From Synechococcus sp. M44_DOE_062 (GTDB lineage: Bacteria; Cyanobacteriota; Cyanobacteriia; Thermostichales; Thermostichaceae), in contig DVDX01000029.1 of NCBI GenBank assembly GCA_015295985.1, forward strand, positions 1 through 49,330: DNA of 49,330 nucleotides, written 5' to 3'. Each line of letters starts with the position of its first letter. Positions within the stretch are counted from its first letter, which is position 1. Positions 1-49,330 of the stretch are shown piece by piece. The notes below the pieces were generated by a model, which was not told the origin of the DNA, searched no databases, and saw only the letters and a list, made by a program, of their open reading frames with translations. The translations under genes were made by a program, and so were the position numbers.

Positions 1-55
1 GAGCACTCTCGCGCCAGCGGTGCGGAGCACTCTCGCGCCAGCGGTGCGGAGCACT
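1..55 (+). repeat. Tandem copies of the 24-bp GCGYCAGCG element
   Basis: Two full units (11-34 and 35-54 plus edge) and the tail of a third at the window edge repeat a 24-bp period: the 20-mer GCGCCAGCGGTGCGGAGCAC followed by TCTC. The array ends about 55 bp before the start of the aldehyde dehydrogenase gene, and another copy of the core lies inside that gene at 458-475. The array may continue to the left of the window. Confidence 0.85.
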
Positions 56-109
56 ATTCTAGGCAAAGCGTAAATGCCAGAGTGGAGAAATAGGCGTTGA
101 GGGAAAACG

Positions 110-1507
110 ATGGGGCACCTGGTCAGCATCAACCCCGCCACCGGAGAGGAATTGGCTCGCTACCCAGCTTTCGATTCCCAGCAGATCCAGACCTGTATTG
201 CCCAAGCCCATGAGCGGTTCCAGAGCTATCGTCGGATCCCGTTTGCTCAACGATCCGCCTGGCTGAAGCGAGTGGCAGGGATCTTGGAGGAGCGCAAAGC
301 GGAGTTTGGCCGCCTGATCAGCCTGGAGATGGGCAAAACCTTGGCCTCTGCTGTTGCGGAAGTGGAAAAATCCGCTTGGGTTTGTCGCTACTACGCCGAG
401 GAGGCAGAAGGATTCTTGGCCGAGCGCTCCATGTTGCTGCGCAACGCTTACGCGAATGCCAGCGGTGCGGAGCACTTTGCCAGTCGCAGTGGGATCCGCT
501 ACCAGCCGCTGGGGGTGATTTTGGCGGTGATGCCCTGGAACTTTCCCTTTTGGCAGGTGTTTCGCTGTGCGGCCCCGGCCCTGATGGCAGGCAATACCCT
601 CCTGCTCAAACATGCCTCCAATGTGCCCCAATCGGCTTTGACCCTGGAGCGGATCTTTCAGGAGGCAGGATTTCCACCAGGGGTCTTTCAAACCCTGCTG
701 ATCACAGCAGCCCAAGTGGCAGAGGTGGTGGCGGATGAACGGGTGCGGGGGGCCGCCCTCACCGGGAGCGAAGCCGCCGGCTCCAGCCTGGCCCGTTTGG
801 CCGGTCAACATCTGAAAAAAACGGTGCTGGAACTGGGAGGGAGCGATCCCTTCATCGTGCTGCCCAGCGCCGATTTAGAGACAGCAGTTACCACAGCGGT
901 CGCAGCCCGTCTGATCAACAATGGTCAGTCCTGCATTGCCGCCAAACGATTTATCTTGCACAGGGCTATCGCCGAACCTTTCACGGCTGCCATGACGGAG
1001 CGATTTCGCCAGCTCAAGGTGGGGGATCCCTTGGATCCGCAAACGGATGTGGGGCCTCTGGCTACCGCCAACATCCTGCAAGAGGTGGACGGACAGGTGC
1101 AGGCTTTGGTGCAGGCAGGGGCCAAAGTTCATGTCGGCGGATCCCCCTTGGGAGGAAATTTTTACCCGCCCACAATCCTGAGCGAAATCCCCCCTGATCA
1201 GCCGGTGGCCCACCAGGAGGTGTTTGGACCAGTGGCCCTGTTGTTTACGGTGCCGGATGTGTCGGCAGCCATTGAGCTGGCCAACAGCACACCCTTTGGC
1301 CTAGGTGCCAGCGCCTGGACAACCGATCCAGAGGAACAGGAGCGCCTGTTGGAGGAGCTGGAGGCGGGATCCGTGTTCATCAATGGCATGGTCAAGTCCG
1401 ACCCCCGCCTTCCCTTCGGCGGCATCAAACGCTCAGGGTATGGACGGGAACTGGGCCGGGAAGGGATCCTGGAATTTGTGAATGTCAAAACCATTTGGGT
1501 GAAGTGA
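110..1507 (+). CDS. gabD: NAD(P)-dependent succinate-semialdehyde dehydrogenase
   Basis: A 465-residue aldehyde dehydrogenase that should oxidise succinate semialdehyde to succinate in the cytosol, closing the GABA shunt / 2-oxoglutarate bypass that cyanobacteria use in their TCA cycle. Visible motifs are VMPWNFPFWQVFR in the cofactor domain, LELGGSDPF with the general-base Glu, and NNGQSC with the catalytic Cys at about residue 269; the C-terminal PFGGIKRSGYGRELG is also typical. From memory it resembles Synechocystis Slr0370 along its length, except for about 11-12 extra residues near 111-127 (around NASGAEHF), encoded by a copy of the interspersed 20-bp repeat. The ATG at 110 gives a normal N terminus. 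The stop overlaps the next start in a TGATG arrangement, suggesting cotranscription with the S4 protein. Substrate specificity is inferred from family resemblance. Confidence 0.9.
   Translation: MGHLVSINPATGEELARYPAFDSQQIQTCIAQAHERFQSYRRIPFAQRSAWLKRVAGILEERKAEFGRLISLEMGKTLASAVAEVEKSAWVCRYYAEEAEGFLAERSMLLRNAYANASGAEHFASRSGIRYQPLGVILAVMPWNFPFWQVFRCAAPALMAGNTLLLKHASNVPQSALTLERIFQEAGFPPGVFQTLLITAAQVAEVVADERVRGAALTGSEAAGSSLARLAGQHLKKTVLELGGSDPFIVLPSADLETAVTTAVAARLINNGQSCIAAKRFILHRAIAEPFTAAMTERFRQLKVGDPLDPQTDVGPLATANILQEVDGQVQALVQAGAKVHVGGSPLGGNFYPPTILSEIPPDQPVAHQEVFGPVALLFTVPDVSAAIELANSTPFGLGASAWTTDPEEQERLLEELEAGSVFINGMVKSDPRLPFGGIKRSGYGRELGREGILEFVNVKTIWVK
458..475 (+). repeat. Interspersed 20-bp repeat inside the dehydrogenase gene
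   Basis: GCCAGCGGTGCGGAGCAC matches the intergenic repeat consensus exactly over 18 bases and is read in frame as part of the peptide ASGAEH. It falls where the protein has an insertion of about 12 residues relative to related dehydrogenases, between the FLAE segment and RYQPLG. Confidence 0.8.
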
Positions 1508-1749
1508 TGGTGGAGACTCCTCAAAGGGATCCCCAGCCGGCGGCGGATCCCACAATTAAACTGGATCAGTTTCTCAAGTTGGCCGGGGTTGTTCCCACCG
1601 GTGGGCAAGCCAAGCAGCTCATCCAAGCGGGGCAAGTGCGGGTGAATGGCGAGGTGGAAACCCGGCGGGGACGCAAGCTGCGCCTTGGGGATGAGGTGGC
1701 CGTGGGAGGTGGAGTTTGGCGGGTGCGCCTGGATGAGGTCTCAAACTGA
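1507..1749 (+). CDS. S4-domain RNA-binding protein
   Basis: A small basic protein of 80 residues whose core (KLDQFLKLAGVVPTGGQAK, then IQAGQVRVNGEVETRRGRKL and LGDEVAV) is a complete S4 fold of the YbcJ/YaaA type. Such free-standing S4 proteins bind structured RNA, probably on the ribosome or its precursors; the exact target is unknown. The ATG at 1507 overlaps the dehydrogenase stop (TGATG), so translational coupling is likely; an upstream TTG at 1495 is possible but less natural. It converges with the next gene, leaving only 2 bp between the two stop codons. Confidence 0.85.
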   Translation: MVETPQRDPQPAADPTIKLDQFLKLAGVVPTGGQAKQLIQAGQVRVNGEVETRRGRKLRLGDEVAVGGGVWRVRLDEVSN

Positions 1750-1751
1750 GA

Positions 1752-2273
1752 TCAATGCCATGGGATCAAAAGAAGCATGGCCAAGGCTCCGATTCCTCCT
1801 GCCACCGCAAACTGCCATTCCAGTCCCCACAGCAGGCAGGCAACTCCGGCCAGGATCTGGATCCCACCGGTAATCCAGTAGGGGAGACGCGGCGGATCCA
1901 CCAGGCCGTTGAGCCAGTGGCCTAGCCCCATTTGAAACAGCCAGAACACCCCCAAGTACTGGCCCAAAGCTGCCAAAGGGGTACGCCCGACAAAGGGCAG
2001 CACCGAGAGGATCATGCCCTGGGCAATCACCAACGTCCACACCAAACCCACAAAGTAGAGGTGAGCCAGTCCGGCTGTTCGAAACTCCGGCAAGCTGGTC
2101 TGCCGCACCATGTAGCCCAAGCCAACCAGGGAAATCACCAACCACAGCCAGTTGATGTTGGCCTCCTGGTGAAACTGGGTGGCGGCGAACCCCATCCCCA
2201 GAAGAATCGCCCAAACCAGGTACACCCGCCGACAAATGTTCCAGAAGGGAAGAGGGGTTTGCATGGCCTCCAC
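1752..2273 (-). CDS. Multi-pass membrane protein, possibly DUF2301-like
   Basis: A hydrophobic protein of 173 residues with about five predicted membrane spans (roughly residues 15-32, 40-57, 68-90, 97-115, 130-165) and no catalytic motif that I can name. The GTG start at 2273 directly abuts the stop of the upstream cupredoxin gene; an ATG three codons in (2264) is the alternative. This tight spacing implies one transcript and perhaps a joint role of the two products at the membrane. It may belong to the cyanobacterial DUF2301 family, but I am not certain of that name. Confidence 0.7.
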   Translation of the reverse strand: MEAMQTPLPFWNICRRVYLVWAILLGMGFAATQFHQEANINWLWLVISLVGLGYMVRQTSLPEFRTAGLAHLYFVGLVWTLVIAQGMILSVLPFVGRTPLAALGQYLGVFWLFQMGLGHWLNGLVDPPRLPYWITGGIQILAGVACLLWGLEWQFAVAGGIGALAMLLLIPWH

Positions 2274-2660
2274 CTAATCGACGATGACAATACGGCCCAC
2301 CATGCTGGGGTGGATCTCGCAGAAATAGTCCTGGATGCCGGCCACTTCGAAAGCCACTGCTTTGCTCTCGTTGCGCCTCAGCCGTCCCGTTCCTTGGAAT
2401 TGCGCTCCCTCTATAGGAGTAGCCGTGTGGGGGGTGGAATCCAGGTTGGTGAAGGTCACCTTGCCGCCCCGCTTGAGGATGATCTCCGGGGGCAGGTATT
2501 GAAACCCGCGAATGATCACCTCTGCTTCCGCCATTGCCTCGACAGGATCTCGCCCCGCAACAGAGCTGGCTTGTCGCCACCGATCCACGGCCAAGATAGC
2601 CCCCACATTGAGCAGGGATCCCAGCCCACTCAGCAACAGCAGCCGCCGCGTCATCGGCAT
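2274..2660 (-). CDS. Cupredoxin-domain protein, exported or membrane-anchored
   Basis: A 128-residue protein with an N-terminal hydrophobic segment (residues 5-25, preceded by a twin arginine, TRRLLLLSG) and a plastocyanin-like domain from about residue 45. The type-1 copper ligands are all present: His78 in DSTPHTAT, and Cys114, His117 and Met120 in DYFCEIHPSM. The FTNLDSTPHT context is typical of small blue copper proteins of the amicyanin/plastocyanin-like class. It should bind copper and move electrons, or buffer copper, on the lumen or periplasmic side. It is the first gene of a two-gene unit with the membrane protein that follows without a gap. It is not the main plastocyanin PetE, whose sequence is different. 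Confidence 0.85.
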   Translation of the reverse strand: MPMTRRLLLLSGLGSLLNVGAILAVDRWRQASSVAGRDPVEAMAEAEVIIRGFQYLPPEIILKRGGKVTFTNLDSTPHTATPIEGAQFQGTGRLRRNESKAVAFEVAGIQDYFCEIHPSMVGRIVIVD

Positions 2661-2737
2661 AGGACTTTCTCCACACAGATGCAGGAAGAGAACAGGAAGA
2701 GAAATAAAGACTGAGACGCTTATGAAGGAAGGCGGTT

Positions 2738-2757
2738 GCGCCAGCAGTGCAGAGCAC
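2738..2757 (+). repeat. Interspersed 20-bp repeat, intergenic copy
   Basis: GCGCCAGCAGTGCAGAGCAC differs at two positions from the tandem copies at the left edge. It lies in the gap between the cupredoxin start and the ferritin-like gene end, so it is transcribed only if read-through occurs. Confidence 0.8.
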
Positions 2758-2829
2758 TTTAATCTGCAAGCCTCAAGATCCTACAGAGAACCTTGGAAGG
2801 CTTCGCAGAGATCATCGCTGGCAGGGGCT

Positions 2830-3495
2830 CTACACCTTCAGGATCCAGCGCTCCCGAGTCTCGGCACTGACAAAGGGGGCAGGCACCACCAGAATGCTGG
2901 GGTCAAGGCTATGGAACACGGCCCGAATCGCGGTGGCATGGGCAACTTCGTTGGGGCCAATGGTGCTGGCAGCAGCCACCAGGTCTTTGTTGGAAAGCTG
3001 GACAAAGGCATCGTTGTAGGCTAAGGCCGCATCGAACTCCAGAGCCAGGGCCAGCTTGGCGATGTTGGCATCGGAATCGAGATTGCCTTCTTTGTTGTCG
3101 ATGTAGGTGGAAAGGTCGTAGCTATCCCGCGCCCGAGAGGGGATCCCTCCCAGTTGCCGCACGGCGCCCGCCAGCAGATCCCGGTGCTGTTCGTGATCCT
3201 TCAGGTTCTTGGTGGCCACTTCCAACACGATCTTGCCCACCTCGGTGTTGCTCAACTTGCCGGCAGCGGTTTTGTAGGCCCAGATCGCCTGCTGCTCCAA
3301 GTCGATGGCGGCGTTGAGAATGGCAATATCAGCAGTGTTGGACTGAGCGGCACCGGGCAGGCTGCGCGCCCCGATCGCTCCTCCCACACCCGCCAGCAAA
3401 CCGGTTAGCAATAGGTTGCGGCGGGAAGTTGCAGTGCCGGGATCCCATTCGGCGGCCAATTGAGGCAGAGCGAAGGGAGTCTTTGAAGTCTTCAT
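2830..3495 (-). CDS. Tat-exported ferritin-like domain protein
   Basis: A protein of about 221 residues from the ATG at 3495, chosen because GGAG lies a few bases upstream on the coding strand. The N terminus has a twin-arginine signal (SRRNLLLTGLLAGVGGA) with a cleavage-like GAAQS site. The mature part is all-helical with ferritin-like pairs of acidic residues and His, such as LEQQAIWAYKTA, NLKDHEQHRD and ALEFDAALAYNDAF. The family (ferritin_2 / DUF4439-like) is found in periplasmic or cell-surface proteins; iron binding and catalysis are not established. It stands alone, upstream of and in the same orientation as the cupredoxin pair, 170 bp away, with a repeat copy between them. Confidence 0.82.
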   Translation of the reverse strand: MKTSKTPFALPQLAAEWDPGTATSRRNLLLTGLLAGVGGAIGARSLPGAAQSNTADIAILNAAIDLEQQAIWAYKTAAGKLSNTEVGKIVLEVATKNLKDHEQHRDLLAGAVRQLGGIPSRARDSYDLSTYIDNKEGNLDSDANIAKLALALEFDAALAYNDAFVQLSNKDLVAAASTIGPNEVAHATAIRAVFHSLDPSILVVPAPFVSAETRERWILKV

Positions 3496-3680
3496 CTCAA
3501 GTCTCCTGTCTGGAAAGAGGGCAACCAACCTTCGGGAGCTTGCTCTCGGGCAATTCCCTCTTGGCCTGGTCTGATGGGAATACGCCGCTGATGTCGCCGT
3601 GGATGCCTAGGGGAAGAGATTTGGGTTGTGTGCTCAGCTTTTGGGATAGGCTACTTTGAAAGCTGCGTCCAACAGCTTCA

Positions 3681-4457
3681 TTGGAGACAAGTGAATGGCC
3701 GGTGGTGGTGTCATTAGCCATCCATTCGATTCTGGGCGTGAACTTACACATTGCTCTGCCGGAGGCCAGCTTGCAGAGCTACGCCACGTGGATTGAGGCG
3801 CGTATCCGGGAGGGGCAGGGGGCTCAGGTGGTTACCTGCAACCCGGAAATGATCATGCAGGCGCAGCGGGATCCCACCTTTGCCCAGGTGCTGCAAGCAG
3901 CAGAGCTGGTGATCCCCGACGGCATCGGAGTGGTGTGGGCCTTACGGCGGCAGGGGATCTGCGTCCAGCGGGTGCCGGGGATCGAGCTGGCAGAGGCCCT
4001 GATCCCGTTGGCGGCAGAACGGGGGTGGCGCTTGGCCTTGGTGGGGGGAAGGCCGGAAGTCAACCGGGCGGCGATTCGACATTGGCAAGCCCAGTTTTCT
4101 GGTTTGACCATTTGGGGCTACCACGGCTACTTCTCTGACACTGAAGAAAAAGAGCTTCTGCAAGCTCTCCAAGAATTTCGACCGCAACTGGTGTGGGTGG
4201 GGCTGGGATCCCCGCGCCAGGAGCTGTGGATCCAGAAGTGGCGTCCCCTCTTGCCCCAGGCTATCTGGATGGGGGTGGGGGGCAGCTTTGACATTTGGGC
4301 CGGTCAAAAACGGCGAGCGCCCCGTTGGTGGCGTGACCATCACCTGGAATGGTTGTATCGTCTCTATCAGGAACCCTGGCGCTGGCGACGCATGTTGGCT
4401 TTGCCCAAGTTTGTCTGGCAGGTGCTCTGGGATCCCTCTTCTCGTTGGCGCCCCTAG
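3681..4457 (+). CDS. WecG/TagA/CpsF family glycosyltransferase
   Basis: A GT26-family enzyme of up to 258 residues, which transfers a sugar (commonly N-acetylmannosamine or its uronate) to a lipid-linked acceptor in surface polysaccharide synthesis. Diagnostic segments are TCNPEMIMQAQRDP, the PDGIGVVWA loop near residue 80, GLGSPRQELWIQ, and WMGVGGSFDIWAG followed by the basic C-terminal RAPRWW and PWRWRRM motif that contacts membrane. The start is uncertain: the frame opens with a TTG at 3681, and a run of GTG codons at 3702-3708 would give a protein beginning just before SILGVNLH, the usual family start. No polysaccharide gene cluster surrounds it, so the acceptor cannot be told. Confidence 0.88.
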   Translation: METSEWPVVVSLAIHSILGVNLHIALPEASLQSYATWIEARIREGQGAQVVTCNPEMIMQAQRDPTFAQVLQAAELVIPDGIGVVWALRRQGICVQRVPGIELAEALIPLAAERGWRLALVGGRPEVNRAAIRHWQAQFSGLTIWGYHGYFSDTEEKELLQALQEFRPQLVWVGLGSPRQELWIQKWRPLLPQAIWMGVGGSFDIWAGQKRRAPRWWRDHHLEWLYRLYQEPWRWRRMLALPKFVWQVLWDPSSRWRP

Positions 4458-4497
4458 TCTGCCGGCGCTCTCTCCCTCCTCTGTCTAGGCGCTCCCT

Positions 4498-5337
4498 ATG
4501 ATGATTGGTCAGCACATCAGCCATCCTCCTCGCTTGCACCGTTGGGCCGGTACGGCTCCGACCCCTCATCTTCCTGCCCCAGCCAATCCAGAGGCCACCC
4601 TGGGCTTTTACGGCAGTACTCAATCTGGATCCCTGCAAACCCCGGCTAGCATGGTGTCCTTGCGGGGCGTGAGCAAAGTCTTTCCCAACGGCAGCCTGAT
4701 TTTTCAGGATGTGAACTTGGAGGTGCGCCGCGGCGAGTTTGTGTTCGTAACGGGGGTCTCCGGAGCTGGCAAGTCCACTCTTTTGCGACTGCTCTACGGG
4801 GCGGAACAGGCCACCGAGGGCACGGTCATCGTCGATCAAGTCTGTCTATTTTCTTCTGAAGGGCGGCGGCGACCCTATCGCATCCCACCTCGTCCTCTGG
4901 CTATGTTGCGGCGGCGCTTGGGGGTGGTCTTTCAAGATTATCGCCTTTTGGCCAACCGCACCCTGGCGGAAAATGTGGCCTTTGTGCTGCGCGCCCAAGG
5001 GCTGTCCCCTGCAGAAATCCGCCGTCGCATTGGGCCAACTTTGAAGATGGTGGGGCTGACGGAAAAGCGGGATCGCTTTCCCCATGAGCTTTCGGGGGGG
5101 GAACAGCAGCGCCTTAGTCTGGCCCGCGCCATTGTCAACATGCCGGTGCTGCTGCTGGCGGACGAGCCAACGGGGAATCTGGATCCGGAAAACTCCCTCC
5201 TGGTTCTCCAGATTTTGGAGCGGCTCAATTCCTTTGGGGTGACCGTCATCATGACCAGCCACGACCCTTACCTGGTGGAGCGGGCTGGTCACCGGGTGGT
5301 GCGCATGGAGGGAGGGCGCCTGTATGATCTGCGCTGA
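4498..5337 (+). CDS. ftsE: Cell-division ABC transporter ATPase FtsE
   Basis: ATPase subunit of the FtsEX complex, which couples ATP hydrolysis at the septal membrane to activation of peptidoglycan hydrolases. Walker A is GVSGAGKST, the signature is LSGGEQQR, Walker B is LLLADEPTGNLDP, and the switch His is in MTSHDP. FtsE is preferred over a generic ABC ATPase because ftsX lies downstream at 9103 on the same strand and because VSKVFPNGS is typical of FtsE. The first 51 residues are Pro/His-rich and lack similarity to the family; an ATG at 4651 would give a normal 228-residue FtsE. The metE locus separates it from ftsX, and its last 22 codons are repeated, in decayed form, just before ftsX. 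Confidence 0.88.
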   Translation: MMIGQHISHPPRLHRWAGTAPTPHLPAPANPEATLGFYGSTQSGSLQTPASMVSLRGVSKVFPNGSLIFQDVNLEVRRGEFVFVTGVSGAGKSTLLRLLYGAEQATEGTVIVDQVCLFSSEGRRRPYRIPPRPLAMLRRRLGVVFQDYRLLANRTLAENVAFVLRAQGLSPAEIRRRIGPTLKMVGLTEKRDRFPHELSGGEQQRLSLARAIVNMPVLLLADEPTGNLDPENSLLVLQILERLNSFGVTVIMTSHDPYLVERAGHRVVRMEGGRLYDLR

Positions 5338-5839
5338 GGGGCTACCGGGATTCCTACTTTGCTCTTCACAAGCTTTTTGAGATCCCGGAGAGCAGCTTTG
5401 CCGGTTGCATCAGCAGACCATGAGCCCTAAGCCAGCCGCATCAGCACAACAGCGGCACCACCCGCGGCGACTTGTCAAGCCAGCCCGACCAGTTACATCA
5501 GCGGGTCGTGGGCCTTACTCGCGCAGACCGCTCCGAAAGACCTACACAACACTAGACAAAACAAATTTTTGTCCAGCATTGTTGCTCTCTTCCTGCTTCA
5601 GCGACTCATGACTAGCGGTAGGTTTTAGACCTACCACCCCGCCGGCAGAGTCTCCACAGGCGTCAATTCCCCCAGAGCTTGGGGTACGTCTCAAACGGTA
5701 GCTGAGGTCTAGAAACATAAACCTAACTACCCCCTCTTTGTATAGTCGCACAACCGCCTAGCGTTTGTACATCAAGCTGTAGAGAACTGTGCAGCAAAGT
5801 GAGGACTCGGTTCCGCTATCGCGAGCAGTCAATTGGCGA
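5338..5839. other. Gene-free segment between ftsE and metE
   Basis: About 500 bp with no intact gene. The first 60 bp match the segment just upstream of ftsX (9020-9080), as part of the duplicated ftsE end. The central part holds a decayed transposase tail on the minus strand (5542-5700). The rest shows nothing that I recognise; I see no clear terminator behind metE. Confidence 0.6.
5542..5700 (-). pseudogene. Decayed TnpB C-terminal tail (IS200/IS605 or IS607 type)
   Basis: The minus strand reads RRTPSSGGIDACGDSAGG followed by LKPTASHESLKQEES and a stop. The GIDACGD segment and the LKQEE ending resemble the variable C-terminal tails of TnpB proteins, but nothing of the RuvC-like catalytic domain is present upstream, where the frame soon runs out. 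I read it as the remnant of an insertion sequence beside the metE insertion. The identification rests on a short stretch from memory and could be wrong. Confidence 0.42.
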
Positions 5840-8113
5840 TTAGAGGCTGCCCTCAAGTTGGGTTTCCAGAAGCTCCTCCCCTAGCTGATGAGCGGCAGCC
5901 ACCATATTTTTCAGTGCGGGGATCACCTCCTCCCAGCGGCGGGTCTTGAGGCCACAGTCGGGGTTAACCCAAGTTTGCTCCACAGGGAGGTGGGCCAGTC
6001 CTGTGCGCAGCTGCTGCAGGATTTGTTCGACGCTCGGCACCGCAGGGCTGTGGACATCGTAAACGCCATTGCCCACCTGGTGGCGATACCCAGCCTGGGC
6101 AATTTGCAGCAGGGTTTTGTTGTTGCTGCGGCTGTTTTCAATGGAAAGCACGTCGGCATCCAGCCGCTCAATGTGCTCGATGATGTCCCCAAACTCCGAG
6201 TAGCACATGTGGGTGTGAATCTGGGTTTCCGGCTTGGCCCCGCCGGTAGCTAGGCGAAAGGCATCCACTGCCCAGCTGAGGTACTCTGGCCAGCGTTCTT
6301 TTTTCAGAGGCAACCCCTCCCGCAGTGCCGGCTCGTCCACTTGCACCATCACCGCTCCAGCCGCTTCCAGATCTGCCACCTCAGCTCTCAGGGCTAGGGC
6401 AATTTGAAAAGCCTGCTCCCGCCGGGGAATATCGACACGGGGAAACGACCAGTTAAGCATAGTCACTGGCCCCGTGAGCATGCCTTTCACCGGCTTTTGG
6501 GTGTGGGACTGGGCTACTTGGAATTCCCGCACCGTCATGGGTTGGGGGCGAAACACGTCGCCGTAGAGAATGGGAGGGCGCACGCAGCGGCTGCCGTAAC
6601 TCTGCACCCAGCCGTGTTCAGTAAAGGCAAAGCCTTCCAGCTTCTGGGCAAAGTACTCCACCATGTCGGTGCGCTCAAATTCCCCATGCACCAACACATC
6701 CAGGCCAATCTCTTCTTGAATGCGGATGCACTTGGCAATCTCAGCATCGATGGCTGCTTCGTACTCCGCCTGCGAAACCTCTCCTCTTTTGTACTTAGCT
6801 CGCCACTGCCGCACCTCTGGAGTTTGAGGAAAAGAGCCAATGGTGGTGGTGGGCAAGGGCGGTAGCTGGACCTGCCGACTTAGGCGCTGCTCGTAGGGCA
6901 GGGATCGCTCGAAGTCCTGGAGCTTGAGGTTAGCCAAAGCCTGGCGTACTTGGGGGTTGGGGGGGCTAAACTGCGCAAAGCTCTGCCATTGCTGCCGGAT
7001 TTCCGCCTGCTGGGCAGCAGTGTCTTCGCCGTTGAGGGCTCGCGCTAGGAGAGCTACTTCGGCTAGCTTCTGTTCGGCAAAGCTGAGGACATTTCTGAGG
7101 GGTTCCGGCAACTGGGTTTCTAGAGCAGCGTCGTGGGGCACAAATTGCAACGAAGCAGAAGGCTGTACCCGCAGGTTGGGAGCTACCCCCTGCAGCTCCT
7201 GCAGGCCAGCCAAGACGGCCTCGGGCTGGATCTTCCAGACATTCCGAGCGTCCACCACGCCAGCACCTAGGATCTTGTCAGCCGGAAAGCCATAGGTTCT
7301 GACTAGATCCAGGTTGTGGCCACGGGTAAAGTCAAGGCTGATGCCGGCCACCGGCAGTTGCACCACCCAGGGGTAAGCCTCCCCCAGGTCATCGAAGTAA
7401 GTGACCAAGTGGACAGGGATCCCGACGGTTGCCAACTGGCGGTAGGTCATCTCCACGGCTTCCTGCAGGCCACTTCCCTGGCTGGTAACCAAAATGGGAT
7501 CGTGAATCTGGACTTCCGGGATCCCCAGCTGTTGTAGCTCCTGGAGGAGATCCCAGTACAAGGGAAGGAGCTTTTCCAAGTCCGCTCGCAGATCTCCAGA
7601 TCGTTGGCTAAGGCAGAGCAAAGTCACTGGACTGAGGACAACGGGGCTGGTGCGCTCCCCTAAGATCCCTTGGGCCCACCGAACTCTTTCCAAAAAATCC
7701 CCAAAGTTAGGACTGGGATCGGCTTCCGGTTCAATTTCGGGTACCAAGTAGTGGTAGTTGGTGTCAAACCACTTGGTCATTTCCAAAGCCGGCAGGCCCT
7801 CCCGCCCCCGTGCCATAACAAAGTAGCGATCCAAACCCGACAGGCCTCGGAACCGAGAGGGGATCAGCCCCAGCCAGGTGGCCCAGTCCAGTACATGGTC
7901 GTAGAGAGTCTGCTCCCCTACCGCAATGTAATCAATCCCAGCTTGCAGCTGAGTCTGCCAGGCTTGGGTCTCCAAATCCCAAAAGGTAGCCAGCAGAGCC
8001 TCTGACCCTAGAGCACCACTCCAAAAGCCTTCCAAAGCTTTTTTGAGCTCGCGGCGCTTGCCCATGCGGGCATACCCCAATGTCATGGTTTGTGCAGTCA
8101 TGTCGTGTGCCAT
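5840..8113 (-). CDS. metE: Cobalamin-independent methionine synthase
   Basis: Transfers the methyl group of 5-methyltetrahydropteroyl-polyglutamate to homocysteine, the last step of methionine synthesis, without vitamin B12. With the ATG at 8113, which follows an AGGAAA sequence and starts MAHDMTAQTMTLGYARMGKR, the protein is 757 residues, the normal MetE length; an open frame extends 47 codons further upstream but has no family similarity. The zinc ligands are in HTHMCYSEFGDI and NPDCGLKTR near the C terminus, and LPPLPTTTIGSFPQT opens the C-terminal barrel. The gene sits on the opposite strand inside what should be an ftsE-ftsX operon, flanked by duplicated ftsE sequence, so it looks acquired. 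Most cyanobacteria rely on B12-dependent MetH. Confidence 0.95.
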   Translation of the reverse strand: MAHDMTAQTMTLGYARMGKRRELKKALEGFWSGALGSEALLATFWDLETQAWQTQLQAGIDYIAVGEQTLYDHVLDWATWLGLIPSRFRGLSGLDRYFVMARGREGLPALEMTKWFDTNYHYLVPEIEPEADPSPNFGDFLERVRWAQGILGERTSPVVLSPVTLLCLSQRSGDLRADLEKLLPLYWDLLQELQQLGIPEVQIHDPILVTSQGSGLQEAVEMTYRQLATVGIPVHLVTYFDDLGEAYPWVVQLPVAGISLDFTRGHNLDLVRTYGFPADKILGAGVVDARNVWKIQPEAVLAGLQELQGVAPNLRVQPSASLQFVPHDAALETQLPEPLRNVLSFAEQKLAEVALLARALNGEDTAAQQAEIRQQWQSFAQFSPPNPQVRQALANLKLQDFERSLPYEQRLSRQVQLPPLPTTTIGSFPQTPEVRQWRAKYKRGEVSQAEYEAAIDAEIAKCIRIQEEIGLDVLVHGEFERTDMVEYFAQKLEGFAFTEHGWVQSYGSRCVRPPILYGDVFRPQPMTVREFQVAQSHTQKPVKGMLTGPVTMLNWSFPRVDIPRREQAFQIALALRAEVADLEAAGAVMVQVDEPALREGLPLKKERWPEYLSWAVDAFRLATGGAKPETQIHTHMCYSEFGDIIEHIERLDADVLSIENSRSNNKTLLQIAQAGYRHQVGNGVYDVHSPAVPSVEQILQQLRTGLAHLPVEQTWVNPDCGLKTRRWEEVIPALKNMVAAAHQLGEELLETQLEGSL

Positions 8114-8867
8114 CCCAAATACTGAGTTTTCTAATTTTCCTGCGTTCAATTCGCCCTCAACTGGGATCCCAACCGCCAAGGAAGAAACCAGCTGTTCCTC
8201 TCTTGCCTCTGGAACCCCAACAAAACACTGCCTTTTGCGCAAAAAAGTCCTCAACGTAGCCAGCTATCGAAATGGCTACTTGCCAGCCTACCAATTAAAG
8301 TTAGGAAGCCTGACATCTCACTCTTTCCTTCGCGTAGGCGGGCTGTAGATCTTGGTAGATCTTGGTGCAACAGCACCCAAAATTTACTCTCTCCCGGCCA
8401 ACTGGCTCAGAGTCTTGCTTGGGTTCTTGGACTTATTTCTACTGCTGAGGAGTACCGAAAGCTTGTGGGAGCAACGCCGGGAAAATGCTCAGGATAACGA
8501 AAGCAGAAACAAGCTAAAGCCAAGACAGTTACCATCTGTACCTCGCAGATGTTGTGAAGTTTAGAAAAACCATCGGTGGGCATTCTGACTGACACGGTTT
8601 TGGGGGACAAGATCTGGATCGGCAGCGAATGACTCTAGAGATTTGCTGCAGGACTTCTCCTAAACCGGATCACAGCTGCGGGACAGCGACAGATTCTCAC
8701 TGCTCTTTCCCCGTTTCCTCTGGCGGCTGATCCCCGTCAGAACCGATAGCTGAGCTACATCGTATCACGGAGTTCAGAGACGGGAGTAGAGCGCTTCAAT
8801 CATCACCAAGCCAGCAGCCTTTGGAGCTGTCAGACCTTACCTGAACGCGCCGTAAAGCCCCTGTCTA

Positions 8868-8887
8868 AGCACTCTGCACCGCTAGGG
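8868..8887 (-). repeat. Interspersed 20-bp repeat, minus-strand copy
   Basis: Read on the minus strand this is CCCTAGCGGTGCAGAGTGCT, matching the core TAGCGGTGCAGAG of the repeat family. It lies 65 bp from the decayed ftsE tail, near one edge of the inserted metE segment. Confidence 0.65.
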
Positions 8888-8951
8888 TAAGTAGGCAGGG
8901 GATACATAAGGCGCACTGCTTTTTTCATCGGTCATTCGCCGTTATGTTGAT

Positions 8952-9019
8952 TACCTGGTAAGCGGGCCAGCCACCGGGTGATGCCCATGGAGGGAGGGCG
9001 CCTGTATGATCTCCACTGA
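8952..9019 (+). pseudogene. Decayed duplicate of the ftsE 3' end
   Basis: This stretch aligns with the last 22 codons of ftsE. After TACCTGGT one base is missing, and the restored frame then reads RASHRVMPMEGGRLYDLH and TGA, against RAGHRVVRMEGGRLYDLR in the intact gene. The similarity runs on into the spacer on both sides of the stop (9020-9080 against 5338-5398). By eye there are about 14 differences in roughly 105 aligned bases. It marks the right border of the segment that carries metE. Confidence 0.85.
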
Positions 9020-9102
9020 GGGGCTGCCGGGATCCCTATTTTGCTCTGCACAGGCTTTGCTGAAACCCTGGGAGCGGGGGATCTTGAGCGCATTGTTGGA
9101 CG

Positions 9103-10023
9103 GTGAATACCATGCAATCTCTCTCCCGACTTCTCAATAAGATTCGCTACCTCCTACAGGAGACTTTTTTAGGGTTGCGGCGGGGAGGCTGGCTGAATTG
9201 GGCTGCGGTGAGCACCCTGCTGGTGTTGCTGTTCCTGGTGGGGATCGGCCTTGAGCTGTCCTGGGGCGTGGATGCAACGGTGCAGTCTCTGGGGGGGCAA
9301 CTGGAGATCTCCGTCTATCTGGAGCCGGAACGACAGGGGGTGGAACTGCAACCCCAGGTTGCCCAACTGCCTCATGTGGCCGAGGTGAAGGTCATCACCA
9401 AAGACCAGGCTTGGCGCACCCTCTTGATCGAGATGGGGATCCAGGACGAGGCAGCCATGGAAACCCAGTTGGGGGAGAACCCCTTGGTGGATGCTCTGCG
9501 GGTTAAGGCGGATTCCACCGAAGCCTTGGGGGAAGTGGCGGAGCGGATTCGCCAACTGGAAGGGGTGGATGAGGTGTACTACGGCGACCGCATTGTGGAG
9601 CAACTGGCCCAGATCCAGGACATGCTGCGGCTGGGATCCCTGACCCTCACCGGCGTGTTGGCCTTGACGGCGGTGGCAGTCATCACCACCACCATTCGCC
9701 TCATCGTCATGGCGCGGCGGCGGGAGATCGAGGTGATGCAGTTGGTGGGGGCGACGGCGGCCTGGATTTACTTGCCCTTTATTTTGCAAGGGTGCCTGTT
9801 TGGGGTGATCAGCGCAGTGGGAGCTTGGGGATTGGTCTTGGGATCCCAGCAGTTACTGCAGGAGCTGCTGGAGCAGTTGATTGCCTTGCCCTTCCTCAAG
9901 GTGATGCAGGCAGAGCGCAGCCAACTGGAGTTTTGGTTTTTGCCACTGATGTTATTGGGGATGGGGGTTTTTCTGGGCACCACCAGCAGCTTAATCGCGG
10001 TGCGTAAGTCAGCAGGGCGCTGA
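9103..10023 (+). CDS. ftsX: Cell-division membrane protein FtsX
   Basis: Permease-like partner of FtsE that transmits ATPase movement to periplasmic cell-wall hydrolases at the septum. The 306 residues show the FtsX plan: a cytoplasmic N terminus with ETFLGLRRGGWLNWAA, one span at about 28-48, a periplasmic domain of some 110 residues (ISVYLEP, VKVITKDQAW, VDEVYYGDRIVEQL), and three further spans at about 180-200, 222-250 and 280-298 separated by RRREIEVMQLVGA. The frame opens with GTG at 9103; the ATG at 9112 is the alternative. Its normal promoter context next to ftsE is lost, since 3.7 kb of metE-containing DNA intervenes, so it must be expressed from sequence within or at the end of that segment. 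Confidence 0.93.
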   Translation: MNTMQSLSRLLNKIRYLLQETFLGLRRGGWLNWAAVSTLLVLLFLVGIGLELSWGVDATVQSLGGQLEISVYLEPERQGVELQPQVAQLPHVAEVKVITKDQAWRTLLIEMGIQDEAAMETQLGENPLVDALRVKADSTEALGEVAERIRQLEGVDEVYYGDRIVEQLAQIQDMLRLGSLTLTGVLALTAVAVITTTIRLIVMARRREIEVMQLVGATAAWIYLPFILQGCLFGVISAVGAWGLVLGSQQLLQELLEQLIALPFLKVMQAERSQLEFWFLPLMLLGMGVFLGTTSSLIAVRKSAGR

Positions 10024-10074
10024 GGCGCACCGGCAGGAATGCTGAGGAAGACCCTACTGCTGCGCAACACTTTC

Positions 10075-10094
10075 GCGTCAACGGTGCCCAGCCC
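10075..10094 (+). repeat. Degenerate interspersed repeat between ftsX and rpoZ
   Basis: GCGTCAACGGTGCCCAGCCC matches the repeat consensus at 15 of 20 positions. It is preceded by CAACACTTTC, the counterpart of the CACTCTC linker in the tandem array at the left edge, so this is probably an old copy of the same 24-bp unit. Confidence 0.5.
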
Positions 10095-10188
10095 TTTGCA
10101 AATACAAGAACTAGAGGGTTCTTTGCTAGGATTGGGATCCCCGTGGCAATAAAATTAAGACCAAGATCAAGCCAAGTTCAAGACTGCA

Positions 10189-10431
10189 ATGATGGCTGCC
10201 TACAAGAATCAACTGGCTATTGACAACGACGAGCTGATGCGTCGGGTAGAGGCTTTGATCAACGCTTCCAAAAATCGCTACCGCATCACGGTACAGGTGG
10301 CCAACCGCGCCAAGCGCCGCCGCTACGAGGATCCGGACGATATAGAAGATGGCTGGATGAAGCCAATTCGCCGCGCCGTCATCGAAATGTCGGATGAGCT
10401 GACCGAGCCGGAAATCATCGGCGACGAGTAG
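10189..10431 (+). CDS. rpoZ: RNA polymerase omega subunit
   Basis: An 80-residue protein matching the cyanobacterial omega subunit (Ycf61 type), which helps to assemble and stabilise RNA polymerase and supports recruitment of the primary sigma factor in cyanobacteria. Recognisable segments are [20 protein letters not shown] and [14 protein letters not shown], the helix that wraps the beta-prime C terminus, followed by the acidic tail. The frame begins with two consecutive ATG codons (10189 and 10192) and either may be used. It lies alone, between ftsX upstream and a convergent channel gene. Confidence 0.93.
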
Positions 10432-10515
10432 TCGTTAGACCTGCAATCTGCTGGCGCGACCGCCCTGTTGAAACTGCTAGCTCAGCGGCTGGGGGTGGGA
10501 GCCCTCGGTAGCTAT

Positions 10516-11625
10516 CTATTTCGTCAAGTCGCTTGCAACGGGATCCCTTTCCCGCAGGCGGGCGTCGAGCCGCGATTCCATTAGGTGCAGCAGGCGGTGA
10601 GTCTCCTCTGGGCTGAGGCCCTGGATGCGCATCTCCAAGGGGCTGTGGAACCAGAGGGTCTGCTGCGGGAAAGGAATCTGGATCCCTGCTTGATCGAAGG
10701 CGTGTTTGAGGCGACGGCGGTATTCCCGCGCCACCCTCCACTGCTGCAGGGGCTGCACCTTGATCCAAACACGCAACGTGATCCCCCGCTCCCCCAGATC
10801 ATCGACACCGTGCATTTCGGGGGGCTCGAGGATTTGTTCCCGCCAAGCTGGATCCCGGTACATTTGCAGAGCCACCTGCTCGGTGATGCGTATTGCCTGT
10901 TCCAAGTCGTTTTCATAGGCGATCACGATCCCCAAATCCACCCGTGACCAGCCGTTGGAGAGGTTTTCCACCACTCGAATGGCACTGTTGGGAATAGAGA
11001 TCAAGCTGCCTTCGGTGTTGCGCAACTGGGTTAGCCGCAGATCCATGTGTTCCACGAGGCCGCCCCGCCCGTCCACCACGATCACATCCCCTTCAGCAAA
11101 TTGATCTTCAATCAAAATCAACAGCCCATTGATCACATCTTTGATCAGATCCTGAGCAGCCAGGGAAATCCCCAGGCCAATAAAGCCCAAGCTGGCCACC
11201 AAGGGACCAATGTTGACCCCCACCGAGGCCAGGCCAGCCAGGGATCCGAGCAAAACCAGGGTAGTGGCTGCAACTCCTTTAGAGACGCCGGCAAAGGTGC
11301 TGAGGCGTTTGCTGAGGCGATAGGTGGAGGCATTTTGCCACTGCTCTTGGCGCAGGGCAGCAAAGAGGTTATCCAGCACCAGTCCACTCAGCCAAACACT
11401 GCCATAGGTGGCTAGGCCCACCCCTACCAACCGCAAGAGGGGGCCGCGCAGCGAAACCAGGAAAAACGTTTGCAGGGGTCGCGTTTGCGGGAAAAGGCCC
11501 AAACTCACCCCAACTCCGCCCACCCACAGGCCAATTTGCACCAGGCGCAGCAGGCGAATTTGCAGCTCCAAATAGGACTTCTGCCGTTTGCGTCCGGCTT
11601 GTTGTTCGACCAAGACGGGATCCAC
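10516..11625 (-). CDS. MscS-type mechanosensitive channel, C-terminal part (frameshifted)
   Basis: Channel part of a small-conductance mechanosensitive channel that releases solutes when membrane tension rises. It has several spans in residues 25-190, the pore-lining glycine/alanine-rich helix (ASLGFIGLGISLAAQDLIKD), the MscS beta domain (GDVIVVDGRGGLVEHMDLRL, then TEGSLISIPNSAI) and a C-terminal alpha/beta domain. In frame upstream of the GTG at 11625 the reading continues as a charged coiled-coil (QRERRRLQQKRDALQTEYQ) up to the end of the next gene, so this is not a natural N terminus. The two frames join if the run of five C at 11750-11754 had one more base. See the separate N-terminal part. 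Confidence 0.88.
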   Translation of the reverse strand: MDPVLVEQQAGRKRQKSYLELQIRLLRLVQIGLWVGGVGVSLGLFPQTRPLQTFFLVSLRGPLLRLVGVGLATYGSVWLSGLVLDNLFAALRQEQWQNASTYRLSKRLSTFAGVSKGVAATTLVLLGSLAGLASVGVNIGPLVASLGFIGLGISLAAQDLIKDVINGLLILIEDQFAEGDVIVVDGRGGLVEHMDLRLTQLRNTEGSLISIPNSAIRVVENLSNGWSRVDLGIVIAYENDLEQAIRITEQVALQMYRDPAWREQILEPPEMHGVDDLGERGITLRVWIKVQPLQQWRVAREYRRRLKHAFDQAGIQIPFPQQTLWFHSPLEMRIQGLSPEETHRLLHLMESRLDARLRERDPVASDLTK

Positions 11626-11744
11626 ACCCGGCTGCTCTTCCGCCGCTAGGTGCTCCTGAACCTCTGCTTGGATGGTCTGGTATTCCGTCTGCAGGGCATC
11701 GCGTTTTTGCTGCAGCCGTCGCCGTTCTCGCTGACAAAGTTGGC

Positions 11745-12371
11745 TCAGGCCCCCACCACAGCCAGGAGGCCGAGGGCAATCATCGCTTGGCGGCGCAAAA
11801 ATTGCGGCTGCCGTTCCCGTTGTGAGGTGCGCAGCGCTTCCTCAACAATGCCGGCTACCTGCTCAGCCCAGTCCATGGGTTGGGCGCCCTGAAATTGAGC
11901 ATCGAGGGAGGTGATGGTCAGCAAATGTCGCCCATTCACCCGGATAACAGGCTGGTTGGTCTGGCCGTCCAGGGTGACTTCAACCTGCAGCGCCTCTGGA
12001 TCGAAGCCAGCACTGACCAACTGATGTAAGGTCTGTTCAATGGAGCGCACCCGCTGCGACACCGGAGGCAGGTTGCCGGGATCCCCCTGCGGAGCGGTAA
12101 CCACGAACAAACGCCGCCCATCCAGCATCACGGCCTCCGCCTGCATAGAGGGGGTGGGGAGGCTCAGCGCTTGCCGCAGCTCTTCTAGGGCATTCAAACG
12201 GTTGAGCAAAGGCAGGTTGGAGACAGTGCCGTTGTTTTCAGCAGTTTCCTGCCCCCATGCAGGCCCGCCTGTGGGGAATAGGGCAAGGGATGCACTGAAA
12301 AGGAGAGGCCACAATAGGGATCCTGTTTTCCCCGGCTTCGGCCTGTCTACCATTCGCAGTTTGCGCAGCAT
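11745..12371 (-). CDS. MscS-type channel, N-terminal part (frameshifted)
   Basis: The first 208 residues of the same channel gene: a signal peptide (hydrophobic residues 18-35, PAWGQE cleavage-like site), an exported domain with the LDGRRLFVVTAP and VRSIEQTLHQL segments that precede many cyanobacterial MscS channels, and the start of a membrane helix (RRQAMIALGLLAVVGA) where a TGA stops it. The stop follows a run of five G on the coding strand (11750-11754). Adding one base there restores an open frame through the coiled-coil into the channel domain. The break is therefore a one-base loss, a sequencing error, or conceivably programmed slippage. Confidence 0.8.
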   Translation of the reverse strand: MLRKLRMVDRPKPGKTGSLLWPLLFSASLALFPTGGPAWGQETAENNGTVSNLPLLNRLNALEELRQALSLPTPSMQAEAVMLDGRRLFVVTAPQGDPGNLPPVSQRVRSIEQTLHQLVSAGFDPEALQVEVTLDGQTNQPVIRVNGRHLLTITSLDAQFQGAQPMDWAEQVAGIVEEALRTSQRERQPQFLRRQAMIALGLLAVVGA

Positions 12372-12382
12372 GAGCCATTCAC

Positions 12383-12400
12383 TTCAGCGGTGCAGAGCAC
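12383..12400 (+). repeat. Interspersed 20-bp repeat upstream of the channel gene
   Basis: TTCAGCGGTGCAGAGCAC carries the full AGCGGTGCAGAGCAC core. It lies between the end of the antiporter gene and the start of the frameshifted channel gene, so it may form part of the channel gene's leader. Confidence 0.75.
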
Positions 12401-12410
12401 CTGAACAATC

Positions 12411-13607
12411 TCACTCCAGAAAGAAGAAGGCAATCCCGAGGATGGCATAGGTGGCCAAGAGGAGTAGCCCTTCCAGCCAGTTGGAGCGCCCATCGCTGCT
12501 GACGGAATTGATCAGCAGCACTGAGACGGCAATGGCCACCAACTCCACCATGCCGAAACTGAAGTTCATGGGCTGATGCAGCACATCCCCGGCCAGCACC
12601 AGCAGAGGTGCCACAAACAGGGCAATTTGCATCGTTGAGCCCAATGCCACCGAGAAGGACAGATCCATCTTGTCTTTCATGGCCACTGTGATGGCCGTCG
12701 CATGTTCTGCCGCGTTGCCAATAATCGGCAACAAAATCACCCCCATAAACAGCGACGTCATGTGAAAGTGTTTCAGCGTATCTTCCAGGGTGCTCACCAG
12801 CAGTTCCGACTCCAGGGCCACCAGCACCGTCAACCCCAAGAGGGCCAGCACCCAAAACCCCAAACCGGCCTGCTCGGGCGGAGCCGTCAACACCTGGGGA
12901 ATGGATCCCTCCGCCTGCAAAACCGGATTGAGGGCCAGGCGGCTGGCCGCCTCATCTTCTGCGGCTTCCGCTTCGTGAAGGGTGTAGAGGTAACTGTGGG
13001 TTTTGAGGGAAAACAGCAAGGTAAGACCGTAAACCCCGATCAGCACCAGGGCTACCGCCGTGGACAGCTCTTGGATAGAGATCTCTCCCAAGTTGGCATC
13101 GGCATAGGTGACCACGCTGGGCAGGATCAAGGCCACCACCGCCAGGTTCATCACCGAGGCATTCATGCGGGCCACCTCGGGTCGAAAGCTCTGCTCCCGA
13201 AACTTGATCCCGCCCAAAAACATGGCCAAGCCAGCCACCAAGAGCAGGTTGCTGATGATCGCGCCGGTGATGGAGGCTTTTACCACATCCACCAGCCCCG
13301 CCCGCAGTGCCACCAAGCCGATGATCAACTCTGCCGCATTGCCAAAGGTGGCGTTGATCAGCCCCCCGACTGTCGGCCCTGTCAAGGCCGCGATCTCTTC
13401 CGTAGCCTGACCCATAAACTTTGCCAAGGCCACCACCGCCAAAGCCGCACAGAGGAAGACCAGGTTGGGATCCCAGCCCCGGAAGTGCCCCACCCAAGAT
13501 AGGGGAACCCCCAACAGCAGCAGGAACATTATGCTGTTCAGACCTCTCTGCCAACCTGCCGCAGAGCGATCCGGCGAAACCAAAGGATTTGCATTAGCCA
13601 GGGTCAT
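12411..13607 (-). CDS. Calcium/proton antiporter (CaCA superfamily, Cax type)
   Basis: A 398-residue membrane antiporter that expels Ca2+ from the cytoplasm in exchange for protons. It has the two-repeat CaCA structure with the ion-binding signatures GGLINATFGNAAELIIG (about residues 80-97) and PIIGNAAEHATAITVAMKDK in the second half; the acidic cytoplasmic stretch between them (AEAAEDEAASRL) is typical of Cax proteins. About eleven membrane spans are predicted. The ATG at 13607 has no clear ribosome site in front. Homologues in cyanobacteria contribute to salt and alkaline tolerance. The channel gene that follows on the same strand is 40 bp away, so the two could be cotranscribed as ion-homeostasis functions. 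Confidence 0.93.
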   Translation of the reverse strand: MTLANANPLVSPDRSAAGWQRGLNSIMFLLLLGVPLSWVGHFRGWDPNLVFLCAALAVVALAKFMGQATEEIAALTGPTVGGLINATFGNAAELIIGLVALRAGLVDVVKASITGAIISNLLLVAGLAMFLGGIKFREQSFRPEVARMNASVMNLAVVALILPSVVTYADANLGEISIQELSTAVALVLIGVYGLTLLFSLKTHSYLYTLHEAEAAEDEAASRLALNPVLQAEGSIPQVLTAPPEQAGLGFWVLALLGLTVLVALESELLVSTLEDTLKHFHMTSLFMGVILLPIIGNAAEHATAITVAMKDKMDLSFSVALGSTMQIALFVAPLLVLAGDVLHQPMNFSFGMVELVAIAVSVLLINSVSSDGRSNWLEGLLLLATYAILGIAFFFLE

Positions 13608-13739
13608 GATTCACAAGAGGAGAAAAGGTAGCGACGGTAGAGGCTGTTTGGATTTCGGGGAGCCAGATCCCCCATGGCCAGGAGTGACCATCTCCAAGAG
13701 TCTAACGGCTGCGAGGGGAGGTTGGATAGGTGCTGCTGG

Positions 13740-14510
13740 CTAGAGGGAGATAACCCGGTTGCGCTGCAACTGCCGGGCGATCTCGGCTCCCAGTTGATCA
13801 GGCAGGCGCTGGGGATCGGTGATTTTCAAAAAACTGCTGCCCTCCACCTCAAAGGGAAAGGATCCCTCGATGCCGTCGCGGGGGAGTTGTACCAGCAGCA
13901 ATTGTTCAGGGCGCTTCGATTGCAGGGCATAGCCCAACTCCAGACAGACCTGGGGGCTGGGTAGGGGACGCCCCCGGCTATTCACCTGCACAGGGGTCAC
14001 ATCGGCCACCACCAGCAACGCGTGCTTGAGCTTGCGAATCAAGGCCGCGTCAATGAGCGGGGTCTCAGCCTCGGCAGGAAGGGATCCCTGAAGCTGTAGA
14101 GGCACAACCGGTCTGTGGTTGCGATTGAGGGTCTCGACCACGGCTTGCAATGCCCGCTGCAGAGTGGCGCTGGAGTCGGGGTAATCCGATTGGCCGCAGA
14201 AGTAGATGACAGGCTCCGTCATGTTCAGGGTAGCCCGCTTATTAAAATAGATCTCGCGGCTAATCAAATCGAGGTTGGAGATGCTGTAGGCGCCGCTGCC
14301 CTCGATGTAAAACTCCACCGGCTCTCCTTCCAGGTAGCGCTGCCACCACAGGGAAGCCTTCACCTGCTCCACATCGTCGAGAAAGTCGGCCCGCATCGCC
14401 GTTTTCAGGAGGCCGGTACGGCTCAGGCGCAGGTCGGGGGCCCTCTGTTGAACTTGAGAAGCAGACAACACTGAATCCAAATACCAGGCTTTCAGGACGA
14501 TGATCGCCAT
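13740..14510 (-). CDS. Conserved cyanobacterial protein with a possible TIR-like/nucleotide-binding C-terminal half
   Basis: A 256-residue soluble protein that I do not recognise as a named family. The N-terminal 90 residues are mixed and contain many aromatic residues (SLWWQRYLEGEPVEFYIEGS). From about residue 100 an alternating alpha/beta pattern begins (EPVIYFCGQSDYPDSSATLQ), followed by ALLVVADVTPV and SPQVCLELGYALQSKRPEQL. That order, a DVT strand end and then an ELGYAL helix with a hydrophobic strand after it, is like the nucleotide-binding fold of TIR-like and deoxyribosyltransferase-like domains, where the Glu of ELG is catalytic. The assignment is an inference from pattern only. It shares its orientation with the antiporter and coaBC genes. 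Confidence 0.6.
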   Translation of the reverse strand: MAIIVLKAWYLDSVLSASQVQQRAPDLRLSRTGLLKTAMRADFLDDVEQVKASLWWQRYLEGEPVEFYIEGSGAYSISNLDLISREIYFNKRATLNMTEPVIYFCGQSDYPDSSATLQRALQAVVETLNRNHRPVVPLQLQGSLPAEAETPLIDAALIRKLKHALLVVADVTPVQVNSRGRPLPSPQVCLELGYALQSKRPEQLLLVQLPRDGIEGSFPFEVEGSSFLKITDPQRLPDQLGAEIARQLQRNRVISL

Positions 14511-14578
14511 GGGATCCCTCTGCGCTTAGCCTCAAAGGTACCTAATTTTTGGCGAGATCGTTAATCGTGGTGTCGAAG

Positions 14579-15808
14579 TTAGCCCAACTCCAATTGCAGA
14601 GCCAGATCCAGCAGCCGGTGGGCCAGGGTTGGCTTGGCTGCCAATGGGAGCCGTTCTGGGCTTCCTTGCTGGGGGATCCAATAGCCTTGGTTGTGGCTGC
14701 TGCCAAAGCCGCTGTCGGGTTGGTCGATGGGGTTGGCCACAATGGCATCCAAACCCTTTTGGCGGAGCTTCTCTCTGGCCGGTGGTAAGGGATCCCCACT
14801 TTGGGCAGCAAAGCCGATGAGGCGTTGGCCAGGGCGTTTGTTGCCAGCCAAAGCTGCCACCAGGTCAGGGATCGGCTCCAACGGCAACATCTGAGGTAGA
14901 TCGGCTTTGGGTAGCTTCCCTGCGTAAACCTGGGCGGGGCGCACATCCCCCACAGCAGCAGCCATCCACAAAAGATCCGCCTGGGGAAATTCCGCCTGCA
15001 AAGCCGCCTCCAGTTGGGCTGCTGTTTCCACCCGAATGGCCCGAATGCCAAAGGGTTCCGGCTCAAAAGGGATCCCCAACGGCCCATGGGCCAGCGTCAC
15101 CGTCGCCCCCCGGCAGGCTGCCGCCACCGCCAATGCCACGCCCATCCGACCGCTGGCCGGATTGCCGATAAAACGCACTGTGTCAATGGGCTCCCGTGTC
15201 CCCCCCGCCGTCACCAACACCCGCTTGCCTTGCCAATCTTTTTTCCCCCCTGTCCAGAGCAAAGCCCGCACATACTCCTGCAGCGCCTCCGGCTCCAACA
15301 TGCGCCCTTCCCCCACTGCATCACAGGCCAGGCGGCCACTGGTCGTCGGCAAGGCCCAAAAACGGGGATCTCGCTGCAGCTGCTGCCAATTCTCGGCCAC
15401 CTTCTCCGCCTTCCACATCTGCGTATTCATAGCCGGTGCCACTGCCACCGGACACCGGGAAGCTAAAACCACATTGGTGAGCAAATTATCTGCCAGCCCA
15501 TGAGCCAACTTGCCCAAGGTGTTGGCCGACAAGGGCGCAATGAGGAGAGCCTCTGCCCATTCCCCCAACTCGATGTGCAGCGGTCGCCCTCGTGTTGCCT
15601 GCCAAAAGGCGGCATCAGTGAAAGCCGGTTGGCGAGACAAGGTGGCAAAAGCCAAAGGAGAAATAAAATGTTCCGCAGCTTTTGTCAAAACCACCTTGAT
15701 CTCTGCTCCCTGCTGCGCCAGAGCAGACACCAAAGCTGCCGTTTTGTAGGCAGCAATCCCCCCACTCACCCCAATGAGGAGACGCCGCCCTGACCAAAAG
15801 GGATCCAT
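14579..15808 (-). CDS. coaBC: Bifunctional phosphopantothenoylcysteine decarboxylase / phosphopantothenate-cysteine ligase
   Basis: Makes 4'-phosphopantetheine precursors of coenzyme A: CoaB joins cysteine to phosphopantothenate and CoaC, a flavoprotein, decarboxylates the product. The N-terminal CoaC half shows RRLLIGVSGGIAAYKTAALV, the active-site-like HIELGEWAEALLIAPLSANT and the substrate-clamp APAMNTQMW; the CoaB half begins near residue 190 with GKRVLVTAGGTREPIDTVRF and SGRMGVALA, then FAAQ. The ATG at 15808 gives 409 residues, the usual size; a 52-codon open extension upstream has no family similarity. The C terminus (LAHRLLDLALQLELG) is normal. Confidence 0.95.
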   Translation of the reverse strand: MDPFWSGRRLLIGVSGGIAAYKTAALVSALAQQGAEIKVVLTKAAEHFISPLAFATLSRQPAFTDAAFWQATRGRPLHIELGEWAEALLIAPLSANTLGKLAHGLADNLLTNVVLASRCPVAVAPAMNTQMWKAEKVAENWQQLQRDPRFWALPTTSGRLACDAVGEGRMLEPEALQEYVRALLWTGGKKDWQGKRVLVTAGGTREPIDTVRFIGNPASGRMGVALAVAAACRGATVTLAHGPLGIPFEPEPFGIRAIRVETAAQLEAALQAEFPQADLLWMAAAVGDVRPAQVYAGKLPKADLPQMLPLEPIPDLVAALAGNKRPGQRLIGFAAQSGDPLPPAREKLRQKGLDAIVANPIDQPDSGFGSSHNQGYWIPQQGSPERLPLAAKPTLAHRLLDLALQLELG

Positions 15809-16134
15809 ATCGAGTGACACGCAAACAGCCTTGTTTCCAGTTTCCCTAGTTTTGCTCAATTCCGGCGGCCCTTGCCCAAAGATACTTTGACTCAGACGGA
15901 TGACCCTGTCGAGAATAGGGCCTGAGAGCCTATCATTCCCAATTTCAGCCAAAGTCTCCCCCACAGGTTCTGGCCTTTAGAGGGAATTCCCCACTGCTGT
16001 TTTGCGCAACCACCCCTCAGATCCCATTGCAGTCGCTGACTTATTCCCTCTAATAGGAAGAATTGGATCAAACTCTATTGCAATCGCTGTTTGTTTCTGG
16101 CTACACTAACAGTTGTCCCTAAAACCATCTTGAT
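15809..16134. other. Divergent intergenic region between coaBC and cyabrB
   Basis: About 325 bp separate the two divergent starts. The half nearest cyabrB carries two similar promoter-like arrays (listed separately). The half nearest coaBC is open on the minus strand but shows no recognisable coding sequence; the coaBC promoter presumably lies there. Confidence 0.6.
16027..16107 (+). promoter_or_regulatory. Tandem near-duplicate promoters of cyabrB
   Basis: Two promoter-like arrays are 51 bp apart. The first is TTGCAG (16027) with an 18-base spacer and TAATAG (16051); the second is TTGCAA (16078) with an 18-base spacer and TACACT (16102). Both -35 elements lie in the same 13-base sequence ATTGCARTCGCTG (16026-16038 and 16077-16089). 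The shared sequence could also be an operator, for example for self-regulation by the AbrB product. This comes from sequence only. Confidence 0.5.
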
Positions 16135-16503
16135 ATGGCTACAACCAGTAAACCAAAACCACTCACTGGCCAAGAGCTCCTCGACAAGGTAACTTCAATG
16201 GGAAATGCGGATCGCAAGGAAAAAGCTCGCGCCTGTGGTTATGTCACCTACACCAAGAATGGTCAGGAGCGAGTGAATCTGATGCAGTTTAACAACGCCC
16301 TGTTGAAGGCCGTTGGCGTGGATCTCGGCGCTAGTGACGAAAATGGATCCCGTGGCCGCGCTCCTACCTTCCGGGTTTCGGTTCATAAGAATGGCAATCT
16401 CCTGATCGGAGCTGCCTACACCAAGAAGATGGGCCTTAAGCCCGGAGATGAGTTCGAGATCAAGCTGGGCCACCACAACATCAAGCTGGAGCGGGTTAAC
16501 TGA
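16135..16503 (+). CDS. cyAbrB-family transcriptional regulator
   Basis: A 122-residue protein of the cyanobacterial AbrB family, nucleoid-associated DNA-binding proteins that control carbon/nitrogen balance, hydrogenase and stress genes. It has the family's own N-terminal module (KPLTGQELLDKV, then KEKARACGYVTYTKNGQERV and NLMQFNNALLKA) and the AbrB-type swapped-hairpin DNA-binding domain at the C terminus (FRVSVHKNGNLLIGAAYTKK and GLKPGDEFEIKLG), the reverse of the order in Bacillus AbrB. Every cyanobacterium keeps at least one such gene; I cannot tell which of the two paralogue groups (cyAbrB1 or cyAbrB2) this is. It is monocistronic with a well-formed promoter region. Confidence 0.93.
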   Translation: MATTSKPKPLTGQELLDKVTSMGNADRKEKARACGYVTYTKNGQERVNLMQFNNALLKAVGVDLGASDENGSRGRAPTFRVSVHKNGNLLIGAAYTKKMGLKPGDEFEIKLGHHNIKLERVN

Positions 16504-16759
16504 TTTGCTGTCTCCCTGTACCGCTTTTCCCTGCTGGTGATCTCACCTTAGCTTGGGTAAAGCCCTCAGTATTCTTTTCAGCCTTTAGGGGCTTGGGGGC
16601 AGCAACTTCTTCCCTTCGCTCCAATGTTCACTGTTTCTCTACTTCCCAAGCAAGGGATCCTCATGATCCGCTGGGGATCCCTGGCAGTTTGTACCTCATC
16701 AATGGCTGAAGTGTGGGTAAGTTCGCTATTCTGACAACAGTTAAATTGGGTCTGCGGCA

Positions 16760-17548
16760 ATGAACACTCCGACCGTACCAAATGTCTTTCGCCATTGGCG
16801 GCGGTGGCGAACTGGGGCGGGGCTGTTGTTGTTGGTTGCAACATTCTTTGTCATCGAGTCTCATCCGCGGGTTTGGCCTCAGTCGAATGCTGCTTTAGAG
16901 TGGGTGTCTTCCCAGCCTGCTCCCGAGCAGCAGGATGTTTTTGTAGATGGGGTCATTCGGCTGCAATTCGATCGGCCACTGGATCCCAATCTACAACGTC
17001 TGGCGGTTCAGTTGGATCCGCCGGCAGCGGTTATTTTTGATGTGCAGGGAGACGAGTTGTTGCTTAAGCCTCGGGATCCCTTGCGCTTTAGCACCCGTTA
17101 CACCCTTACGCTTTCTCCTCAGGAGGGGCTTCCCCTCCAGCAGGCCATCCAACTGAGCTTTCGCACCGAACCGCAATTTACCTATGAGCGGGATGTCAAA
17201 CCGCTGTTGGAAGCCAGTTGTGTGGGTTGTCACCAGCCGGCAGGACGGCAGCGCACCCAGTTACTGGACAGTTACGAGGCCACAATGGCCTATGTCAGGC
17301 CCGGGGATCCCAATAGCGAGTTGATCAATCCCCGGTGGACGAGCCGCCATGCCTACATCCTCAACGCCAATAATCCCAACCGCCCCCAAGCTCGCGGCGG
17401 ATCCCCTGAGATCGCCTACATTCAAGCCCGTGGGCTGCCCCTATCCCGTCTGGGCTTTTGGACACCTGAAGAAGTGGAGATCGTCCGCACCTGGATTGTG
17501 CAGGATGGTGCCCCTCGCACCAGCGCCCGCTTACAGATAGGCAACTGA
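16760..17548 (+). CDS. Exported Ig-like domain protein with a CXXCH haem-binding motif
   Basis: A 262-residue protein with an N-terminal basic stretch and one hydrophobic segment (about residues 19-32), which should export it or anchor it in the membrane. Residues 45-137 form a bacterial Ig-like domain of the SbsA/Big_5 type (VDGVIRLQFDRPLDP, then FSTRYTLTL). A cytochrome-c-like segment follows: RDVKPLLEASCVGCH, with Cys154, Cys157 and His158, as in planctomycete-type cytochrome C domains, then HAYILNAN and a C-terminal TPEEVEIVRTWIVQDGAP that matches the helix ending such domains. It may bind one haem c covalently; a distal ligand cannot be identified. The herA-like gene starts 25 bp downstream on the same strand. 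Confidence 0.75.
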   Translation: MNTPTVPNVFRHWRRWRTGAGLLLLVATFFVIESHPRVWPQSNAALEWVSSQPAPEQQDVFVDGVIRLQFDRPLDPNLQRLAVQLDPPAAVIFDVQGDELLLKPRDPLRFSTRYTLTLSPQEGLPLQQAIQLSFRTEPQFTYERDVKPLLEASCVGCHQPAGRQRTQLLDSYEATMAYVRPGDPNSELINPRWTSRHAYILNANNPNRPQARGGSPEIAYIQARGLPLSRLGFWTPEEVEIVRTWIVQDGAPRTSARLQIGN

Positions 17549-17573
17549 ATGAGGCCTCTGGAACCCCATCCCC

Positions 17574-19307
17574 ATGACCCCTCCTCAACCTTTGGCCACC
17601 GTGATTCAGGGATCCCTGAGTCGAGGGCTGGAAGCTCGCCTCAATCCCGGCGTCTCGGTAGAAGACTTGCGGGTGGGCAAATTCGTGGTGATCCAGGGGC
17701 AGCGCAACCGCTTCTTCGGCCTGCTTACCGACGTTACCCTGGAAACCAGCAACCCCCAGATCCTGGTCAACCCCCCCCGTCCTGAAGAGACCCTGCTGCG
17801 GGAAGTGCTGGCCGGTACCGGCACCTATGGCATTATTGCCCTCACCCCCATGTTGATGTTGGTGCCGCGAGAAAGGGAGGAGGAACGGGAGTATCTTCTA
17901 ACCCATCCTGACCTGACAGAGACTCAAACAGCTCACACCATCCCCAGCCAAGAACTCCGTCCCACTTGCGCGATGGAGCTGCTGCCCGTGAAAACGGTGC
18001 CCGCCCATTTTTCGCAAGTGTATGAGGCACGGGAACTGGACTTTCGCACCGTCTTCGGCTGGGAAGACGACCCGGAGCGGCGCAACTTTGCCATCGGCCA
18101 GCCCCTCGACATGGCTGTGCCCATCTGTTTGGACTTGGATCGCTGGGTGGAGCGCAGCAACGGCATTTTCGGCAAATCGGGCACCGGCAAATCCTTCCTG
18201 GCCCGCCTGATCCTGGCCGGCATCATCCGCAAACGGGCGGCAGTAAACCTGATCTTTGACATGCACTCCGAGTACGGCTGGGAAGCGGCCAGCGAAGACA
18301 AGCACGCCACTACTGTCAAGGGCTTGCGGCAGCTCTTTCCCGGTCAGGTGCAAATCTACACCTTGGATCCCGATTCCACCCGGCGGCGAGGGGTGCGAGA
18401 TGCGCAGGAGCTGTTTATTGCCTACAACCAAATCGAAGTGGAGGATCTGGCCCTGTTGGCAGATGAGCTGAACCTATCGGAAGCCAGCTTGGAAAATGCC
18501 ATCATCCTGCGCAACGAGTTTGGCCGCGACTGGATCAGCCGCCTCTTGAGCCTTTCCAACACCGAGATCCAAGAGTTTTGCGAACAGAAAATGGGCAACA
18601 AAGCCTCGATGATGGCCCTGCAGCGCAAGCTCACCCGCCTTGACAACCTCAAGTACATTCGCAACACCCTGCCCCACAACTACATCGGCCAGATTTTGGA
18701 TGCCCTCAGCCGCGGCATTCACGTGGTTATCGAGTTTGGATCCCAGTCCAACTTGCTCTCGTACATGTTGGCCGCCAACGTCATCACCCGCCGCATTCAC
18801 CAGGCCTACGTGCACCAGACGGAGCGGTACCTGCAATCCAAAAATCCCCTCGACAAGCCCCGTCAACTGTGCATCACCATCGAGGAGGCCCACCGCTTTT
18901 TGAATCCGCGGGCGGCCAAGCAAACCATTTTCGGCACCATTGCCCGCGAGATGCGCAAGTACTTTGTGACGCTGCTGGTGGTGGATCAACGCCCTTCCAG
19001 CATCGACAGCGAGGTGATGTCGCAGTTGGGCACCCGCATCACAGCACTCCTCAACGACGACCAAGATATCGAGGCGGTGTTCACAGGGGTGGCGGGCAGC
19101 CAGAACTTGAAAACGGTGCTGGCCAAGCTGGACTCCAAGCAGCAGGCTCTGATTCTGGGCCATGCTGTGCCCATGCCAGTGGTGGTGCAAACCCGCCCCT
19201 ACGACCAGCGGTTCTACGCCGAAATTGCCGATCCTGACTGGGCCCAGGCTGAGGATGCAGAGGTGCTCCTGGCCGCCCAACAGGCCAAGTTCGAGCTGGG
19301 GCTGTGA
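17574..19307 (+). CDS. HerA-like ATPase with HAS-barrel (DUF87 family)
   Basis: A 577-residue ring-forming ATPase of the HerA/FtsK superfamily, which in archaea and bacteria translocates DNA together with a nuclease partner in end resection. The N-terminal 100 residues resemble the HAS-barrel (VEDLRVGKFVVIQGQ, RNRFFGLLTDV). Walker A is GIFGKSGTGKSFLARLI near residue 202; Walker B is CITIEEAHRF; a sensor-like LLVVDQRPSSID follows and an arginine-rich AREMRKYF lies close by. In this window there is no NurA-like nuclease next to it, so its partner is unknown. The start ATG at 17574 lies 25 bp after the Ig-like protein gene, and a single transcript is likely although the functions seem unrelated. 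Confidence 0.85.
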   Translation: MTPPQPLATVIQGSLSRGLEARLNPGVSVEDLRVGKFVVIQGQRNRFFGLLTDVTLETSNPQILVNPPRPEETLLREVLAGTGTYGIIALTPMLMLVPREREEEREYLLTHPDLTETQTAHTIPSQELRPTCAMELLPVKTVPAHFSQVYEARELDFRTVFGWEDDPERRNFAIGQPLDMAVPICLDLDRWVERSNGIFGKSGTGKSFLARLILAGIIRKRAAVNLIFDMHSEYGWEAASEDKHATTVKGLRQLFPGQVQIYTLDPDSTRRRGVRDAQELFIAYNQIEVEDLALLADELNLSEASLENAIILRNEFGRDWISRLLSLSNTEIQEFCEQKMGNKASMMALQRKLTRLDNLKYIRNTLPHNYIGQILDALSRGIHVVIEFGSQSNLLSYMLAANVITRRIHQAYVHQTERYLQSKNPLDKPRQLCITIEEAHRFLNPRAAKQTIFGTIAREMRKYFVTLLVVDQRPSSIDSEVMSQLGTRITALLNDDQDIEAVFTGVAGSQNLKTVLAKLDSKQQALILGHAVPMPVVVQTRPYDQRFYAEIADPDWAQAEDAEVLLAAQQAKFELGL

Positions 19308-19403
19308 GCGCACCCCAAAAATTCAGGCAGACAGAAGGTGAGCAAGGGAGCAATCTGGGCAAACAAGTGTGAGGTGGTTCCTCAACGCCCTGCGCCGTTA
19401 GTG

Positions 19404-19446
19404 CCCTCACCCCCAGACCCTCTCCCTAAGAGAGAGGGGAGTTAGG
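19404..19446. terminator. Interspersed CCCTCACCCCC-type stem-loop between convergent genes
   Basis: A hairpin with arms CCCTCTC and GAGAGAGGG, led by CCCTCACCCCCAGA, sits between the convergent ends of the herA-like and methyltransferase genes and touches the latter's stop. Near-identical CCCTCACCCCN...CTCTCCC...GGGAGAGGGG sequences are dispersed in many bacterial genomes beside gene ends. There is no T-run, so a bidirectional terminator or RNA-stabilising role is possible but not shown. Confidence 0.6.
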
Positions 19447-20437
19447 GATCGAGGCAACAAGTCGTTTCACTGCCGTTTGAAATGGCCGTAGCTGCAGGCA
19501 AGGCTGCCCGCACTGCTCGGAACATGCCAAAGCGACATAGTCCTGTGCCGAAGGCCAGCCGCATCAGCAAAAAGGTAGGTACCTCCCGCAGGGACTTTAT
19601 GAAACCGATCAAGCCAAACCTAAGAAGGCCCTCAGGGCGGACAACACCCTGCCAGATGGAATCCAGCCAAGAGGGAAGGGTCTCCTGAGTCCAATCGGCG
19701 GTTTCCACCCGTCCTGCCACCAGCCCGGTAGCCTCCAACTGCTCGGCAAACCCTTCAATGCTAGAGAAGGAAGGGTGCGACCATTGATCCAACAACTGCC
19801 GCATCACCAGCCGTTCCCACAGGTTGAGGGGCTTTTGCCGGTCGTCTCGCTGGTTCCAGTCGGCCACCACCAGGATCCCCCCCGGCTTCAACACCCGCAG
19901 CATCTCTTGGGCATAGCGGGCCTTGTCCGGCATGTGGGGCCCTGCCTCAATGGACCACACCACATCGAAGCTGGCATCGGGGAAGGGCAGATCAAGGGCG
20001 TCGGCCACCCGAAATTCAACTTTGAGATCGGGAGGGGTTAGCTCCTGTGCCCGCTTCACCTGCTGAGGACTGATGGTAATGCCGGTAACAACAAAGCCGT
20101 AGTCGCGGGCCAAGATGCGGCAACTCCCGCCAATGCCACAGCCCACATCCAACACGGTTGTCCCTGCAGGCAGCCGATCCAACCCGCCCCAGCGTACCAT
20201 CTCGTGAACAAAGTCGTGCTTGGCCTGCAGAAAATCTTTCCGTTGGGGAGGAGAGCCGTAGTGGCCGAGGTGAATGTGTTCGCCCCAGTAAAACTCTAGG
20301 ATCCCATCGCGAGTCCACTCGTCGTAAGACTTGGCCACAGAGGCGGGAGATTCGTATTTGCGAGCAGTCAATAGATAAGCTGCCAAGCCCACAGCCAGCA
20401 GCAGAGCTATGCCCAAAGCCCAAAAGATTGGATTCAT
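19442..20437 (-). CDS. MPBQ/MSBQ methyltransferase of plastoquinone and tocopherol synthesis
   Basis: S-adenosylmethionine-dependent methyltransferase that methylates 2-methyl-6-phytyl- and 2-methyl-6-solanyl-benzoquinol, feeding tocopherol and plastoquinone-9. It follows, from memory, Synechocystis Sll0418 almost segment for segment: an N-terminal membrane helix (residues 1-22), YDEWTRDGILEFYWGEHIHL, the SAM motif VLDVGCGIGGSCRILA, SIEAGPHMPDKARY, GGILVVADWNQRDDRQ and MRLAFGTGLCRFGMF. This separates it from the gamma-tocopherol methyltransferase. The ATG at 20437 gives the family's N terminus; another ATG lies four codons upstream at 20449. The last 20 residues are a non-conserved tail that ends in the dispersed stem-loop repeat. 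It acts at the thylakoid or inner membrane. Confidence 0.92.
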   Translation of the reverse strand: MNPIFWALGIALLLAVGLAAYLLTARKYESPASVAKSYDEWTRDGILEFYWGEHIHLGHYGSPPQRKDFLQAKHDFVHEMVRWGGLDRLPAGTTVLDVGCGIGGSCRILARDYGFVVTGITISPQQVKRAQELTPPDLKVEFRVADALDLPFPDASFDVVWSIEAGPHMPDKARYAQEMLRVLKPGGILVVADWNQRDDRQKPLNLWERLVMRQLLDQWSHPSFSSIEGFAEQLEATGLVAGRVETADWTQETLPSWLDSIWQGVVRPEGLLRFGLIGFIKSLREVPTFLLMRLAFGTGLCRFGMFRAVRAALPAATAISNGSETTCCLDP

Positions 20438-20653
20438 CGGATCAACCATGAAGTTTCTGTGAAGTCGCTTTGCGGGGTGGTGATCATCGGCAGTTGGACA
20501 GTGGAGCCACAGGCGGAGTGCTTTCCGGTGTGGGGCCTGCCAATCCAGCCCAGCAAAGGCGCAATCCCATCTTGCCCCATCTATCGGCTCAAGATGGAGT
20601 CTGGGATCCCGGTAAAGGGCGGTTGGGCAAGATTTTTCAGCACAATCCTTGTA

Positions 20654-21742
20654 TCAACTGGGATCCTCGCGATACCTGCTGGCTGGGATGTTCTGACCAG
20701 ACAAGAGGGTGGCGGCATAGCAAGCAGCTCCCTTCAGCCCCACCTGCGCATTCACCACCACTTGCACCGACAGTTGCTCCAGGAGAGGACGCATCCGCCC
20801 TTTATCCAAAAACGAGGACAAAAACTCCCCTTGGTGCAGTAGGCGCAAGAGTTTGGGCGCAATCCCCCCGGCGATGAACAGGCCCCCACGCGGCAACAGG
20901 TGTAGGGCAAAGTTCCCGACTGCAGCCCCGTACAGGCTGATGAAAAGCCGCAGACACTCCACCGCCAGGGGATCCCGTGCTTCCATGGCGGCGTTGGCAA
21001 TCTGGGCTGCCGGGTCGATGGGCTCGGCCCCCTTTTCCCAAGCCTCAATTTGGGCCAGCAACTGTTTTTCTCCTTGGCCCCACTGGCTATCCCGCAAAAA
21101 TTGATAAATGGCAACGATCCCCTGCCCTGAGACCACCCGCTCGGTGGAGACACGTCCGTGCCGTTTTTGCAAATACCTCAAGAGCTCCCACTCCAGAGGG
21201 GTGCGCGGGGAAAAATCCACGTGCCCTCCTTCGCTGGCATGAACCTGGTAGCCCCCTTCTCCCCAGGTGAGGTAAGCCTGCCCCAAACCTGTGCCTGCTC
21301 CTATCACGCCAATCGGAGCCCGAGGTTGACGCTCACCCACTTGCAGGGTGTCCAGCTCCTGATCGCCGAGGGTAAGCACGCCATACCCCACGGCGCTGAA
21401 GTCGTTGATCAAGGCTACGCGCGGGATCCCCAACTCTGCGGCCAATTGGCTCGACTGCAGATCCCAGGGCAAGTTGGTCACTTTGGCAGTCTGTTCCCCG
21501 GCCCCTGAGTCCCTCGTTTCCAGAACCGGGCCTGCCACTGCAAAACAGGCGGCAGCAGGTTGTGGATCTCGCCCCAGCTCCCGCCGAGCCTGCGCCAGAA
21601 ACTCTTCCACCATCGGGGCAAGGCTGGCGTAATGTTGGCTGGCATAGCGGCAGTGGTAAAGGCTGTGCTCGGGATCCTCGGCATTGACAAGGCTGAGGCT
21701 GGTTTTGGTGCCCCCGATATCTCCTGCCAACAGCAAGTCCAT
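20654..21742 (-). CDS. glk: Glucokinase
   Basis: Phosphorylates glucose to glucose-6-phosphate with ATP, the entry of free glucose from glycogen or uptake into central metabolism. The ATG at 21742 is chosen because GGAGGAA lies 5-11 bases before it on the coding strand and the protein then starts directly with LLLAGDIGGTKTSLSLV, the ATP phosphate-binding motif. Further marks are LINDFSAVGYG with the catalytic Asp, GAGTGLGQAYL, the ASEGGHVDFSP segment that binds sugar hydroxyls, and GGLFIAGGIAPKLL. The 362 residues are normal for cyanobacterial ROK-unrelated bacterial glucokinases. The gene diverges from the following membrane protein gene. Confidence 0.95.
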   Translation of the reverse strand: MDLLLAGDIGGTKTSLSLVNAEDPEHSLYHCRYASQHYASLAPMVEEFLAQARRELGRDPQPAAACFAVAGPVLETRDSGAGEQTAKVTNLPWDLQSSQLAAELGIPRVALINDFSAVGYGVLTLGDQELDTLQVGERQPRAPIGVIGAGTGLGQAYLTWGEGGYQVHASEGGHVDFSPRTPLEWELLRYLQKRHGRVSTERVVSGQGIVAIYQFLRDSQWGQGEKQLLAQIEAWEKGAEPIDPAAQIANAAMEARDPLAVECLRLFISLYGAAVGNFALHLLPRGGLFIAGGIAPKLLRLLHQGEFLSSFLDKGRMRPLLEQLSVQVVVNAQVGLKGAACYAATLLSGQNIPASRYREDPS

Positions 21743-21922
21743 ACAGTTTCCTCCGGCCAGCACCTCCTTCCCACCCTGACATCTCTGGAGAGGGAATGCC
21801 AATTTTGGCCCACAAGGGATCCCAGGGCTTCCTCCCTTCTGCAAACGAACATCCGCTGCCGAGAAGAAAGAAGGGCGAAAAAGTGCTATGTTAACTAATG
21901 TGAAGTTTTTTAATATCGCCTT

Positions 21923-22669
21923 TTGTCTTCTACACCTTTTTTACCCCCTCTCCAGGATGAGCCTTGGCTGTCCTCTGAGCATTTGGCTGGGCTGGATCCC
22001 CACCCTCTCTCGGTTCAAAGGCGTTTCCGATCCCACCATGCCGTTGGGGGGATGGCAGCTCTGCTGGTGTGCCTACCCGTTTTTGTGCAAGCGCCTTTGG
22101 TGCGATATGCCCCTTGGGTCAGTTTGGTGATGTCTTTGGGCTGGCTGGGCCTGAGTTTGCATCTCTACTCTCAGCCTCGTACCCGCCTGTGGGGAGATTT
22201 GCTGTACGGCTTTACCCTGACTTGGCTGACGGGATCCCTGTATTGGGGATGGCTGCGCTTTGAGCCTCTCTGGCACATGCCTGTGGAAGCCTTGGGGATC
22301 CCGATTGTCTGGTGGGGGACACGGCAACGGTTTGCCCGCATCGGCACCTGGTTTTACCTCGGTTCCCTGTGGGGTACAGCGATTACGGATCTTTACATTC
22401 ACTCGGTGGGGCTGCTGCCTGAGTGGCGGCAGGCGATGCGGTTTGACCGGTTGGATCAGGCGGCTGTTCCTTTTGGGGCCGCCCTCGACAAAATGGCCAC
22501 TCCCTGGGGCCTGGGCTGGGGCATCGGCTTGGGCCTTCTGTTGCTGGGCGTTGGGTTGTGGAGCATACAGGGATCCCGCCGCTTGCACCATTGGGCCTTT
22601 GCGGGAGCGGTGCTGAATACCCTATTGGTGGATGGGCTATTCGGCTGGGGGGCAGCTCTGCTGCGGTGA
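21923..22669 (+). CDS. Membrane protein, probably DUF3120 family
   Basis: Up to 248 residues with about six membrane spans (roughly 44-62, 66-84, 93-112, 145-160, 195-215, 222-245). The segments VFVQAPLVRYAPWVSL, GDLLYGFTLTWLTGSLYWGW and RFEPLWHMPVEALGIPIVWW recall a family confined to cyanobacteria (I believe DUF3120), whose function is unknown. The start is uncertain: the frame opens at a TTG (21923) and the next good initiator is the ATG at 22052, within the first predicted span. It is divergent from glk and convergent with the lipoprotein gene, only 25 bp away at the 3' side. Confidence 0.7.
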   Translation: MSSTPFLPPLQDEPWLSSEHLAGLDPHPLSVQRRFRSHHAVGGMAALLVCLPVFVQAPLVRYAPWVSLVMSLGWLGLSLHLYSQPRTRLWGDLLYGFTLTWLTGSLYWGWLRFEPLWHMPVEALGIPIVWWGTRQRFARIGTWFYLGSLWGTAITDLYIHSVGLLPEWRQAMRFDRLDQAAVPFGAALDKMATPWGLGWGIGLGLLLLGVGLWSIQGSRRLHHWAFAGAVLNTLLVDGLFGWGAALLR

Positions 22670-22694
22670 GCTGGGATATCCCCACAGCTCTGCT

Positions 22695-23348
22695 TCAGGT
22701 GGGAGCAGTGGTGGAGCTGGGCCGGTTCAGGGCTTCATCGGACTGCATCCTGCCAACATCAACGGCAGCAGGTGCAGTTGCCGGCATTGTAGGTTCTGGC
22801 TTGGCAGGAGACCACTCCGGTGCCAGGGCAGGCTGAGGCAAAAAGTCGATGACTTTCCAGGTCTTGGAATCCGGTGAGCTGTAGGCCAGCAGCCATCGTT
22901 CGGGCACAGTTTCAACGCCGTCGGACTCCTGATCCCCTGACCATTGCCTAGCAACCGTTTGTGCCTTTTGGTGGGCCAGGGTGATCTGGAAGGGATCCCC
23001 TTTGCGGCGATAGGGACGGCGGGATCCCGGCGGATGCACGATCAGGGTGTAGGTACCGCTGAGGTGATGGCCTTCCAGCGTTTCTCCTGAGACTAACAGC
23101 AAAGGTTCACGGCGATCCTGGCGGATTTTCACGTCCTGCACTTCCAGCCGGGCTGGCAACTGGTCAATGCCCACCAGGGATCCCACCGGCCCGGACACAT
23201 GAGCAATCTGATAGGCAAGGGCCTGCTGCACAATCGGTTTTGGCGGTCTGGGCCCACAGCCGACCAGCAGCCCCACCAGCACAATAACCACAAGGCTAAG
23301 CGCGCCGCGCAGAACTGCTCCCTGACCCCTGCACCCCGACTTTGGCAT
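22695..23348 (-). CDS. Predicted lipoprotein of unknown function
   Basis: A 217-residue protein with a lipoprotein signal: hydrophobic residues 15-30 followed by the lipobox LLVGC with Cys31, so it should be lipid-anchored outside the cytoplasmic membrane. The mature part is beta-rich (RLEVQDVKIRQDRREPLLLV, then SGTYTLIVHPPG) and ends in a long Pro/Ala/Thr-rich tail with no motif. I do not recognise the family. The gene begins 19 bp after ilvH on the same strand, so it is probably transcribed from the ilvH promoter, without an evident functional link. Confidence 0.65.
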   Translation of the reverse strand: MPKSGCRGQGAVLRGALSLVVIVLVGLLVGCGPRPPKPIVQQALAYQIAHVSGPVGSLVGIDQLPARLEVQDVKIRQDRREPLLLVSGETLEGHHLSGTYTLIVHPPGSRRPYRRKGDPFQITLAHQKAQTVARQWSGDQESDGVETVPERWLLAYSSPDSKTWKVIDFLPQPALAPEWSPAKPEPTMPATAPAAVDVGRMQSDEALNRPSSTTAPT

Positions 23349-23367
23349 CTCGCTTCTCCTGAGGCCC

Positions 23368-23892
23368 TCAGATGGTGACTAAGGTGGGGTGTTGCTTCAA
23401 GTATTCCGTATTCACACCGGACTCGCGGGTGAGAGCCACCAGGCCGGTACGGGCGATCTCACGGATGCCAAAGCTGGTTAACATCTTGATGATGGCCACC
23501 ATTTTGCCGGGATCCCCAGTTACCTCGAGAGTCAAAGACTCCTCTGCCACATCCACAATCCGGGCACGAAACATTTGCGCCACATCCATAATGGCGGAGC
23601 GGGTATCGGGGCTGGCGTTAACTTTGACCAGCATCAGCTCGCGTTCCACACAGGGAACATGGGTAATGTCGGTTACTTTCAGCACATCGATGAGCTTGTA
23701 GAGCTGCTTCGTCATCTGCTCCACATCGTGTTCGTCGCCCTGCACCACCATAGTGATGCGAGAGATCCCCGGTCGTTCGGTGGGGCCAACGGTGAGGCTG
23801 TCGATGTTGAAGCCGCGACGGGCAAACATCCCCGCAATGCGGGTTAAAACGCCAGGCTGATCCTGCACGAGGGCGCTGAGGGTGTGTTTCAC
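23368..23892 (-). CDS. ilvH: Acetolactate synthase small (regulatory) subunit
   Basis: Regulatory subunit of acetohydroxyacid synthase, the first common enzyme of branched-chain amino-acid synthesis; it raises catalytic activity and gives valine feedback inhibition. It is 174 residues long with an N-terminal ACT domain ([20 protein letters not shown] and [15 protein letters not shown]) and the C-terminal ALS_ss domain ([13 protein letters not shown], then [29 protein letters not shown]). Valine-site residues in the ACT domain look intact. The ATG at 23892 gives the standard N terminus. The catalytic subunit is not in this window, as is usual in cyanobacteria. Confidence 0.97.
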
Positions 23893-24069
23893 GGCAACCA
23901 GAGGATAAAGAAAAAGCTGAGCAGCGGTTGGGGAAGTAGGCAGAATGGACTTGGAACAACCCTACTCTAAGGAAATTTTACGCCAATTTTACGGGAATGT
24001 TTTCCATATCCTCTACCCAGGGCATGGCTGCACATCCAGCCTCGGCAACCGCAGAGAGTATAACAGACG

Positions 24070-26568
24070 TTAGCTCTCTAAAGAACCGCGCGTAACCCCC
24101 AATTGACTGTGCAGCTTTAGCTCCTGCCACAGTTGGGATCCGCTGAGTTGGCCTTGCAAGAGTTGTTGATAGCGGTGCAGGGTTTGTTGAATCTCGGCGG
24201 GGGATTCATGCAAAAATTCGATGCGCAGATAGCGCAGGCCCAAGGCCAATAATTTCGGCACATACTCTGCCCCTGTTTGAGCCTTGCCGTTGTAGAGGGT
24301 ATTCCGACAGCCGGCATCGGCCTTCAAAATATGCTCGACATTGGCCCTGTCCCTCAGCTTCACTTCATGTTTTTCGCAAGGGCGACCACAGTTGGTGTAA
24401 TCCGTTCCGCTGGATAAAAAGGCGCAAAAGACACAGTGCTCCATGTGGAACAGGGGCATGTGTTGATGAAGGGTAACCTCGTAGCCATCGGCGGGGCCGG
24501 CTTGCAACAGGGATCCCAGTTGCTCATGGTTGAGGTCATAGGAAGCCGTCAAGCGCTCCAGGTTGTAGTGGGTTTTGAGATAGTGAGCCGTGATGGGATT
24601 GGCCACATTTAGGGAAAAATCCCCAATACAGCGCTGCCCGGCAAAAAAACGGAGATGGTCATAATTTCTCACCAGGTAGCCATCGGCCCCAGCGGCCAAC
24701 ACTTGCTTTAGGATCCAGGTTTCTCCCGGCTTGGTGATGCGGGGCGGAGCGGCCCACAGTTCCACCTCAGGATGCGCGGCTTTGGTTGTGCGGATCACCT
24801 CCCGATAGCGGCGGGGATCCTCAAACTCCAGATAGATCTGCCGGATACCACTGGCTATCACCGCCGGCAGTTGCGCCGGATCCCGCACCAACACCACCAA
24901 CTGCGGGGATCCCCTCTCGGGCTCCTTCTGAGAAGGCACCAGATCTTGCCAGCGAGCTTCAGAGTTGAGTCGCCAGCGCGGGGGCTGGGCCCGCAGAGCT
25001 TGTAGGCGTTCCACCGCTTGTCGGCGCATCTGGTTGAGGATGCTCACCGGCAGCATCACCTCCCCCTGCAGGGCATTGTGCAGGGATCCCAACTTGAAGG
25101 GAGTAGAGCCCAAACGACCCAGTTGCTGTTGCAGTTTTTCGGTGGTCAGGGGTTGGTGGTGGGCAGCCTCCAGAGGCAGCGGCGAATCCACCCGCACCGT
25201 GTGGCCCTGCTCATCCCGCAGGATTAGCGTCAGCGGGGATCCCAGTTGGCCGTGAACCTCCATGTGGACGGGCCGCTGAAAGCGGGGGTGATCTCCGGCG
25301 TAGCTCTGGCGCAGGCGCTTTTCCAACTCCGGGTCGCTGGTCTTCCAGAGGCGATCCCCCACCCGCAGACGTTTGAGGTCAATGGCCCCCTCTCCAAAGC
25401 TGAGCCAGGCCAGCCCCTGCTTCTTCTGCACGCGGTAAACCCGCCCCCCCTGCTCCGGCAATTCCGGCTGCCCCTGATCAAACACCACACCGTCTCCTGC
25501 TTTGAGGGGTGCCTCCAGCCGAATCACCACCTGATCCTGTTGGATCCCCACCACCTGCCCCAGGTAAACCCCCCGTTTCTTGCCAAACCGTGCGTGCACC
25601 AGCTCCTGGTTGTTGATGCCCCGCAGCCAGCCCGTATACAGCCCGCGAGAAAAGCTCATCTCCAGCTCGTAGCGTTCCTGCTGCGAAGGCTGCCACGGCT
25701 GCCCCGCTCCCAGCGCATCCAACGCCTGCCGATACACCCGCGTTACATTGGCTACATATTCTGGGGATTTCAGTCGGCCCTCAATTTTCAGACAGCGGAT
25801 CCCCAGCTTCACCAGCTCCGGCAGCACCTCCAGCCCGGCCAGATCTTGAGGGCTCAGCAGATACCGCTTTTCGCCTAAGTCGCGGCGGATCCCGTCTACC
25901 ACTAGCTCATAAGGCATGCGGCAGGCTTGGGCACATTCCCCCCGATTGGCCGAACGTCCTCCCAGCGCCTCGCTGGTCAGACATTGCCCCGAGTAGGCCA
26001 CACACAATGCCCCATGCACGAAGACCTCCAGAGATAGAGGGGATCCCTTCTCTTCCAGATAGGCCCGGATCTGGGCAATCTCCTCAAGGGAACATTCCCG
26101 CGCCAGCACCACCACTTCACAGCCCAGCTCGGCGGCAAACTCCGCTCCCACTCCGCTGGTGATGGTCATTTGTGTAGAAGCATGGATGGGGAAGTCGGGA
26201 GAAAGATGTCGAACCAGGCGGGCGATGCCGATATCCTGCACAATCACCCCATCCACCCCCGCCGCAATCATCGAGCGGACGTATCCCTCAGCTTCCGTCA
26301 GCTCTCTTGGAAAAACCAGAGTATTTAAAGTAACATAGCCCCGTACTCCCCGCCGGTGCAGCCAGGCCATCAGTTCTGGCAAATCCGCCTCTGTAAAGTT
26401 GCGAGCGCGCATCCGGGCGTTGAAGCGCTCTAGCCCAAAATAGATGGCATCGGCCCCGTTTTCCACCGCCGCCTTGGCACACTCCCAGTCCCCCGCCGGA
26501 GCCAGCAATAGGGGCAGCTCAGCGGCAAGACCATCCGTTTCTACGGGGCTCATCCCAAAGGCACTCAT
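24070..26568 (-). CDS. U32 family peptidase / RlhA-type rRNA hydroxylase
   Basis: A protein of about 832 residues in the long form of the U32 collagenase-like family with the additional C-terminal DUF3656-type region. E. coli relatives are in fact RNA-modification enzymes; RlhA hydroxylates cytidine 2501 in 23S rRNA. Diagnostic parts are LLLAPAGDWECAKAAVENGA, DAIYFGLERFNARMRARNF, the cysteine cluster NRGECAQACRMPYELVVDG and CLKIEGRLKSPEYVANVTRV; another cysteine group, HMEHCVFCAFLS and NCGRPCEKH, lies near residue 735-760 and could hold an iron-sulphur cluster. The ATG at 26568 (MSAFGMSP) is preferred; the frame is open a further 20 codons. Peptidase activity should not be assumed. Confidence 0.85.
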   Translation of the reverse strand: MSAFGMSPVETDGLAAELPLLLAPAGDWECAKAAVENGADAIYFGLERFNARMRARNFTEADLPELMAWLHRRGVRGYVTLNTLVFPRELTEAEGYVRSMIAAGVDGVIVQDIGIARLVRHLSPDFPIHASTQMTITSGVGAEFAAELGCEVVVLARECSLEEIAQIRAYLEEKGSPLSLEVFVHGALCVAYSGQCLTSEALGGRSANRGECAQACRMPYELVVDGIRRDLGEKRYLLSPQDLAGLEVLPELVKLGIRCLKIEGRLKSPEYVANVTRVYRQALDALGAGQPWQPSQQERYELEMSFSRGLYTGWLRGINNQELVHARFGKKRGVYLGQVVGIQQDQVVIRLEAPLKAGDGVVFDQGQPELPEQGGRVYRVQKKQGLAWLSFGEGAIDLKRLRVGDRLWKTSDPELEKRLRQSYAGDHPRFQRPVHMEVHGQLGSPLTLILRDEQGHTVRVDSPLPLEAAHHQPLTTEKLQQQLGRLGSTPFKLGSLHNALQGEVMLPVSILNQMRRQAVERLQALRAQPPRWRLNSEARWQDLVPSQKEPERGSPQLVVLVRDPAQLPAVIASGIRQIYLEFEDPRRYREVIRTTKAAHPEVELWAAPPRITKPGETWILKQVLAAGADGYLVRNYDHLRFFAGQRCIGDFSLNVANPITAHYLKTHYNLERLTASYDLNHEQLGSLLQAGPADGYEVTLHQHMPLFHMEHCVFCAFLSSGTDYTNCGRPCEKHEVKLRDRANVEHILKADAGCRNTLYNGKAQTGAEYVPKLLALGLRYLRIEFLHESPAEIQQTLHRYQQLLQGQLSGSQLWQELKLHSQLGVTRGSLES

Positions 26569-27184
26569 CGAGAAGCGCTGTAGGTGAGGGAGAAAAAAGC
26601 AAGGGATCCCTAACCCATTCAAAAGCAAAAGACCTGAGAGGAGAACCCCCCTTTCCCAGGTCGAGCAGACAAAGCCCGCAAAGTCTCAGAAAACAAGCTG
26701 TCCCCAGAAGCTTGACAACTCTTGCGTTCTACCAACGCGAACAGTAAACCAGAGAGCCGCCAGCGCATCCTAGGATCTGGCTGAGGATGCCGCTGAACAG
26801 GGCCAGAGCAAGCAGCGGGTTAAAGGAAGAGCCAGGTATGCAGTTGGTCAAGTGGATCTGCATCTAGTGTGGATCAGTTCCATATAACTCCGTATATAGT
26901 ATTGGGTGATGCGGGATCCCCACCCAAAATAGGAGCTTTGCCCCTCGACAGAAGTCGAGCAGATGTTCTAACCTTGGCTTCTAGGGTGGCCCAAGAGCGC
27001 TCTTCAAGATAGGTGTGCCGGGGTGTTGTCAGCGATGGCCAACCGGGATCCTAAGCCTGAGAGTGTGCCGCATCGCTAGCCTAAGCCCTGCCGAGCAGGT
27101 TCAATCTGGGCAGATTCTGCTCTGTTCCAGGCTGTTGGTTAGTACTTAAGGGATCTGACCCCATAGCAACCAAAACAAGGCGCG
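26569..27184. other. Gene-free divergent region between U32 gene and Tic22-like gene
   Basis: About 600 bp between divergent genes. It holds a 6-bp perfect stem with a four-base loop (CTCGAC-AGAA-GTCGAG, 26944-26959), a GGGATCCC-type palindrome near 26915, and a 44-codon open frame on the minus strand (26729-26863) with one hydrophobic stretch that I do not accept as a gene. I searched for a tRNA and found no consistent cloverleaf. A small RNA could lie here, but nothing in the sequence proves it. Confidence 0.5.
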
Positions 27185-28063
27185 ATGCCGGGAGTTGAGA
27201 TGAGAATGATGCGCTGTAATGGCTGTAATGTAGTGTTGCCTATGCGCCTCCTCTGCCGCCGTGCAGCTCAGGTGGGCGGTGTAGCCGGGATCCTAATCGG
27301 AACAGCGTGGGGGGGCTTGGCCGTGGCTCCCGCTTGGGCTCAGGAAAGCGCTCTACTGGCTCAGGCAGCGGCAGGCCCCATGAGCCGGCAAGAGGTGGCG
27401 GAGCGGCTGAATCTGGTGCCTGTTTTTGCCATTGTGTCCCAAAACGGTACCCCTGTTGTCGCCAATGTGGAGCGGGATGGCCGCACCATCCAAGTGGTCT
27501 CCTTCTGGCTGGATCAGGCCCAGGCCCAGCAAGTGTTGGAGCAGGTGAAGGCCAGCAACCCCGAGATAGCCAAGCAAGCCCAGGTAGTGCCTCTCTCGCT
27601 GGGGTATGCCTACGAAAAATCGGAAGAGGAGCGCGCCAAGAACAGCAATCTGTATTTTGAGGTGGTGCCTCGGGCTTCTGATGTGGAGGCAGCCAAGCAG
27701 GTGCTGAAGGAAACCGGGCAAAATGTGCCCCCGGAAGCCATCGGCGTGCCTCTGTTCTATGGCCGCTCTGGAGAGGGGCTGCTGACCATCGAGCAGGATG
27801 GCCATGAGGTGGTGCCCTTCTTCTTTGACCGCAACGATTTGCGGCGAGCCTTGGATCGGGCGGCAGCGCAAAACCCGGATGTGGTTGGGAAAACCCAGAT
27901 TGAAGTAACCTCGCTGGCCATTGTGGTGGAACGCATGCTGGCCCCCGATGCGCAGGCCGATGTGCAGAAGATTGCTTTCATCCCCTCTCGCTCGGCACTG
28001 GAGTACATTCAATCGCTGTCCCGGCCTGCCAATCCTTCCGCAAGTCCCCAGCCTCAGCGTTGA
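27185..28063 (+). CDS. Tic22-like protein
   Basis: A 292-residue exported protein related to the plastid intermembrane-space protein Tic22. In cyanobacteria its homologue is periplasmic and needed for outer-membrane biogenesis. After a signal region (hydrophobic residues 31-50, cleavage-like APAWAQE) the mature protein shows two similar halves, each with a strand pattern ending in a hydrophobic FFF or FWL motif: LNLVPVFAIVSQNGTP to VVSFWLDQAQAQQVLEQV, and AIGVPLFYGRSGEGLLTIEQ to VPFFFDRNDLRRAL. The start may be the ATG at 27185 or one shortly after, at 27200. Its TGA overlaps the region in front of prmC by a few bases, suggesting coupled translation. Confidence 0.85.
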   Translation: MPGVEMRMMRCNGCNVVLPMRLLCRRAAQVGGVAGILIGTAWGGLAVAPAWAQESALLAQAAAGPMSRQEVAERLNLVPVFAIVSQNGTPVVANVERDGRTIQVVSFWLDQAQAQQVLEQVKASNPEIAKQAQVVPLSLGYAYEKSEEERAKNSNLYFEVVPRASDVEAAKQVLKETGQNVPPEAIGVPLFYGRSGEGLLTIEQDGHEVVPFFFDRNDLRRALDRAAAQNPDVVGKTQIEVTSLAIVVERMLAPDAQADVQKIAFIPSRSALEYIQSLSRPANPSASPQPQR

Positions 28064-28074
28064 CCCTTCCCCTG

Positions 28075-28962
28075 ATGGGATCCCCCTCTGCTTTGGTGAA
28101 GCGGTTAACAGAGTGGCGTGCCCAGGCTGTGAGGGCGGCAAAAGCGGCTGGGATCCCTGCCGAGGAAGTGGACATTTTGCTCAAAGAACGGCTGGGGTGG
28201 GGGCCATTGGAGCGGTTGATGGGTCGTGCTCCGGCTGGGGAGGGGGATCCCCTGGAGGAGGTGCAGACCCTTTGGCGGCAAAGGGTGGAAGAGCGCATCC
28301 CCCTGCAGTACCTGTTGGGCAAAGCTGAGTGGGCGGGCTTGAGTTTACGGGTGACGCCAGCAGTGCTGATCCCGCGTCCGGAGACCGAGCTGCTGGTGGA
28401 GCAGGCTTCCCTTTGGCTACAGGCCAACTCTCTGCCGCCGGGATCCAGTTTTGCCGACCTGGGTACAGGCAGCGGGGCAATTGCCATTGCCTTGGCCCAT
28501 CACCATCCCCAGTTGCGGCTTCTGGCTGTGGATTCTAGCCCAGAGGCCTTGGCCGTTGCGGCAGACAACGTGGCAGCCCACCATCTGCAGGAGCGGGTGA
28601 AGTTACTGCTGGGATCCTGGTTTGTACCTTTGGATCCCTGGCGAGGACGGCTGCGCGGTCTGGTTTCCAACCCTCCCTACATTCCCTCTGCTGAGCTGGC
28701 CTCTCTGATGCCAGAGGTGCGACTGCACGAGCCGCGACAAGCTCTGGATGGGGGAGAAGACGGCCTAGCCCACTTGCGGCTGTTGATCCAAGCAGCACCG
28801 GATTACCTGGCCCCGAACTCCTTTTGGGCAGTGGAAGTGATGCGAGGCCAAGCCCCTTGGGTGGCAGAGCAGTTGCGAGGTAGGGGCTGTTATCGGCAGA
28901 TCCAAGTTCACCGAGATCTGGCCGGGATTGAACGGGTAGTCAGCGCCCACTTCGTCGGATAG
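28075..28962 (+). CDS. prmC: Peptide chain release factor N5-glutamine methyltransferase
   Basis: Methylates the Gln of the GGQ motif in release factors RF1 and RF2, raising termination efficiency. The SAM motif is FADLGTGSGAIAIALAHHHP near residue 130 and the catalytic loop is VSNPPYIPSAEL, the NPPY signature of glutamine-N5 methyltransferases. The N-terminal helical domain includes ERIPLQYLLGKAEWAGL, usual for PrmC/HemK. The ATG at 28075 lies 12 bases after the Tic22 stop; an overlapping TTG at 28060 is the alternative. The length of 295 residues is normal. Confidence 0.95.
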   Translation: MGSPSALVKRLTEWRAQAVRAAKAAGIPAEEVDILLKERLGWGPLERLMGRAPAGEGDPLEEVQTLWRQRVEERIPLQYLLGKAEWAGLSLRVTPAVLIPRPETELLVEQASLWLQANSLPPGSSFADLGTGSGAIAIALAHHHPQLRLLAVDSSPEALAVAADNVAAHHLQERVKLLLGSWFVPLDPWRGRLRGLVSNPPYIPSAELASLMPEVRLHEPRQALDGGEDGLAHLRLLIQAAPDYLAPNSFWAVEVMRGQAPWVAEQLRGRGCYRQIQVHRDLAGIERVVSAHFVG

Positions 28963-29049
28963 AAAAGGGTAGGATCCCATAAGATGGGGTATTGCTGGAG
29001 CCCGAACTGTCCAAAACTTAAAGCTCCGAGCCCAGAGATCTGAGCACGG

Positions 29050-29862
29050 ATGGGATCCCCTGTCCTTCGTCGGGAGCACCTCTTGAGGAAACCCTTGCCT
29101 GCAGCCAAACCCGATCCACCCCCTCCGCAGGCCGCCCCTACCGATAGGCAAGAGGCCATGGATTGGCAATTTGCCTTTGAGCGCTCTGAGGTGATGCGAG
29201 CCTTTCAACAGGAGTTGCTCGTCAGCATCGGCCACGAGCTGCGCAACCCTCTCAGCAGCCAGATGGGATCCCTGCAGTTGGTGTTGTCCGATCTGTGTGA
29301 TTCCCCCGAAGAGGAGCGGGAATACCTTCAAAGTGCCAAAGAGGCGGTGGAGCGCCTAATCAAGCTGCTTGAGGAATACACCCGCCTGGCTCGCCATGAT
29401 CTGCCCATCCAACCTTTGCGACCGGAACCGACCCGACTACGCCCTCTCCTGCAGGATGTGTACAGCCTAACTCGCCTACAGGCCCAGGATCAGGGCATTC
29501 GCTACGAATGGCCGGCCCTACAACCCACCTCGGCCTTTGAGGTGCCCCTTCTCCCCGACAGCCTCACCGTTTGGGCGGATCCCCACGGCTTAGTACAGGC
29601 GCTGCTGGGGGTGTGTCGCTGGGGCATTCGCACCCTACGCTATGGTTCGATGGCTCTACACCTCTATTCCACCCCAGAAGAGGGGCGGCTGTGCTTGGAG
29701 TGGAACCTTGAGGGGCGATGCCATGTGCCCGTTCAAACAGAGGGCTGTGCCGTCTGGCGGGTAAGCGAGCGGCTCCTGAGAGACATGGGAGGCTATCTGG
29801 AGCTTTGCGAAAGCGGTATCTACCGAGTTGGCATCAAGGTAACCCTGCGCCTCGCCCAGTGA
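29050..29862 (+). CDS. Histidine kinase-like protein with degenerate ATP-binding domain
   Basis: A 270-residue protein with a dimerisation/phosphoacceptor helix pair like a sensor kinase, having the H-box LVSIGHELRNPLSSQMGSL with His62, and an RLIKLLEEYTRLARHD second helix. The C-terminal half should be the HATPase domain, but where the N-box is expected it reads DPHGLVQALLGVCRWGIRTL, lacking the Asn residues that bind Mg-ATP. No DxGxG G1 box is visible and the end is only faintly like the G2 region. It has no sensor domain or membrane span; the first 35 residues are Pro-rich. It probably cannot phosphorylate itself normally, and may be a phosphotransfer dimer or scaffold. No response regulator lies nearby. 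Confidence 0.75.
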   Translation: MGSPVLRREHLLRKPLPAAKPDPPPPQAAPTDRQEAMDWQFAFERSEVMRAFQQELLVSIGHELRNPLSSQMGSLQLVLSDLCDSPEEEREYLQSAKEAVERLIKLLEEYTRLARHDLPIQPLRPEPTRLRPLLQDVYSLTRLQAQDQGIRYEWPALQPTSAFEVPLLPDSLTVWADPHGLVQALLGVCRWGIRTLRYGSMALHLYSTPEEGRLCLEWNLEGRCHVPVQTEGCAVWRVSERLLRDMGGYLELCESGIYRVGIKVTLRLAQ

Positions 29863-29886
29863 ATTTCAGGACAAAGGGGCTTGGGC

Positions 29887-30390
29887 CTACCGGCTTCGCA
29901 GACCCGGCCAGTTGGCATCCGCCTTCTCGATCAAGCCGGGGATGTCGCGCTCCCAGTTACGCTGTACCCGCTGGTTGGCATTCAGGTACAGCTTGTCATT
30001 GACAATCTTCCAGGCAAAGGGATCCACCGGGTAAAGGTAATTGTGGGCCACGGCCCAGGCACAAAACCCGCCGTACTGGGGGGCAAAGCGCTCTGGGTTA
30101 TTGCGAAACCGCTCCCGGTTCTCGGCGCTGGCAAACCTCCAGGTCACCCCTCCCCACTCCCATTCATGCTCCGGGGATCCCTTAACGGGCTTGCCGTCGA
30201 TGAAGTAAGCCACCGGGTCATAGCCCCGCAAGGCCAGGCCATCCGTTGCAAAAAAGGGGCCTGGGGATCCCTCCTCAGCAGCCCCAACGACCTGCCCTTG
30301 TACCGGGAGAGACAGGAGCCAAGCTGGATGAGAAGCAACAGCCCCAACCATCAGCAGCAGCGAGATCCAAGCCCAACGATTTTTGACCAT
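29887..30390 (-). CDS. YHS-domain protein with signal peptide
   Basis: A protein of about 167 residues that starts at the ATG 30390, since GGGAGG lies 6-11 bases upstream on the coding strand. An N-terminal hydrophobic segment (residues 6-30) should export it. The YHS-like domain follows: LALRGYDPVAYFIDGKPVKG, then GGVTWRFASAENRERFRNNP and APQYGGFCAWAVAHN, the sequence order seen in bacterial YHS proteins that may bind metal or act with copper proteins. Such proteins have no firmly known reaction. It converges with the degenerate kinase gene (25 bp) and shares orientation with psb27, which lies upstream. Confidence 0.85.
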   Translation of the reverse strand: MVKNRWAWISLLLMVGAVASHPAWLLSLPVQGQVVGAAEEGSPGPFFATDGLALRGYDPVAYFIDGKPVKGSPEHEWEWGGVTWRFASAENRERFRNNPERFAPQYGGFCAWAVAHNYLYPVDPFAWKIVNDKLYLNANQRVQRNWERDIPGLIEKADANWPGLRSR

Positions 30391-30567
30391 CACAACCTCC
30401 CAAGTCCTCAATCAAGATGGAAATTTCCCCTGCTTTCAAGAAAACCTTAGCTTCCCTCCTCAGGTTCCCAAGGACATCTGAGGAGGTGCTGGCTTCTGTG
30501 AACTGGGAACAGTCTGGCCGCAGCGGGGAAATTTGCCTGTGATTTGGATCTGGGAGATCTCAAAAAC

Positions 30568-30969
30568 TCAACCTTCTCGGCGCAGGGCCAATTCCGCCCG
30601 ATCCAGTTGCATCAGCACCCGCTCCACCTTTTCGGGGTTGAGAGGGCGGTTGGAAGTGCGGTACTGGGAGGCCAGCGTATTAAACACCGTGCGCAACGTG
30701 GTAAAAGACTGCAGCTTATCGTAGCGATGGCCGTGGTAGCGCCCAGAAAACTCCTGGATGGCCTGCAGGGCTTCCGCTCGCGCCTCCTCCGGGTTCATCA
30801 GGGGATCCCCTCCGGAAAGGACGGTGCGCAGGGTTTGGATCAGGGTCATGCTGTCCTCGTAATACTTGCCGGTGAGACGGGCAGCCTGAGCGACTGAGCT
30901 CGCCGAGGCCAGCAAGAGGGCCACAGACAGGAGCAGGCTGACAAGACGCAGAAAAAAAGTCTTAAGCAT
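30568..30969 (-). CDS. psb27: Photosystem II assembly protein Psb27, without lipobox cysteine
   Basis: Binds CP43 on the lumenal side of immature photosystem II and keeps the oxygen-evolving cluster from assembling too early; it also acts in repair. The 133 residues match the four-helix Psb27 fold: LTGKYYEDSMTLIQTLRTVL, then EFSGRYHGHRYDKLQSFTTL and NTLASQYRTSNRPLNPEKVE with the typical FTTLRT and RPLNPEK positions. Most cyanobacterial Psb27 proteins are lipoproteins with a Cys at the mature N terminus; here the signal (residues 5-22) is followed by ASASSVAQAARLTG with no Cys, and AQA-A looks like a signal peptidase I site. The mature protein would then be soluble in the lumen, as in plants. 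Confidence 0.93.
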   Translation of the reverse strand: MLKTFFLRLVSLLLSVALLLASASSVAQAARLTGKYYEDSMTLIQTLRTVLSGGDPLMNPEEARAEALQAIQEFSGRYHGHRYDKLQSFTTLRTVFNTLASQYRTSNRPLNPEKVERVLMQLDRAELALRREG

Positions 30970-31034
30970 GGGGAACCTAATGTAACTTATCTTTAAGCAT
31001 AGGCCACAGCAACACCAGAGGAGTCATCCAAAAG

Positions 31035-31775
31035 ATGCTGTTCACACCCTTCAGCGACTTTCTGCAGAAGCTAAGCCAGTACGGATCCCATTGGACCATC
31101 TTGGCCCTGATCTTGGGATTTGCCTGTGCTCACAGCGGATTAGCCTACTTGCGGCCCTGGGGGGAAAAGTGGTTGGGATCCCGTCTGTACCGCATCTTCT
31201 TTGCTCTGGTGAGCCTCAGCTTGGCACCGCTGTTGCTGATCTATTTTTTTAACCATCGCTACGACGGGGTGATCCTCTGGGATCTCCAAGCTGTTCCGGG
31301 TATCCGCACCACCGTTCTTCTTTTGTCTGCCCTCTCTTTTTTCTTTTTGTATCCGGCCACCTTCAACTTGCTGGAGATCGCTGCCATTCGCAAGCCGGAG
31401 ATCCACTTGTTTGAGACTGGGATCATCCGCATTACCCGTCATCCCCAAATGGTGGGCCAGGTGATCTGGTGTGTGGCCCATACCCTTTGGATTGGCTCCA
31501 GCTTTATGGTGGTAACCTCGCTTGGGCTCATTGCCTACCACCTGTTTGCGGTTTGGCACGGGGATCACCGCCTGGAGCGGAAATACGGGCAGGCCTTCCG
31601 CGATCTCAAGGCGCGTACCTCGGTGATCCCCGGCTTGGCCATTCTGCAGAAGCGACAGCAACTGCGCCCGCGAGAGTTTCTGCGCTGGGCCTATTTGGGG
31701 GTGTTCAGCTTCGTAGTGATTCTTTATGCTTTCCATCCACAAATGGTTTCTGCAGCCAGCCGAGTTGCCTGGTAG
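31035..31775 (+). CDS. NnrU family membrane protein (Z-ISO-like)
   Basis: A 246-residue membrane protein with about six to seven spans and the NnrU pattern: FACAHSGLAYLRPWGEKWLG, RLYRIFFALVSLSLAPLLL, GIIRITRHPQMVGQVIWC and VWHGDHRLERKYGQAFRDL. NnrU is the family to which plant 15-cis-zeta-carotene isomerase (Z-ISO) belongs. Cyanobacterial members are therefore likely carotenoid isomerases; His in the HSGL, TRHPQM and WHGDHR segments would be haem ligands or active-site residues. Translation starts at ATG 31035 with GAGGAG about ten bases before it. The next gene, for a thioredoxin, overlaps or follows closely on the same strand. The isomerase function is inferred, not shown here. Confidence 0.85.
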   Translation: MLFTPFSDFLQKLSQYGSHWTILALILGFACAHSGLAYLRPWGEKWLGSRLYRIFFALVSLSLAPLLLIYFFNHRYDGVILWDLQAVPGIRTTVLLLSALSFFFLYPATFNLLEIAAIRKPEIHLFETGIIRITRHPQMVGQVIWCVAHTLWIGSSFMVVTSLGLIAYHLFAVWHGDHRLERKYGQAFRDLKARTSVIPGLAILQKRQQLRPREFLRWAYLGVFSFVVILYAFHPQMVSAASRVAW

Positions 31776-31809
31776 CATGATCCCAAAGAACTTCTTTAGT
31801 TTGGGAGTG

Positions 31810-32202
31810 ATGGCCTTGCAAGTTGCTTTAGATGCTTTTAATCAAGAACTTTTGACAAGTGATGGGTTGGTTCTGGTGGATTTTGGTGCCCCTTGGTGTG
31901 GCCTGTGTCGCTTCATCCAGCCGATTACCGACCGCCTCATAGCAGAGTGGGGAGGGGCGGTCAAAGTGCTGCGGGTGAATGTGGATGACAATTTTTGGCT
32001 GCCGCGCCGCTATCGGGTGCGCTCTTTGCCAACCCTAATTTTGTTTGAGAAGGGTCAAGAAGTGCAAAGGCTGGAGCACTTCGCCAACCGCGATGAGGTG
32101 ATCCGCCGCTGCGAGCAGTTGTTTCTTGACCACCTGCGCTACCTGGGTTCGGGAGCCTGCTCATCCTCGCTTGAGCCCCAAGCCCCGCCGCCGGGTGTGT
32201 AG
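31810..32202 (+). CDS. Thioredoxin-family protein with WCGLC active site
   Basis: A compact thioredoxin fold of 130 residues from the ATG at 31810. The canonical strand-active-site segment VLVDFGAPWCGLCRFIQPI holds Cys30 and Cys33, but the usual Pro between them (WCGPC) is Leu, which normally makes the disulphide more oxidising or alters partner choice. The cis-Pro loop RSLPTLILFEKGQEV is intact. Two other start codons are possible, ATG at 31777 and an earlier one inside the NnrU gene. The C-terminal 20 residues are Ser/Pro-rich and not part of the fold. The 3' end overlaps the convergent hyuB gene by 64 bp. Cellular partner unknown; the protein has no signal peptide. Confidence 0.88.
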   Translation: MALQVALDAFNQELLTSDGLVLVDFGAPWCGLCRFIQPITDRLIAEWGGAVKVLRVNVDDNFWLPRRYRVRSLPTLILFEKGQEVQRLEHFANRDEVIRRCEQLFLDHLRYLGSGACSSSLEPQAPPPGV

Positions 32203-33734
32203 AGGGTGATCACGTCACCGGCTTTTAAGGATCGGCTGATTTTGCCGGGCAAGGGATCCCCGTTGATGAGGTTGATCCCCACTTGGCCCGGCCCACCCCC
32301 CTGTTCTCCTTGGGGGGCATAATGGCGCCGGTCTGTGAGCAGGGAGAGGGTGCAATCTTGCAAAGTCTGGATGGATCGGATCAGTCCCCACCCGCCCCGC
32401 TGTTGACCATGGCCGCCGGAATCCTGGCGCAGCTCGTAGCGCAGCACCCGCAGGGGATACTCCAACTCTAGGGCTTCAATGGGGGTGTTGAGGGTATTGC
32501 TCATGCCCACGTGAACGCCATCCAGGCCTGGTCGCTGCCGGCTGGCCCCCTGACCACCCCCCAAGGTTTCGTAGTAGGTGAAGCGGCGGTTGCCCAGCAC
32601 ACAGTTGTTCATGGTGCCCTGTCCCTGGGCGATGCTCCGCAATCCGGCCACGGGAGCCAGAGCTTTGAACACCACATCGGCAATTCGTTGCGAGGTTTCC
32701 ACATTGCCCGCCACCACTGCTGCCGGAAACTCGGCGTTTAGCAAGCAGCCAGGGGGTGCCACAATCTCAATGGGATCCTCCAGGCCGACATTGCTGGGGG
32801 CTGTGGGATCCAACAGACAGCGCAGGGCAAACAACACCGCCGAGCGGGTAACGGCCAGCGGCGCATTGAGGTTTCCCGCCATAGCTGGAGCAGTACCGGT
32901 GAAGTCCACCCGCAGCTTCTCGCCCCTTACCTCCACCTGCACCCGGATCTCGATGGGTTCAGGCGGATCCCCGTAGCCCTCCAACCAATCCTCAGCGGTG
33001 TAGATCCCATCTGGCAGAGCCTGAATCTGCGCCCGCATCCGTCGGCGGCTGTATTCGATCACCCCCGCGATCAACTGCCAAGCTTCCTCTTCTCCAAAGC
33101 GGGCCAGCAGCTCCCGAAACCGGCTCACCCCAACTACATTGGCCCCCACTTGGGCCTGCAAATCCCCCCGCCGCTGCTCGGCATTGCGCACATTGGCCAG
33201 GATCAGGCGCAGCAGATCCTCCTGCCAGTGCAACGCTCCTTCCAGAGAGAGCCTAGCCAGCCGTACTGGCGGGATCACCAGCCCCTCCTGCCAGATTTCG
33301 CTAGAATCGGCGGGCATGGAGCCAGGGCGCATCCCCCCAATGTCGGCGTGATGAGCACGGTTCACCGCATAGGCACAAACCTGGCTGGGATCCCGCCAGC
33401 CGGGAATGGCTGCGACCACCGTGATGTCCGGCAGATGGGATCCCCCCTGGTAGGGATCGTTAAGGACAAACACATCTCCGGGTCGGGGGTCGGCTGCCAC
33501 CACCGCCCGCACCGCCTGCGAAAGAGCGCCCAAATGCACCGGGATGTGGGCTGCCTGGGCAATACAGGCCCCTTGTGCGTCAAACAGAGCCGTGGAGCAA
33601 TCCCGCCGTTCCTTGATGTTGGCCGAGTATGAACCGCGGATGAGGCGCGCCCCCATCTCTTCGGCGATCCCCGCCAGAGCATTGGCCATGACCTGCAACC
33701 GGATGGGGTTGGAGATGGGGTGGTTGCTATCCAT
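32139..33734 (-). CDS. Hydantoinase B / oxoprolinase family protein
   Basis: A 531-residue protein of the HyuB family, which pairs with HyuA to open hydantoins or 5-oxoproline with ATP; in bacteria the pair is often part of amino-acid salvage. Visible markers are ERRDCSTALFDAQG, FVLNDPYQGGSHLPDIT, NRAHHADIGGMRPGSMP and GGGQGASRQRPGLDGVHVGM, together with the C-terminal GGGAWGSSE. The ATG at 33734 follows GGAGAGGT, giving the standard start MDSNHPISNPI. No hyuA gene lies in this window, so a partner must be elsewhere or the protein is used alone. The last 64 bp overlap the end of the thioredoxin gene on the other strand. Confidence 0.9.
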   Translation of the reverse strand: MDSNHPISNPIRLQVMANALAGIAEEMGARLIRGSYSANIKERRDCSTALFDAQGACIAQAAHIPVHLGALSQAVRAVVAADPRPGDVFVLNDPYQGGSHLPDITVVAAIPGWRDPSQVCAYAVNRAHHADIGGMRPGSMPADSSEIWQEGLVIPPVRLARLSLEGALHWQEDLLRLILANVRNAEQRRGDLQAQVGANVVGVSRFRELLARFGEEEAWQLIAGVIEYSRRRMRAQIQALPDGIYTAEDWLEGYGDPPEPIEIRVQVEVRGEKLRVDFTGTAPAMAGNLNAPLAVTRSAVLFALRCLLDPTAPSNVGLEDPIEIVAPPGCLLNAEFPAAVVAGNVETSQRIADVVFKALAPVAGLRSIAQGQGTMNNCVLGNRRFTYYETLGGGQGASRQRPGLDGVHVGMSNTLNTPIEALELEYPLRVLRYELRQDSGGHGQQRGGWGLIRSIQTLQDCTLSLLTDRRHYAPQGEQGGGPGQVGINLINGDPLPGKISRSLKAGDVITLYTPGGGAWGSSEDEQAPEPR

Positions 33735-33744
33735 ACCTCTCCAA

Positions 33745-34053
33745 TCAAAGCCTGCGCCCCAGCCAAACAGCCACTCTACGGATCCCTTGCCAGAACTGCA
33801 AACGACGCTGCCAGCGGGCAAGGGTGTGGCGATTCTCGCGCAGGCGGTCTCTTAGGCGTAGTAACTCAGCCGGGGTGGGAGCCAAAGCCTGCTGAGCTGC
33901 CTCTTGCCAATCGGTCATGGCCCGCTCTGTAACCCCAAGAGCTGAGTGCAGGCTCAAGATGGCGGGAATGAGGGCAATCAGGGCCAAAAACAGCAGGCCA
34001 TTAAAGCCGCAAACTGCCCAGACGGCCCATGCTGAACTCCAATTGGTGTTCAC
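33745..34053 (-). CDS. Small membrane protein of unknown function
   Basis: A 102-residue frame with one clear membrane span (about residues 11-33) followed by a helical, arginine-rich domain (LLRLRDRLRENRHTLARWQ) and a basic C terminus. There is no family that I recognise. The GTG start at 34053 has no obvious ribosome site. It ends 11 bp before hyuB on the same strand and follows the PDZ-protein gene at 31 bp, which favours a real gene in one transcript, but its reality is not proven by sequence alone. Confidence 0.55.
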   Translation of the reverse strand: MNTNWSSAWAVWAVCGFNGLLFLALIALIPAILSLHSALGVTERAMTDWQEAAQQALAPTPAELLRLRDRLRENRHTLARWQRRLQFWQGIRRVAVWLGRRL

Positions 34054-34084
34054 GGAGATCTTTGGGCAGGGATCCCGACAAGCC

Positions 34085-34624
34085 TCACTGCTGCTGCAGC
34101 ATCAGGGGGCGCAACACACGGCCATCCCCCACCACAACCACCGTTGACAGCACCTGCCCGCCGCGACGGAAGGTAATCGGCACCGATTGACCCACCGGGG
34201 TGTTTTGAATAATTTGCTGCACATGCTGCACGGAGGTGACCCGCTGCCCATCCACGCCGATCAGGATATCGCCCTGGGCCAGACCGGCTCGTTGAGCAGG
34301 ACCATCTTGGAGCAAGCCGACCACCTGCACCCCTTGAACTTGCGGTGCGGGGCCGAACAGACGACGGCTGATGGCGCTCTGAGCCTGCTCGCCGTTCACC
34401 GTTTCGATGGCAACTCCAATGAAGCCGTTGCCTACAGCAGAGGAGGCAGGCGACCCCTGAACCCCGAAGCTGTTGGCGTCGCTGCTGACCTGAACCGTGG
34501 GGCTGTAGGGATTGTAAGCTTCACCCCCAACCGAGCCGCAGGGGTAGGCCACAACTGCATCTGCCAGCAAGAAGGAGGCGGGCAGGGCTAGGGCAAGCTT
34601 GAACAGATGGGTTGGTTTCTGCAT
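34085..34624 (-). CDS. Exported PDZ-domain protein
   Basis: A 179-residue protein from the ATG at 34624 (MQKPTHLFKLALALPASF). A signal peptide covers about residues 1-25 (cleavage-like VVAYP). The C-terminal 95 residues are a PDZ domain like those of HtrA/Deg proteases: the FIGVAIETVN binding loop, VVGLLQDGPAQRAGLAQGDI, LIGVDGQRVTSVQHVQQII and SVPITFRRGGQVLS. No protease domain is present, so it may act as a substrate adaptor or a secreted chaperone. The frame remains open for 73 codons upstream but without similarity. It stands upstream of the small membrane protein and hyuB on the same strand. Confidence 0.83.
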   Translation of the reverse strand: MQKPTHLFKLALALPASFLLADAVVAYPCGSVGGEAYNPYSPTVQVSSDANSFGVQGSPASSAVGNGFIGVAIETVNGEQAQSAISRRLFGPAPQVQGVQVVGLLQDGPAQRAGLAQGDILIGVDGQRVTSVQHVQQIIQNTPVGQSVPITFRRGGQVLSTVVVVGDGRVLRPLMLQQQ

Positions 34625-34893
34625 GGTTCGACCCTGGAAACGGCAAGTAAAGGTAAGCTCGGATCCGAAAGACTCTCTAGGTGGATGCATCAGCCAGATG
34701 CAAACAGCGGAAACCGCCGACCGGGCAGCTTGCACCGCCCTTCCCTCAGTGATAAACCCAAAATCGCCAACTGTCGATAGGCTTGGCTGTGCTTTTGGGC
34801 TGGCTCCCGAGGTTTTGTCGGCCTTCCTGTAGCAATTCTTCAAGGTCTTGGGATCCCTGGCAGCACTCGGCTCACTCGGCCTAGTTCAAGAGT

Positions 34894-35844
34894 TCATAGA
34901 TTGGCAAAGCAATCGGTGGCCTCCAACAGGGCAGTGCGGATCCCGGGTTCGGTGATGGAATGGCCAGCATCGGGGATCATCCGAAACTCCGCTTCCGGCC
35001 AAGCTTGATGCAGTTCCCAGGCAGAAATGGGGGGGCACACCACGTCGTAACGTCCCTGGACGATGACAGCCGGCAGATGGCGCAGCCGCCCCACTCCCCT
35101 GAGGAGCTGATCCGCGGGATCCAAAAAACCGCCGTGGACAAAGTAATGGCACTCAATGCGGGCAAAGGCCTCGGCAAACTCTCCTCGACCAAAGCGCTCG
35201 ATGAGCTCTGGGCTGGGGATCAACTTGCTGGTGCTGGCCTCCCAGACAGACCAGGCGCGAGCTGCCCTCAGCCGTACCTGGGGATCTGGGTCGTTGAGGC
35301 GGCGGTGGTAGGCTGCCAGCAGGTCATCCCACTCTTCGGGGGGGATCGGCTCCAGGTAATGTTCCCAAGCATCGGGGAAAAAGTAGCTGGCTCCCGACTG
35401 GTAAAACCAGCGGAGCTCAAAAGGGCGCAAGAGAAAAATGCCCCGCAAGATAAACCCCAGGCAGGATTGGGGGTGGGTTTGCCCGTAGGCCAGGGCGAGA
35501 GCGCTACCCCAGCTCCCTCCGAACACAAACCAGCGATCAATGCCCAGATGCTGACGCAACTTCTCGATGTCTGCCACCAGATCCCAGGTGGTGTTCTCCC
35601 GCAGCTCGGCATAGGGGCGGCTTTTCCCGCAACCCCGCTGATCGAACAGCACCACCCGCCAGCGGCTGGGATCGAAATACTGCCGGTAGATGGGATCGAT
35701 CCCACCTCCAGGCCCCCCGTGCAAAAACACCACCGGCTTGCCTGCCGGGTTGCCGCACTGCTCGTAGTACAGGGTGTGGAGGGAGGAAACCGTCAGAAAG
35801 CCTTGATCGTAGGGCTCGATGGGGGGATAGAGATCGCGCAACAT
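34894..35844 (-). CDS. pip: Proline iminopeptidase
   Basis: An alpha/beta-hydrolase of 316 residues that releases N-terminal proline from peptides in the cytosol. The start MLRDLYPPIEPYDQGFLTVS and oxyanion motif VVFLHGGPGGG are typical. The catalytic Ser lies in FVFGGSWGSALALAYGQTHP, the Asp in VIVQGRYDVVCPP, and the His in IPDAGHSITE near the C terminus; the RGIFLLRPFELRWFYQSGA segment is a known family region. The ATG at 35844 gives the standard length. The GH57 hydrolase gene starts upstream on the same strand and ends 28 bp away. Confidence 0.95.
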   Translation of the reverse strand: MLRDLYPPIEPYDQGFLTVSSLHTLYYEQCGNPAGKPVVFLHGGPGGGIDPIYRQYFDPSRWRVVLFDQRGCGKSRPYAELRENTTWDLVADIEKLRQHLGIDRWFVFGGSWGSALALAYGQTHPQSCLGFILRGIFLLRPFELRWFYQSGASYFFPDAWEHYLEPIPPEEWDDLLAAYHRRLNDPDPQVRLRAARAWSVWEASTSKLIPSPELIERFGRGEFAEAFARIECHYFVHGGFLDPADQLLRGVGRLRHLPAVIVQGRYDVVCPPISAWELHQAWPEAEFRMIPDAGHSITEPGIRTALLEATDCFANL

Positions 35845-35871
35845 AACTGGAAGCTCTGCTGGTCATCACGT

Positions 35872-38079
35872 TCAGGGTCTGCGCAGGGCAATGGTGGCCT
35901 TCGGAGGGATCCCTTCCTGAAAAGTCTCTCCATCGGCGGCCAGGATGACAAATTGCAGCTCCTGCCCCGGCTGGGCACCCAAATTGATCCAGGGGATGGC
36001 CACCTCCAAACAGGCATCCACCACCGCCTTCACTTGATGGCCGATGGCGTGCCAGGTGTGGTACTCTCCTGCCTGCAAGAGCTGGGCTTGCACCTCTGCC
36101 GGATGCTGGCCGGTGCCGGGAGGCGGCAGCGACAACCGCAACAGGTGGCGGTAGTGGTAGTTGAGAGGGGCTTCTGCCGGCAACCCCTGCAGGGGAATGG
36201 GGCTGTTGACGGTGACGCGGTTGGGATAGAACCACAGCACCAGCAATTGCCTGGGCCGCTGCACTACCGAGTTAAAATCCAGCCGCAGATAGAGGTTGAA
36301 GTGATCAAACCCGTACCAGAGGCGGCGAACGGCGCTGTTGCGGTGCATGGTGCCTCGGGCCGCTCCAATTTCCACCCGCCCGGCTTGGCTCCACTCCCGT
36401 TCTGCCGGACGACCGTTGATGGCCGGGTGGATAAACCCCTGCGGCAGGCGATCCCCTAGGCCGTCATGATCCTCTAGGGGAAATTGCAACACGGTCGGCA
36501 CCGCCTCTCCCAAAGCAGTGTAGAGCGCCTGCAGGTGCTCCCGAAACAACTGGTCGAAAACGGCATCATGGGCGGAAGAGTGGCCTGCCCCGAACCACCA
36601 GAACCAATCGGATCCCTCGGCGGCCCAGAGGGCTTCCCAGGCTTGGGGATTGGCGCGGGGATGATCCTGAATCACCTGGCGGGCTTGGGCCAGAAGCTCC
36701 CAAGCGCGGTTTTTCACCGGATCCCCAATCCAGGTGGTGAAATCCGCCTCAATCCAGGAGCCACTGTGAAGTTGCTCTGCCGGCAAAAACTCGGTGGGCG
36801 GAAACTGATCCAGAAACTCCGAAACGGTCACCAACCGCAGAGAGGGGTGCTGGCTAAGGCGGGTATAGAGGTTTTCCAAAAAGGGCCTGCCATCTTGGGG
36901 GTAGTACTCCCAGCAGTTTTCCCCATCCAGAGCAATGGTCACCAGCCAGGGCTGCTCCTGGGGCAGGCGGTTGCGGATGCTCTCCAAATGGCCGATGAGA
37001 TCTTTGGCGGCAGCATCGGCGGGCATGGCGCTGTAGCTGAAGCCGATCAAATCCGAAAGGCGGTGATCCCGAAAGACAATGGCCAGATCCCCCTGCTCGG
37101 CTTCCAGGCGGTAGGGGCGGTAGAGCTTCTCCGGCTCCAGAATGTGGCCCTGCCCGTCGCGGTGAAACGGTTGACCCAGGCTCCACCCCAAAACCCCTTC
37201 GTCGGAGATGATCCACTCAAAGCCCTGTTTCTGCACAATCGGCACAATGGCAGGACTCACGGATTGCTCGGAAGGCCACAGGCCCCGCGGATCCCGGCCA
37301 AAGCGCTCCCGATAGATCTGCTTAGCCCGCTCCAGTTGGCTGTGGACATCCTGCTCCCAGTGAAAGGGATAGCGGGGCAAGGGCAGGCCTGGCCGGGCTA
37401 CCCGTGCCGAGCGCTCACTTACCAACAGGGGCAAGATGGGGTGGGTATAGGGGCTGGTGGTCAGCTCCAGTTGGCCGCTGCTCTGCAGTTTGGCGTGCTG
37501 GGGCAGGATGGCGCCGAGGATCTGTTGTTGCTTGGCGTAGATCCGCTGCCGATCTGCCAGGGTAAAACCGGATCCCATCTTGATCCAGCCCTCGATCTCA
37601 GGATCCTCCTGAAAGAGAGGATCAAACCAAGACAGGTTGTGCCAGGCCAGCAGATCGCTGAAGTCCTGTGGAGTCCAGTACTGCAGACACCAGTTTACCC
37701 CCTGCGATTCCCGTTGGTTGTAGAGCTGCCGATAGCGGGGATAGGGCTCGATCATGGTGGGGTAGTGGCTGTCGAAGAAGCGCTCGACCACAAAGCGCAG
37801 TTGATCGGGGCTGAGCTTTTCGACAGGGGATAAGGTCAGTTCCAGGTAAGGATCAAAAGCCGAGCCGGCCACGTACTCTTCGATTTGCACAATCAGGGAG
37901 GGCACCAAGTTGACGGTTTGGTGCAAGCGGGGATAGCGCTCCAACAGCAACACCAAGTCCAGGTAATCTTTGATCCCGTGTAGGCGCACCCAAGGCATGC
38001 GATATTTACCCGCCACCGGACTTTTGTAGAGGGGTTGGTGTTGGTGCCAAACCAGGGCAACATGCAGCGGGTAGGTCAT
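35872..38079 (-). CDS. Glycoside hydrolase family 57 protein
   Basis: A 735-residue alpha-glucan-acting enzyme of family GH57 (amylopullulanase / glucanotransferase-like group), which would act on glycogen or maltodextrins in the cytosol. The family begins with the first conserved region LHVALVWHQHQPLY, then LVPSLIVQIEEY and, near residue 300, EWIISDEGVLGWSL, where the catalytic Glu is expected in the third to fourth regions. The later region FSYSAMPADAAAKDLIGHLE and VTIALDGENCWEYYPQDG match GH57 proteins with a C-terminal beta domain (residues 540-735). The ATG at 38079 starts MTYPLHVALVW; a TTG six codons upstream is less likely. The exact reaction cannot be assigned. Confidence 0.87.
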   Translation of the reverse strand: MTYPLHVALVWHQHQPLYKSPVAGKYRMPWVRLHGIKDYLDLVLLLERYPRLHQTVNLVPSLIVQIEEYVAGSAFDPYLELTLSPVEKLSPDQLRFVVERFFDSHYPTMIEPYPRYRQLYNQRESQGVNWCLQYWTPQDFSDLLAWHNLSWFDPLFQEDPEIEGWIKMGSGFTLADRQRIYAKQQQILGAILPQHAKLQSSGQLELTTSPYTHPILPLLVSERSARVARPGLPLPRYPFHWEQDVHSQLERAKQIYRERFGRDPRGLWPSEQSVSPAIVPIVQKQGFEWIISDEGVLGWSLGQPFHRDGQGHILEPEKLYRPYRLEAEQGDLAIVFRDHRLSDLIGFSYSAMPADAAAKDLIGHLESIRNRLPQEQPWLVTIALDGENCWEYYPQDGRPFLENLYTRLSQHPSLRLVTVSEFLDQFPPTEFLPAEQLHSGSWIEADFTTWIGDPVKNRAWELLAQARQVIQDHPRANPQAWEALWAAEGSDWFWWFGAGHSSAHDAVFDQLFREHLQALYTALGEAVPTVLQFPLEDHDGLGDRLPQGFIHPAINGRPAEREWSQAGRVEIGAARGTMHRNSAVRRLWYGFDHFNLYLRLDFNSVVQRPRQLLVLWFYPNRVTVNSPIPLQGLPAEAPLNYHYRHLLRLSLPPPGTGQHPAEVQAQLLQAGEYHTWHAIGHQVKAVVDACLEVAIPWINLGAQPGQELQFVILAADGETFQEGIPPKATIALRRP

Positions 38080-38258
38080 GGGCGGTACGGGATCCAACCA
38101 TCACCCGGATACTAGCCCATCTGTCTGGCCGGCGATCGTAAGAAACTCTTGAATGTCTGGTTGAATGTCTGGGCTCTGCCGGTGTCGCTGGCGGTGGGGA
38201 AAAGCTTGCCATTCAGAAAATTCCTCAGGAGAATGGCGGCAAAAGGAAGAGCTGAGCC

Positions 38259-38786
38259 ATGACTGCCGCTACCCACCTTCTGGAACAGTCGATCGTTGTC
38301 TTTTCCCAAAACTATTTGCCTATCAGCCGGGTTAACATCAAGCGGGCAATCGTACTGCTGCTAACAGGCAAAGCAGAGCCGCTCTCGATGATGCATGTGC
38401 CGGTGTGGAAGGTGCGCTCCCCCAGCCAGGTCATCGAGGTGCCCGAACATATTCGCCTGACCATCAAGGGCAAAGAGCGCGCTTGGCGTGTGCCCCCTGT
38501 AAATCGGCGGGAGGTTTTGCGGCGGGATCACCACACCTGCCAGTATTGTGGCAGCACCCACAATCTAACCCTGGATCATGTCGTGCCCCTCTCCAAAGGG
38601 GGATCCCACAGTTGGGACAATGTGGTGACGGCTTGCGAACGCTGCAATCAACGCAAGGGCAACCGCACCCCTGAAGAGGCCAACATGCCCCTGCGCAGCA
38701 AACCCCGTGCCCCTCTCCACCCAACGGTGGCTTTTGCAGAACAGTTTTGGCGCGAGCACCAAAGTCGGCAAGATTGGCAAGATTGA
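38259..38786 (+). CDS. HNH endonuclease-domain protein
   Basis: A 175-residue protein whose C-terminal half is an HNH nuclease: two zinc-binding pairs frame the active site, CQYCGSTHNLTLDHVVPLSK with the catalytic Asp-His, then DNVVTACERCNQRKGNRTPE. The N-terminal 80 residues (SQNYLPISRVNIKRAIVLLL, then VPVWKVRSPSQVIEVPE) are shared by a widespread cyanobacterial and plastid-related HNH group of unknown biological role. It may be a general nuclease involved in DNA or RNA processing rather than a mobile element. The ATG at 38259 follows a GAGC sequence. The gene sits on the other strand from GH57 and upstream of cpcS. Confidence 0.9.
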   Translation: MTAATHLLEQSIVVFSQNYLPISRVNIKRAIVLLLTGKAEPLSMMHVPVWKVRSPSQVIEVPEHIRLTIKGKERAWRVPPVNRREVLRRDHHTCQYCGSTHNLTLDHVVPLSKGGSHSWDNVVTACERCNQRKGNRTPEEANMPLRSKPRAPLHPTVAFAEQFWREHQSRQDWQD

Positions 38787-38846
38787 GAGTTGCTGTGCAA
38801 GCTAAGATCGGCAAACCCTGTTCATCGATGAGGATCCACGTCGGCC

Positions 38847-39419
38847 ATGATGACCGTAATGGAGTTTTTCGCCCTCAGTGCTGGGGAGTGGATGTGCCAG
38901 CGCACCAGCCATCATTTGGCTTTTCGCCGCTCTGAGGGGGGAAGGTCGAGAGTCCAAATTGCAACGCTTTCGGCAACCGATCCGGCAGTCATACGGGTTT
39001 GCGAGTTGTTCAAGGTGGATCCCCGACGAGCTGTGGGAGCAGCGCGGGTGCAATGGGATGGCGAGCAGGAGTGGGATAACGAAGAGTACAAGGGAGATGT
39101 GGTGCTGGTACCTATCCCCAATGAGACCGATCCGATGCGTGGGCAGTTGCTGCGGGATCAGGGTTACGCCGAGAAAGTGCCGGTGGCGGGTACCTATGTC
39201 ATGGGATCCGATGGCGCCCTCACCCTCTACACCCAGTATGAGATGACCGAATCGGAAGAGCGCATTTGGTTTGCCAGCCCCAACTTGCGCCTGCGGGCCA
39301 GCACCGTCAAGCGGTTCGGTGGCTTCAGCATGGCCTCTTTCTGCTCGGAGGTGCGCAAACTCTCCGCCGGCCCTTCTCCCACCCCTAGGGTGGCCGAGTC
39401 CAGCCCTTTCCGCAGCTAG
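38847..39419 (+). CDS. cpcS: Phycobiliprotein bilin lyase of the CpcS/CpeS family
   Basis: Attaches phycocyanobilin to Cys-82-type sites on phycobiliproteins in the phycobilisome. The family's beta-barrel sequence is clear: [20 protein letters not shown], then [11 protein letters not shown]-like strands, [40 protein letters not shown] and the C-terminal [20 protein letters not shown]. The protein is 190 residues, of which the last 20 are Pro/Ser-rich. The start at 38847 reads MMTVMEFF; the second ATG and the one before EFF are possible. No phycobiliprotein structural genes are nearby in this window. The paralogue type (CpcS, CpcU, CpeS) cannot be separated by eye. Confidence 0.92.
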
Positions 39420-39454
39420 AGCTTTTTCTCCTCAACTGCAACGCGGGTTGTGCT

Positions 39455-39556
39455 ATGCACCAAGTCTTGGATCTGGGGATTAACCTGCTCCACGCCAATC
39501 AACACCAGGCCAACCACAACCGGGAGCATTTTGATGCCTGGGGGGTGACTGTCTGA
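39455..39556 (+). pseudogene. hypB: 5' fragment of frameshifted hypB
   Basis: ATG at 39455 opens a frame reading [20 protein letters not shown] and ending HFDAWGVTV before TGA at 39554. In HypB proteins the equivalent sequence continues directly into [16 protein letters not shown], which here lies in the +1 frame starting at 39562. One missing base (GTC-CTG became GTCTG, near 39553) explains the break. The fragment holds the helix that precedes the P-loop in HypB. Confidence 0.8.
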
Positions 39557-39561
39557 ACCTC

Positions 39562-40143
39562 ATGAGCGCGCCAGGGGCGGGTAAGACCTCTTTGCTGGAG
39601 AAAACTGTAGCCGCTCTGGCTGGCTCGCTGCGCCTGGCGGTGATCGAGGGGGACATGACGACCCAACTGGACGCGGAGCGGCTGCGTCGCTACGGGATCC
39701 CGGTGATTGCCATCAATACGGGGCGGGCCTGTCATTTGGATGCAGCCATGGTGGCCGGGGGTTTGCGGCAATTGGAAGCGCTACTGGATGGGCAGCAACT
39801 GGATCTGTTGTTGGTGGAAAATATCGGCAACTTGGTCTGCCCGGCAGAGTTTGAGGTGGGGGAACACGCCAAGGTAGCCCTGCTTAGCGTCACAGAAGGG
39901 GAAGACAAGCCTCTCAAATACCCAATTATGTTTCGAGAGGCGGATTGTCTGCTGATCACCAAAGTGGACCTGGTTCCTGTTTTGGAGGTGGATTTGGAGC
40001 GGATCCAGGCCAACATCCGCGAGATCAACCCTTCTGTGCCGATTTTTTGTCTTTCTGCCAAGACAGGTGCTGGGCTGGAGCCCTGGCTGGGCTGGATCCG
40101 AGAGCAGATTCTCCTTGCCCAACACCGACGGCAGCTGCAGTGA
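39562..40143 (+). CDS. hypB: Hydrogenase maturation GTPase HypB, main part (frameshifted 5' end)
   Basis: HypB delivers nickel to [NiFe]-hydrogenase large subunits, or acts with HypA, hydrolysing GTP in the cytosol. The 193 residues begin at the P-loop [20 protein letters not shown] and include the metal and nucleotide segments [58 protein letters not shown], then [17 protein letters not shown] for guanine recognition and [18 protein letters not shown]. The start at 39562 is a Met in the P-loop itself, so the real N terminus is the upstream fragment out of frame. A shortened product from this ATG would lack the leading helix and may not fold. No other hyp or hydrogenase gene is in the window. 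Confidence 0.9.
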
Positions 40144-40179
40144 AGGGTATCATACTCAGCAAAGGGTATCATACTCAGC
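40143..40179 (+). repeat. 18-bp direct repeat after hypB
   Basis: AAGGGTATCATACTCAGC occurs at 40143-40160 and again at 40162-40179, with one base between. It directly follows the hypB stop codon and precedes the AAA+ gene by about 105 bp. No function is evident. Confidence 0.85.
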
Positions 40180-40285
40180 ATCTAGCCGTGGAACTCTCCT
40201 CACCTGAGCTGGCCAGGCAGGGGATGAGTTAGCACCTCTGGCGGGTCAATTTGCAGACAACTTGTGTGGATGGAAAATCCCGGCT

Positions 40286-42172
40286 ATGGCCAATTTAAGC
40301 GACTTTGTACAGGGTATTGAGCAGTTGATCGAGCTGGCTCAGAAGCTGGATGAGAAAAAGCAAAGTGGAGAACTGCGAACCGAAGTCCGCATCCAGGCCC
40401 GTCCTCTGGGCAGTTCTATCCCCCCTTCCGGCTCCATCCCCCGCCGCCGCAGCCATGCCCAAACGGGGGATCCCCCCTGGAGCAGCGAGCCCCGAGTGGT
40501 GTCTGCAACCCGCTTCCAGGAACCATTCCAGGCTGCTGTGCCCGACTCGCCATCAACTGCTGCCGACCGCGTAGAGTCTTGGGCTGGGCCACGCCTCAAG
40601 GATGTGGGCGGGCTGAGGGAACAGTTGCAAATCCTGCGGGAGATGGTGGAGCTTCCCCTCAAGCGGCCTGATCTGCTGGCCAAGCTGGGGTTGGATCCAC
40701 CCCGCGGCGTGCTGCTGGTGGGAGCCCCAGGCACCGGAAAAACCCTCACCGCCCGTGCCCTGGCCGAGAGCTTGGGGGTGAATTACATTGCCGTTGTTGG
40801 CCCGGAACTGATCGGCAAGTATTACGGCGAGGCGGAAGCGCGTCTGCGGCAGCTTTTTGAAAAGGCAGCCAAATCGGCTCCCTGTCTGGTTTTTATTGAC
40901 GAAATCGACGCCCTGGTACCCAACCGCGCCACTGTCGAGGGGGAAGTGGAAAAGCGTCTAGTGGCCCAAATGCTGGGGCTGATGGATGGATTTGTGGCCC
41001 AAAAAGGGATTGTGGTGCTGGCAGCCACCAATCGGCCTGAGGCTCTGGATCCGGCTCTGCGGCGACCGGGGCGCTTTGACCGAGAGGTGATCTTCAAGGT
41101 GCCGGATCGGGAGGGGCGGCGGGAGATCTTGGCTATCCACACCCGGGACATGCCCTTGGCGGAGGATGTGGATCTGGACAGCTTGGCGGATCAGACCTTG
41201 GGCTTTGTGGGGGCAGATCTGCGGGGGTTGTGTCAGGCGGCAGCCTACGCGGCTTTGCGGCGGCAAGTGCCCGATTTGGGATCCCCCATCCCCGACTCGT
41301 TGACAGTCTCGGCGGCAGATTTTCAACAGGCTCTGCAACAGGTGAAGCCGGCGGTGCTGCGCTCGGTGGAGATCGAATCCCCGCAGGTGAGCTGGGATCA
41401 AATTGGCGGTTTGGATGACGCCAAGCAGATTTTGCAAGAGGCCATTGAGGGATCCCTGCTTCACCCCGAGTTGTATGAGCAGGCTCAGGCCCAAGCGCCC
41501 AAGGGGATCCTCCTGAGCGGGCCACCCGGCACCGGCAAAACCCTACTGGCCAAAGCCATTGCTTCCCAGGCCAAGGCTAACTTCATTGCCGTCTCCGGCC
41601 CGGAGCTGCTCAGCAAATGGGTGGGATCCTCCGAGCAGGCCGTGCGGGAGCTGTTTGCCCGTGCTCGGCAGTGTGCCCCCTGCGTGATCTTCATCGACGA
41701 GATCGATACCCTGGCCCCAGCGCGAGGCAGCTACTCTGGGGATAGTGGGGTCAGCGACCGCGTTCTGGGGCAACTGCTGGCAGAGCTGGACGGGATCCGC
41801 CCCAGCCAAGGGGTATTGGTGGTGGCCGCCACCAACCGCAAGGCCAGTTTGGATCCCGCCCTCACCCGGGCCGGCAGGTTGGAGTTGCACTTGAGCGTGG
41901 AGCTGCCAAATTGCAGCGGGCGGCGGGAAATTTTGGCAGTTCACAACCGCAAGCGTCCCCTGGGGCCCGATGTGGACTTGCAAGGGTGGGCCGAGCAAAC
42001 CGAAGGTTGGAGTGGTGCCGACCTTGCCCTGCTCAGCAACCGCGCTGCCATCGCTGCCATTCGTCGCCACCGATCCACCTCTGGGGGGGTGGATGCCAAA
42101 ACCCTGGTGATCCAACAGGAAGACTTCTGTCGAGCCTTTGCCGAGCTGCAGCAGCAACGCCAAGCTGGCTGA
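40286..42172 (+). CDS. Tandem AAA+ ATPase of the CDC48/VAT type
   Basis: A 628-residue protein with two AAA modules. D1 has Walker A GAPGTGKT near residue 150, Walker B CLVFIDEIDAL and the arginine-finger segment LRRPGRFDREVIFKVPDREG; D2 has Walker A GPPGTGKT near 414, Walker B CVIFIDEIDTLAP and TRAGRLELHLSVEL. Both follow the CDC48/p97 order. The N-terminal 110 residues, with a helical stretch DFVQGIEQLIELAQKLDEKK and then a Pro/Arg-rich linker, are unlike the classical CDC48 substrate-binding N domain. It likely unfolds proteins as a hexamer, but its substrates and partner protease are unknown. The ATG at 40286 starts the helix directly; an upstream start at 40262 is possible. Confidence 0.92.
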   Translation: MANLSDFVQGIEQLIELAQKLDEKKQSGELRTEVRIQARPLGSSIPPSGSIPRRRSHAQTGDPPWSSEPRVVSATRFQEPFQAAVPDSPSTAADRVESWAGPRLKDVGGLREQLQILREMVELPLKRPDLLAKLGLDPPRGVLLVGAPGTGKTLTARALAESLGVNYIAVVGPELIGKYYGEAEARLRQLFEKAAKSAPCLVFIDEIDALVPNRATVEGEVEKRLVAQMLGLMDGFVAQKGIVVLAATNRPEALDPALRRPGRFDREVIFKVPDREGRREILAIHTRDMPLAEDVDLDSLADQTLGFVGADLRGLCQAAAYAALRRQVPDLGSPIPDSLTVSAADFQQALQQVKPAVLRSVEIESPQVSWDQIGGLDDAKQILQEAIEGSLLHPELYEQAQAQAPKGILLSGPPGTGKTLLAKAIASQAKANFIAVSGPELLSKWVGSSEQAVRELFARARQCAPCVIFIDEIDTLAPARGSYSGDSGVSDRVLGQLLAELDGIRPSQGVLVVAATNRKASLDPALTRAGRLELHLSVELPNCSGRREILAVHNRKRPLGPDVDLQGWAEQTEGWSGADLALLSNRAAIAAIRRHRSTSGGVDAKTLVIQQEDFCRAFAELQQQRQAG

Positions 42173-42203
42173 CGCCAGCCTGAGGTCTACATCACGTTCA
42201 AAA

Positions 42204-43715
42204 TCAAAAGACTGGGATCCCTTGCCATTCCGGTCGGCTGTGGGCGTGAGCTGACTCACCACAGGTACGGGGGGTAGGGAAGATCTTGCCGGGGTTGGCA
42301 ATGTGCTGGGGATCAAGCACCTGCCGCACCCATTGCATGCTCTCCAGATCCGTGGGCGCAAACATTTCCGGCATGTAGCAGCGTTTGTCTGCCCCGATGC
42401 CATGTTCGCCGGAGATGCTGCCCCCCAAGCGCACACAGAGCTTGAGGATCTCGCCCCCCAACTTCTCCACCTGTTCCAGGGATCCCGGCACTGACTCGTC
42501 GTAGAGGATCAGGGGATGCAGATTGCCATCGCCAGCGTGAAACACATTGGCCACCGGATAGCCGTACTCGCGGCTGAGGCGCTCGATTTCCTTCAAAACA
42601 AAGGCTAGCTGGCTGCGGGGGATCACCCCATCCTGGACATAGTAGTTAGGGCTAAGCTTGCCCATGGCTGCAAACGCTGCCTTACGCCCTTTCCACACCC
42701 GCGCCCGCTCTTCTGGGTCGGATGCGACTTGCACCTGTCGTGCCCCATTTTTGAGGCATAGCGCCCTCACCTGTTGGCTGGCTTCCTCCACCTGCAGCTC
42801 TAGCCCATCCACCTCCACCAGCAAAATGGCCGCCGCATCGCGCGGATAGTAGCCCAACTGAACCACATCTTCCACAGCATTGATGCTGAAGTTATCCATG
42901 ATCTCCAGGCCAGCAGGGATGATCCCGGCAGCAATGATGTCGGAGACGGTGGATCCTGCTGCTTCTACGCTGTCAAAGTCTGCCAGCAAAACCTGAACCT
43001 GAGCCGGAGCCTTGACCAAGCGCAGGGTAATCTCGGTGGCAATGCCCAGGGTGCCTTCGGATCCCACAAACAGACCCACCCAGTCGTAGCCAGGCATCTC
43101 CGGGATCTTGCCCCCCCAGCGCATCACCTCCCCGTCCGGCAGCACCACCGTCAGGCCGAGAATGTGATTGGCCGTCACCCCGTATTTGAGGCAGTGAACA
43201 CCGCCGGAGTTCTCCGCCACATTGCCGCCGATGGAGCAAACCGACTGGCTAGAGGGATCCGGCGCATAAAAGTAGCCTTGGGCAGCAACGGCCTGGGTAA
43301 TCCAAGTGTTGATGACCCCCGGCTGCACCACCATGCAGCGGTTGTCCAAGTCGATTTCCAGGATTTGCTTCATCAGGGTGGTGGCAATGACGACGCTATT
43401 TTCCACCGGCAGGGCCCCCCCCGATAGCCCGGTACCGGATCCCCGGGCCACAAAAGGCACTCCGTAGCGGCTGCACAGCTTCACCACCTGCGCCACTTCT
43501 TCTGTTGTGCGGGGCAACACCACCAACGCTGGCCTTTGCCGGTAGCTGACCAGCCCATCGCATTCATAAACCAGTAGCTCCTCCGGCTTGCTGATCACCC
43601 GCTTGGGATCCAAAATCTTTTTGAGCTCAGCCGTCAGCCTAATCCAGTCGAAGGTGAGGCCGGTTTGCAGAGGATGAGAAGAAGTTTTTGCGCTGGCAGT
43701 GCGAAGCACTTTCAT
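42204..43715 (-). CDS. glcD: FAD-linked glycolate oxidase/dehydrogenase subunit GlcD
   Basis: Oxidises glycolate made by photorespiration to glyoxylate, at the cytoplasmic membrane in cyanobacteria. The 503 residues show the FAD-binding oxidase pattern: PRTTEEVAQVVKLCSRYGVP, VARGSGTGLSGGALP, VQPGVINTWITQAVAAQGYF, DPSSQSVCSIGGNVAENSGG, and the C-terminal HAGDGNLHPLILYDESVPGS and GGSISGEHGIGADKRCYMPE. The GEHGIG sequence carries the active-site His. The start ATG at 43715 lies inside a copy of the interspersed repeat, which supplies the first codons KVLRTASAKT; the family part begins at TFDWIRLTAELKKILDPKRV. It diverges from the methyltransferase gene across a 73-bp promoter region. Confidence 0.92.
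   Translation of the reverse strand: MKVLRTASAKTSSHPLQTGLTFDWIRLTAELKKILDPKRVISKPEELLVYECDGLVSYRQRPALVVLPRTTEEVAQVVKLCSRYGVPFVARGSGTGLSGGALPVENSVVIATTLMKQILEIDLDNRCMVVQPGVINTWITQAVAAQGYFYAPDPSSQSVCSIGGNVAENSGGVHCLKYGVTANHILGLTVVLPDGEVMRWGGKIPEMPGYDWVGLFVGSEGTLGIATEITLRLVKAPAQVQVLLADFDSVEAAGSTVSDIIAAGIIPAGLEIMDNFSINAVEDVVQLGYYPRDAAAILLVEVDGLELQVEEASQQVRALCLKNGARQVQVASDPEERARVWKGRKAAFAAMGKLSPNYYVQDGVIPRSQLAFVLKEIERLSREYGYPVANVFHAGDGNLHPLILYDESVPGSLEQVEKLGGEILKLCVRLGGSISGEHGIGADKRCYMPEMFAPTDLESMQWVRQVLDPQHIANPGKIFPTPRTCGESAHAHSRPEWQGIPVF
43690..43709 (+). repeat. Interspersed 20-bp repeat at the glcD start
   Basis: GCGCTGGCAGTGCGAAGCAC matches the repeat consensus with two or three differences. 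It is read on the minus strand as codons 3-9 of glcD. The initiator ATG lies just outside its right end, so the repeat sits between the initiation codon and the conserved part of the protein. Confidence 0.75.
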
Positions 43716-43736
43716 AACAGTAGGCTCAGCAGGAGC

Positions 43737-43764
43737 TTGGGAGGGGGGATATTGTCACTATAGT
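43737..43764 (+). promoter_or_regulatory. Candidate promoter of the methyltransferase gene
   Basis: TTGGGA (43737) and TATAGT (43759) with a 16-base spacer lie 25 bases before the methyltransferase ATG, in the divergent gap to glcD. It has the right position and consensus for a primary-sigma promoter, but a single short match of this kind is weak evidence. Confidence 0.4.
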
Positions 43765-43788
43765 CTTGCTGGATCCAACAGATAGTCC

Positions 43789-45021
43789 ATGCAGCCCAAC
43801 TCCCCCAGCGCCGAACAAATCCTCAACCAAGTGCGGCAGCTCTACGAGCTCTACCCTTTCCCCCCGCAGCCCGTCAGCACTGTTCCCCCGCCGGGGTGGA
43901 ATTGGCGCTGGAGTTGGCCCCAGGCCCATGCCTTTTGTACGGGATCCCATCCGGGTCGGCGCAAGGTGCGCATTCTGGATGCCGGCTGTGGATCGGGAGT
44001 GGGAACGGAATACATCGCCCACCAAAACCCCAACGCAGAAATTTGGGCCTTTGATCTAAGTAGCCGCGCCCTGGAGATTGCCCAGGCCCGTTGTCGAGCT
44101 TCCCAGGCACCGCCGGTGCAGTTTCGCCAGCTCAACGTTTACGACATCGATCAACTACCAGGGCAGTTTGACTTCATCAACTGCGTGGGCATGCTCCACC
44201 ACCTGCCCGATCCGGTGGCAGGGCTGCAGGCTTTGGCCAGCAAATTGGCTCCCGGCGGGATCTTGCACCTGTTTGTGTACGGCGAGCTGGGTCGCCACGA
44301 AATCCGCCTCATGCAAAAGGCCATCCGCCTGCTGGTAACAGGTTCGGAACACCAAACCTTCACCTCGGCAGAGCAATTGCAGAGGGGTCTCCAGGTGGGC
44401 CGCCGCCTTTTCGAGATCTTGCCGGAAACCAATCGTATCCAGCAGCAAGAACGTGCCCGCTGGGCCATTGAGAACGTGGACGATGAATGCTTCGCCGATA
44501 TGTACCTGCACCCGCAGGAAGTGAATTACACCATCGAGACCCTGTTTGAGCTAATCCAGGCTTCCGGACTGCAGTTTTTAGGCTTTTCCAACCCAGAGTT
44601 TTGGCGGCTGGAGCGGGTGTTGGGTCAGGATGAAGCGCTGCTGGCGCAAGCTGCTCAACTGCCAGAGCCAGAACGCTATCGCTTGATCGAGCTGCTGGAT
44701 CCGGTGGTGGCCCACTACGAGCTGTTTCTCGGTCAGCCCCCCATCTGCCGCTGGGAATGGACCAGCCCAGAAAGTGTAGCATCGGCCATCGCCCACCTTA
44801 GCCCCTGCCTGGGCCTGTGGCCGGGGCGGAGCATTTTCAACTACGCCTACGAAGCCATCTCCCTGAGCGAAGAAGCCTTCGCCTTTCTCCAACAGGTGGA
44901 CGGGATCCGCACCGTCCAGGAGCTCCAGGCTAGCCTAGAGTGCCCCCTGAGCTGCGAGCAACTGCAACGCTTGCTGCGCTGGCAAGTGCTGCTGCTGGAG
45001 CCACAAAACTCCGTCTCTTGA
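43789..45021 (+). CDS. Class I SAM-dependent methyltransferase of unknown substrate
   Basis: A 410-residue protein with a methyltransferase domain in the first half: motif I VRILDAGCGSGVGTEYIA near residue 62, then IWAFDLSSRALEIAQARCRA, FDFINCVGMLHHLPDPVAGL and GGILHLFVYGE. It begins with QILNQVRQLYELYPFPPQP, a motif seen in a cyanobacterial methyltransferase group. The second half (residues 220-410) has alternating helices with ENVDDECFADMYLHPQEVNY and the ending YELFLGQPPICRWEWTSPES; it could be a substrate or partner domain. The substrate is unknown. It is transcribed away from glcD and followed by an IS200/IS605 relic. Confidence 0.82.
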   Translation: MQPNSPSAEQILNQVRQLYELYPFPPQPVSTVPPPGWNWRWSWPQAHAFCTGSHPGRRKVRILDAGCGSGVGTEYIAHQNPNAEIWAFDLSSRALEIAQARCRASQAPPVQFRQLNVYDIDQLPGQFDFINCVGMLHHLPDPVAGLQALASKLAPGGILHLFVYGELGRHEIRLMQKAIRLLVTGSEHQTFTSAEQLQRGLQVGRRLFEILPETNRIQQQERARWAIENVDDECFADMYLHPQEVNYTIETLFELIQASGLQFLGFSNPEFWRLERVLGQDEALLAQAAQLPEPERYRLIELLDPVVAHYELFLGQPPICRWEWTSPESVASAIAHLSPCLGLWPGRSIFNYAYEAISLSEEAFAFLQQVDGIRTVQELQASLECPLSCEQLQRLLRWQVLLLEPQNSVS

Positions 45022-45038
45022 GAGTTTCTCGACTGCTT

Positions 45039-45312
45039 TGACATTCTCCCTCGCCTAAAGGCGAAGGATTCTTTCTCAGGTTGCGGGAGAACTCCCACTT
45101 CCTGTTCGCGTTAGCGGTGCTTAGCACCCGCTACACCACCCTTGCGTAAACAGTGGTGGGGGATGCCATAACCCCAACCACTGGGATAAACTCCCAGATA
45201 CTTGCTTGAGCTAACGTTGCGCCATACTCTAGCTGGCGGAACTCAAAATAAACCATAACAGAACCATAACAGAAAGCCGCCGTAAACGGCGGGGCTTGAA
45301 ACCCAATTCTTA
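45039..45312. mobile_element. Non-autonomous IS200/IS605-type relic (MITE-like)
   Basis: The left side reads TTTGACATTCTCCC followed by the hairpin TCGCC-TAAA-GGCGA (45051-45064) and GATTCT; the right side carries another hairpin, CCGCCG-TAAA-CGGCGG (45277-45292), followed by GGGCTTGAAACCCAATTCT. These are the imperfect palindromes that end IS200/IS605 elements in cyanobacteria, with the left side matching in style the end of the tnpB element at 49021. Between them there is no tnpA or tnpB. It also contains a direct repeat CCATAACAGAA (two copies, 45253-45274) and one copy of the 20-bp repeat. It is the kind of small element called PATE in filamentous cyanobacteria. Confidence 0.68.
45108..45127 (+). 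repeat. Interspersed 20-bp repeat within the IS relic
   Basis: GCGTTAGCGGTGCTTAGCAC matches the consensus in 17 of 20 positions. It lies inside the IS200/IS605-type relic, so either one landed in the other or both moved together. Confidence 0.7.
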
Positions 45313-45428
45313 GGTCATTTGCCTCGGGCGGGACGAAGTCCTTGGCATTTGCCCTCTTGTTCTTCTATGGCTTATTCTAGGAAACTGTGACCTCTAACTC
45401 TGGCCCCGCCTATTCTGGGGTTATCACC

Positions 45429-45629
45429 ATGCCCAAAATCAAAACCCGCAAGGCAGCAGCCAAGCGCTTCCGCCTAACCGGCAGCGGCAAGTTTATGCGT
45501 CGCAGGGCCGGGCACAACCACTTGCTGGAGCACAAAACCACCAAGCGCAAGCGCAAATTGGCCGGTGTGGCCCTAGTAGACAAACGGGATCTGGTCAATG
45601 TGCGCCTGATGTTGCCCAACACCCACTAG
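45429..45629 (+). CDS. rpmI: 50S ribosomal protein L35
   Basis: Component of the large ribosomal subunit. The 66 residues are complete and typical: [40 protein letters not shown] and the C-terminal LMLPNTH. The ATG at 45429 is the family start, although the frame is open 14 codons further upstream. It is followed after 133 bp by rplT, as in the conserved infC-rpmI-rplT operon; infC is missing here, and an IS relic lies in the position upstream of rpmI. Confidence 0.97.
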
Positions 45630-45762
45630 CCGGGATCCCGCTCGCGTCGGCAAGAAGATTTCAGGGGCTGGTCTTGGCGACAGCAGTTCCGATCGCGCTA
45701 GCGGGATGGAGTCCTTCTACCCTTCAGTTTGAGTTTGTTCAAGTTCCTATTGAGTTACTGCC

Positions 45763-46119
45763 ATGAGAGTCAAACGGGGCAATGTTGCCCGCAAGCGCCG
45801 CAAAAAGATCCTCAAGTTGGCCAAAGGCTTTCGGGGAGCTGGCTCAAAGCTGTTCCGCACCGCCAACCAGCAGGTGATGAAGGCTTTGCGCAGCGCCTAC
45901 CGGGATCGCCGCCGCAAGAAACGGGATTTTCGCCGCCTGTGGATTGCCCGCATCAACGCGGCTACCCGCGCCCAGGGCCTGCGTTACCACGAGTTCATCG
46001 ATGGCCTGAAAAAAGCTAACATTCAGCTCAACCGCAAAATGTTGGCTCGCCTGGCCATGCTGGATCCGGAAGCCTTCGCTCAGGTGGTTGCTGCAGCCCG
46101 GCAGTCCCGCCCTGCCTGA
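45763..46119 (+). CDS. rplT: 50S ribosomal protein L20
   Basis: Early-assembly large-subunit protein that also regulates its own operon in some bacteria by binding the rpmI-rplT leader. The 118 residues show the L20 pattern: [60 protein letters not shown] and the C-terminal [16 protein letters not shown]. The ATG at 45763 is the only reasonable start. The 133-bp gap after rpmI contains a short stem around GGGATCCCGCTC, but I see no convincing L20-binding leader pseudoknot. Confidence 0.97.
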
Positions 46120-46227
46120 GCCAATGGGATCCCTGCCTGCCCCAGTGGGTTTTCGGCTTACACCGGCGTTCGCAACAGTGGGGCGGGGTCTTTTCGGTTT
46201 GGTGGGACGGAGTCCCCATCGGGCGCT

Positions 46228-47037
46228 ATGCGGCCTCTCTCTTCTCTCTGCTGGCTACTGAAGCCTGTGTTAGCAGCCGGGCTGGTTTTGGGTTGCCTGC
46301 CAGCGGAAGCTCGTCCTTGGTCGGAGGTTGTAGATTCTGGGCGGCTGCGGGTTGCCGTAAAAGACAACCTGAAGCCGTTGGGGTTTCGCACTCCCCAAGG
46401 GGAGCTGCAGGGGTTTGAGATTGACCTGGCTCGAGAGCTGGGATCCCGGCTGTTGGGGTCGGCAGAGGCTGTGGAGTGGGTTCCAGTCTCCAATGTAGAG
46501 CGGCTGCAAGTGCTGGCTGACGGCCAGGTGGATTTGGCCATTGCCCAGATCGGCATTACACCGGATCGGGCGCGCCAGGTGGAGTTCACCTCTGCTTACT
46601 ATCAGGATGGCCCCAGCTTGGTTGTGGCTCGTTCCCACAACTGGGAAAGCTGGTCGGACTTGCGGGGCGGTCGCGTTGCAGTCTTGCGCGGTTCCAGCGC
46701 CATTCCCCTACTGAATCGGTACCTGCCAGGGGTGGAGTTGGTGCCGGTTGATTCCTATCAGGCAGGAGCAGAGCTGCTCTTGGAAGGAGCTGTGCAGGCG
46801 TGGGCAGCGGATCGGTCGGTGCTGGCAGGGTGGCTGGTCGAGCATCCTCGTCGCGACAGCATTGCCGAGCAACAGTTTCAATTTTTGGGATCCCCCTTGG
46901 GAACGGTGGGGCTGGGCATTGCCATGCCCAAGGGGTTAGAGCACGCGGAATTGCGGCTGCGGGTGCGCCGAGAACTGGAGAATTTGCGGGCTGAGGGCTG
47001 GCTGGCAGAGCGGGCCAGAGCTTGGGGGTTGCCCTAA
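46228..47037 (+). CDS. ABC transporter substrate-binding protein, amino-acid (SBP family 3) type
   Basis: A periplasmic solute-binding protein of 269 residues. Residues 1-28 are a signal peptide (LKPVLAAGLVLGCLPAEARP; the Cys in LGC could be a weak lipobox). The family-3 pattern follows: SGRLRVAVKDNLKPLGFRTP, GFEIDLARELGSRLLG, ADGQVDLAIAQIGITPDRAR, VEFTSAYYQDGPSLVVARS, then WSDLRGGRVAVLRGSSA. These proteins capture polar or branched amino acids for an ABC importer. No permease or ATPase gene is adjacent, so the transporter partner is encoded elsewhere or the protein serves several. A palindromic element directly follows the stop. Confidence 0.88.
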   Translation: MRPLSSLCWLLKPVLAAGLVLGCLPAEARPWSEVVDSGRLRVAVKDNLKPLGFRTPQGELQGFEIDLARELGSRLLGSAEAVEWVPVSNVERLQVLADGQVDLAIAQIGITPDRARQVEFTSAYYQDGPSLVVARSHNWESWSDLRGGRVAVLRGSSAIPLLNRYLPGVELVPVDSYQAGAELLLEGAVQAWAADRSVLAGWLVEHPRRDSIAEQQFQFLGSPLGTVGLGIAMPKGLEHAELRLRVRRELENLRAEGWLAERARAWGLP

Positions 47038-47105
47038 GGAGTAAGAAGTGAGGAGTAAGGATACTCTTTTCTCGCTACTCTCCACTCTTTTCTCACTTCT
47101 GAGAT
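47038..47105. repeat. Palindromic GAGGAGTGAG element, intergenic copy
   Basis: A purine-rich left arm (GAGTAAGAAGTGAGGAGTAA) faces a pyrimidine-rich right arm (CTACTCTCCACTCTTTTCTC) that is roughly its reverse complement, giving an imperfect hairpin of about 65 bp. The same element occurs twice within purH. This copy begins one base after the stop of the solute-binding protein gene and ends near the purH stop, where it may act as a transcript end for both genes. Confidence 0.8.
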
Positions 47106-47111
47106 GCGGGC

Positions 47112-48920
47112 TCAGTGCAGAAAGTGACGTATGCCGGTGCAAACCATGGCAATACCGGCAGCGTTGGCAGCGGCAATGGAATCCGGATCCCGAATGCTCC
47201 CTCCCGGCTGAATGATGGCGCGGATCCCGGCTTGGGCAGCCCTCTCCACACTGTCGGCAAAGGGGAAAAAGCCATCACTGGCCAAAACGGCTCCTGCCGC
47301 CTGGGATCCCGCCTGCTTGAGGGCAATCTCCACTGCTCCCACCCGATTCATCTGTCCGGCTCCGATGCCAAGCGTCTGTCCCTGCTTGGCGACGACAATG
47401 GCATTGGATTTCACATGTTTGCAAACTATCCAGGCAAACTCCAGATCTGCCCATTCTGCCGGAGTGGGCTGGCGCTGGGTGACCACTTGCCAAGAGGGGG
47501 GGCTGTCGGTTCGCGTCGGTTCCGGGTCGCGACAGCGTTGCAGGGCAACAGGTGAGTCGGCGTCTTGCACCAGAAAACCCCCGGCCAAGGTGCGGATGGT
47601 TTGGTCAGGCCCCACACACAAATCTGGCAAGATTAAGACCCGCAAGTTCTTTTTGGCTGACAGTAGCTCAGCCGCCTCTGGGGTGCAATCGGGAGCCACT
47701 ACACACTCCAGAAAAGGCTCTACCAGCCGCCGGGCGGTCTCCCGATCCAAGGGTTGGTTGAGGGCAACGATGCCCCCAAAGGCCGAAACCGGATCGGCAG
47801 CCAGCGCAGCCTCCAAGGCAGCGGCCAGAGAGGGGCGCAGAGCCACCCCACAGGGGTTGTTGTGCTTGACCACCACACAACAAGAGGAGTGAGGACTTAG
47901 GAGTGAGGATCCTTCCTTCTCACTGCTCCATACTCTTTCCTCTCTTGAGATGAGCCGTGTCGCGTCAGCGTTGCAGAGCAATAAGGCTAACTCTGCCGCC
48001 AGGGCGCGGGCCGCCTCCAGATCCAGCAGGTTGTTGTAGCTCAGCTCTTTCCCCTGCAACTGTTTGGCCTTGTGCCAGCCGGGGGCAGACGGATCCGTTA
48101 CATACCAAGTGGCAGCTTGATGGGGATTTTCCCCATAGCGCAGGGTTCGCCAAGGGATCCCTTGCAGTTGAAACCCACCTGGTTGCGTCAGCGTTGTGGA
48201 GGAACAAGAGGAGTGAGAAGTGAGGAGTGAGGATGCTTCCTTCTCGCTACTCCCTCCTCTTTTCTCTCTTGAGGGGGGATCCGGACACAACTCTGGCCGG
48301 GCCAAGTAGCTGACGATGGCACGGTCGTAGGCCAGCACCTGCTCAAAGGCACGGCGAGCACACTGGAAGCGAAACTCCAGCCGCTCCGTTTCCCCATGGG
48401 CGCCAGAGAGCAGTTGCAAATACCGGGGGTATTGGCTGGGATCCGTCAGCACCGTAACGTGGGGATAATTTTTGGCTGCCGCCCGCGCCAAAGTGGGCCC
48501 GCCGATATCAATTTGCTCAAAAGCTGCCGCCAGAGATACCCCTGCTTGTGCCACCGTCTGCTCAAAGGGGTAGAAATTGACCACCACCAGGGAAATGGGA
48601 GGGATCCCCAGCGCCTCCAGATCTGCTTGGTCTTCACTGCGTTCCAGGCGGGCCAAAATGCCGGCGTGAATGCGGGGGTGCAGCGTTTTCACCCTTCCTC
48701 CCAGGATCTCCGGTGCGCCGGTATAGGCAGAGACAAGGGTGACTGGGATCCCAGCTTCTGAGAGCGCCTTGGCGGTTCCTCCACTGCTGAGCAGTTGAAA
48801 GCCATGATCCTGGACAAGGGCTTGGGCCAGTGGGATCAGTCCGGTTTTGTCGGACACGCTCAACAAAGCCAACGGTACAGAATCCTGGTTGCGACAGGGT
48901 TGCGGAGCAACAAGGGACAT
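47112..48920 (-). CDS. purH: Bifunctional AICAR transformylase / IMP cyclohydrolase with repeat insertions
   Basis: Catalyses the last two steps of de novo purine synthesis, from AICAR to IMP. IMP cyclohydrolase motifs lie at the start (LLSVSDKTGLIPLAQALV, SGGTAKALSEAG, GGRVKTLHPRIHAGIL) and transformylase motifs afterwards (RYGENPHQAA, KHNNPCG, AFGGIVALNQPLD, and the C-terminal FFPFADSVERAAQAGI). The family is usually 510-530 residues; this one has 602. The surplus is two insertions, near residues 212-246 and 311-349, each encoded by a copy of a palindromic element plus the 20-bp repeat. Both give nearly the same peptide: SREKRGGSSEKEASSLL and SREERVWSSEKEGSSLL, each followed by two residues and HSSC. 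The first 12 codons overlap another repeat. Catalytic motifs remain intact, so the protein is probably functional. Confidence 0.95.
   Translation of the reverse strand: MSLVAPQPCRNQDSVPLALLSVSDKTGLIPLAQALVQDHGFQLLSSGGTAKALSEAGIPVTLVSAYTGAPEILGGRVKTLHPRIHAGILARLERSEDQADLEALGIPPISLVVVNFYPFEQTVAQAGVSLAAAFEQIDIGGPTLARAAAKNYPHVTVLTDPSQYPRYLQLLSGAHGETERLEFRFQCARRAFEQVLAYDRAIVSYLARPELCPDPPSREKRGGSSEKEASSLLTSHSSCSSTTLTQPGGFQLQGIPWRTLRYGENPHQAATWYVTDPSAPGWHKAKQLQGKELSYNNLLDLEAARALAAELALLLCNADATRLISREERVWSSEKEGSSLLSPHSSCCVVVKHNNPCGVALRPSLAAALEAALAADPVSAFGGIVALNQPLDRETARRLVEPFLECVVAPDCTPEAAELLSAKKNLRVLILPDLCVGPDQTIRTLAGGFLVQDADSPVALQRCRDPEPTRTDSPPSWQVVTQRQPTPAEWADLEFAWIVCKHVKSNAIVVAKQGQTLGIGAGQMNRVGAVEIALKQAGSQAAGAVLASDGFFPFADSVERAAQAGIRAIIQPGGSIRDPDSIAAANAAGIAMVCTGIRHFLH
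47882..47981. repeat. Palindromic element plus 20-bp repeat inside purH (copy 2)
   Basis: The palindromic element (47882-47952, GAGGAGTGAG...CTCTCTTGAG arms) adjoins a copy of the 20-bp repeat, GCGTCAGCGTTGCAGAGCAA (47962-47981). Read on the minus strand it encodes CNADAT and then SREERVWSSEKEGSSLL. Flanking codons belong to conserved PurH sequence just before the KHNNPCG motif. Confidence 0.85.
48185..48276. repeat. Palindromic element plus 20-bp repeat inside purH (copy 1)
   Basis: A degenerate 20-bp repeat (GCGTCAGCGTTGTGGAGGAA, 48185-48204) is followed by the palindromic element (about 48207-48275). On the minus strand it is translated as SREKRGGSSEKEASSLL and following residues, ending in SSTTLTQ. 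It lies between the cyclohydrolase part and RYGENPHQ. It has the repeat on the opposite side of the palindrome compared with copy 2. Confidence 0.85.
48891..48912 (+). repeat. Interspersed repeat at the purH start
   Basis: GCGACAGGGTTGCGGAGCAAC matches the repeat consensus with three or four changes. Read on the minus strand it covers PurH codons 4-10 (VAPQPCR), right after the ATG at 48920. The conserved part of the protein starts only at about residue 18. Confidence 0.65.
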
Positions 48921-49015
48921 CGGACGGCGTTACCCAATGGAGATCAGAGGAAAAAGCTGGCCAGCGCTCTCACAGCATACCTTGAAAGCTGGATCCTCTT
49001 GTCCAGCCACTTGCT

Positions 49016-49330
49016 TCATATTGACACTCCCGCCGACTGAAGTCGGGGGATTCTAAGGCCTACGGCCCGCTGCCGCGATCGGAGCAGGTTGGCGGCGGCA
49101 TTAGCATCTGCATTCACCAGCCAGCCCTTCGCAGTTTGGTATAGCCCTCGCTTTACTCGCTTTCCAGAGGCTTGCCACCCGTCGGGTTTTTCACCGGAGT
49201 TGGGTAGCTCATCCCCATCCAAGAAACTCGCCTGCGAGCTGTACGCTTCATCCACCTCAAGGAAGGCAATGCCATAATGCGCTCTTTCAACCGCCCAGTC
49301 GGCACAGCAACAAAGTTCTGGTTGTTGATG
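49016..49330 (-). CDS. tnpB: TnpB, IS200/IS605-type RNA-guided nuclease, C-terminal part (truncated by window end)
   Basis: The last 105 codons of a gene that continues to the right of the window. It reads CCCADWAVERAHYGIAFLEV, then DEAYSSQASFLDGDELP, GWQASGKRVKRGLYQTAKGW and NADANAAANLLRS. This is the end of the RuvC-like domain of TnpB, with the conserved Asp of the NADANAA motif; the target-nucleic-acid zinc ribbon cysteines are absent, as in one known subgroup. TnpB proteins are RNA-guided DNA nucleases that help the transposon persist. The stop codon TGA lies at 49016-49018, five bases outside the terminal hairpin, so the reading frame runs across the element end. The full length, and whether tnpA is present, cannot be seen. 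Confidence 0.9.
   Translation of the reverse strand, partial: HQQPELCCCADWAVERAHYGIAFLEVDEAYSSQASFLDGDELPNSGEKPDGWQASGKRVKRGLYQTAKGWLVNADANAAANLLRSRQRAVGLRIPRLQSAGVSI
49019..49054. mobile_element. End hairpin of the IS200/IS605-type element
   Basis: TTGACACTCCCG followed by the stem CCGACT-GA-AGTCGG (49033-49046) and GGGATTCT is an imperfect palindrome at the 3' side of tnpB, in the position and style of the IS200/IS605 right end. In this family the right end also forms the 3' part of the omega-RNA. The element proper would extend rightward out of the window. The purH gene starts about 100 bp to the left. Confidence 0.75.

Follow-up and report, generated by a model that had tools for sequence, protein, structure and literature searches.

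The closest described counterpart of the locus analysed here is the displacement of rhs C-terminal tips, for which a two-step model has been proposed (Jackson et al. 2009, PMC2935791): a circle is excised and then reintegrates, using a shared gene segment for homologous recombination. In both systems a gene gains a new 3' end while its old end is displaced downstream. The island transfer considered below is a variant of this known principle, but its target is a cell-division gene, its cargo is metabolic and transport-related, it runs between species, and the crossover is located by sequence sites. Campbell-type (insertion-duplication) integration is similar in that one crossover leaves duplicated homology at both ends and reciprocal hybrid repeats. 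However, the present case would be natural, between species, and dependent on only ~100-146 bp of homology. Exchange between species is frequent in Yellowstone Synechococcus, where interspecies hybridization has moved near-identical segments between diverged species of the group (Birzu et al., PMC12755884); that work concerns the replacement of core genes, whereas here an island is gained, and its text has no mention of metE, ftsE, or integration. Integrase islands at gene 3' ends have the same layout as well, but no integrase was found here, nor any sign that crossovers keep to one core site. A literature search with a few sets of terms returned no published description of this island. The locus offers a natural between-species case in which the sequence shows where an integrase-free island crossed over. 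It also indicates how B12-independent methionine synthesis and a nutrient transporter can be passed on at one chromosomal position, the conserved cell-division protein there and its operon being affected as a side effect.

The window is the whole 49,330-nucleotide stretch of Synechococcus sp. M44_DOE_062 DNA that was analysed. With five congeners (G001-G005) it makes up a genus sample of six genomes, to which a relative from the same order (G008) was added; G001 and G004 are presumably Synechococcus JA-3-3Ab (OS-A) and JA-2-3B'a (OS-B'), respectively. The initial annotation had proposed that a metE segment lies between ftsE and ftsX, flanked by a duplicated ftsE end with about 14 differences in 105 bases counted by eye. 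The duplication is confirmed: positions 5279-5393 and 8961-9075 form a direct repeat with 95 matches in 115 ungapped positions (83%), far above the best value from 200 simulated sequences of 7 kb (54/115), and BLAST aligns the same pair at 87% over 109 nt (E=2e-31) with 14 differences, very close to the count by eye. Between the copies lies a 3.7 kb segment with metE on the minus strand and its cobalamin riboswitch. Both ftsE and ftsX are intact, and the assignments of ftsE, metE, and ftsX are supported by open reading frames (ORFs) and Pfam. The features are as follows.

4498-5337, plus strand: ftsE, intact, its last ~60 bp being the start of the left repeat (ORF, ABC_tran; 97% amino acid identity to ftsE of G004)
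5268-5393, plus strand: left repeat, ftsE 3' end and spacer (sequence comparison)
5338-5529, no strand: left end of the island, non-coding, nearly identical in the window, G004, and G001
5530-5849, minus strand: window-specific insert of ~320 bp at the metE 3' end, parts of which recur at other places in this genome
5840-8140, minus strand: metE, cobalamin-independent methionine synthase, stop at 5840, a longer ORF from 8254 being possible (ORF, Pfam, tree)
8558-8762, minus strand: cobalamin riboswitch upstream of metE (RF00174, 47.1 bits against a gathering value of 31.5)
8843-8951, no strand: 109 unmatched bp where the window-specific deletion took out the ABC operon (G004 counterpart: 5432-10622, reverse complement of L051)
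8952-9075, plus strand: right repeat, a displaced, decayed ftsE tail and the original spacer (sequence comparison)
9112-10023, plus strand: ftsX, intact (ORF, Pfam)

The same site is empty in three of the five congeners (G002, G003, and G005), where ftsE and ftsX are separated by 78-105 bp, and the two genes are also adjacent in G008, with a gap of about 200 bp. The expected uninterrupted ftsEX arrangement is therefore present in these four relatives, but not in G004 and G001, which carry metE at the same place. In trees of both ftsE and ftsX the window groups with G004, then with G001, and then with G002/G003/G005. The two filled sites hold an island of ~8.3 kb that is fuller than that of the window; the inserted segment is thus real, but originally it included an ABC operon and measured ~8.3 kb rather than 3.7 kb.

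In G004 and G001 the island consists of metE, the riboswitch, and a divergent five-gene ABC operon of the opp/nik type. The last ABC ATPase of this operon reads ...LLERLCSRY in both genomes and continues with VIMTSHDPYLVERAGHRVVR-EGG-LYD-R, which is the tail of FtsE, while its relatives in three other cyanobacteria have short native ends and stop shortly past the equivalent of LLERLCSR. To judge from this comparison, the last ABC ATPase gene ends in what reads as a captured FtsE tail. Such an operon is uncommon: among 292 genomes sampled across the phylum, its substrate-binding protein was found in 4. A relative with ~76% DNA identity is carried by a Leptolyngbya plasmid (L167:8003-13019), and metE does not accompany such relatives in the stretches read from three genomes or in the annotation of the Leptolyngbya plasmid. 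An origin of the island from a plasmid or phage was considered and rejected: the whole island had no match in plasmid or phage records, there was no phage match, and only the ABC operon (76%) occurs on the Leptolyngbya plasmid. Neither the ORFs nor the Pfam/NCBIfam assignments of the island genes in G004 and G001 include an integrase, transposase, or recombinase, and a scan of the window reported no island-terminal inverted repeats; the flanking repeat is longer than 100 bp.

Insight into how the island moves comes from G001, where the repeats can still be read; in the window the right copy is truncated and decayed. The islands of G001 and G004 differ at 28 positions in 8440 bp (99.7% identity), whereas their flanks are ~85% identical on both sides. 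Native letters of the G001 repeats were deduced from the downstream part of the right copy, and they agree with outgroups at several sites, for example GATATGCGCTGA. By this assignment, the left copy of G001 has native letters at columns 3-15 (through 15) and donor-type letters from column 45 on; in the right copy, columns 3-15 are of donor type and those from 45 on (45, 48, 64, 75, 77, 78, 84, and 88) are native. Both switches fall within the same ~30 bp (columns 15-45) and are reciprocal between the copies, the pattern expected when a circle recombines once with a lone resident copy. Column 21 is discordant, with C in both G001 copies and T in both G004 copies, suggesting either that the donor was not exactly G004 or that heteroduplex repair acted.

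Taken together, these comparisons argue that the island of ~8.3 kb probably enters by one homologous crossover of a circle at the ftsE 3' end, the copy in the window being inherited from an ancestor in common with G004 and having later lost its ABC operon. A circular molecule carrying the island and ~100-146 bp of the ftsE 3' end and spacer would be excised through the two repeats of the donor and taken up by the recipient. One crossover between its ftsE piece and the resident ftsE 3' end would then restore ftsE with the incoming tail and push the native tail to the ftsX side. Because the island has no recombinase gene, host homologous recombination would carry out the exchange, and the move would have been from a G004-like to a G001-like genome. 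FtsE of G001 ends in MEGGRLYDLR and the displaced end is LEGGHLYDMR, as a single crossover with a circle would leave them, the former being the new end and the latter the old one. The initial proposal of single-crossover integration of a circular DNA through ftsE homology is thus the best reading, given the reciprocal switches within the same ~30 bp of both G001 repeats, although it took place earlier and involved more DNA than had been described.

An unlikely alternative is that linear donor DNA (ftsE-island-ftsX) recombined into G001 by a double crossover in the flanking genes, with ends that coincide with the repeats by chance or because no other stretch is as conserved. Homologous exchange between species is common in hot-spring Synechococcus (PMC12755884), and the two species share homologous ftsE and ftsX genes. 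However, this would place both switches in the same ~30 bp despite ~0.8 kb of homology on each side, and the left copy of G001 carries right-type sites. That the island was already present in the common ancestor of G001, the window, and G004, with only the interior in G001 recently overwritten by a G004-like copy, is quite improbable. It would agree with the position of G001 as sister to the window plus G004 in the ftsE and ftsX trees and with the C shared by both G001 copies at column 21, but it requires that two borders arose independently right where the repeats end, and the right tail of G001 is an undecayed, native-looking FtsE end whereas that of the window is decayed. There is very little to recommend a single insertion that involved no mobile circle and left the repeat as a long target duplication or a template-switch scar: such an event could describe the founding step, in which the junction between the ABC operon and ftsE is not at homologous positions, but the later move to G001 with its reciprocal switches would be left unexplained. 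An integrase-type island aimed at a gene 3' end, its integrase lost or supplied from elsewhere, is scarcely credible, for although the layout is alike, in that the gene regains an end and its former one is moved away, no integrase is present on the fuller islands of G004 and G001, and the inferred switch points lie at different repeat positions rather than at one core site.

Within the single-crossover reading, the excision step can be considered separately. The left copy of G001 equals the right copy of G004 at columns 97 and 103 and equals the left copies from column 126 on, two sites only, of which one is a single-base difference within a run of G. This pattern leans towards excision of the circle by recombination between the two repeats of the donor. 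The switch points would then differ in their position in the repeat, at ~103-126 for excision and ~15-45 for integration. A more far-reaching idea, put forward tentatively and judged rather doubtful, is that the ftsE tail serves as a home-made attachment site, so that the island would leave via its repeats again and again and, needing nothing but host recombination, return to this conserved-gene 3' end in other species, rewriting the FtsE C-terminus each time.

The island of the window has a history of its own. Positions 5850-8842 correspond to 2438-5431 of the G004 island (in the reverse complement of L051); the 109 bp that follow have no match elsewhere in the window's own genome, and the alignment rejoins G004 at 10623 (window 8952). 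These coordinates indicate that the window lost the ABC operon, about 5.2 kb, after the island had arrived and that the displaced ftsE tail decayed. At fourfold sites, metE of the window diverges from that of G004 by 0.106, most neighbouring genes lying at 0.12-0.18 (full range 0.067-0.235), and from that of G001 by 0.109, against 0.30-0.39 for the flanks. Because the divergence of metE from G004 is about that of its neighbours, the simplest reading would be that the window and G004 inherited the island vertically from a shared ancestor. A separate transfer into the window, raised by the identity to G004 of 96% in the island against 90-92% in the flanks, was dropped, since the fourfold divergence of metE is about background. 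The gain of metE is accordingly not a recent or private event of the window but one common to the window and G004. The window-specific insert at 5530-5849 provides the last metE codons and the stop, giving ETQLEGSL where G004 has ETQPEGLRE. It had been named a TnpB tail, a name that the Pfam search of its ORF, which gave no hit, does not uphold; this TnpB-like piece entered the window later than the island.

The metE tree unites all copies with G013 and G016 in a single clade of cyanobacteria. A foreign-phylum origin is thereby rejected, the source of metE lying within the cyanobacteria. Riboswitch RF00174 also stands upstream of metE in G004 and G001, so that the gene qualifies as a cobalamin-riboswitch-controlled MetE. 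Since metH is present in all six congeners and metE carries the riboswitch, metE is probably a backup for times when cobalamin is scarce. G001 has a second metE (L053:4141-6486) with its own cobalamin riboswitch, beside a tRNA and about 12 kb beyond ftsX; it is sister to the island metE in the tree. The window is syntenic there up to the neighbouring methyltransferase gene and has no metE.

The arrangement may also bear on the expression of ftsX, which in G004 and G001 lies downstream of the ABC operon in the same orientation and so may be read from that operon. In the window the operon is gone, and the DNA upstream of ftsX is non-coding or antisense to metE; a sigma-70 scan, which says little for cyanobacterial promoters, gave no candidate promoter for ftsX.

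Two further observations concern the surroundings of the island. In G004 the coding parts of the two repeats (2154-2298 and 10598-10742, reverse complement of L051) are 100% identical over 94 bp and their spacer parts differ strongly, a pattern that may reflect gene conversion between the repeats. In G001 an insert of ~300 bp lies between wecG and ftsE (L052:700-1004) and has a 99% identical counterpart elsewhere in the part of G004 that was read.
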